A stretch of DNA of 34,288 bases. Origin: Prevotella sp. GTDB lineage: Bacteria > Bacteroidota > Bacteroidia > Bacteroidales > Bacteroidaceae. Of the stretch, positions 1 to 34,288 are shown in pieces. A program made the position numbers and the translations under genes. The stretch covers positions 1 to 34,288 of the forward strand of contig JAFPVW010000077.1 in the NCBI GenBank assembly GCA_017395215.1. Reading direction: 5' to 3'. Under the pieces are notes generated by a model. The model was not told the DNA's origin, searched no databases, and saw only the letters and a list, made by a program, of their open reading frames with translations. Every line of letters begins with the position of its first letter. Position 1 is the first letter of the stretch.

Positions 1-611
1 ATGAAATCTTCGGTGGCTACCTCTACTTCCACAAGGCTCCGTCGCCCAAAGACTTCCACGAAGAGACTGTGCGCAAACTCGGCAAACTCTATCTCTACGA
101 CTGTCTCCGCGCCAACAAGAGCCTGTCGGCATGGGGCGTCGAGGGGCGTGTTCCCTTCCTCGACAAGGAGTTCCTCGATGTCGCCATGCGCACCAATCCC
201 GAGGCGAAGATGTGCCCAGGCACGACCATCGAGAAGAAGATTGTCCGCGAAGCCTTTGCTGACCTGCTGCCCGAGGCAGTAGCCTGGCGGCAGAAAGAGC
301 AGTTCTCTGATGGCGTCGGCTATTCGTGGATTGACACCCTCAAGGACATCACCGCCAAAGCCGTCTCCGACGAGCAGATGGCCCACGCTGCCGAGCGCTT
401 CCCCATCAACCCGCCAAAGAACAAGGAGGAGTACTACTATCGGTCAATCTTCGCTGAGCATTTCCCCAGCGACTCTGCCGCCCGCAGCGTACCCTCCGAG
501 GCCAGCGTAGCCTGCTCAACAGCCATCGCCCTCGAATGGGATGCCGCCTTCCGCAACATGAACGACCCCAGTGGCCGTGCCGTCAAGGGCGTTCACGAAA
601 TGGCGTACTGA
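1..611 (+). CDS. asnB: Asparagine synthase (glutamine-hydrolysing), C-terminal part
   Basis: This is the 3' part of a class B asparagine synthetase, which makes asparagine from aspartate, ATP and glutamine in the cytoplasm. The gene is cut by the window edge: the reading frame that starts at base 3 is already open and reads EIFGGYLYFHKAPS, the conserved segment of the synthetase domain. Further on come GVEGRVPFLDKEFLDVAM and WRQKEQFSDGVGYSWID, both typical of AsnB C termini. The N-terminal glutaminase domain with its catalytic Cys lies outside the window. The stop is TGA at 609-611, and a perfect inverted repeat follows 13 nt later. Family assignment is very secure; the start cannot be seen. 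Confidence 0.93.
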   Translation, partial: EIFGGYLYFHKAPSPKDFHEETVRKLGKLYLYDCLRANKSLSAWGVEGRVPFLDKEFLDVAMRTNPEAKMCPGTTIEKKIVREAFADLLPEAVAWRQKEQFSDGVGYSWIDTLKDITAKAVSDEQMAHAAERFPINPPKNKEEYYYRSIFAEHFPSDSAARSVPSEASVACSTAIALEWDAAFRNMNDPSGRAVKGVHEMAY

Positions 612-624
612 CAGCCATGACAGC

Positions 625-679
625 AGAAGCATCCGTTTTTGCAGTATTTTTCCAAAATAATGCAAAAACGGATGCTTCT
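625..679. repeat. Perfect 19-bp inverted repeat, possible asnB terminator
   Basis: The arms at 625-643 and 661-679 are exact reverse complements around a 17-nt AT-rich loop. The repeat sits just after asnB and just before the patatin promoter. A stem this long could stop transcription, but no clean U-tract follows on the + strand, so an operator or an RNA-stability role is also possible. Confidence 0.75.
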
Positions 680-681
680 TG

Positions 682-712
682 TTGCAGAGGTGCTGTTTTT
701 TTCGTATTTTTG
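682..712 (+). promoter_or_regulatory. Bacteroidetes-type promoter for the patatin gene
   Basis: A -33 TTG (682-684) is followed after 20 nt by a -7 box TATTTTTG (705-712) and then C. This fits the TAnnTTTG consensus of Bacteroidetes sigma-ABfr promoters. Transcription should start only a few bases before the ATG at 721, giving an almost leaderless mRNA. Confidence 0.65.
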
Positions 713-720
713 CCACCGAA

Positions 721-1704
721 ATGAGAAGGATAGCATTATTTATACTACTTTGGAGTTGTCTCTCTGCCCAAGGCGCACGCCCGAAGGTAGGGCTGGTGTT
801 GGGTGGCGGTGGCGCTAAGGGAGCTGCCGAGGTAGGCGTTCTGAAGGTCATTGAACGGTCTGGCATCCCCATTGACTACATTGCCGGCACCTCCATAGGG
901 GCCATTGTGGGTGGCCTCTATGCGGCAGGCTACACAGCCGCCGAACTTGACACGATGTTCTGCAAGCAAGAATGGCTCTCGCTGCTGACCGACCGGCACA
1001 ATGACTACTCAAGTGAACCCTACAAGGTAAAAGACGGCATCACATATATCTTCGGCTTCCCCGTCATGGGCGACCTAAAGGCTGGCGACATCGGTGGTTT
1101 TGGCCTCATCCGTGGTGAACAGGTGGAACAACTCATCGACTCGATGGCCAATGCCAAGAAATGTCCCAACGTTGACGAGCTGAAGATTCCGTTCCGCTGT
1201 GTGGCGTCCGATTTCCGCTCTGCCTCTGAAGTCATCATCAAGAACGGACGTCTGTCGATGGCCGTCAGGGCCTCAATGTCAATCCCCGGCATCTTCAAGC
1301 CCGTGCTCCTCGACGGAAAGATTCTGGTTGATGGTGGCATGCTGAACAATCTGCCCGTCGACGTGGTCAAGGCGATGGGAGCCGACATTGTCATAGCCAT
1401 CGACCTGCAGCAAGAAGAGAAGAAAGCACCTAAGCGCAGCGCCGACCTCGGCATTCTCGAAGGCCTCGGCGACCTGTTAGGTATTGGCGGACTCCTGAAG
1501 TGGGTGACAACCCGCCCCGACATTACCAAGTACGCAGACAACATCAAACTGTCGACCATTTACATACACCCGCCACTTCCTGACATGGATGCTTCGAGTT
1601 TCGGCAACAAGAACAGTGCCCGAATGATCAAGGTCGGCGAAGAGGAGGCGATGAAGCATTGGGACGAACTGATAAGGTTGAAAGAGCAATTGAACAATGA
1701 TTAG
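721..1704 (+). CDS. Patatin-like phospholipase, secreted (RssA type)
   Basis: This is a 327-residue serine lipid acyl hydrolase. The N terminus (MRRIALFILLWSCLSAQG) is a signal peptide, so the enzyme probably acts in the periplasm or at the outer membrane. The patatin domain follows at once: oxyanion-hole loop GGGGAKG (about 28-34), nucleophile elbow GTSIG with Ser58, and the dyad Asp in VDGGMLNNLP (about Asp204). I chose the ATG at 721 because it opens the signal peptide and follows the promoter closely; the in-frame ATG at 679 lies upstream of the -7 box. The gene overlaps the downstream methyltransferase by 8 nt, which suggests coupled translation. The substrate is unknown. The C terminus lacks the outer-membrane barrel seen in some longer bacterial patatins. 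Confidence 0.9.
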   Translation: MRRIALFILLWSCLSAQGARPKVGLVLGGGGAKGAAEVGVLKVIERSGIPIDYIAGTSIGAIVGGLYAAGYTAAELDTMFCKQEWLSLLTDRHNDYSSEPYKVKDGITYIFGFPVMGDLKAGDIGGFGLIRGEQVEQLIDSMANAKKCPNVDELKIPFRCVASDFRSASEVIIKNGRLSMAVRASMSIPGIFKPVLLDGKILVDGGMLNNLPVDVVKAMGADIVIAIDLQQEEKKAPKRSADLGILEGLGDLLGIGGLLKWVTTRPDITKYADNIKLSTIYIHPPLPDMDASSFGNKNSARMIKVGEEEAMKHWDELIRLKEQLNND

Positions 1705-2461
1705 CAAAAGTCAGATTAAGCTCGTCAGGCAACTCGACCAAAAGAAGTTTCGTCGGATCGAGAGGCTGTTTGTAGCCGAAGGCCCGAAGGTTGTAGGCGA
1801 CCTGTTGAAACGCTGGCAACCCGTCAGCGTCTTTGCCACCGAGGCGTACACTCCGCCCTACCCCGTCGAGGTGCAGCGCATCACCGACGACGAACTGCGG
1901 CGACTGAGTTTCCTACAACATCCGCAGCAGGTGGTAGCCATGTTTCCATTACCCACCCCTTCGCCCGTCACTTTTCTTAGCGAGCAAAACGAGCAATCTC
2001 AAGCACGCCCGTCATCAGACACTCTCGTCCTCGCCCTCGACGGCATACAAGACCCCGGCAACCTGGGCACCATTATCCGACTGGCCGACTGGTTCGGCAT
2101 CGACAACATCATTTGCAGCGAGGACACTGCCGATGCCTGGAACCCAAAGGTTGTGCAGGCCACGATGGGGAGCATTGCCCGTGTGAACATCGTCTATACC
2201 AATCTTTCGGAAATGCTCGACCATCTGCCTGCCGACGTTGCCGTCTACGGTACGCTTCTCGACGGCGACAACATCTACGAGCAAGAACTGACAGAGGGTG
2301 GCATCATCGTCATGGGCAACGAAGGCAACGGTCTGTCGCCAGAAGTCAGACGCCGTGTCAATCGCCGCCTCTTCATTCCGTCGTACCGCGACGACACGGC
2401 TGAGTCGCTGAACGTAGCTATAGCCACTGCCATCGTCTGCTCTGAGTTCAGAAGACGCTGA
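1697..2461 (+). CDS. TrmH/SpoU-family RNA 2'-O-methyltransferase
   Basis: This is a 254-residue SPOUT-class methyltransferase that transfers a methyl group from S-adenosylmethionine to ribose in rRNA or tRNA. The N-terminal substrate-binding domain contains RRIERLFVAEGPKVV. The catalytic knot domain has LDGIQDPGNLGTIIRLADWF (family motif 1), VMGNEGNGLSPEVRR (motif 2) and IPSYRDDTAESLNVAIATAI (motif 3). Length and domain order match the RlmB/TsnR-like TrmH proteins, but the target nucleotide cannot be read from the sequence. It begins 8 nt inside the patatin gene and ends 32 nt before a convergent gene, so the two + strand genes probably share an mRNA. Confidence 0.92.
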   Translation: MISKSQIKLVRQLDQKKFRRIERLFVAEGPKVVGDLLKRWQPVSVFATEAYTPPYPVEVQRITDDELRRLSFLQHPQQVVAMFPLPTPSPVTFLSEQNEQSQARPSSDTLVLALDGIQDPGNLGTIIRLADWFGIDNIICSEDTADAWNPKVVQATMGSIARVNIVYTNLSEMLDHLPADVAVYGTLLDGDNIYEQELTEGGIIVMGNEGNGLSPEVRRRVNRRLFIPSYRDDTAESLNVAIATAIVCSEFRRR

Positions 2462-2493
2462 ATAAATAATCAAACAAGGAAGGTTTTTCTTTC

Positions 2494-3480
2494 TTATTCG
2501 TTCAATGCACCGCAATGGGGACAAGTACCCTTGTCATAAAGCAGCGAACCGCAACGGCCACACTGGTAGCGCGGACGGGGACGGCGGAAATAGCACCAAA
2601 GGGCAAAGACCACATAGGCGGCGTACAGCGGATAACCTATATAATATAAGGTAAAGAAACTGAATACGACATAGACGGCAGCACAAGTGGCTCCCAAGCC
2701 TAAGAGGTAGAGCAGTGCATTGGCAAACGGCAACAGGCGGCGTACGTCGTCGAGAACGGCAATAAAGACTATGAGCATAGCCCACAACGACACGAGGAAG
2801 GCACCGAGGCTGAATGGAACGGCATACGGATTAAGCGTCGGGTGGTAGTAGAAGTGGCGCCATTTTTCAGGGTCGAATACCTGAATACTGCTATAGAGCA
2901 TCGCTGCGGTAGCCACCAAGATGCAGAGCAGCGTGGGATAGAAGGATGGTATGTCGTTGAAGTGGACGAGCTTAGCCTGCCGGATGTTCAGCTTACGGAT
3001 AACGAAGACGGCACCGACGACGACTATCAGCCCCAGGAAGATTAGCAAATGTGCATCGGAGAAGAAGTCGATGAACTCAGAGATGGGATCGTCGGGCGAG
3101 ACGGCTGTCAGCATGTCGTGCTCGTGAATCCAACCGAAGGTGTCCTGATCGCGGGCAACCTTCACCCAGATGGAGTCGATGGTGTCGGCAGGTACGGTTG
3201 TAATGTCGGCTACGACGAGGTGCTGGTTCTTGTAGACCATCAGCGTGTCGACGGGCATATCGCTGAGGGCTTCGGCAGGCAGCTGCTTGATGATGGCCAT
3301 CGAGTCGGCGCGGACCAGGAAGTTGTAGTCCTGCGTGTAGTGGTGGGTGGTGTAGAACGATATGCTGTCCAGCTGCTTCTGGGTGAGGTCCCAGGCGTCG
3401 GGCGTCTGCTGGCCCTGATTATAACAGGAGGCGAGCAGCAGTAGCGTGAGCACAAAGCCAATGAATTTACGCATAGACAT
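2494..3480 (-). CDS. Lipoprotein-like membrane protein with C-terminal zinc ribbon
   Basis: This 328-residue protein is not named with certainty. It opens with a lipobox-like signal (LTLLLLASC, Cys19). A soluble region to about residue 125 follows, with an SH3-like pattern (WVKVARDQDTFGWIHEHDML). Then come at least five hydrophobic helices (for example LLIFLGLIVVVGAVFVI) and a final zinc ribbon with Cys307, Cys310, Cys320 and Cys323 (CGRCG then CPHCG). A lipoprotein signal, multiple helices and a cytosolic-type zinc ribbon are an unusual mix; the first segment may simply be a membrane helix. The start may be 3480 or the ATG at 3474; both overlap the end of the U32 gene. It is the last gene of its minus-strand cluster. 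Confidence 0.8.
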   Translation of the reverse strand: MSMRKFIGFVLTLLLLASCYNQGQQTPDAWDLTQKQLDSISFYTTHHYTQDYNFLVRADSMAIIKQLPAEALSDMPVDTLMVYKNQHLVVADITTVPADTIDSIWVKVARDQDTFGWIHEHDMLTAVSPDDPISEFIDFFSDAHLLIFLGLIVVVGAVFVIRKLNIRQAKLVHFNDIPSFYPTLLCILVATAAMLYSSIQVFDPEKWRHFYYHPTLNPYAVPFSLGAFLVSLWAMLIVFIAVLDDVRRLLPFANALLYLLGLGATCAAVYVVFSFFTLYYIGYPLYAAYVVFALWCYFRRPRPRYQCGRCGSLLYDKGTCPHCGALNE

Positions 3481-5257
3481 TCATTTGACAGTTACGACAA
3501 TCAAATTCCAGACGGAACGTCCGGCCATCGCCGAGACGCAGTGAGAGCGGTTCGCGCCAAGTGGGCCGGCGGCCTCCGTTGCGGACGCAGAAGCCCAAGG
3601 CAAAGCGCAGGCAGTGACGGCACTGCATGAGGACGGCATCGTGAGCGGGACGAAGCTCGTAGGCCGTCAGCTGGTCGACGCCATAGAAGCGGGCAGCCTC
3701 AGTGTTGGCGATGTTGTAGAGATGAGGCTGGGGGTAATGGGGCGCGGAGGTTGGATGGGCAGTATGGGCAAGTTGGGCAGGATGGGATGAATGGGGATGT
3801 GAGGAGAGGGCTGTTACCAGCTGGCGGCGCAACTCGGCGAGCTGGCTGCTGGGGATGAAGTAGTTGAAGTCGGCAGGCAGGTCAACCTCGCGGCACTCAT
3901 AGGGCGTGTTGCCAAGCCTGGTGAGCTGGCGGACGATGTTGTCGCGCTGGGGTTTCTCGGCCGTCTGGTGAACGATGGCCATCTCCACAGAGATGTTGCC
4001 CGATGACAGGCGGAAGCCGTCAGTCGTGGGCTGCAGCGACAGCGTGATGGGAATCTTGCGCTCGGCACTGGGCTTAGCCAGCAAACGCTCGAACTCCTGG
4101 TCGCTGTTGCGGTAGAGTCGCTGCCCAGGGTGCAGACCAGCGGGCATCTGCTGCGGGAAGAGGCGGTTCCCCTCTACCCTATTCACGCGGAATCCTTCCA
4201 GCTGGCGCTCAGCGTTCAGGAAGCAAAGCCCGTCGCCGTTGGCAAAGCGGGCCGTACCAGCTACGGTGAGAGCGTTGCGGCTGAGTTCCTTGACCGTTCC
4301 CACGAACTCGCCCATAGCCTTCGGCGTATCGAAGGAGGCGATGTCAGGTCGGCGGCCATGGGCGAAGTAGTCAGTATAGCCACGATTGAACGTCTTCTGC
4401 AGATTGGGCGTAAACGTATAGCGGCAATGGCCCAAGGAGGCACGACGATAGCGGTCAGGATGGCGACGCACCAGTTGGTTGAGCCGCTCGCTGTAGGCTG
4501 CCGTGACGTTCTTCACGTAGCCGACATCCTTCAACCGGCCTTCAATCTTGAACGATGTGGCCCCCGCCTCGGCCAGCGCTTCAAGGTTGTCAATCTGGCA
4601 CATATCCTTCAGCGACAGCAGGTGGCGGTCGTGCTCGATGACCCGGCCGTCGGCATCGACGAGGTCGAACTGCATACGGCAGAACTGGGCACACTCACCA
4701 CGATTGGCCGAACGGCGGAAACAATACTGCGAGGCGTAGCACTGTCCGCTGTAGCTCACACAGAGGGCTCCGTGAACGAAGACCTCCAGCTCGACGTCGG
4801 GCACAGACTCGTGAATGGCGCGTATCTCGTCGATGGAGAGTTCGCGGGCCAGCACCACGCGGCTGAAGCCCAAGTCGCGCAGCCAAGCTACCTTCTCTGT
4901 CGTGCGATTATCAGTTTGTGTAGAAGCGTGGAGCGGAAGTGAAGAGTGAAAAGTGAGGAGCGACATGTCCTGCACCAGAATGGCATCGACGTAAGCGCCG
5001 GCCAATTCGGCCAGCAGCTGGCGCGTATCGTCAAGTTCGTCGTCGTAGATAATGGTGTTGACCGTCACGTAGACCTTCGCCTGGAACTGGTGGGCATAGT
5101 CGCACAGTCGGGCAATGTTGTCGACACTGTTGCCAGCCGAGGCACGGGCGCCGAAGCGCTGTGCCCCGATGTAGACGGCATCGGCGCCGTGATCAATGGC
5201 CGCTATGCCACACTCCAGATTCTTGGCTGGAGCCAACAGTTCCAACGGGCGTATCAC
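3467..5257 (-). CDS. Peptidase U32 family protein (RlhA/TrhP-like Fe-S enzyme)
   Basis: This 596-residue protein belongs to the U32 'collagenase-like' family. Characterised relatives (RlhA, TrhP) hydroxylate rRNA or tRNA bases rather than cut protein, so an RNA-modifying role is likely. The N-terminal barrel opens with LELLAPAKNLECGIAAIDHG. The family signature FVHGALCVSYSGQCYAS is followed by further cysteines (QYCFRRSANRGECAQFC) that fit an Fe-S cluster. A C-terminal extension ends in LEFDCRNCQMNVYA. The start is GTG at 5257-5255 and overlaps the metA stop in GTGA, a translational-coupling arrangement. Residues about 99-110 (SLLTFHSSLPLH) are encoded partly by a GTGAA-type simple repeat placed just before the conserved LHAST. 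Confidence 0.9.
   Translation of the reverse strand: MIRPLELLAPAKNLECGIAAIDHGADAVYIGAQRFGARASAGNSVDNIARLCDYAHQFQAKVYVTVNTIIYDDELDDTRQLLAELAGAYVDAILVQDMSLLTFHSSLPLHASTQTDNRTTEKVAWLRDLGFSRVVLARELSIDEIRAIHESVPDVELEVFVHGALCVSYSGQCYASQYCFRRSANRGECAQFCRMQFDLVDADGRVIEHDRHLLSLKDMCQIDNLEALAEAGATSFKIEGRLKDVGYVKNVTAAYSERLNQLVRRHPDRYRRASLGHCRYTFTPNLQKTFNRGYTDYFAHGRRPDIASFDTPKAMGEFVGTVKELSRNALTVAGTARFANGDGLCFLNAERQLEGFRVNRVEGNRLFPQQMPAGLHPGQRLYRNSDQEFERLLAKPSAERKIPITLSLQPTTDGFRLSSGNISVEMAIVHQTAEKPQRDNIVRQLTRLGNTPYECREVDLPADFNYFIPSSQLAELRRQLVTALSSHPHSSHPAQLAHTAHPTSAPHYPQPHLYNIANTEAARFYGVDQLTAYELRPAHDAVLMQCRHCLRFALGFCVRNGGRRPTWREPLSLRLGDGRTFRLEFDCRNCQMNVYA
4935..4960. repeat. GTGAA-type simple repeat inside the U32 gene
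   Basis: The + strand carries GAAGTGAAGAGTGAAAAGTG, the same pattern found inside queA and upstream of the smalltalk-like gene. The U32 gene reads it from the opposite strand as LLTFHSSLP, so it is translated in frame. Confidence 0.65.
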
Positions 5258-6171
5258 TCGATTTCCTCTATGTTATACGGCGTTTCCTGATAGACGTAGT
5301 AGTTGACCCAATTGGTATAGAACAGATTCGCATGCGAGCGCCACGTGACGTGCGGCCCGTTCTTGGGGTTGTTGTTGCGATAATAGTTGATGGGAATGTC
5401 AACATCCTTGCGAATGTCCTTGTCGCGCCGATATTCCTTGTCGAGCGTGTCGGGCGCATACTCCAGGTGTCCCGTAATGAAGAACTCACGCCCACCGCGA
5501 GCCATCACGATGCTCACGCCGCTCTCCTCCGACTCGGCAAGCAGCGTGAGGTCGGGATTGCTGAGAATATCATCGCGATGCAGCTCCGTATGCCGGCTGT
5601 GAGGCATCATAAACTCATCGTCGAACCCGCGGAAGATGGGCAGTCGGGGGTAGAGAATCTGCTGCGGGAAGATGCCGAACATCTTCATGGGCAGCGGGTA
5701 CTTCGGCACGCCATAATGGTAGTAGAGTCCTGCCTGGGCTGCCCAGCAGATATAAAGCGTACTGGTGACGTGGGTGCGGGCCCACGAGAAAATCTCCTGT
5801 ATCTCGTCCCAGTAGCTGACCTCCTCGAACTCCAGCTGCTCCACCGGCGCACCTGTGATGATCATGCCGTCGTACTTCTCGTTCCGCATCTCGGCAAAGT
5901 CGCGGTAGAACATCATCATGTGCTCTATCGGCGTGTTCTTCGGCGTATGACTCTTCAGCTTCATAAAGTTGATGTCGAGCTGAAGCGGCGTGTTCGACAA
6001 GAGCCTGATGAGGTCGGTCTCAGTGGTTATCTTCAGCGGCATCAGGTTCAGGATGACAATCTTCAGCGGGCGTATGTCCTGTGAGTGGGCACGCGTGTCG
6101 TCCATCACGAAGATGTTCTCCTCCTTCAGCAAGTCGATGGCTGGAAGCCGGTCAGGTAGTCTTAAAGGCAT
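5254..6171 (-). CDS. metA: Homoserine O-acyltransferase MetA, predicted acetyl-CoA specific
   Basis: MetA acylates homoserine in the first committed step of methionine synthesis in the cytoplasm. The 305-residue protein has the normal family length. The catalytic nucleophile is Cys142 (LYICWAAQAG), and the catalytic His and Glu lie in ITGHLEYA. Residue 111, which sets acyl-CoA choice in characterised MetA proteins, is Glu (TGAPVEQLEFEEV), as in the Bacillus cereus acetyltransferase; E. coli has Gly there. I therefore predict O-acetylhomoserine as the product despite the usual 'succinyltransferase' label. The stop overlaps the GTG start of the U32 gene. Upstream, 38 nt separate it from the M13 peptidase gene, too short for a SAM riboswitch. 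Confidence 0.95.
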   Translation of the reverse strand: MPLRLPDRLPAIDLLKEENIFVMDDTRAHSQDIRPLKIVILNLMPLKITTETDLIRLLSNTPLQLDINFMKLKSHTPKNTPIEHMMMFYRDFAEMRNEKYDGMIITGAPVEQLEFEEVSYWDEIQEIFSWARTHVTSTLYICWAAQAGLYYHYGVPKYPLPMKMFGIFPQQILYPRLPIFRGFDDEFMMPHSRHTELHRDDILSNPDLTLLAESEESGVSIVMARGGREFFITGHLEYAPDTLDKEYRRDKDIRKDVDIPINYYRNNNPKNGPHVTWRSHANLFYTNWVNYYVYQETPYNIEEIE

Positions 6172-6209
6172 GTTTCTGTTTTCGATTTAACGATTTCCGA
6201 TTTACTATT
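6172..6209. repeat. Short GTAAATCG-type repeats in the M13/metA junction
   Basis: The junction holds three imperfect copies of CGATTTA/CGATTTC. Read on the minus strand they give GTAAATCGGAAATCG. A similar run fills the batA/batBC junction. No promoter or terminator is evident. Confidence 0.4.
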
Positions 6210-8249
6210 TTACCAGAGCTGCAGACGCTTCTCCTTGGGGATGAACATCTTGTCGCCCTCTTTGATGCCAAAGGCCTCGTACCAGGCATCGATGTGGGGC
6301 AGAGCGCCGTTCACGCGCCAGCGTCCCAGTGCGTGGGGGTCGCTCTTGGTGCGGTTGCGGATTTCGGCCTCGGTGATGTTGCCTGCCCACACGCCGGCGT
6401 AGGCCAGGAAGAAGCGCTGGTCGGGCGTCAGACCGTTGATGACGGGCAGCTGCTGGTTCTTCGTAGCGTTCTTGAAGGCAGCGTAGGCCACCTGCAGTCC
6501 ACCGTGGTCGGCCAGATTCTCGCCGAGCGTCAGTCGTCCGTTAGCCTTCAGGTCGGGCAGCACGTTGATGGCCGAGAAGAAGTCGGCATACTTGTCGGTG
6601 CGCTCGGTGAAGTTCTTGCCGTCAGAGGCCTTCCACCAGTCGTGCATGTTGCCGTCCTTGTCGAACTGCCGGCCCTGATCGTCGAAGCCGTGAGTCATCT
6701 CGTGACCGATGACCACGCCGATGGCACCGTAGTTAAAGGCATCGTCGGCAGTCATGTCGAAGAAGGGAACCTGCAGGATGCCTGCTGGGAAGCAAATCTC
6801 GTTGGTCGTCGGATTGTAGTAGGCGTTCACCGTCTGCGGCGTCATGTACCAGTCGTCGATGTCGACGGGCTTGCCGGCAGTATGGTCGATGTAGTAGTCG
6901 TTCCAGAACTTCAGGCAGGCCTCGTGGTTCTCGTAGAACGATTTCTTCGGGTCGATGGTCAGCTTGGTCATGTCAATCCACTTGTCGGGATAGCCCACCT
7001 TCACGTAGAACGTGCTGAGCTTCAGCAGGGCGTTCACCTTCGTCGAGTCGTCCATCCAGTCCTGAGCGGCAATGCGCTCGCCAAGGGCAATCTGCAGGTT
7101 CTTCACCAGCTTCAGCATGCGCTCCTTCGAGGCAGCGGGGAAATACTTCTGCACATAGATGCGGCCAAGAGCCTGGCCCATAGCACTCTGCACCTGACTG
7201 GTGGCGCAGCGCCACAGCGGGTGGTCCTCCTTGCGGCCCGACATCGTCTTGCCGAAGAAGTCGAAGTTGGCCTCGCGCACCTCGTCGTTCAGGTAGCTGG
7301 CAGCACCGACGATGTAGCCCCACTCCATATAGTCGCGGTATTCGGCGGGCTTCATCTTGGCCAGCAGCGCATTGGTTCCCTCCATAAAGCGGGGCTGTCC
7401 GACGACGAGTTCCTGCATGTACTTGCTCTGCAGGCCCTGTGCGTTCATGACCTGCTCCAGCTTCAGGTTGGGGTACTTCGTGTTGAACTCCGTGAGCGTC
7501 ATCTTATTGTAGTTGGCCTGCGGGTCGCGCAGTTCGGTGCGGCTCTTCGACACCTTGGCCAGCTCCAGCTCCAGGCGGAAGACGTTCTGCATCTTCTTCG
7601 TGGCCTGACCCTTCGAGAATCCGAACAGCTGGAACATGCGGACGATGTGCTTCTTGTAAGCCTCGCGAATCTTCGTCGTAGCCTCGTCGGTCTCCAGGTA
7701 GTAGTCCTTCTGGCCGAGCGTCAGACCGCCCTGATTCACGCTCAGGATATTCTGCGAGGCGTTCTTCTCGTCGGCACCCATACCGGCATTGTAGAACTCC
7801 GAGTCGCCATACTTGGCCAGCTCCAGCTGCACGTCGAAGAGCTGCTTCATCGTCTTGGCAGCCTCCATCTTCTTGATGACAGGCATGACGGGCTGTATGC
7901 CCTCCTGCTCACGACGGGCAGAGTCCATAGCCAGCTTGTAGTAGTCGGAGAGCTTCTGCTCGATGGTTCCCTGAGTATAAGTGTTACTTCCAAGTTCCTT
8001 CAGTATGTCGTTGATACGCTTGTTGTTATCCTCGCCAAGCCGGTCGAACGAGCCGAAGCGTGAATAGGCAGGCGGCAGCGGGTTGGCCTTCATCCATCCG
8101 CCACAGGCATACTCATAGAAATCATCACCGGCCTTCACGCTGGTGTTCATGTCGGCAGGGTTCAGTCCCGACTTCAGGGGCTCGTCTGCCGAGGCGGCAA
8201 GTGAAATAGCAGATAGTGCCACCATTGTCATCATTGTCTTCAGTTTCAT
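6210..8249 (-). CDS. M13-family zinc metallopeptidase (PepO/neprilysin-like), secreted
   Basis: This 679-residue endopeptidase probably degrades oligopeptides in the periplasm or at the surface. The start at 8249 gives a clean signal peptide (MKLKTMMTMVALSAISLAAS before ADEPL); the upstream in-frame ATG at 8285 would add twelve residues and spoil it. The N-terminal M13 domain begins with DDFYEYACGGWMKANPLPP. The zinc site is HEMTH (about 516-520), and the third ligand and its partner are in ENLAD (about 577-581). The C terminus ends in the typical substrate-pocket segment up to KRLQLW. It follows a small HTH-like gene by 32 nt and precedes metA by 38 nt, so it may be co-transcribed. A long open frame on the opposite strand is a shadow. 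Confidence 0.95.
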   Translation of the reverse strand: MKLKTMMTMVALSAISLAASADEPLKSGLNPADMNTSVKAGDDFYEYACGGWMKANPLPPAYSRFGSFDRLGEDNNKRINDILKELGSNTYTQGTIEQKLSDYYKLAMDSARREQEGIQPVMPVIKKMEAAKTMKQLFDVQLELAKYGDSEFYNAGMGADEKNASQNILSVNQGGLTLGQKDYYLETDEATTKIREAYKKHIVRMFQLFGFSKGQATKKMQNVFRLELELAKVSKSRTELRDPQANYNKMTLTEFNTKYPNLKLEQVMNAQGLQSKYMQELVVGQPRFMEGTNALLAKMKPAEYRDYMEWGYIVGAASYLNDEVREANFDFFGKTMSGRKEDHPLWRCATSQVQSAMGQALGRIYVQKYFPAASKERMLKLVKNLQIALGERIAAQDWMDDSTKVNALLKLSTFYVKVGYPDKWIDMTKLTIDPKKSFYENHEACLKFWNDYYIDHTAGKPVDIDDWYMTPQTVNAYYNPTTNEICFPAGILQVPFFDMTADDAFNYGAIGVVIGHEMTHGFDDQGRQFDKDGNMHDWWKASDGKNFTERTDKYADFFSAINVLPDLKANGRLTLGENLADHGGLQVAYAAFKNATKNQQLPVINGLTPDQRFFLAYAGVWAGNITEAEIRNRTKSDPHALGRWRVNGALPHIDAWYEAFGIKEGDKMFIPKEKRLQLW

Positions 8250-8281
8250 AATAATTATTACTTTTTCCAATTGGTTTTTGT

Positions 8282-8629
8282 TCAATCAAACAAACTCAGC
8301 GACAAGTCTACCTGTAGCGTATCGTCCGTTTGCTCGTCAGCCCCGGCCTTGTTGCGCTTCCGGAACTCATTCATCATAAGACGGGCTTCAGCATTGTTCC
8401 GCGTATTAAGCCGATAATAACCACGACGCCCCGTCCGCTCTATCAGCGACTGGGGTGTCTTGGAGTTGCGAAGCAAATACCCTTGCACGTACTGGTGTAT
8501 CTCGTGCAGGTCGGGTTGTACGAACAGCGTACACGACAGGTTATAGACATGTTTGGCCAACAGCTTCACGCCTATACCCTGCTCGCCCACGTCAGACAGA
8601 ATCTGGATGATTTGCTTGTTGTATTTCAT
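8282..8629 (-). CDS. Small protein resembling a HARE-HTH winged helix
   Basis: This 115-residue basic protein is not firmly identified. The pattern IIQILSDVGEQGIGVKLLAKHVY, then a helix with LRNSKTPQSLIERTG, then RRGYYRLN looks like a HARE-HTH or similar winged-helix fold: two helices, a recognition helix and a wing ending in G-Y-Y-R-L. That suggests DNA binding, but it rests on fold resemblance only. The C-terminal tail (GADEQTDDTLQVDLSLSLFD) is acidic and probably disordered. The ATG lies only a few bases after the T-run of a hairpin that looks like the terminator of the upstream gene, so expression may depend on readthrough. The M13 gene follows after 32 nt. Confidence 0.65.
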   Translation of the reverse strand: MKYNKQIIQILSDVGEQGIGVKLLAKHVYNLSCTLFVQPDLHEIHQYVQGYLLRNSKTPQSLIERTGRRGYYRLNTRNNAEARLMMNEFRKRNKAGADEQTDDTLQVDLSLSLFD

Positions 8630-8633
8630 TGAT

Positions 8634-8668
8634 AAAAAAGGTCGGCAAACTCGTATGCTTACCGACCT
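8634..8668 (-). terminator. Rho-independent terminator after the DUF2582-like gene
   Basis: On the minus strand a 12-bp stem (AGGTCGGTAAGC paired with GTTTGCCGACCT, two G-U pairs) closes a 6-nt loop ATACGA and runs straight into six Ts. It lies 23 nt beyond the stop of the 8692-8997 gene and 4 nt before the next start codon. Confidence 0.8.
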
Positions 8669-8691
8669 CTTTGTATTGTTGTTTAATATCT

Positions 8692-8997
8692 TTAGGCCAA
8701 TGTAATCTTGTCCTCAGCGCTTGCGAGCTTGCCCTCCTTGAAGAGCCAGCCAAGACCGAGCAGAGTCTCCTCCTCAGAAATCTTTGCAGCCTTTGCAATC
8801 TCCTTAACCGAGAGAGCGTTCTCTGCTGCTGCCAGTGCCTGATAAACATCTCCTGCCTTGAAACCGATATTCTCAGCATTCACTGCGAGAGTAGCCTTAG
8901 CTGCCTTTGTTGCAGTCTTCTTCACGGTTTCTGTCTTTTTTGCTGCTGTGGCCTTAGTCTCAGTAGCCTTCTTTGTTGTTGCTTTCTTTTCTGCCAT
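8692..8997 (-). CDS. DUF2582-like winged-helix protein with histone H1-like tail
   Basis: This 101-residue protein has two parts. Residues 1-37 are Lys/Ala/Thr-rich (MAEKKATTKKATETKATAAK and onward) and resemble the tail of histone H1. Residues about 40-101 match the DUF2582 winged-helix pattern (GDVYQALAAAENALSVKEIA, then LLGLGWLFKEGKL). A basic tail on a winged helix suggests a small nucleoid protein that binds DNA with little sequence preference. I chose the ATG at 8997 because the tail begins there and a good -7 box lies 61 nt upstream; the longer reading from 9072 would overlap that promoter. A terminator follows, so the gene is probably monocistronic. Confidence 0.8.
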   Translation of the reverse strand: MAEKKATTKKATETKATAAKKTETVKKTATKAAKATLAVNAENIGFKAGDVYQALAAAENALSVKEIAKAAKISEEETLLGLGWLFKEGKLASAEDKITLA

Positions 8998-9057
8998 AAT
9001 GCTTAAAATATTAATACACGTATTGAAGTAAATGTCTTCTTCTTTGTTTTTGACGAT

Positions 9058-9066
9058 GCAAAGGTA
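9058..9066 (-). promoter_or_regulatory. -7 box for the DUF2582-like gene
   Basis: The minus strand reads TACCTTTGC, an exact TAnnTTTG box. A candidate upstream TTG (9084-9082) is only 15 nt away, closer than the usual 20 or so, so the -33 element is uncertain. The predicted leader is about 55 nt and AT-rich. Confidence 0.55.
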
Positions 9067-9162
9067 CTCCAACTTTTTTTACAACTGACTGATATTTAGG
9101 CTTTTTTAGCCAAATCGTAAATATTCTTGATGTAAGTCAATTCCCATTTCAGGCCCACTTTT

Positions 9163-9247
9163 GCGCAAAACCCGCCGCCTTTTGTCCAAAACCCGCCGCC
9201 TTTTGAGAAAAACCCGGCGGTTTATGAGAAGAAACCGCCACGTCTTG
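9163..9247. repeat. Four tandem 21-nt units
   Basis: Successive units end at 9184, 9205, 9226 and 9247. The first two share AAAACCCGCCGCCTTTTG. The third has AAAACCCGGCGGTTTATG, and the fourth is the most diverged. Because 21 is a multiple of 3, one frame stays open and would read KTRRLL-like heptads, but it has no ATG at its head, so I do not call a gene. Confidence 0.7.
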
Positions 9248-9360
9248 CCCGAGGTGTTGGTTAGGGTGTAGGTTCATGCTTTGAAGCTGCCCCGCTTTAC
9301 CTGTCTTTGCCCGATGGATACGGCTTTTTTGCTGTCATGATTGCCATTTGCACTTTTTAT

Positions 9361-9417
9361 CCTACACTCCCTACACTTCCTACACCTGTCCAGTGTAAGA
9401 AGTGTTGGAAGTGTTGG
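9361..9417. repeat. Imperfect 25-bp inverted repeat downstream of queA
   Basis: The arms 9361-9385 and 9393-9417 pair at 21 of 25 positions around a 7-nt loop. Each arm is built from 8-10-nt repeats of CCTACACTT or its complement. It lies 45 nt beyond the queA stop and could end the long minus-strand operon, although no T-run follows on that strand. Confidence 0.65.
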
Positions 9418-9462
9418 ATGTTTTCTGTGATTAACAATTAGTACCCTTTTCCACGCTTATGG

Positions 9463-10713
9463 CTATGGTATGAGCAGCGACGAGTCGCCGTAGCTCAGGA
9501 AGCGGAAGTCGTGGCTGAGGGCGTAGTCGTAGATGCGGTGCCAGTCGCCATGAACGAAGGCGCTGACCAGCAAGAGCAGCGTCGACTGCGGCTGGTGGAA
9601 GTTGGTCACCAGCATGCGCACAATCTTATAGTCGTAGCCCGGGGCTATGATAATCTGCGTGCTTGAGTGGAGCACGGTGAGCTGGCGGCGGTCCATCCAG
9701 TCGAGCAGGGCACGGAGCGACTGCTCACTTTTCACTTCCTCACCTTTCACTTCCTCACTCTTCACTTCTTCACTTTTCACTTCCCTATACGGTTCCCACT
9801 GGCTGACGTGCAGTTCTTCCTCACTGATGTCGGGATTGCTAAGCACTTTCAGCCCCATGTAGTAGAGGCTCTCGAGCGTGCGGACGCTGGTGGTGCCGAC
9901 GGCAATGGCCTGACAGCCGTGGGCCAGCAGTTTTTCGAGTGTACGGCGGTGGACGGCAATGTACTCGGTATGCATCTCGTGGTGGCCGATGTCGGCAGAC
10001 TTCACGGGCTTGAACGTGCCGGCTCCGACGTGGAGCGTCACCTCCTCGCGGTCGATGCCATGAGCGTCGAGGGCGCTCAGCACCTCGGGCGTGAAGTGGA
10101 GTCCGGCGGTGGGTGCCGCCACGCTGCCCTTGATCTTTGAGTAGACGGTCTGGTAGGTGGTCTTGTCGCTCTCCTCGGTTTCGCGGTTCAGGTAGGGCGG
10201 AATGGGCAGCTCGCCTACGGCATCAAGAATCTCGGCGAACGATACCGAACTGTTGTCCCACTCAAACACGACCAAATGGCTCGTGCCGGCCTCACCCTTG
10301 CGCATTGCACGGATTTCTATATGCTCACCCTTGATTTCCAATTCGCGCACCAGCGTGCCCTCCTTCCACTTCTTCAGGTTGCCGACAAGACAGAGCCACT
10401 GGCAGCTTTCACGCGTCTGGAACATCTGCTCGTAGTCGGCAGGCTGGGCCGGTTCGAGCAGGAATATCTCGATGAGCGCGCCAGTCGACTTGCGGAAGTG
10501 CATACGCGCCTGAATAACGCGGGTGTTGTTGAACACCATCAGGGCACCTTGGGGCAAGTGCTGGGGCAGGTTGCAGAACACGTCGTCGCTGACCTCGCCC
10601 TTGTCGTAGACCAGCAGTTTCGACTGGTCGCGGCGGGCCAACGGGTACTTGGCAATTCGCTCGTCGGGGAGCGGGTAGTTATAATCGCTGATTTGGATTT
10701 CCTTTGTATTCAT
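9463..10713 (-). CDS. queA: tRNA preQ1(34) S-adenosylmethionine ribosyltransferase-isomerase
   Basis: QueA moves the ribosyl part of S-adenosylmethionine onto preQ1 at tRNA position 34, making epoxyqueuosine. The 416-residue protein carries the family landmarks: YPLPDERIAKYPLARRDQSK at the N terminus, MVFNNTRVIQARM, AAPTAGLHFTPEVL, LHVGAGTFKPV, AVGTTSVRTLES and LVTNFHQPQSTLLLLVSAF. It is longer than typical bacterial QueA (about 340-360 residues). Part of the extra length is residues about 311-330, four copies of EVKSE or EVKGE encoded by a 15-nt repeat. The insert replaces a loop between conserved blocks, so the enzyme may still work. The start is 15 nt after the PAP2 stop, and this is the last gene of the long operon. 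Confidence 0.95.
   Translation of the reverse strand: MNTKEIQISDYNYPLPDERIAKYPLARRDQSKLLVYDKGEVSDDVFCNLPQHLPQGALMVFNNTRVIQARMHFRKSTGALIEIFLLEPAQPADYEQMFQTRESCQWLCLVGNLKKWKEGTLVRELEIKGEHIEIRAMRKGEAGTSHLVVFEWDNSSVSFAEILDAVGELPIPPYLNRETEESDKTTYQTVYSKIKGSVAAPTAGLHFTPEVLSALDAHGIDREEVTLHVGAGTFKPVKSADIGHHEMHTEYIAVHRRTLEKLLAHGCQAIAVGTTSVRTLESLYYMGLKVLSNPDISEEELHVSQWEPYREVKSEEVKSEEVKGEEVKSEQSLRALLDWMDRRQLTVLHSSTQIIIAPGYDYKIVRMLVTNFHQPQSTLLLLVSAFVHGDWHRIYDYALSHDFRFLSYGDSSLLIP
9722..9784 (-). repeat. In-frame 15-nt GTGAA-type repeat inside queA
   Basis: Four 15-nt units (minus strand GAAGTGAAAAGTGAA and variants) encode four EVKSE/EVKGE pentapeptides in QueA. Related runs occur at 4935-4960 and 34210-34233. 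Confidence 0.85.
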
Positions 10714-10728
10714 CTTTCTCTAAACCAT

Positions 10729-11430
10729 TTACTGGCTATAAAGCATCAGACAGCCGCGGAGCAGGGCATAGACAAACGTGAACACCAGAACGGAAACGAC
10801 CACATCGACATCAACATACTGATAGCCTGCAGAAGTGTATTGAGACGAAATGAACTTCATGCCGTCTGAGAAGCGGCGCTCCATGCGCATAAACAAGAAA
10901 TAGACGGCTGTTCCGACGACCGCACCCCATAGCACGCCCACAAGGATGTCGCCAGGGAAGTGTACGCCCAGATAAAGACGCGTCCAGCAGTTGACGAGCG
11001 ACCACAGCACGAGGGCGACCGTCAGCACACGGCTGCGCACCAGCAGACTGAAGAAGACAGCCAGGCTGAACGTGTTGCAGGCGTGGGCCGAGAAGAATCC
11101 GTAACGGCCGCCACGATAGCCGTCGACCACATCGACCTGCCACCCGATAACGGGGTCGTGAGTAGGCCGCCAGCGGGCAACGAGCGGTTTGACGATGCCG
11201 TCGTCGACAGCACCGGCCAAGAGGTAGCACAGGCCGGCACAAAGGACGATGGTCAGTATCTTGCGCATCGAGTTGTTGTTCTTCATCACCAGATAGAACA
11301 GCGCTATGTAGAGCGGTATCCACGTGGCAGCCGTCGTCAGCGTGCGCACTACTCCGTCGAAGTAGAGCGAGTCGCTGCCGTTCACGGCCAAGAGCAGCCA
11401 TCGGTCGAAGTCAATCAGTTGTTCCAGCAT
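10729..11430 (-). CDS. PAP2-family membrane phosphatase
   Basis: This 233-residue integral membrane protein belongs to the PAP2/undecaprenyl-diphosphate phosphatase superfamily and probably removes phosphate from a lipid in the inner membrane. The three phosphatase motifs are visible: K81..RWRP (about 81-89), a degenerate second motif FFSAH (Ala in place of Gly, about 112-116) and TRLYLGVHFPGD (Arg151, His157, Asp161). Several hydrophobic helices lie between them. The ATG at 11430 is preferred because the sequence before it lies inside the batDE gene. It follows the batDE stop by 5 nt and precedes queA by 15 nt. Substrate candidates are undecaprenyl diphosphate or a lipid A precursor; the sequence does not decide. 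Confidence 0.9.
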   Translation of the reverse strand: MLEQLIDFDRWLLLAVNGSDSLYFDGVVRTLTTAATWIPLYIALFYLVMKNNNSMRKILTIVLCAGLCYLLAGAVDDGIVKPLVARWRPTHDPVIGWQVDVVDGYRGGRYGFFSAHACNTFSLAVFFSLLVRSRVLTVALVLWSLVNCWTRLYLGVHFPGDILVGVLWGAVVGTAVYFLFMRMERRFSDGMKFISSQYTSAGYQYVDVDVVVSVLVFTFVYALLRGCLMLYSQ

Positions 11431-11435
11431 ACTGC

Positions 11436-14081
11436 TTAAATGATTTCCATCTGTGAGGTTTCTATCCAGCCCTCCTTGCCGTCGGCCACGCGGATGCGCT
11501 TCCACTGGCGCATGGTGCCGTCGGTAATATCGACCTTCGTACCCTCATGGAGGATGAAGAGGTCGGTGCCCTGCTTGGCTGGCGTACTCTTGACGGTTGC
11601 TGCGGGCGCCATGATGATGGCACCGCTACGGTTAGTAAGGCTCTGCTTCTGAGCATAGGCAAAGAAGTTGGAGCAGACGAAGAACACCAACAGGAAGAGG
11701 GCGCCGAAGAAGCCCAGCTTGCGCAGCCACACGGGCGAGGCGAAGAGATAGACCAGTGCCAGCACGATAGCCAGCGCCAGGGCGACAAGTGCCAGCCGTG
11801 CCCAGCCGTCGACGCTGGTCAGGTTGACCAACGAGTGGTACCAGGTGACGAAGAACATCTCCGACTCGGGCGTAATCTTGTCGATGGTCTTCGAGCGGGC
11901 CATCTGCAGGTTGAAGCGCACGTCGCGGTCGCCGGGCGAGAGCAGCAGGGCGCGCTCGTAGTTAAGGACGGCACGCGGCATCTCGTCCATACGGTAGTAG
12001 GCATTGCCTAAGTTGTAGTAGAGGTCGCTGCTGACACCCTGCTTCAGCAGAGCCTCGTAGTCGTTGACGGCCTGCTGGTAGTGTCCCTGGGCGTAGGCGC
12101 TGTCGGCCTCGGCCTTGGTCACGGCTGAAGCTGAGAGCGGCAGCAGCAACGCCAACAGCAGGAGCATGGCCGACTTGGCGGGACGGCGCTTCCTGACGTT
12201 ATTCTCAATAGTCGTTATCGCCGTCATGGCGGCTTCGAATACCTTATTCATATTTCCTGTCGGGTCGCCTGGGGCATAACGGGCATACTCGCACTCGTCG
12301 ATGGCCCCGATAAACTGCTGGATGGTATCGGCGCTGACGTTGTGGCTGTCAAGCTGCTGACTGATATTCTCGCGCGAGAGCTGCTCAACGGGGATGTTCA
12401 GCTTGTCGCCGACGTAGCCCCAGAGAGCGCGCAGCACCTCGTCGTAGAACTCCGACGGCTTGTTGTCCTTCATCAAGCGCGAGGCCTTCTTCAGGCGCTT
12501 CGTAGCCACCTTATTGGCACGACCGGCACGCTGGCCGACAATGTCGGCACCGGCAATGGCGCGCTGGCGGAAGATGACGAACAGCGAGATAAAGATGAGA
12601 GCCAGGACGGCTAACGACGTCCAGTAGCCCGTGCTGCCGAAGAAGGTGTCGGTAAGGGAGTCGCTGACTGCGCTGTCGGCTGTCTTGATATAGCGGATGT
12701 CCTTGTTCAGCAGTTTCAGGTCTTCCTGACCGGTGTAGTCGCTGACGGACGAAGCGCTGCCGTCGCCCTTCTGCACATTAAGCGTGAAGGCTTCGGTCTT
12801 GGCGGTCTTGTAGCTGTTCGACCCCGTGTCGTAGTAGGTGAACTCTACGGGCGGAATCTCGAACTTGCCCGGATGACGGGGTACGGCAAGGAAGTCGTAA
12901 ATCATGGATCCCTCGACGCCGTTGACCGTCAGCTTTGACTTGTCGGTCACCTTGGCATCGTACTTGTCGAAGTCCTTGGGGAACTCTACGACGGGCTGCT
13001 TGATGAGCTTCAGGTTGCCCACACCGCTGACGGTGACACGCATCTTGACCGGCTCGTTGGCCTTTACCTCAGAGCCTTCCAGCTGGGCAGAGACGTTGAA
13101 ACGGCCCACACCGCCCGAGAAGTTGGCGGGACGTTGGGGCAGCGGGTCAACCTGTATCTCGATGCCGGGGGCCTGTATCTGCTTCTTCACCTCGACATAG
13201 CCGGAGCCGCCGTTGAAGAAGGCTTCGAAGGGGTCGATATTGCGGTTCTGCTGGATGACGATGCCATTGAACGTGATGCCGGGAATCTTCAGCTTGCCCG
13301 TAATCTGCGGGAACATCACGTACTGCGACCATGTCACCGTGCGATAGGGACGGCCGTTGACCTGCTCAATCTTGAAACTCTTCTGCTGGGGCAGCGGCAC
13401 CTCCTGGGTGTGGAAGCCGTTCAGCTCGGGCATCTTTCCCTCAAGCTGCGTCAGGTCGACGAGCGTATATACCTTATAGGTCAGCAGGATGGGCTCCTGC
13501 TCGTAGACGCGCTTCTTGTTGGCGCTGACCTTGATGAAGAGGTCGGAGCCCGAGATGGGCGAGCCGGCGGCACGGGGCTGCGGCTGCATCTGCTGTTGCT
13601 GGCGCTGGCCTCCCCCACCCTGTCCTGCCTGAGCCTGACCGGAGACCGTAATCTTCAGCGAGCTTGAGGCGATGTTCTTACCCTCAGCCGTAACATGGGC
13701 AGCGGGAATGGTGAACGTACCGTTCTTGACGGCCACGACGATATAGGTGAACGTGATGGACGACGACTGGCTGGTGTGGCCGTTGATAATCTGGAAGCTC
13801 GACTGCGACGAGCGGCTGGGGCCCATCAGCACCTCGAAGGCATCGGGGATGTCGCCAACACGGAAGTCGCTGACGTCCTGAGTGTTCACCGTGTACGAAA
13901 GCCGGAACTGTTCACCTACGGCGACATGCGACGGTGCATTGGCGGTCAGCGTCTGAGCGATAGTCTTGACAGACATGAGCAACAGACACACTGCCCACCC
14001 AAGCCCTACCCAAGGGAGGGATGTTTGAATACCAGACTGGCGGGACTTATAGATACCTGTATATAATCTGTTTCGTTTCAT
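11436..14081 (-). CDS. BatD-BatE fusion protein (Bat envelope system)
   Basis: This 881-residue protein joins two Bat proteins. The BatD part (about 45-505) has repeated Ig-like beta domains, a Gly/Gln-rich linker (about 150-172) and a membrane helix at 487-504, followed by a cytosolic segment to about 630. A second signal-peptide-like stretch (about 633-653, RRPAKSAMLLLLALLLPLSA) marks the seam. The BatE part then has TPR repeats (AYAQGHYQQAVNDYEALLKQ and onward, 655-725), two helices (about 763-809) and an SH3-like C terminus (about 815-881). Bat proteins help Bacteroides tolerate oxygen. The N-terminal signal peptide is unusual: residues 19-31 (QTSLPWVGLGWAV) are encoded by a dispersed palindromic repeat. 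An inverted copy of that repeat lies just upstream of the start. Confidence 0.9.
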   Translation of the reverse strand: MKRNRLYTGIYKSRQSGIQTSLPWVGLGWAVCLLLMSVKTIAQTLTANAPSHVAVGEQFRLSYTVNTQDVSDFRVGDIPDAFEVLMGPSRSSQSSFQIINGHTSQSSSITFTYIVVAVKNGTFTIPAAHVTAEGKNIASSSLKITVSGQAQAGQGGGGQRQQQQMQPQPRAAGSPISGSDLFIKVSANKKRVYEQEPILLTYKVYTLVDLTQLEGKMPELNGFHTQEVPLPQQKSFKIEQVNGRPYRTVTWSQYVMFPQITGKLKIPGITFNGIVIQQNRNIDPFEAFFNGGSGYVEVKKQIQAPGIEIQVDPLPQRPANFSGGVGRFNVSAQLEGSEVKANEPVKMRVTVSGVGNLKLIKQPVVEFPKDFDKYDAKVTDKSKLTVNGVEGSMIYDFLAVPRHPGKFEIPPVEFTYYDTGSNSYKTAKTEAFTLNVQKGDGSASSVSDYTGQEDLKLLNKDIRYIKTADSAVSDSLTDTFFGSTGYWTSLAVLALIFISLFVIFRQRAIAGADIVGQRAGRANKVATKRLKKASRLMKDNKPSEFYDEVLRALWGYVGDKLNIPVEQLSRENISQQLDSHNVSADTIQQFIGAIDECEYARYAPGDPTGNMNKVFEAAMTAITTIENNVRKRRPAKSAMLLLLALLLPLSASAVTKAEADSAYAQGHYQQAVNDYEALLKQGVSSDLYYNLGNAYYRMDEMPRAVLNYERALLLSPGDRDVRFNLQMARSKTIDKITPESEMFFVTWYHSLVNLTSVDGWARLALVALALAIVLALVYLFASPVWLRKLGFFGALFLLVFFVCSNFFAYAQKQSLTNRSGAIIMAPAATVKSTPAKQGTDLFILHEGTKVDITDGTMRQWKRIRVADGKEGWIETSQMEII
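13994..14026 (-). repeat. Palindromic element copy A, inside the batDE signal peptide
   Basis: On the minus strand it reads ACATCCCTCCCTTGGGTAGG followed by GCTTGGGTGGG. It is translated in frame as TSLPWVGLGW. It is the same element as copies B (14103-14138) and C (22511-22548), with only a few differences. Confidence 0.85.
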
Positions 14082-14102
14082 TTCTACGTGTTTATCTATT
14101 TA

Positions 14103-14138
14103 GACATCCCTCCCTTTGGGAGGGCTTGGGTAGGCTTT
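14103..14138 (+). repeat. Palindromic element copy B, in the batBC/batDE junction
   Basis: On the + strand it reads ACATCCCTCCCTTTGGGAGG then GCTTGGGTAGGCTTT. It begins immediately after the batBC stop codon (14141-14139) and is inverted relative to copy A, so B and A can pair in the mRNA around the batDE start. Confidence 0.85.
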
Positions 14139-15830
14139 CTACCAATTCTTTTCTATACTGCGCTTCTGCGGGCGCTGCTGGGCTTTCTTCATGCGCTCCT
14201 GCGTCTGCTTCTCCTGCTGCATGGCGGCATTCAGAAGCTGCTCGGCATTCTCCTTGCTCATCTTCGGTTCCTGCTTCTGCTGCTCTTGCTTCTGCTTGTC
14301 CTGCTGTTGTTTCTGCTGGTCCTGCTTCTGCTGGTCTTGTTTCTGCTGGTCCTTATTATCCTTGTTCTGCTGGTTCTGCTGTTGCTGCTTCTGCTGGCGC
14401 TTGCAGAGTTCAAGATTGTAGCGCGTCTCGTCGTCATGGGGATTCAGGCGCAGACTCTGCTTGTAGGCCTCAATGGCCTCGCCAAACATCTGGTGACGCT
14501 GGCAGACAACGCCCATATTGTGGTAAGCCTTCGACTTACGCAGTGGGTTGGTCTCAGTCTTGGCAGCCTTCTCGAACTCGGCCACAGCGGCAGAGTCCTT
14601 GTTCTGGAACAGCAGCGCATTTCCCAGGTTATAGGGTGCCTGCGGATTGCGGTTGTTCTTCTCTATGGCCTTGCGGTAGCTGACCTCGGCATTGGCAAAG
14701 TTACCAGCCCTGTACTGCTTGTTACCCTGACGGATAAACTGGCGGTCGGTCTGGGCACTCACGCTCATAGCCACCAGCAACAGCAGAACGGTTGCGGCGG
14801 TCTTCTTGCGGGCACCAAACAGCGACACACGCTTCAGCAGCGGGTTCTTGCTCTCAAGCAGGCAAACCTCGATGATGAGCAGCAACAAAGCCAGGATGCC
14901 AAACGCCTGGAACTGCTCGTCGTAGTCACTGTAGACAGTAGCCTTCGTCTCCTTCTTGGCCAGCTTCTCAAGTTCCTGGTCGAGCAGGTCCTGAGCATTG
15001 CTGTTGTTCTCGACATGGATATAGGCACCGCCACCGGCTGAGGCAATCTGCTTACACATATCCTCGTTGAGAGCCGACATCACCGTCTGGCCTGTATTGT
15101 CGGTCATGTAATCACCCGTATTGGGAATGGGAATCGGAGCTCCCTGCCTTGAACCGATGCCAAGCATATAGACGCGCATGTCGGCCTTCTTGGCAGCCTC
15201 GGCGGCCTCGATGGCACCACCCTCGTGGTCCTCGCCGTCGGTAATCACGATAATGGCCTTGCCAATACCCGTCTCCTGCGTAAAGCTGTGGGTGGCCATC
15301 TCGACGGCACGGGCAATGTCGGTGCCCTGAGTGGCCATCATCGACGGGTCGATACTCGACAGGAACATCTTGGCCGACACGTAGTCGCTGGTTATCGGCA
15401 GCTGCACGAAGGCATCGCCGGCAAAAACGATGAGACCAATCTTGTCGTCAGTAAAATGGTCGACCAAGTTCTCAACCATCATCTTTGCACGGTCCAGACG
15501 GCTGGGCGTCACGTCCTCAGCCCGCATGGAATTACTGATGTCCACACAGATGATGGTCTCGATGCCGTTGCGCTTCTCGTGACTGATCTTCGTACCCATC
15601 TGCGGGCGCGCAAGCATCAGGATGAGCAGGGCCAGAGCGGCCTGCAACAGCCAGAACTTCACGCCCGGGCGCCAGCGTGAGACGTCGGGCATCAGCTCCT
15701 TCAACAGTCGCGGGTCGCCAAACTTGCGCAACCGCTTCCTCTGGCTACGGTAGGTGACAAACCTGATGATTGCCAACAGCGGAATCAGCAACAGCAGGTA
15801 AAGATATATGGGGTCTTCAAATCTAAACAC
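14139..15830 (-). CDS. BatB-BatC fusion protein (VWA domain plus TPR)
   Basis: This 563-residue protein combines BatB and BatC. Two N-terminal helices (about 9-25 and 59-75) anchor it in the inner membrane. The von Willebrand A domain has the metal-binding motif DISNS (97-101) and ITDGEDHEGG. After another helix (about 308-325) comes a signal-peptide-like seam (KKTAATVLLLLVAMSVSAQ, about 343-361), then TPR repeats (362-475) and a Gln/Lys-rich segment (about 479-523). The seam looks like the former signal peptide of a separate BatC. The protein probably assembles with BatA and BatDE at the membrane under MoxR control. The stop is followed directly by palindromic element B. Confidence 0.92.
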   Translation of the reverse strand: MFRFEDPIYLYLLLLIPLLAIIRFVTYRSQRKRLRKFGDPRLLKELMPDVSRWRPGVKFWLLQAALALLILMLARPQMGTKISHEKRNGIETIICVDISNSMRAEDVTPSRLDRAKMMVENLVDHFTDDKIGLIVFAGDAFVQLPITSDYVSAKMFLSSIDPSMMATQGTDIARAVEMATHSFTQETGIGKAIIVITDGEDHEGGAIEAAEAAKKADMRVYMLGIGSRQGAPIPIPNTGDYMTDNTGQTVMSALNEDMCKQIASAGGGAYIHVENNSNAQDLLDQELEKLAKKETKATVYSDYDEQFQAFGILALLLLIIEVCLLESKNPLLKRVSLFGARKKTAATVLLLLVAMSVSAQTDRQFIRQGNKQYRAGNFANAEVSYRKAIEKNNRNPQAPYNLGNALLFQNKDSAAVAEFEKAAKTETNPLRKSKAYHNMGVVCQRHQMFGEAIEAYKQSLRLNPHDDETRYNLELCKRQQKQQQQNQQNKDNKDQQKQDQQKQDQQKQQQDKQKQEQQKQEPKMSKENAEQLLNAAMQQEKQTQERMKKAQQRPQKRSIEKNW

Positions 15831-15835
15831 AGCAA

Positions 15836-15870
15836 TATGATTTACGATTTACTGATTAACTATTTACGAT
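15836..15870. repeat. GTAAATCG-type repeat in the batA/batBC junction
   Basis: The + strand shows ATGATTTACGATTTACTGAT followed by TAACTATTTACGAT, several copies of a 7-8-nt GATTTAC unit. It fills most of the 39-nt gap and resembles the M13/metA junction. Confidence 0.45.
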
Positions 15871-16868
15871 TATGGGATGCGACGGAACACGGTGATACGC
15901 AGCAGAAGTTCGAGCAGCAGAGCCAGTACGGCAACAAGGGCAAAATACTGGTAGACATCGTACTTGCGGCTGTACTGCTTGACGTTCAGCTTCGACTTCT
16001 CCAGCTGGTCAATCTCCTTATAGATCTGGTTCAGCTCCTTGGTGTTGGTGGCCCGGTAGAAGTCGCCGTCGGTAGCCTTGGCAATGCCGCGCAGCGTCTC
16101 GTCGTCAATCTCGACGGGGATGTTCACATACTGAACGCCACCGCCGACAGGCATCGGGTAAGGCGCCACCTTGTTGCTGCCCACGCCGACGGTATAGACG
16201 CGGATGCCAAGGCTCTTGGCAATCTCGGCTGCCGTCATCGGCGAGATGTCACCACGGTTGTTGGAACCGTCGGTCAGCAGAATCACCACGCGGCTCTTGG
16301 CCTTCGAGTCCTTCAGTCGGCTCACGGAGTTGGCAAGTCCCATGCCGATGGCCGTACCGTCTTCAATCAGTCCGCGCATGGCAATGTCGGTGCGCACGTT
16401 GTGGAGCAGACTGAGCAGCGAGGCGTGGTCGGTAGTCATGGGGCACTGGGTGAAGGCCTCACCGGCAAAGATGCTCAGGCCAATGTTGTCGTTGGGGCGG
16501 CCGGAGATGAACTCAGCGGCCACCGCCTTGGCAGCCTCCATGCGGTTGGGCTTCAGGTCCTCGGCCAGCATCGACGTGGAGACGTCCATCGCCAGCATAA
16601 TATCGATGCCCTCGATGGTCTTGTTCTTCCACGAGTTCGACGTCTGGGGCCGCGCCAGCACGATGACAATCATCGTGAAGGCCAGCATGCGCAGCAGCAT
16701 CTGCAGCGGCATCAGCCTCACCTTCCAGCTCTTCGGAGCGAAGCGGAAGGCGAAGGTGTCCGACATCCGCATCGTCGGCTCGCTCTTCTTCCTGTACAAC
16801 AGATACCATAATATATAAGGTATTAGGAGCAGGAGCAAAAACAGGTATTCTTTATTGGCAAATTCCAT
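15870..16868 (-). CDS. batA: BatA, VWA-domain membrane protein
   Basis: This 332-residue protein has two N-terminal helices (FLLLLLIPYILWYLLY and MLAFTMIVIVLA), a VWA domain and a C-terminal helix (YFALVAVLALLLELLL). The metal-ion motif is DVSTS (95-99) with LTDGSNNRGD further on; both are intact, so divalent-metal-dependent ligand binding is expected. Gene order (moxR, DUF58, adaptor, batA, batBC, batDE) matches the Bacteroides aerotolerance cluster. It starts 4 nt after the adaptor gene stop. batA and batBC are clearly paralogous in their VWA parts. Confidence 0.93.
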   Translation of the reverse strand: MEFANKEYLFLLLLLIPYILWYLLYRKKSEPTMRMSDTFAFRFAPKSWKVRLMPLQMLLRMLAFTMIVIVLARPQTSNSWKNKTIEGIDIMLAMDVSTSMLAEDLKPNRMEAAKAVAAEFISGRPNDNIGLSIFAGEAFTQCPMTTDHASLLSLLHNVRTDIAMRGLIEDGTAIGMGLANSVSRLKDSKAKSRVVILLTDGSNNRGDISPMTAAEIAKSLGIRVYTVGVGSNKVAPYPMPVGGGVQYVNIPVEIDDETLRGIAKATDGDFYRATNTKELNQIYKEIDQLEKSKLNVKQYSRKYDVYQYFALVAVLALLLELLLRITVFRRIP

Positions 16869-16872
16869 TTCC

Positions 16873-17961
16873 TTAGTTCAATAATTGATAGAGTCCGTAG
16901 AACACATAGACCAGCAGCACCACACAGGCGACCGTTATCAGCGTGATGACCAACTTCAGCACGCGGCGCGTCTTGACAGTACGCTGGTCGGCCTCCGTCA
17001 GCTCGGGCTTTACGGTCTCCTCGGTAGGCATGTTCTCAAGCTTCGTCTGGTTGATGAAGTCGATGGCGCTGACGAGGTTGGCATCGTTCTCGTTGATCAT
17101 CGTCGAGTACTTGGCAAACTTCACGAGGTCGGCCGTCGTGAAGAGCTGACGCAGCTCAGCCTTCATCGTCGCAGCGTCCTTCGTATCGTCGGTAAGTGCC
17201 TTCTCCAAGCGCTCAATAATCTCAGAGCTGGTCATCTCCATCGCGTTGAAGCCATAGCGGTCCTCAATGTACTTGCGCAGCGTGTCGGTCAGCTTGGTAT
17301 AGTACTCCTTCGGATTCTCAGAGTTCTGCATCTTGTCGGCCTTGATCTGCTCGATTTCCTTCATGGCCTTCTGGTGAGGCAGCAGTCGCTTCACGATACG
17401 GATATGCGTGATGATGGGCTTGTTGTCGCGCAGCCGCATATAGAGGTAGTAGCCGACAGCCATCAGTACCAGCATCAGCACACTCAGCCAGAACAGGAGG
17501 CTCCAGTCGCTCCACAGGAAGGGATTGTCCTGTACGTCCTTGGGGCCAAAGAACTGATCCACGCGCGTGGTATCAACCTCAATGCCAACGACTTTCAGTG
17601 CGAGGCTCTTGCTTTCGTAAGGTCTGCCGTCGACCTTCACCACAAAGGGTGGCAGATAGTAGAGCGTGTCGTCGAACGAGGTCAGCGTATAGACCACCTG
17701 ACGGTCTACGAAACCGCCGTCCTTGCCCTTGGTGCCCAGTTCGGTACTCTTCAGCACTTCGATGCCGGGTATAAGCTGCTGCATGGGCTTGAAGACGGGG
17801 AACTCCACCTTCGAGCCTTCCTTCATCGTAGCCGTCACGGTGACGTGTACCTGCTCGCCGATGAGCATCTCAATAGAGTCGATGGCAGCCTCGACGGTGA
17901 CTTGCGCACTCGCGACCAGCGTGCCTACAGACAGTATTATGAGCAATAACGTTTTCTTCAT
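16873..17961 (-). CDS. Bat-cluster membrane adaptor (DUF4381-like)
   Basis: This 362-residue protein has a signal peptide (MKKTLLLIILSVGTLVASAQ), a beta-rich periplasmic domain, a membrane helix (about 153-177) and a cytosolic helical part. A last helix (KLVITLITVACVVLLVYVFY) lies near the C terminus. The layout and the place between the DUF58 and batA genes match the DUF4381-type protein of Bat clusters. Its exact role is not known; it may present the cytosolic MoxR/DUF58 partners to the membrane VWA proteins. The segment YGFNAMEMTSSEIIERLEKA resembles the cytosolic part of BatD, so the two may be related. It lies 9 nt after the DUF58 gene and 4 nt before batA. Confidence 0.8.
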   Translation of the reverse strand: MKKTLLLIILSVGTLVASAQVTVEAAIDSIEMLIGEQVHVTVTATMKEGSKVEFPVFKPMQQLIPGIEVLKSTELGTKGKDGGFVDRQVVYTLTSFDDTLYYLPPFVVKVDGRPYESKSLALKVVGIEVDTTRVDQFFGPKDVQDNPFLWSDWSLLFWLSVLMLVLMAVGYYLYMRLRDNKPIITHIRIVKRLLPHQKAMKEIEQIKADKMQNSENPKEYYTKLTDTLRKYIEDRYGFNAMEMTSSEIIERLEKALTDDTKDAATMKAELRQLFTTADLVKFAKYSTMINENDANLVSAIDFINQTKLENMPTEETVKPELTEADQRTVKTRRVLKLVITLITVACVVLLVYVFYGLYQLLN

Positions 17962-17970
17962 TTCCTTCTT

Positions 17971-18882
17971 TTAGCTTCTTTGCTTAAACAGGCCAAGCAG
18001 CAGCTTGACGTAGTCCTCATCGGTAGCAATGCTGACGTTGTCGACGTTGCTCCGGGTGAAGGTGTCCTTCAGCTCCTTCTGGCGGTTGGTCCAGTAGCGG
18101 CTGTAAGCCTTGCGCAGACTCTTCGAACCGGTATCGACATACTGTTCGAAGCCCGTCTCGGCATCGACCACCTTCATCAGTCCTACGTTAGGCAACTCAC
18201 GGGCACGCTGGTCGTACACCTGAATGGCCACAACGTCGTGCTTGCGGTTGCAAATCTGCAGCGACTGCAGAAAGTCCTCGCGAACGTAGAAGTCGCTCAG
18301 GATGAAAGCCGTCGTGCGGCGCTTCTGCACGCTCGTCATAAACTCGATGGCCTGACGCACATCTGTACGCTTTGACTCGGGCTTGAAGTCAAGCATCTCG
18401 CGGATGATGTAGAGGATGTGCTTGCGGCCCTTCTTCGGCGGGATGTACTTCTCAATCTTGTCAGAGAAGAACACGACGCCGATCTTGTCGTTGTTCTGAA
18501 TGGCCGAGAATGCGATGGTGGCGGCTATCTCGGTCACCATGTCGCGCTTCATCTGTACCTGAGTACCGAAGTCGAGCGAGCCGCTGACGTCGACCAGCAG
18601 CATGACGGTCAGTTCGCGCTCCTCCTCAAACACCTTCACATAGGGGCGGTGGAAGCGGGCCGTCACGTTCCAGTCGATGTCGCGCACGTCGTCGCCATAC
18701 TGATACTCGCGTACCTCGCTGAACGCCATACCACGCCCCTTGAAGGCCGAATGGTACTGTCCGGCAAAGACCTGCGAGCTCAGTCCGCGCGTCTTGATTT
18801 CTATCTTACGTACCTTCTTTAGTATCTCGGAGGTGGCCCCCCCTACTGCCCCCGAGGGGGCTTCATTTGTATTCATCTTCAT
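17971..18882 (-). CDS. DUF58 domain protein, MoxR partner
   Basis: This roughly 303-residue cytoplasmic protein carries the DUF58 signature (FKGRGMAFSEVREYQYGDDV, then RDIDWNVTARFHRPYVKVFE) and a VWA-like fold with VDVSGSLDFG. DUF58 proteins work with MoxR ATPases. Possible starts are GTG 18885 and ATGs 18882 and 18876; I chose 18882, but 18876 is equally good. The first residues are odd: after MKMNTNE comes APSGAVGGATSE, encoded by a palindromic repeat, before the usual SEILKKVRKIEIKTRG. The repeat therefore seems to have lengthened the N terminus in frame. A second, inverted repeat lies just upstream. Confidence 0.92.
   Translation of the reverse strand: MKMNTNEAPSGAVGGATSEILKKVRKIEIKTRGLSSQVFAGQYHSAFKGRGMAFSEVREYQYGDDVRDIDWNVTARFHRPYVKVFEEERELTVMLLVDVSGSLDFGTQVQMKRDMVTEIAATIAFSAIQNNDKIGVVFFSDKIEKYIPPKKGRKHILYIIREMLDFKPESKRTDVRQAIEFMTSVQKRRTTAFILSDFYVREDFLQSLQICNRKHDVVAIQVYDQRARELPNVGLMKVVDAETGFEQYVDTGSKSLRKAYSRYWTNRQKELKDTFTRSNVDNVSIATDEDYVKLLLGLFKQRS
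18832..18864 (-). repeat. Palindromic element copy F, inside the DUF58 gene
   Basis: On the minus strand it reads AAGCCCCCTCGGGGGCAGTA then GGGGGGGGCCACC, and it is translated as APSGAVGGAT. It shares the hairpin-plus-G-run layout of copy E (18893-18925) and D (34234-34268). Confidence 0.75.
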
Positions 18883-18892
18883 CACAACTATA

Positions 18893-18925
18893 GTGTCCCC
18901 CTCGGGGGACGAAAGGGGGGCTTTT
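18893..18925 (+). repeat. Palindromic element copy E, in the moxR/DUF58 junction
   Basis: On the + strand it reads TCCCCCTCGGGGGACGAAAG then GGGGGCTTTT. Its end overlaps the moxR stop codon (18926-18924). It is inverted relative to copy F, and the DUF58 start lies between them. Confidence 0.75.
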
Positions 18926-19919
18926 AAGGAACTTCTACCTTATTTATAATCTTAGAGACAATCTCCTCGCTCGTGATGTTGCTGGCCTCGGCCTCGTAGG
19001 TCAAGCCGATGCGATGGCGAAGCACGTCGTGAGCCACGGCGCGGACGTCCTCGGGCACGACGTAGCCGCGACGCTTGATGAAAGCGTAGGCACGGGCGGC
19101 CCTGGCCAGATTGATGCTGGCGCGAGGCGATCCGCCAAAGGCAATCATATCCTTCAGTTCCTTCAGACCGTAGCGGTCGGGATAGCGGGTGGCAAAGACG
19201 ATGTCGGCAATATACTGCTCAATCTTCTCATCGATATACACCTCGCGCACAACGGCACGGGCTTTCAGGATTTCAGCACTTGTTGTTACAGGGCGCACCT
19301 CAGGCAGCGACTCAGCAATGTTCTCGCGGATGATGCGCTTCTCCTCTTCAAGCGTCGGGTAGTCGATGACCACCTTCAGCATGAAACGGTCCATCTGGGC
19401 CTCAGGCAGCGGATAGGTGCCTTCCTGCTCGATGGGGTTCTGCGTAGCCATCACAAGGAACGGGCTGGGCAGGTCGAAGGTCTCGCTGCCGATGGTCACC
19501 TGCTTCTCCTGCATGGCTTCCAGAAGGGCGCTCTGCACCTTGGCCGGCGCGCGGTTGATCTCGTCGGCCAGCACGAAGTTGGCAAACACGGGGCCTTGCT
19601 TCACCTGGAAGCGCTCGTCCTTCTGCGAGTAGATCATCGTACCCGTCACGTCGGCGGGCAACAGGTCGGGGGTGAACTGTATGCGGCTGTACTTGGCGTC
19701 AATCAGCTGCGAGAGGGTCTTGATAGCCAGCGTCTTGGCCAGGCCAGGCACACCTTCGAGCAGAATATTGCCATCACTAAGAAGACCTATCAGCAGGGAG
19801 TCCACCAGATGTTTCTGTCCCACGATGACGCGGTCCATTCCCGTTACAAGATTAGTAACAAATGCGCTTTGCTGTTCTATCCGTATGTTCAACTCACGGA
19901 TATCAATTGATTCTGCCAT
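18924..19919 (-). CDS. moxR: MoxR-family AAA+ ATPase
   Basis: This 331-residue cytoplasmic ATPase has Walker A GVPGLAKT (56-63), Walker B VLADE (about 116-120) followed by INRAPAKVQSALLEAMQEKQ, and sensor motif MATQNPIEQEGTYPLPEAQ. Length and motifs are normal for MoxR. It probably acts as a chaperone that remodels or inserts metal into the VWA proteins of the Bat cluster. It is separated from the HU-LysM gene by 27 nt and from the DUF58 gene by a palindromic repeat that starts at its stop codon. Confidence 0.96.
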   Translation of the reverse strand: MAESIDIRELNIRIEQQSAFVTNLVTGMDRVIVGQKHLVDSLLIGLLSDGNILLEGVPGLAKTLAIKTLSQLIDAKYSRIQFTPDLLPADVTGTMIYSQKDERFQVKQGPVFANFVLADEINRAPAKVQSALLEAMQEKQVTIGSETFDLPSPFLVMATQNPIEQEGTYPLPEAQMDRFMLKVVIDYPTLEEEKRIIRENIAESLPEVRPVTTSAEILKARAVVREVYIDEKIEQYIADIVFATRYPDRYGLKELKDMIAFGGSPRASINLARAARAYAFIKRRGYVVPEDVRAVAHDVLRHRIGLTYEAEASNITSEEIVSKIINKVEVP

Positions 19920-19946
19920 AATGATATGTTGTTTTTTGTTTTGTGA

Positions 19947-21269
19947 TTATTTCTTCTTCAGTTTCTTCTTCAGTTCCAGCTTAGGAATCTTCACCGTCTT
20001 TCCGGCTTCGAGCACGGCTCCTGGCTTCAGTCCGTTATACACCTCGATATAGCACTCCATGTCAGGGCCAAGGGTGCGCTTGGACACGCGGGCCGTTGAC
20101 TCACCGGCTTTAGCGGTGACCTCGTAGTCCGTGCCAACAATGCGGTATGCACCATAGCGGACACGATTGTCCATCTCGGCATATTTGTCTGTATCAGCAG
20201 CAGGCGAAGCGGCAGGCGCGGCGGGAGGTGTAGCTGGAGGTGTAACGCGGTCTACAGGCGACTCGACGACCTCAACAGGTTTCGACGGCTCAGCCTTAAA
20301 AGCCGGAGCGTCAACGTCTTGTACCTTTGTCTTAGCTTCAACCTTGGCTGTGTCTTTCACAGGGGTCTGCTCAGTGCTGTCAGCGATTTCCTCTATCGAA
20401 GTAAAAGCATTCCCCGTCATCGACAGGCCCTTGTTCAAACCGAGGAAATAACCGCCCACAAACGAGGCGAGGCAGGCTGCGATGGCTATTGCCAGCCATG
20501 CAATAGTCTTCAGTCTTGTGTTATCTGTTTTTGTTTTCATATCCGGTTCTTCTTCATTTTCTATTATTTCCTTTTCTATCTCTTCCGTTGGTTCTTGTTG
20601 CTGCATAACCGCAAGCGGCTCTTCCGCTGGCGGCTCCTCTTCCGCTGGCGGCTCCTCTGCTGGCGGCTCTTCTGCTGGCGGCTCCTCAATAGGAGATTCT
20701 TCCACAGGCGGTTCTTCCACTGGCGGCTCTTCCACTGGCGGCTCTTCCACTGGCGGCTCTTCCACGGGCGGTTCTTCCACAGGCGGTTCTTCCACAGGAG
20801 GTTCTTCCACGGGCGGTTCTTCCACAGGAGATTCTTCCACAGGCGGTTCTTCCACGGGCGGCACTTCTACGGTTGTTTCTTCAATAGCCAGCTTTTCCTC
20901 AGTCTGCTCAGCAACGTTCGGTGCGTCGTCGAACTCAACACCTTCGTTCAAGACAACCGTCTCAAACTGTGAGAAAGGCTTGTTCACCAGCTCCTTCATC
21001 GTCGCATCAGGCGTGAAAGATATTTTCTCGTGACCTTCTATAAGCACGCGCTCACCCGTATTGACATTCACACTCTCGCGAGCCTCAATATCAATCACTT
21101 TGAAGGTTCCCAAGCCCTTGACCTTCACCAGACGGTCAGTCACCAGCCCGTCCTTCACCACTTCAAACAGCGTGGTGGCGAATCGCTCGGCATCCTTCTT
21201 CTTCAAACCACTCTTGACTGTCAGGATAGCGGATAGCTCTTGTATAGAAATACGGTCCAACACTCCCAT
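19947..21269 (-). CDS. Membrane-spanning HU-domain protein with LysM-like C terminus
   Basis: This 440-residue protein has a rare domain order. Residues 1-95 are an HU/IHF-like DNA-binding domain (LKKKDAERFATTLFEVVKDG, KGLGTFKVIDIEARESVNVN). About 15 tandem pentapeptides PPVEE, SPVEE or PPAEE follow (about 134-217). A single membrane helix lies at about 256-278 (IAWLAIAIAACLASFVGGYF). A Pro/Ala-rich linker then leads to a LysM-like domain (about 371-432, ending LKPGAVLEAGKTVKIPKL). If the N terminus is cytoplasmic, the HU domain faces DNA and the LysM domain faces the wall. The name HU-LysM is mine. Its ATG overlaps the HU stop in TAATG, and moxR follows after 27 nt. Confidence 0.87.
   Translation of the reverse strand: MGVLDRISIQELSAILTVKSGLKKKDAERFATTLFEVVKDGLVTDRLVKVKGLGTFKVIDIEARESVNVNTGERVLIEGHEKISFTPDATMKELVNKPFSQFETVVLNEGVEFDDAPNVAEQTEEKLAIEETTVEVPPVEEPPVEESPVEEPPVEEPPVEEPPVEEPPVEEPPVEEPPVEEPPVEEPPVEESPIEEPPAEEPPAEEPPAEEEPPAEEPLAVMQQQEPTEEIEKEIIENEEEPDMKTKTDNTRLKTIAWLAIAIAACLASFVGGYFLGLNKGLSMTGNAFTSIEEIADSTEQTPVKDTAKVEAKTKVQDVDAPAFKAEPSKPVEVVESPVDRVTPPATPPAAPAASPAADTDKYAEMDNRVRYGAYRIVGTDYEVTAKAGESTARVSKRTLGPDMECYIEVYNGLKPGAVLEAGKTVKIPKLELKKKLKKK
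20620..20868 (-). repeat. 15-nt tandem repeat encoding the PPVEE stretch
   Basis: The HU-LysM gene contains about 15 tandem 15-nt units (plus-strand form ACAGGCGGTTCTTCC and variants). Each codes for one pentapeptide. Near-identical neighbours suggest recent copy-number change, always in frame. Confidence 0.9.
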
Positions 21270-21556
21270 TACTCAGTCCCCCCGTTCTTTAGTTTGCCTT
21301 TCCACGTCGGACTGATCTTAAAGCCCAGAGTGAGTTTGGGCGGCACCAGCATACGCTGGCCCGTCGTCGGGTTCACGATAATACGCTCCAGCCGCTTCTT
21401 CACTTCAAAGCTGCCGAAGTTCTGCACGATAACGGTGTTGCCCTCCATAAAGCTGTCGCCCATAGCGTCGATAACCTGGTAAATCATCTTCTGCGTGTCA
21501 GTCGATGAATAACCCATCCGGCGGGCAAGTTCAGCTATGAATTGTTTATTGTTCAC
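21269..21556 (-). CDS. HU-family DNA-binding protein
   Basis: This 95-residue protein has the length and pattern of HU: MNNKQFIAELARRMGYSSTD, VIVQNFGSFEVKKRLERIIV, and the beta-arm NPTTGQRMLVPPKLTLGFKI. It binds and bends DNA as a dimer. The downstream gene overlaps it by 1 nt (TAATG), and its own HU domain may heterodimerise with this one. It starts 31 nt after rimO, and the gap has GTAAATTG-like repeats. Confidence 0.93.
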   Translation of the reverse strand: MNNKQFIAELARRMGYSSTDTQKMIYQVIDAMGDSFMEGNTVIVQNFGSFEVKKRLERIIVNPTTGQRMLVPPKLTLGFKISPTWKGKLKNGGTE

Positions 21557-21587
21557 CTCTGTATAGTTTACAATTTACTCTCTTCTA

Positions 21588-22892
21588 TTAACATTTTACC
21601 ACCTCACCATAAAGGTCAAACTCCTCTGCATCAGTAATATGCACATCGTAGAACTGACCTATCTCCAACTCGCAGTCGGCAGGAATCAGCACCTCGGGGT
21701 CGACCTCAGGCGAGCAGAACTCCGTGCGGCCCACGTAGTAGTCGCCCTCGCGGCGGTCGATGATGGTCTTCAACGTCTGTCCAATCTTGGCGGCCTCGAT
21801 CTCAGCGCTGATATTCTGCTGAACGCGCATCAGCTTGTCGAGTCGCGCCTGCTTCACGTCAGAGGGCACGTCGTCCTCGTAGTGCTCTGCCGACCAAGTA
21901 CCGTCTTCTTCAGAGTAGGCAAAGGCGCCCATACGCTCAAAGCGTGCCCACTTTGTAAACTCAATGAGCTCCTTAAAGTCCTCGTCAGTCTCGCCGGGAA
22001 AGCCCACCATCAGCGTTGTTCGCAGATGAATACTGGGCACCTCTCGGCGCAGACGTTCCACCAGCTCGTATGTCTCCTGCTTCGTCACGTGACGGCGCAT
22101 ACGGCTCAGCACCGGGTCGGAGATGTGCTGTAAGGCTATATCCAGATAGTTGCAGACGTTCTTCCGCTCGCGCATCACGTCGAACAGTTCCCAGGGGAAG
22201 TGTGCCGGGTAGGCATAGTGCAAGCGAATCCACTCCACACCCTCAATATCGGCCATCCGCGACACCAGTTCAGCAATCTTCTGCTCGCCGTAGAGGTCAA
22301 CGCCGTAGTAGGTCAGTTCCTGGGCGATAATCTGGAACTCCTTTGTGCCTTGACTGACCAGCCAGCGCACCTCACCGAGGATATCATCCATCGGACGGCT
22401 CTGGTGGCGGCCAGTTATCAGCGGTATGGCACAGTAGGCGCAATGCCTGTCGCACCCCTCACTGATTTTGACATAGGCGTAGTGGCGGGGAGTGGTCAAG
22501 TGTCTCTTCCAAACATCCCTCCCTTGGGGAGGGCTTGGGTGGGCTTTCAGGTCATCTAACAGTTTCCTATAGTTGAACTTCCCATACCACCCGTCGACCT
22601 CAGGAATTTCTTCCTCAAGCTCAGCTAAGTAACGCTCTGACAGACAGCCCATCACGTAGAGCCGCTCAATGCGCCCTTCAGTCTTTGCCTGGGCAAACTC
22701 CAGTATCGTGTTGATGCTCTCTTCCTTGGCGTCGTTGATGAAGCCGCAGGTATTGACAACGACTATTTCGCCCTGCGGATTGTCGCTGTCGTGGGTACAA
22801 TGGAAACCGTTGGCCTCCATCAGTCCCATCAGTATCTCGCTGTCAACGAGATTCTTTGAGCATCCGAGTAATATGAAATCTATCGTCTTCAA
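21588..22892 (-). CDS. rimO: Ribosomal protein S12 methylthiotransferase
   Basis: RimO adds a methylthio group to an aspartate of ribosomal protein S12 using radical chemistry. The 434-residue protein shows the N-terminal UPF0004 cysteines (Cys11, Cys49, Cys83), the radical-SAM motif CDRHCAYC (147-154) and a C-terminal TRAM domain. The protein carries an odd insert: residues about 116-128 (KAHPSPPQGRDVW), between KLLDDL and KRHLTTPRHYAY, come from palindromic element copy C. This is a linker before the radical-SAM core, where extra residues may be tolerated. It overlaps ftsY by 4 nt. Confidence 0.95.
   Translation of the reverse strand: MKTIDFILLGCSKNLVDSEILMGLMEANGFHCTHDSDNPQGEIVVVNTCGFINDAKEESINTILEFAQAKTEGRIERLYVMGCLSERYLAELEEEIPEVDGWYGKFNYRKLLDDLKAHPSPPQGRDVWKRHLTTPRHYAYVKISEGCDRHCAYCAIPLITGRHQSRPMDDILGEVRWLVSQGTKEFQIIAQELTYYGVDLYGEQKIAELVSRMADIEGVEWIRLHYAYPAHFPWELFDVMRERKNVCNYLDIALQHISDPVLSRMRRHVTKQETYELVERLRREVPSIHLRTTLMVGFPGETDEDFKELIEFTKWARFERMGAFAYSEEDGTWSAEHYEDDVPSDVKQARLDKLMRVQQNISAEIEAAKIGQTLKTIIDRREGDYYVGRTEFCSPEVDPEVLIPADCELEIGQFYDVHITDAEEFDLYGEVVKC
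22511..22548 (+). repeat. Palindromic element copy C, inside rimO
   Basis: On the + strand it reads ACATCCCTCCCTTGGGGAGG then GCTTGGGTGGGCTTTC. rimO on the minus strand translates it as KAHPSPPQGRDV. It is in the opposite orientation, relative to its gene, to copy A in batDE. Confidence 0.85.
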
Positions 22893-23842
22893 TTCTTAAA
22901 CAGCGAATCTACGAACTCACGTTTGTTGAACAGCTGCAGGTCCTCCATGCCTTCGCCCAGTCCGATGTACTTCACAGGCACCTTCAGCTGGTCTGAGATG
23001 CCGATGACCACACCGCCCTTGGCAGTGCCGTCGAGCTTCGTGATGGCCAGCGACGACACCTGCGTCACGGCTGCAAACTGCTTGGCCTGCTCGAAGGCGT
23101 TCTGGCCTGTCGAGCCGTCGAGCACGAGCATCACCTCGTCGGGAGCCTCGGGCAGCACCTTCTTCATCACGTCCTTGATTTTCTTCAGCTCGTTCATCAG
23201 GCCAACCTTGTTGTGCAGTCGGCCGGCAGTGTCAATCAGCACCACGTCGGCTCCGTTGGCCTTGGCACTCTGCAGCGTGTCGAAAGCCACAGAGGCAGGG
23301 TCGCTGCCCATCTGCTGCTTTACGACGGGCACGCCCACGCGCTCGCCCCAGATGCACAGCTGCTCGACAGCGGCGGCACGGAACGTGTCGGCAGCGCCAA
23401 GATACACCTTCTTGCCGGCGTTCTTGAACTGCCAGGCCAACTTGCCGATAGTGGTGGTCTTCCCCACCCCGTTCACGCCTACCACAAGTATCACGTAGGG
23501 CTTGTGGTCGCCGGGCAGGTCCCAGTTGTCGTTATCCTCCGAGTTGTTCTCGGCCAGCAGAGACGCAATCTCATCGCGCAGGATGCCATTCAGCTCGCTG
23601 GTACTCACGTACTTGTCGCGAGCCACGCGCTCTTCAATGCGGTGAATAATCTTCAGCGTCGTGTCAACGCCGACGTCGCTCGTAATCAGCACCTCCTCAA
23701 GGTTGTCGAGCACGTCGTCGTCAACTTTCGATTTACCGGCCACTGCACGCGCCAGTTTGTCGAACACCGACGTCTTGGTCTTCTCCAGTCCCTTGTCGAG
23801 CGTCTCCTTGTTCTTTTTACCAAAAAAACCAAAAATTCCCAT
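22889..23842 (-). CDS. ftsY: Signal recognition particle receptor FtsY
   Basis: FtsY is the SRP receptor GTPase that delivers nascent membrane proteins to the translocon. The 317-residue protein has a short basic N terminus (MGIFGFFGKKNKETLDKGLE), P-loop GVNGVGKT (122-129), DTAGR (204-208) and TKLDGTAKGG (268 onward). Acidic N-terminal extensions of the E. coli type are absent, as in many Bacteroidetes. It is the first gene of the long minus-strand cluster and has a strong promoter. Confidence 0.97.
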   Translation of the reverse strand: MGIFGFFGKKNKETLDKGLEKTKTSVFDKLARAVAGKSKVDDDVLDNLEEVLITSDVGVDTTLKIIHRIEERVARDKYVSTSELNGILRDEIASLLAENNSEDNDNWDLPGDHKPYVILVVGVNGVGKTTTIGKLAWQFKNAGKKVYLGAADTFRAAAVEQLCIWGERVGVPVVKQQMGSDPASVAFDTLQSAKANGADVVLIDTAGRLHNKVGLMNELKKIKDVMKKVLPEAPDEVMLVLDGSTGQNAFEQAKQFAAVTQVSSLAITKLDGTAKGGVVIGISDQLKVPVKYIGLGEGMEDLQLFNKREFVDSLFKN

Positions 23843-23863
23843 ATAGCTATATTATTTCAAATT

Positions 23864-23896
23864 GCAAAATTACACCAAAAAAGGGAAACGGCCAAA
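23864..23896 (-). promoter_or_regulatory. Promoter of ftsY and the long operon
   Basis: On the minus strand TTTG (23896-23893), a 20-nt spacer and TAATTTTG (23872-23865) make a near-ideal Bacteroidetes promoter, followed by C. Predicted leader about 16-18 nt. Confidence 0.75.
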
Positions 23897-24073
23897 GTGT
23901 ACGCTCCCATTTTTCCGTTATTACATAAACTTTCACAGTTTTTCACGCGAAAGAAAAAGAGTTCCTGTTCGATAATTCTCCATGAAAGTCCACTCGGTTT
24001 GCCTGCCGTCATCCTGGTTTTGCAAACTTTTGCGAACTGAAAGGGCAGTTGCGAATTATTGCAAACAGAAAAA

Positions 24074-24105
24074 TTTGGAGGATTGCAGAAAAACCCGTAT
24101 CTTTG
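24074..24105 (+). promoter_or_regulatory. Promoter of the HTH-NfeD-SPFH-hydrolase operon, nearly leaderless
   Basis: TTTG (24074-24077), a 20-nt spacer and TATCTTTG (24098-24105) then C give an exact consensus. The ATG at 24110 lies just 4 nt after the box, so the transcript should start at or next to the initiation codon. Confidence 0.75.
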
Positions 24106-24109
24106 CACT

Positions 24110-24757
24110 ATGATTTACGAATTGCTCATAGGACTTGTCGTTTACGCGTTGCTGTTCGCAGTGACGGTGCAGAGCAGCCGCCGCAAGGTGACAGCTATGC
24201 AGGAGCGCCTCGACAAGGTACGCGCGCTGCAGGCACAGCAGCTGGCACAGAGCGCACAGAGCATCGCCCAGAACGAGGCGAAGATCATGGAGCTGGAGTC
24301 GCTGCTGAAGAAGCTGGGCGACGAAAACTCGCTGCTGCGGCTGGAGCTGGAGGAGAAGAAGGCCACGCTTACATATAATAATAAGGTGGCGATGATTGAG
24401 CAGGAGAAACGACAGCAGGCCGAGACGGCCATCTTCGCGTCGGACATCTACCAGCGACTGCAGGACTGCCTGAACAGCGGCCGCAGTCTGACGAACAACG
24501 ACTGGATGAAGCTGACTACACTGGTTGACAGCATCTACACGGGCTTCACCGAGAAGCTGTACGGTCTCTACCGCATGACGGAACAGGAGTACCACGTGAG
24601 CCTGCTCATCAAGATCAGGATTCAGCCGAAGGACATTGCTCTGCTGACGGCCCACTCGAAGGAGAGCGTAGCCACGACGCGCAGCCGACTCTACCAGAAG
24701 GTGTTCAACAAGAAGGGCTCTTCGAAGGACTGGGACGACTTTGTATTATCACTTTAA
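24110..24757 (+). CDS. Membrane-anchored coiled-coil protein with LuxR-like HTH
   Basis: This 215-residue protein has one N-terminal membrane helix (YELLIGLVVYALLFAVTV, about 3-20). A long coiled coil (about 25-105) follows, rich in Gln, Glu, Leu and Lys. The C-terminal domain has an HTH pattern (LYRMTEQEYHVSLLIKIRIQ then PKDIALLTAHSKESVATTRS). The C-terminal part resembles the LuxR-like domain found at the end of many Bacteroidetes TPR regulators, so a DNA-binding role at the membrane is plausible but not proven. I chose the ATG at 24110 because the 24059 ATG lies upstream of the promoter. It leads a four-gene set; NfeD starts 12 nt later. Confidence 0.75.
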   Translation: MIYELLIGLVVYALLFAVTVQSSRRKVTAMQERLDKVRALQAQQLAQSAQSIAQNEAKIMELESLLKKLGDENSLLRLELEEKKATLTYNNKVAMIEQEKRQQAETAIFASDIYQRLQDCLNSGRSLTNNDWMKLTTLVDSIYTGFTEKLYGLYRMTEQEYHVSLLIKIRIQPKDIALLTAHSKESVATTRSRLYQKVFNKKGSSKDWDDFVLSL

Positions 24758-24769
24758 AGCATAAAGGTT

Positions 24770-25225
24770 ATGATTGACTATTTTACACAACATCTGTGGC
24801 AGCTGTGGGCGGTGGTAGCCGTCGTCTGCCTGATTCTGGAACTGACAGCGGGTGACTTCTTCATCATTTGCTTCTCAATCGGCGCGGTCTTTGCAGCCGT
24901 CACTGCGCTGATAGGCGGCAACGTCTACTGGCAGCTGGCCATGTTTGCCCTGTTCACGCTGGTCTGCCTCTTCTGGGTTCGCCCGTTTGCAAAACGCTAC
25001 CTCCACCGCGGCGAGGACACCCGCGTGAGCAATGCCGACGCGCTGATGGGCCGTCAGGGCAGGGTAGTGGAGACGGTGGCCCACGACGGCTTCGGCCGCG
25101 TACAGATTGACGGTGACGTATGGAAGGCTGTCACCAACGAGCCGCAGGACATTCCCGAGGGCGCTAACGTGCGCGTGGTAGGCCGCGAGAGTACCATTAT
25201 TACCGTAGAGACAATTAACCAATAA
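24770..25225 (+). CDS. NfeD-like membrane protein (short form)
   Basis: This 151-residue protein has three or so hydrophobic helices (about 8-70) and a C-terminal OB-fold-like beta domain (ALMGRQGRVVETVAHDGFGR then VQIDGDVWKAV). That matches the short NfeD class without the serine protease part. NfeD proteins are coupled to SPFH/stomatin partners in membrane microdomains, and such a partner gene follows after 28 nt. Confidence 0.9.
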   Translation: MIDYFTQHLWQLWAVVAVVCLILELTAGDFFIICFSIGAVFAAVTALIGGNVYWQLAMFALFTLVCLFWVRPFAKRYLHRGEDTRVSNADALMGRQGRVVETVAHDGFGRVQIDGDVWKAVTNEPQDIPEGANVRVVGRESTIITVETINQ

Positions 25226-25253
25226 ATAACAAACTAACAAAACCACAGACATT

Positions 25254-26198
25254 ATGACTTATGTTCTCATTGCAATCGTAGTTTGTGTCATCCTCTTCGC
25301 CAAGATGGCACTGGTGATCATCCCGCAGTCGGAAACCAAGATTGTGGAGCGGCTCGGACGCTATTATGCCACGCTGCAGCCGGGTATCAACATCATCATT
25401 CCGTTCATCGACCGTGCCAAGTCGATAGTAGTGCTCAACCACGGGCGCTACCAGTACTCGACGACCATCGACCTGAGGGAGCAAGTGTACGACTTCCCGA
25501 AGCAGAACGTGATTACGAAGGACAACGTGCAGACGGAAATCAACGCCCTGCTCTACTTCCAGATTGTCGACCCCTTCAAGGCTACCTACGAGATTAACAA
25601 CCTGCCCAACGCCATCGAGAAGCTGACGCAGACCACGCTGCGTAACATTATCGGTGAGCTGGAGCTCGACGAGACGCTGACCTCGCGCGACACCATCAAC
25701 AAGAAGCTGTCGGCCGTGCTCGACGATGCCACCGACAAGTGGGGCGTCAAGGTGAACCGCGTGGAGCTGCAGGACATTACGCCTCCCGATTCTGTGCTGA
25801 CCGCTATGGAGAAGCAGATGCAGGCTGAGCGCAACAAGCGTGCCCAGATTCTGACGTCGGAAGGTCAGAAGGCAGCCGAAATCCTGGCTTCTGAAGGTGA
25901 GAAGACTGCCATCGTCAACAAGGCCGAGGCTGCCAAGCAGGAGGCCATCCTGCAGGCTGAAGGTGAGGCTCAGGCCCGTATCCGCGTGGCTGAGGCCGAG
26001 GCCAAGGCCATCGAACTGATTACCGAGGCTGTGGGCAAGTCGACGAACCCCGCCAACTATCTGCTGGCCCAGAAGTACATCCAGATGATGCAGGAACTGG
26101 CCGAGGGCGACAAGACGAAGACTGTCTATCTGCCCTACGAGGCAACCAACCTGCTGGGCTCTATCGGCGGTATCAAGGACCTGTTCAAGGCAGACTAA
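25254..26198 (+). CDS. SPFH/band-7 protein (stomatin/QmcA-like)
   Basis: This 314-residue protein has an N-terminal membrane helix (MTYVLIAIVVCVILFAKMAL), an SPFH domain (KIVERLGRYYATLQPGINII then DNVQTEINALLYFQIVDP) and a long Ala/Glu-rich coiled coil (about 200-265). Such proteins form ring scaffolds in membranes, and NfeD is their usual neighbour. The arrangement NfeD-SPFH is canonical. The next gene starts 4 nt after its stop, so they are probably co-transcribed. Confidence 0.95.
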   Translation: MTYVLIAIVVCVILFAKMALVIIPQSETKIVERLGRYYATLQPGINIIIPFIDRAKSIVVLNHGRYQYSTTIDLREQVYDFPKQNVITKDNVQTEINALLYFQIVDPFKATYEINNLPNAIEKLTQTTLRNIIGELELDETLTSRDTINKKLSAVLDDATDKWGVKVNRVELQDITPPDSVLTAMEKQMQAERNKRAQILTSEGQKAAEILASEGEKTAIVNKAEAAKQEAILQAEGEAQARIRVAEAEAKAIELITEAVGKSTNPANYLLAQKYIQMMQELAEGDKTKTVYLPYEATNLLGSIGGIKDLFKAD

Positions 26199-26202
26199 GC
26201 TT

Positions 26203-28884
26203 ATGCGAATGGTTAGGACAATGACTCTGGCAGTGGCCGTCGTAGCGACGGTCGCTGCCTCTGCACAGGAAGAGCCGCGCGCATCGTCAAGCCGCTATCT
26301 GCCCGCTTTCAAGAAGGCCGACGTGAGCATGGCCTTCGACATCGGGGCCGAGGGACGGCGCTTCGAGCCAACGTGGGGCCTCGACCTGGCGTGGATTAAC
26401 GAGCAGAATCTGAAGAAGGGCATCAACCACATGCTGAAGGAGAACGTCGGCATCGGGCGATCGGCCTTCCGTTTCACCAAGCCGCTGGTCAACGACTCGG
26501 TGCTCCCCTCCGACATGATCAGCGTACTGCGCCAGCGAGCCAACCTGTTCAATCAAGTCAGTACGACGCTGCCCATTGTCTTGACCGCCGACCAGGAGGC
26601 CGGCACTAATGAGTACTACGTCAAGAACAAGGTGGCCAACAACGAGCACTGGGCAGCCATGATCAACAGCCATGTTCACTGGATGCAGCAGAACACGAAG
26701 CACCCCGTCGTTGGCGTCTCACCCTTCAACGAAGGCGACTACTGGACGGTTGAGGAGGGTGCATCGGCGGCCAAGCAGTGGCAGGTGGCCAAGCTGCTGA
26801 AGGAGCAGTATCCGCGCTGTGCCGACGTAGCCATGGTGGGCGGCAACACGCTCAACGACGACAAGGCCCTGTCGTGGTATACGCCGGGCAAGCAGTATTA
26901 CGACTGGGGCAACACCCACCAGCTGGCCGGCTCGTTCGACAACTTTGCCCGGTTCTTCCAGCAGGTGGCGAAGGACGGTAAGACGGGCTATGCCGACGAG
27001 ATGCACAACACGGTTGAAGCGATGGTCGGACTGGAGTACGGCATGACCGTCGGCATCTGGTGGGGCTTCGACAGCCGCACGCGCGGCGAGTTCTGCCAGA
27101 TAAGCCGCAACGGCACTCGGCTGGCCTACGGCGAGCACCGCGACAACTGGACTGCAGCCTCCGTCTGGCGCCACGACGACGGTCGGGTGAAGGCCTTCAT
27201 CGGCTCGAGCGAGCGTCAGGCTGTGACCACCAGCTACCAGTTTGTGTCGACGTGCCGCGACGTCTACTACGACGGCTACGGTCCCGTGCGTGAGTTCAGA
27301 ATGGAGATTCCCGGCGGCACAGGCTACCAGACTGGGCAGACCAACGCCGAGCGCGTCATCGACATTACATGGGGCGACGACGTGCCGCCCGCCGTCATCG
27401 ACGGCACTTACAAGATTGTCTGCAAGCAGACGGGCAACGTCGTGGCCTGGACATCGACAGGCTCTGGCGTGATGCAGCAGAAGTTTGCCGAGGGCAACAA
27501 GAAGCAGCAGTGGACCGTGAAGCCCTGCAGCAGCCGCACGGGCGGCGACTACAGCTTCTACGACATTGCCTCGGTGGCCGACGAGCGTGTTCACATCAAC
27601 GTGAAGAACTACTCGACCGCCAGTGGAGGCGAGACGATAGCCTGGGCACAGGACGCCCCGACGAGCAACGAGCAGTGGTATCTGGAGTATGCCGGCAACG
27701 GCTACTACTACCTGCGCTGCCGCGAGAGTGCGCTCTATCTGGCTGCATCAGGCACGACGGCTACGGCAAGGCTCGTCCAGACGACCATGCTGCCCGAGAA
27801 TGCCCGCAGCCGCATGATGTTCCGCTTCCTGCCGCTCGACGCCGACTACGATACCCAGGCTCCGGCAGCGCCCGACGGACTGACCGCCACGCCCCACGCC
27901 GCCTCGGTGACGCTGACGTGGAACGCCTCGGCCGACGCTGACCTGGAGGGCTACATGGTGGTGCGCGCACAGGCTGGTACCGACGACTGGAACACCATTG
28001 CCCGCAAGCTGACCACGACCACCTACACCGACAATACCTGCCGTCCGGGAACAGCCTATATCTATAAGGTGAAAGCCATTGACCGCGCACAGAACCTCTC
28101 CGAGCCCTCGGCTACGGCAGAGGCTGCCCCGACGGCTGAGCGCTCGATGACGGCCCGCTGGCAAATGGAGGGCAACACTCAGGACCAGACGGAGAACATG
28201 ATGGACGCCGCCCTTGCTGCTACGGCCAACTACGTTGACGGCCGCACGGAGGGCACGAAGGCGCTGCGCCTGAACGGTTCGACACAGTATGTGCAGCTGC
28301 CCTACGAGATAGCCGACGCCGACGAGCTGACGGTGGCCATGTGGGTGAAGATGCGCAGCAGCACCACCTGGCAGCGCCTTCTGGACTTCGGCAACGACAC
28401 CGAGCACTACATGTTCCTGACGCCGAAGAACAGCTACACCAACGTCATGCGCTTCGCCATCAGGAACGGCGGCGACGAGCAGACACTCGACTGCAAGACG
28501 GCGCTGGCCTCGTCGCAGTGGAAGCACGTGGTGCTGACCATCGGCGGTGGCCGCACGGCCATCTACGTCGACGGTGATGAGGCTGCCTCGACGACGGCCA
28601 TCAGCATCAGTCCCAGCGACATACGCCCCGTGCTCAACTACCTCGGGCGCAGCCAGTTTGCCGCCGACCCGCTGATGAGTGCCGACATCGACGACGTGCG
28701 CATCTACAACTACGCTCTGACTGCCGACGACGTGAAGACGCTCATGGATGGCGGCGAGCTGACTGCCGTCGAGAGTCCCGATACCGGCCGGCAGCCGGCA
28801 GCCATCTACGGCATCGACGGCGTGAGGCGCCCCGAAGCCCGCCGCGGCCTGAACATTATCGACGGTAAGAAAGTTGTAAGGTAA
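26203..28884 (+). CDS. Secreted multidomain glycoside hydrolase (clan GH-A-like)
   Basis: This 893-residue protein has a signal peptide (about 1-21, ending ASAQ). It continues with an N-terminal TIM-barrel-like domain (about 30-310), a beta-rich part (to about 395), a ricin-type beta-trefoil (about 400-545), a fibronectin III domain (about 552-643) and a LamG-like jellyroll (about 648-845). The barrel has an Asn-Glu pair at about 176-177 (SPFNEGDY) and a second Glu at about 266 (ADEMHNT), the pattern of the acid/base and nucleophile in clan GH-A families such as GH30. The exact family and the sugar are not known. The C terminus (IYGIDGVRRPEARRGLNIID then GKKVVR) is a tail common on secreted Prevotella proteins. 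The start may be 26203 or the ATG at 26209. Confidence 0.82.
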   Translation: MRMVRTMTLAVAVVATVAASAQEEPRASSSRYLPAFKKADVSMAFDIGAEGRRFEPTWGLDLAWINEQNLKKGINHMLKENVGIGRSAFRFTKPLVNDSVLPSDMISVLRQRANLFNQVSTTLPIVLTADQEAGTNEYYVKNKVANNEHWAAMINSHVHWMQQNTKHPVVGVSPFNEGDYWTVEEGASAAKQWQVAKLLKEQYPRCADVAMVGGNTLNDDKALSWYTPGKQYYDWGNTHQLAGSFDNFARFFQQVAKDGKTGYADEMHNTVEAMVGLEYGMTVGIWWGFDSRTRGEFCQISRNGTRLAYGEHRDNWTAASVWRHDDGRVKAFIGSSERQAVTTSYQFVSTCRDVYYDGYGPVREFRMEIPGGTGYQTGQTNAERVIDITWGDDVPPAVIDGTYKIVCKQTGNVVAWTSTGSGVMQQKFAEGNKKQQWTVKPCSSRTGGDYSFYDIASVADERVHINVKNYSTASGGETIAWAQDAPTSNEQWYLEYAGNGYYYLRCRESALYLAASGTTATARLVQTTMLPENARSRMMFRFLPLDADYDTQAPAAPDGLTATPHAASVTLTWNASADADLEGYMVVRAQAGTDDWNTIARKLTTTTYTDNTCRPGTAYIYKVKAIDRAQNLSEPSATAEAAPTAERSMTARWQMEGNTQDQTENMMDAALAATANYVDGRTEGTKALRLNGSTQYVQLPYEIADADELTVAMWVKMRSSTTWQRLLDFGNDTEHYMFLTPKNSYTNVMRFAIRNGGDEQTLDCKTALASSQWKHVVLTIGGGRTAIYVDGDEAASTTAISISPSDIRPVLNYLGRSQFAADPLMSADIDDVRIYNYALTADDVKTLMDGGELTAVESPDTGRQPAAIYGIDGVRRPEARRGLNIIDGKKVVR

Positions 28885-28906
28885 ATGATGTTTTTTCGGT
28901 AATTTG

Positions 28907-28937
28907 TTGCAGAATCCAGCTTTTTTGTGTAATTTTG
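28907..28937 (+). promoter_or_regulatory. Promoter of dapA-tamL
   Basis: A TTG (28907-28909), a 20-nt spacer and TAATTTTG (28930-28937) then C give a good Bacteroidetes promoter. Predicted leader about 25 nt. Confidence 0.7.
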
Positions 28938-28966
28938 CACCCAAATTGACGCAAAGAGATAACATC

Positions 28967-29854
28967 ATGGTACAAAACATATTCAAGGGGCTTGGCATTG
29001 CGCTGATTACCCCGTTCTGTGAAGACGGCTCCGTTGACTACGACTCGCTGAAACGATTGGTTCAGTATCAGTTGGACAACGGTGCCGACTTCTTTTGTAT
29101 TCTGGCCACTACCGGCGAGACGCCCACGCTGACACCCGAAGAGAAGCTCACCATCAAGAACCTCGTGGTCGACATTGTGCAGGCCCGCGTGCCCATCCTC
29201 ATGGGCTGCGGAGGCTACAACACGGCTGCCGTGGTCGAGGAGCTCAGGACGGGCGACTTCAAGGGCATCGACGGCATTCTGAGCGTCTGTCCCTACTACA
29301 ACAAGCCCTCGCAGGAGGGACTCTACCAGCACTTCAAGGCCATTGCCGCCGCAACGGAGCTGCCCGTGGTGCTCTACAACGTGCCGGGCCGCACGGGCGT
29401 CAACATGAAGGCCGAGACCACCGTCCGACTGGCCCGCGACTGCCGCAACATCGTGGCCATCAAGGAGGCCAGCGGCAATCTGGAGCAGGTCGACGAAATC
29501 ATTAAGAACAAGCCCCGCGACTTCGACGTCATCTCGGGCGACGACTCGCTGACGTTCCCGATGGTATCCTGCGGTGCCGTGGGTGTTATCTCGGTCATCG
29601 GCAATGCGCTGCCCAAGGAGTTCTCGAAGATGATACGCCTGCAAATGCGCGGCGAGTACGACCCAGCGCGCAAGATTCACCACCGCTTCACCGACCTCTT
29701 CTCGCTGCTATTCGTCGACGGCAACCCCGCCGGCGTGAAGGCCATGCTCCACGAGATGGGCTTCATCAAGAACGTGCTCCGGCTCCCCCTTGTACCCATG
29801 CGCATCAACAACATGCAGCGTATGTCGGAAATTCTGAAAGAACTGAAGATATAG
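28967..29854 (+). CDS. dapA: 4-hydroxy-tetrahydrodipicolinate synthase
   Basis: DapA condenses pyruvate and aspartate semialdehyde in lysine and diaminopimelate synthesis. The 295-residue barrel has the usual residues: Thr48-Thr49 (ATTGET), Tyr137 (LYNVPGRTG) and the Schiff-base Lys166 (IVAIKEASGN). I chose the ATG at 28967 because it opens the family N terminus (MVQNIFKGLGIALITPF) and follows the promoter; the 28904 start is upstream of the -7 box. The TAG stop shares one base with the GTG of tamL. Confidence 0.96.
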   Translation: MVQNIFKGLGIALITPFCEDGSVDYDSLKRLVQYQLDNGADFFCILATTGETPTLTPEEKLTIKNLVVDIVQARVPILMGCGGYNTAAVVEELRTGDFKGIDGILSVCPYYNKPSQEGLYQHFKAIAAATELPVVLYNVPGRTGVNMKAETTVRLARDCRNIVAIKEASGNLEQVDEIIKNKPRDFDVISGDDSLTFPMVSCGAVGVISVIGNALPKEFSKMIRLQMRGEYDPARKIHHRFTDLFSLLFVDGNPAGVKAMLHEMGFIKNVLRLPLVPMRINNMQRMSEILKELKI

Positions 29855-32082
29855 TGCCTAAAACAACAGCCATCGGTTTGAAGCAAATAGGATACATTCT
29901 CTTTGCGGCTGTACTGCTGGCGTCGTGTGCCGAGACGAAGTACGTGCCTGACGGACGTTATCTGCTCGACAATGTGAAGCTGACCGTCGACGGCAGGCAC
30001 GACGACGTCAACACCGGCAAGATGAAGAGCTACGTCCGTCAGCAGGAGAATGTCCGCTGGTTTTCGTTGTTCAAGCTGCCCTTAGGCGTCTACTCCATGT
30101 CGGGGCGCGACTCCACGCGCTGGATGAACCGTCTGCTGAAGGGCATGGGCGAACCGCCGGTGCTCTTCGACACGCTCCTGGCCAGGCAGACCGTCGGCGA
30201 CCTGCAACAGATGCTCTATAACCAAGGCTATCTGGAGAGCAAGGTCGAGCTGTGGACGAAGACTAGGGGCAAAAAACTCTCAACAACCTACAAGCTCTAT
30301 CCCGGCGAAGCCTATACGGTGGGGAAACTCGAATACCTGATTGCCGACTCTATCATCAAACGTGAACTGGGTCTCGACGACCCAGCCAACTGGGGTCTGA
30401 AGCCGGGCAGTCAGTTCAGCGTCGACGACCTGGACCGCGAGCGCAAGCGCATCACGAAGCTGCTCACCGACCGCGGCTACTACCGTTTCCACAAGGAGTT
30501 TATCAGCTATGAGGCCGACACACTTGGCGACGGTCGCAAGGTCAACCTGCGGCTGATGCTTAATCCCAACCGCACTGAGGAGGGCGAGGAGCTGCTCCAC
30601 ACGCGCTACAAGGTGAGAAGCGTCAGCTTCGAGAGCGGAGCCAAGGACGACAGCGTCATCCACCTGCGCCGCAAGGTGCTCGCCGAGAGCACGTATATCA
30701 AGGAGGGCGGCTACTACTCGGGCAGCGACCTGCAGAACACCTATAACCACTTCGGGCGGCTCGGAGCCGTGAAGTACACCAACATACAGTTCCGCGAGGT
30801 TCCCGACACAGCCCTGCTCGACTGCCGCATACGCCTGCAGACCAACAAGCCCTCGACGCTCAGTTTCCAGCCCGAGGGCACCAACACCGCCGGCGACCTG
30901 GGAGCAGCCGCCACGCTGACCTACCAGAACCGCAACCTCTTTCACGGCTCCGAGAACCTCTCCATCGAGCTGCGCGGCGCCTACGAGGCCATCAAGGGGC
31001 TCGAGGGCTACAGCAATCAGGACTTCATAGAATATAGCGTAGAGACGAAACTGAAGTTCCCACGGTTCATCATGCCCTTCATCAAGGCCGACACCCGCCG
31101 CCGCATCAATGCCACCAGCGAGGTGTCGCTGCTCTACGACCTGCAGGACCGCCCCGAGTTCCACCGCCGCCTCTGGTCGGCAGCCTGGCGCTACCGCTGG
31201 GCCCAGCCCTCAGGGCGCTTCCAGTATCAGCTCGACCTGCTCGACGTCAACTACGTGCTCATGCCCTGGATCAGCGAGACGTTCAAGCGGCTCTACCTCG
31301 ACGACGTATCGTCGCGCAATGCCATCCTGCGCTATAACTACCAGGACCTGTTCATCACCAAGACGGGCTTCGGACTGTCCTACAACGACGGAACGACAGC
31401 CGTGAAGTCCAACATCGAGACGGCGGGCAACCTGTTCAACCTCGCCTCCGAGCTGACCGGAGCCGCGAAGAACTCGCTGGGACAGTACAAGGTGTTCAAC
31501 ATTGCCTACGCACAGTACGTCAAGGGCGACATCGACTTCACCCGCATCCTGAAGTTCGACTACATCAACCAGCTGGTGTTCCACGTCGGACTGGGCATTG
31601 CCTGGCCTTACGGCAACTCAACGCTGCTGCCCTTCGAGAAGCGCTACTTCTCGGGCGGTGCCAACTCGCTGCGCGGCTGGGCCGTGCGCGGCATAGGCCC
31701 GGGCCGCTACAAGGGAACCGACGGGCGCATCGACTTCATCAACCAGACGGGCGACATGAAGCTCGACCTCAACGTAGAGTACCGCACGCACCTCTTCTGG
31801 AAGCTCGACGGTGCACTATTCGTCGACGGCGGCAACATCTGGACACTGCGCGAATATCCCGACCAGCCCGGCGGACAGTTCACCTTCGGCAACTTCCTCG
31901 AGCAGCTGGCAGCCGACTACGGTCTGGGCTTCCGCTTCAACTTCGACTATTTCATTGTGCGTTTCGACTTAGGCATGAAGGCCGTCAATCCCGCCTACGA
32001 CGCCGACGAGCACTATCCGCTCATCCATCCGCGCTTCAGTCGCGACTTTGCCTTTCACTTCGCGGTAGGCCTTCCATTCTGA
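29854..32082 (+). CDS. tamL: TamL-type BamA/TamA-family outer-membrane lipoprotein
   Basis: This 742-residue protein has a lipoprotein signal (GYILFAAVLLASC), POTRA-like domains (for example VGDLQQMLYNQGYLESKVEL, GLKPGSQFSVDDLDRERKRI then TKLLTDRGYYRF) and a C-terminal 16-strand-type barrel (ending FSRDFAFHFAVGLPF). A BamA/TamA barrel with an N-terminal lipid anchor is the hallmark of TamL in Bacteroidetes, where it works with TamB in envelope assembly. tamB is not in this window. The start is GTG at 29854, overlapping the dapA TAG by one base. The last 47 nt overlap the convergent small lipoprotein gene. Confidence 0.9.
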   Translation: MPKTTAIGLKQIGYILFAAVLLASCAETKYVPDGRYLLDNVKLTVDGRHDDVNTGKMKSYVRQQENVRWFSLFKLPLGVYSMSGRDSTRWMNRLLKGMGEPPVLFDTLLARQTVGDLQQMLYNQGYLESKVELWTKTRGKKLSTTYKLYPGEAYTVGKLEYLIADSIIKRELGLDDPANWGLKPGSQFSVDDLDRERKRITKLLTDRGYYRFHKEFISYEADTLGDGRKVNLRLMLNPNRTEEGEELLHTRYKVRSVSFESGAKDDSVIHLRRKVLAESTYIKEGGYYSGSDLQNTYNHFGRLGAVKYTNIQFREVPDTALLDCRIRLQTNKPSTLSFQPEGTNTAGDLGAAATLTYQNRNLFHGSENLSIELRGAYEAIKGLEGYSNQDFIEYSVETKLKFPRFIMPFIKADTRRRINATSEVSLLYDLQDRPEFHRRLWSAAWRYRWAQPSGRFQYQLDLLDVNYVLMPWISETFKRLYLDDVSSRNAILRYNYQDLFITKTGFGLSYNDGTTAVKSNIETAGNLFNLASELTGAAKNSLGQYKVFNIAYAQYVKGDIDFTRILKFDYINQLVFHVGLGIAWPYGNSTLLPFEKRYFSGGANSLRGWAVRGIGPGRYKGTDGRIDFINQTGDMKLDLNVEYRTHLFWKLDGALFVDGGNIWTLREYPDQPGGQFTFGNFLEQLAADYGLGFRFNFDYFIVRFDLGMKAVNPAYDADEHYPLIHPRFSRDFAFHFAVGLPF

Positions 32083-32488
32083 CCAGGAAGTCGCCACCGC
32101 GCTGTACCGTCGTCAGCCGGAACTCGGCCTCATCGGTCATCGTGCCCACACTGCCGAGACTGTCTTTACTGAGGAAATTCCTGACGCTCACCGTGACCAC
32201 CACCGTAGAGTCGCTGGTGCGCTCATACGCCTCGGCCAGCACCGTAGCGTCCTCTTCCTGAGCGTTCAGAAGGTCGACATCCTCTTGAGTGACGTTCGAG
32301 GCCGCAAACCGCAGCCATTTCTCTGACTCAGGAGTAGCCATTCTCCGGGCCTTCTTGAAGTCATAGTTAAAGTAGGCGTCGGCAAAATCAGCCGCAAGAG
32401 CAGTTGCCCGTTCCTCGGGTGACGTCTCAGCCTCCTGGCAGCCCGAAAGAGCCAGACAGAGGAATGCCATCAATAGAAAATGTCTCAT
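32036..32488 (-). CDS. Small lipoprotein with NTF2-like (DUF4878-type) domain
   Basis: This 150-residue protein has a clear lipobox (MRHFLLMAFLCLALSGC, Cys17). The mature part (ADFADAYFNYDFKKARRMAT, then VTVSVRNFLSK, then DFLVRMEGLP) has the pattern of an NTF2-like or DUF4878 domain, a fold of unknown role in many Bacteroidales lipoproteins. It is convergent with tamL and overlaps its last 47 nt. Function not known. Confidence 0.75.
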   Translation of the reverse strand: MRHFLLMAFLCLALSGCQEAETSPEERATALAADFADAYFNYDFKKARRMATPESEKWLRFAASNVTQEDVDLLNAQEEDATVLAEAYERTSDSTVVVTVSVRNFLSKDSLGSVGTMTDEAEFRLTTVQRGGDFLVRMEGLPRSERQSRD

Positions 32489-32509
32489 AAGCTAAATCTT
32501 AATAAAGTA

Positions 32510-32517
32510 CAAAGGTA
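32510..32517 (-). promoter_or_regulatory. -7 box for the small lipoprotein gene
   Basis: On the minus strand TACCTTTG followed by T lies 22 nt before the ATG. No good -33 element is visible. It is back to back with the MBL promoter. Confidence 0.5.
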
Positions 32518-32560
32518 AGAAATAAATATGAATAAGTAGAACGAATTATGAATTATTTTG

Positions 32561-32568
32561 TACTTTTG
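32561..32568 (+). promoter_or_regulatory. -7 box for the MBL-fold gene
   Basis: TACTTTTG followed by C lies 19 nt before the ATG at 32587. The -33 element is weak. Confidence 0.55.
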
Positions 32569-32586
32569 CAAAAAATAACCACTAAA

Positions 32587-33396
32587 ATGCTGAAATTTAT
32601 ATCCTTTGGCAGTGGTAGCAGCGGTAATTGCTACTACCTCTACACTGAAAAGGAGGGATTGATAATAGACATAGGAGTAGGAATCAGGACGCTCAAGAAG
32701 CAATTCAGGGACTTTGGCCTCAGCCTTAGTTCCATTCATTACGTTCTCATAACCCACGACCACGCCGACCACATCAAGTCGGTGGGAAGTATCAGCCATG
32801 AATGCCACCTGCCCGTCTATGCCACGAAGAACGTACACGATGGCATCGACCGCAACTTCTGCGTCACCCGTAAGCTGGCACCCGACATGAAGCGCATGGT
32901 CACGGTCGGCGAGCAGCTGCAGCTGGGCGACTTCCGCGTCACGCCCTTTTACGTGCCGCACGATGCTACCGAGAACGTAGGCTACCAGCTGGAAGCCTGC
33001 GGCGTAACGTTCTGCATCATCACCGACGCCGGAGCCATCACCGACGAGATGCGCACCTTCATATCGCATGCCGACTACCTTGTCATCGAGGCCAACCACG
33101 ATGTCGAGATGCTCATGCAGGGCCCCTACCCCCAGCACCTGAAAGAGCGCATACAGAGCAAGACCGGCCATCTGTGCAACAGGGATTGCGGCGTGGCTAT
33201 TGCCGAAAACATGAAGGAGGGCCTGAAGCACGTCTGGCTATGCCACCTGAGCGAGGAGAACAACCATCCCGAGCTTGCGCGCAAGACCGTCGAGTCCGTC
33301 CTGCGCGAATATGGCATCATTGCCGGCAAGGACATTCAGCTCGAAGTGCTCAAGCGCAAGACGCCGACGGGAATCTTCGAGTTGACTGACGATTAG
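32587..33396 (+). CDS. MBL-fold metallohydrolase (YycJ/WalJ-like)
   Basis: This 269-residue protein has the YycJ-type N terminus (MLKFISFGSGSSGNCYYLYT) and metal motif THDHADH (His57, His59, Asp61, His62). A further His lies at LVIEANHDVEML, and the C-terminal HLSEENNHPELA is typical of this subfamily. Homologues are linked to cell-wall or DNA metabolism, and the substrate is not known. I chose the ATG at 32587 because it opens the family N terminus; the 32548 start precedes the promoter. The last 47 nt overlap the convergent amidase gene. Confidence 0.9.
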   Translation: MLKFISFGSGSSGNCYYLYTEKEGLIIDIGVGIRTLKKQFRDFGLSLSSIHYVLITHDHADHIKSVGSISHECHLPVYATKNVHDGIDRNFCVTRKLAPDMKRMVTVGEQLQLGDFRVTPFYVPHDATENVGYQLEACGVTFCIITDAGAITDEMRTFISHADYLVIEANHDVEMLMQGPYPQHLKERIQSKTGHLCNRDCGVAIAENMKEGLKHVWLCHLSEENNHPELARKTVESVLREYGIIAGKDIQLEVLKRKTPTGIFELTDD

Positions 33397-33835
33397 CCTC
33401 GGATTGCAACACTGAGCCCCAGGGGTAAAGTTGTGAATACTCCTTGCGGGCATCGAAGCAGGGGCAGTCCTTGTGGACGCCGGGGAGGTCGCGGTGGCCG
33501 AGAATGCTGGCATTGGGGTGAGCTTTCTTCAGGCGGCGGAGCAGGCGCAGCAGGGCGCGCTTCTGAGCTTCAGTGCGGGTGTCTGCCGACTGGCCGTGCT
33601 CGTCAAGCCCGCCTTCGTAGCACACGCCGAGCGAGTGTTTGTTGTAGCCTACGGCGTGAGCACCCACCAACTGCTCGTGGCGCGTCTGGTAGGTTCGCCC
33701 GTCGCGGGTGATGTAGTAGTGGTAGCCGGTGAACCCGAAGCGGGCGTCGTGGCTGCGGATGAGAGCTGTCACAGGATAGTCCTGGTTCGAGCGCGTGGCC
33801 GAACAATGGACAACAATCAAATCAATCTTTCGCAT
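33350..33835 (-). CDS. N-acetylmuramoyl-L-alanine amidase (type 2, T7 lysozyme-like)
   Basis: This 161-residue enzyme probably cuts the bond between muramic acid and the stem peptide. It has the amidase_2 pattern: VVHCSATR (His10), YHYYITRDGRTYQTR, GAHAVGYNKHSLGVCYEGG, and GHRDLPGVHKDCPCFD with likely zinc ligands His114 and Cys124. No signal peptide is seen, as for phage-type amidases; export could depend on another route. The gene is associated with a smalltalk-type protein gene upstream, a pairing common in Bacteroidales. The C-terminal 15 residues overlap the MBL gene. A 120-bp tandem repeat lies in the leader. Confidence 0.92.
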   Translation of the reverse strand: MRKIDLIVVHCSATRSNQDYPVTALIRSHDARFGFTGYHYYITRDGRTYQTRHEQLVGAHAVGYNKHSLGVCYEGGLDEHGQSADTRTEAQKRALLRLLRRLKKAHPNASILGHRDLPGVHKDCPCFDARKEYSQLYPWGSVLQSEANRQSTRRFPSASCA

Positions 33836-33841
33836 AATTAA

Positions 33842-34095
33842 TCACACAGATTCTTTCATAAGTTTTTAAGTCACACAGATCTCACTGATTCCACAGATAA
33901 TCCAGAAGCCCGGAAACAGCATGAAGAACGAAGAAATCTGTGAGATCTGTGGGATCTGTGTGATCATAAGAGACAGATAAGTTTTTTGAGTCACACAGAT
34001 CTCACTGATCCCACAGATAATCCAGAAGCCCCGGAAACAGCATGAAGAACGAAGAAATCTGTGAGATCTGTGGGATCTGTGTGACCATAAGAGAG
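33842..34095. repeat. Two 120-bp tandem repeats, each with a long hairpin
   Basis: Copy 1 is about 33861-33980 and copy 2 about 33981-34095. They differ by only a few bases. A fragment of a third (TCACACAGATT) lies at 33843. Each copy contains an inverted repeat; in copy 1 the arms 33871-33898 and 33936-33963 pair at 25 of 28 positions, with a 37-nt loop. The block fills the gap between the smalltalk-like gene and the amidase, which is about 260 nt. Confidence 0.9.
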
Positions 34096-34096
34096 G

Positions 34097-34201
34097 TTAG
34101 CCGTTCATGCAGCTCTGCGTGAGAAACGAGCTGACGATGGCCGTAAGCACGGTGATGACGAACTGAATAATGGTCTTCCAGGTCTTGAGTTTCTTGAACA
34201 T
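34097..34201 (-). CDS. Smalltalk-type small membrane protein
   Basis: This 34-residue protein (MFKKLKTWKTIIQFVITVLT then AIVSSFLTQSCMNG) has a basic N terminus, a hydrophobic helix and a final QSCMNG, the layout of the Bacteroidales smalltalk family, which is often next to an amidase. The role is not known; suggestions include membrane signalling. The Cys could be a lipobox residue or part of a loose end. It has its ATG at 34201 and TAA at 34097-34099. It is shorter than 60 residues, and its upstream region contains a GTGAA-type repeat and palindromic element D. Confidence 0.75.
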   Translation of the reverse strand: MFKKLKTWKTIIQFVITVLTAIVSSFLTQSCMNG

Positions 34202-34209
34202 AATTTAGA

Positions 34210-34233
34210 AGTGAAAAGTGAAGCGTGAAAAGT
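34210..34233. repeat. GTGAA-type repeat upstream of the smalltalk-like gene
   Basis: The + strand reads AGTGAAAAGTGAAGCGTGAA then AAGT. It is the same repeat type as in queA and the U32 gene, here noncoding. Confidence 0.65.
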
Positions 34234-34268
34234 TCTCCCCCTCCTGGGGGGAGTTAGAGAGGGGCTTT
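34234..34268 (+). repeat. Palindromic element copy D
   Basis: The + strand reads TCTCCCCCTCCTGGGGGGAG then TTAGAGAGGGGCTTT: a hairpin, about ten bases, then GGGGCTTT, the layout shared with copies B, C and E. It ends near the window edge. Confidence 0.65.
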
Positions 34269-34288
34269 AAGGCTCCGGCGTCTCCTCA

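Follow-up and report, generated by a model that had tools for sequence, protein, structure and literature searches.

A REPIN-like palindromic repeat that has spread through the genome of a rumen-type Prevotella sp. and through those of its relatives very probably entered the interdomain linker of rimO in frame and is translated there, and copies that keep the reading frame survive. The window, that is, the whole stretch of 34,288 nucleotides analysed here, belongs to a MAG of 211 contigs and 3.6 Mb that is 85% complete and 5.9% contaminated. The features at rimO are as follows.

Positions 21588..22892, minus strand: rimO, 30S ribosomal protein S12 methylthiotransferase, 434 aa, TTG start listed, frame intact.
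Positions 22497..22568, minus strand: hypervariable RimO linker, residues 109–132 (between GKFNY and TTPRHY), the repeat-occupied site in the genus.
Positions 22513..22548, plus strand: solo palindromic REP-like element, a CCCTCCC TTN GGGAGGG stem-loop with a CTTGGGTGGGC tail.

The element has the sequence ACATCCCTCCCTTGGGGAGGGCTTGGGTGGGCTTTC and, read on the minus strand, stays in frame without a stop and gives LKAHPSPPQGRDV, corresponding to RimO residues ~115–127. The host protein is identified as RimO by NCBIfam TIGR01125 (451.9 bits, cut-off 356.95) and has a match in the solved RimO structure of Thermotoga maritima, 4jc0 (E=1.8e-92). Pfam assigns residues 6–104 to UPF0004 and residues 142–312 to Radical_SAM, and the element therefore sits between the two domains, in the linker where the earlier note had placed the repeat-encoded residues. 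That note had given the element as 38 bp (22511..22548); the in-frame repeat in rimO stands, and its extent is refined to 36 bp. The AlphaFold model of RimO has a mean pLDDT of 92.7, with a coil at residues 116–137 and the lowest confidence at the linker (71 for block 111–120 and 60 for block 121–130).

The same repeat occurs elsewhere in the window and throughout the genome. A copy 8.4 kb away is 94% identical to the rimO copy across 36 bp, and the window holds three matches to the pattern, compared with 0.00 expected from 100 dinucleotide shuffles. Genome-wide, a strict pattern (up to three mismatches) found 24 copies and a looser one found 51 matches; two of the latter, C102:226 and C210:7621, are shifted echoes of the palindrome, which leaves 49 distinct copies. 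The reversed pattern gave none in either search. The proposal that this is a dispersed repeat rather than a peculiarity of rimO is thus borne out, the core being present elsewhere in the genome in 24 to 49 copies. Sampling of 100 genomes of the genus gave a related pattern in 37 (reversed control, 0). A scan of the window against Rfam at the gathering threshold returned no match.

The copies are organised as doublets. Among 18 pairs of neighbouring copies within 150 bp, 15 are in −+ order with their GGGTGGGC tails pointing outward, two are −−, one is ++, and none is +−, and the −+ inverted doublets have a spacing of 43–115 bp. This predominance of tail-outward pairs (15/18) is a REPIN-type organisation. 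The rimO copy in the window is solo, with one arm kept. Ten of 14 distinct 26-mers of the repeat lack a stop in all six frames, compared with 44% of shuffles and 21% of the 26-mers of the window, so that any frame of the core is often readable; several different frames are actually used among the in-gene copies.

Other repeats were also observed in the window. At 625–679, between ORFs, lies a terminator-like inverted repeat of 26 bp with 96% complementarity and a loop of 3 bp. A tandem repeat with a 15-bp period and 16 register copies occupies an ORF region at 20578–20937, and two direct copies ~120 bp apart, with inverted GATCTGTG/CACAGATC arms, lie near the window end at 33863–34094.

The RimO linker is nearly constant outside the genus and highly variable within it. 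In other Bacteroidales genera it has 32 residues in 26 of 27 readable rimO genes and 31 in the remaining one, and none of the 27 has a LKAHPSPPQGRDV-type sequence; this set consists of the 29 best-matching loci from a search of 79 genomes, 27 of them readable. Across the genus the linker ranges from 28 to 89 residues. It has 30–57 residues in 80 named loci, all 80 of which are readable with the final pattern and 26 of which are at 32 residues, 28–53 residues in the best 30 genus matches of another draw, and 89 residues in G059, where it consists of a full doublet with repeated tails. This maximum is the only value taken from 20 extra rimO stretches, which were mostly picked as long or split. 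Since L114 and L161 come from one MAG, the 80 rows are not 80 separate species.

The linker of the window has 35 residues, a net gain of three codons over the length usual in the order, which indicates that the element mostly replaced the old linker rather than just lengthening it. In-frame full doublets of the window's own family are present in rimO of L082, L084, L085, and L089, and a single arm of such a doublet in that of L083. The motif PSP[PT]xGRD occurs in six of 157 readable linkers, which were pooled from two collections with some species in both, and all six have the DNA repeat. RimO homologues lacking the DNA repeat accordingly lack these residues, within the genus as in the other genera (0/27), as the earlier note would have it. 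Four of the 80 loci come from records whose titles name an isolate or strain (L104, L110, L119, and L133), and these have a 32-residue linker and no repeat; the repeat-bearing linkers come from records titled as MAG or uncultured.

Copies lie inside many genes other than rimO. The count of in-gene copies that the earlier note had called for gave 17 of 49, all in frame within ten genes recognised by Pfam or NCBIfam, and a further three of the 49 lie inside long ORFs without a good family match. The ten genes are rimO, gltB, dnaG, a gyrB-like gene, those for a sodium:solute symporter and a DUF5107/TPR protein, mfd (four copies), a uvrA-like gene (three), and those for a MatE-family transporter (two) and an ABC permease/ATPase (two). 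The mfd, uvrA-like, and gyrB-like matches are below the NCBIfam curated cut-offs, and at least two of them are contig-edge fragments.

Empty sites are found in relatives. The site of a 19-residue gltB insert is empty in all five relatives aligned, and those of two more gltB inserts are empty in four of five, the inserts being common to the genome of L085. The gyrB-like insert is likewise missing from five of five relatives. A ~60-residue insert in mfd is missing in the four loci aligned, one of which has a short degenerate repeat there. Alignments of mfd and of the uvrA-like gene are interrupted at the inserts in seven of seven genomes searched, the uvrA homologues compared being only about 40–48% identical, and dnaG showed no length difference from the relatives aligned. 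When filled and empty sites of gltB, the gyrB-like gene, and mfd were compared by eye, no target-site duplication, as a MITE with terminal inverted repeats would leave, was definable because the flanks have diverged. As a separate observation, the Mfd ORF of L165 (G000:C53) has a second, different insert at residues ~546–579, a run of SGNSGQSGNPRQSGRPGN-like residues that gives a weak collagen-repeat score and has shorter versions in relatives.

Other genomes show the in-gene pattern with different hosts. G081 has 17 copies, ten of them within seven genes recognised by Pfam, which encode DsbD, ArgC, a response regulator (between its two domains), a CobB/CobQ-like fusion (four copies), CbiJ-CbiD, Mfd, and cytidylate kinase. 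G023 has 29 copies, and of the 19 examined, seven fall within four genes, for MetK, MnmG, DnaG, and PnuC. None of the 13 copies in the single-contig genome G016 lies 30 or more codons inside an ORF of at least 300 aa, and the largest ORF with a copy there has 247 aa (ORFs taken by length). Gene invasion therefore depends on the lineage.

The earlier note had also seen two further copies of the repeat around the batDE start. Both are present, with the refinement that the copy at 13993–14031 is in frame within the BatD ORF:

Positions 11436..14081, minus strand: batD ORF, 881 aa; the BatD domain starts at residue 48, past the repeat-encoded residues.
Positions 13993..14031, minus strand: second copy, left arm of an inverted doublet, read in frame as part of the predicted BatD ORF.
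Positions about 14097/14104..14139, plus strand: third copy, right arm of the REPIN-like doublet 13993–14139.

The doublet spans ~147 bp. The ORF start reads MKRNRLYTGIYKSRQSGIQTSLPWVGLGWAVCLLLMSVKTIAQ, and the copy at 13993–14031 encodes IQTSLPWVGLGWAV of the predicted BatD signal peptide; the copy ending at 14139 comes immediately after the stop codon of the VWA/TPR gene that precedes it. A repeat-derived version recurs in two of six relatives, the other four having a signal peptide of the ordinary kind. For an OEP-family lipoprotein, the signal sequence is repeat-derived in this genome and in three of five relatives. The repeat-derived starts of another lipoprotein (0/4 relatives) and of an aminotransferase (0/5) are found only here among those compared, and those of a Tat-type protein and of IspH are common to one of six and one of two relatives, respectively. 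The repeat-linked gene starts are predicted ones (plausible ATG), and GTG or TTG codons within the repeat are possible alternative starts. In-frame copies at predicted gene starts were observed at 13993–14031 and in L167, L015, L014, L010, L179, and L027; several start-site copies fall in lipoprotein or Sec/Tat signal sequences, and the N-terminus is ordinary in most of the relatives compared.

The RimO linker is occupied by other repeats as well. Judged by eye, 39 of the 80 sequences have repeat-like linkers, which fall into 12 classes and a remnant class. Class A is the window's repeat and class B is another REP doublet (10 sequences); other classes have inverted GTTGAAC/GTTCAAC, ATGAG/CTCAT, or GAGAGG/CTCTCC arms, tandem units, or other forms. 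Eight classes, A–G and J (28 of the 39 sequences), each have more than one copy in at least one genome. The remaining four, H, I, K, and L (11 sequences), are repeat-like by eye and candidates for dispersal, and for class H the one genome searched gave no further copy among the matches listed. In 1.27 Mb of pooled flanks, linker DNA of 19 of the 80 sequences has matches, at 91 places, and eight control positions in the same rimO genes gave matches for 0–5 of 80 sequences at 0–7 places. With eight joined linkers as the query, the own linker repeat recurs in seven of eight whole genomes among the matches listed: at least 18 rows in L088, 5 in L135, 11 in L160, and 2 in L153, at least 2 places in L146 and 12 in L099, and at least about 30 partly overlapping rows in L151. 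L134 has no further copy among the matches listed.

Repeats at this site turn over from species to species. On a quick RimO tree built free of the linker, with 30 of 77 inner branches open, the repeat classes require no fewer than 32 changes, and the mere presence or absence of a repeat no fewer than 18; the class-change count is soft because many forks are open and it has no shuffled control. L097 and L135, which are strongly supported sisters on this tree, carry different repeat families.

The recurrence of unrelated repeats at a single site, many of them forming inverted arms, could also arise if the hairpin itself were selected, with an mRNA or DNA structure at the domain boundary slowing ribosomes or regulating rimO and being rebuilt in each species. 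In predicted stability, 12 of 38 linkers with a repeat exceed every one of the seven control windows at the same locus, and the other 26 do not exceed all of their own controls. Repeat-free linkers are less structured than controls (mean MFE/nt −0.216 versus −0.249), with three of 41 more stable than all controls, and other families at the linker are tandem repeats without a strong hairpin. We consider selection for the hairpin improbable. Conserved mRNA structure as a general property of the linker was considered in its own right and is unsupported by the comparison of MFE with control windows.

We regard it as very unlikely that the repeats were misjoined during assembly or binning of MAGs. 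The genome is indeed a fragmented MAG (211 contigs, with the completeness and contamination given above), and the named isolates in the set have no repeat at rimO. However, 36 bp is shorter than an ordinary read, so that assembly inside rimO should be straightforward, and the frame is intact on both sides of the element. Moreover, MAGs from separate projects (L082–L085 and L089) share the element or the full doublet at the same codon, and G081 and G023 show the in-gene pattern in other genes. Least probable of all is ordinary drift of a low-complexity linker into a chance likeness to the repeat: although the hypervariability of the linker across the genus would suit it, as would the simple tandem repeats that make up several linkers (classes H, I, and L, which are only candidates for dispersal), such drift is at odds with 94% identity over 36 bp to a copy 8.4 kb away, with 24–49 copies genome-wide against zero in controls, and with a linker near-constant in other genera (32 residues in 26/27).

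Our preferred explanation is the in-frame entry of a spreading repeat. The palindrome would insert widely across the genome, presumably by transposition, and frame-breaking copies within genes would be lost by selection. In rimO, insertion would have taken place at the UPF0004/radical-SAM linker and replaced most of the old linker. The element may persist there because the GC-rich core is often stop-free in six frames, because only frame-keeping copies survive selection, and because the flexible linker tolerates almost any sequence. In-frame copies would survive in flexible linkers and signal peptides, and the same process may have put repeats into linkers or loops of other housekeeping proteins, into signal peptides, and into N-termini. 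The needs of a signal peptide, which is hydrophobic and rich in glycine and leucine, would be met by some frames of the repeat. The open frames and conserved flanks suggest that the inserts are translated in vivo, and they are probably close to neutral.

Palindromes that are translated tend to be regarded as a peculiarity of Rickettsia. The Rickettsia palindromic elements (RPE) of Ogata and Claverie are, from the descriptions available in PMC3733652 and PMC10969869, protein-coding palindromes with a unit of ~150 bp. The Prevotella repeat resembles them, on these descriptions, in being a dispersed palindrome that lies in frame in genes of unrelated function and would add extra residues to their products, and in having DNA repair and replication genes among its hosts. 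It differs from them in phylum, in sequence as far as can be told from the descriptions, and in length, the solo unit having 36 bp compared with ~150 bp (PMC10969869). In addition, inverted doublets predominate, and N-terminal and signal-peptide use is seen here. As the RimO motif is found only with the DNA repeat and the core is present elsewhere in the genome, protein-coding palindromes comparable to the Rickettsia elements occur in the genus. The earlier suggestion of such a case in Bacteroidales is upheld, with 17 of 49 copies in recognised genes.

Intragenic REPs outside Rickettsia have already been published. The GTAG/CGTC REPs described by Di Nocera et al. 2013 are, in the portions of that account available, found as singles and dimers inside ORFs and at gene N-termini, as here, with genes of DNA synthesis and repair (uvrA, uvrB, dnaE, and others) hosting many of them, and with REPs at the same site in recB of two Xanthomonas species (PMC3733652). 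Compared with the sites described there, the RimO linker of one genus has been taken by many unrelated repeat families. In the available text of PMC3733652, Prevotella has 0 occurrences. We found no earlier description in Prevotella or Bacteroidales in the open-access literature, which is weak evidence of absence. Within that literature, what appears to be new is the genus, the range of genes that host the repeat in a single genome, the way in which unrelated repeats overwrite one linker time after time, and the occurrence of signal peptides derived from the repeat.

The closest structural likeness is to REPINs, for which the available account gives inverted REP doublets as the common form and solo REPs as probable remnants (PMC3116915; Bertels and Rainey 2011); the Prevotella repeat shares with them many short palindromic copies and inverted doublets with a short spacer. 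A canonical REP, as described in part in PMC6006769, has a 5′ GT[AG]G foot adjoining the stem-loop, whereas here the 5′ outer end carries C[CT]AC and GT[AG]G falls on the 3′ side, as judged by eye. The same source describes in-frame REPs within the tnpA_REP gene for TnpA_REP subclass 2.4, which is abundant in Cyanobacteria and Bacteroidetes (PMC6006769). The genome under study has two Y1_Tnp genes, and the repeat flanks neither (0/2). Among 32 Y1_Tnp loci from this genome and the best-matching loci of the genus, a similar motif is present at one and a cognate RAYT at none, and the repeat-carrying G019, G023, G030, and G056 have no Y1_Tnp match. In contrast to RAYT-associated REPs, the repeat has many copies that are not extragenic, with 17 of 49 in recognised genes and three in other long ORFs. 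Because no RAYT was found flanked by it and many of its copies lie in genes, we do not file it as a RAYT-REP, its doublets notwithstanding. As a further observation, a Y1_Tnp gene in L025 (G000:C48:8075-8434, plus strand) is flanked by its own CTCACA..GGGAC(A/T)GTCCC..TGTGAG palindromes, and their layout resembles that of the RimO-linker palindrome of L146.

We put forward a broader reading tentatively. In a rumen Prevotella clade, mobile palindromes might be a routine source of new protein sequence, entering linkers of replication, repair, and metabolic enzymes and overwriting gene starts, with the loop of a REPIN giving a start codon and its arm a signal peptide or N-terminus; some sites, most of all the RimO linker, might be overwritten repeatedly by unrelated repeats, perhaps through a preference of the machinery beyond mere tolerance.

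The outcome in which palindromes are translated now appears in gut-type Bacteroidales, where many sequenced relatives make insertion, erosion, and replacement observable at single sites. The recurrence of the repeat in mfd, uvrA-like, dnaG, and gyrB-like genes, likewise reported for REPs in other phyla, becomes testable. The RimO linker, with 28–89 residues in the genus against a constant length in 26 of 27 genes elsewhere, is a natural experiment on the rewriting of a linker without loss of the enzyme, and the repeat-encoded signal peptides suggest a route from non-coding mobile DNA to functional protein.
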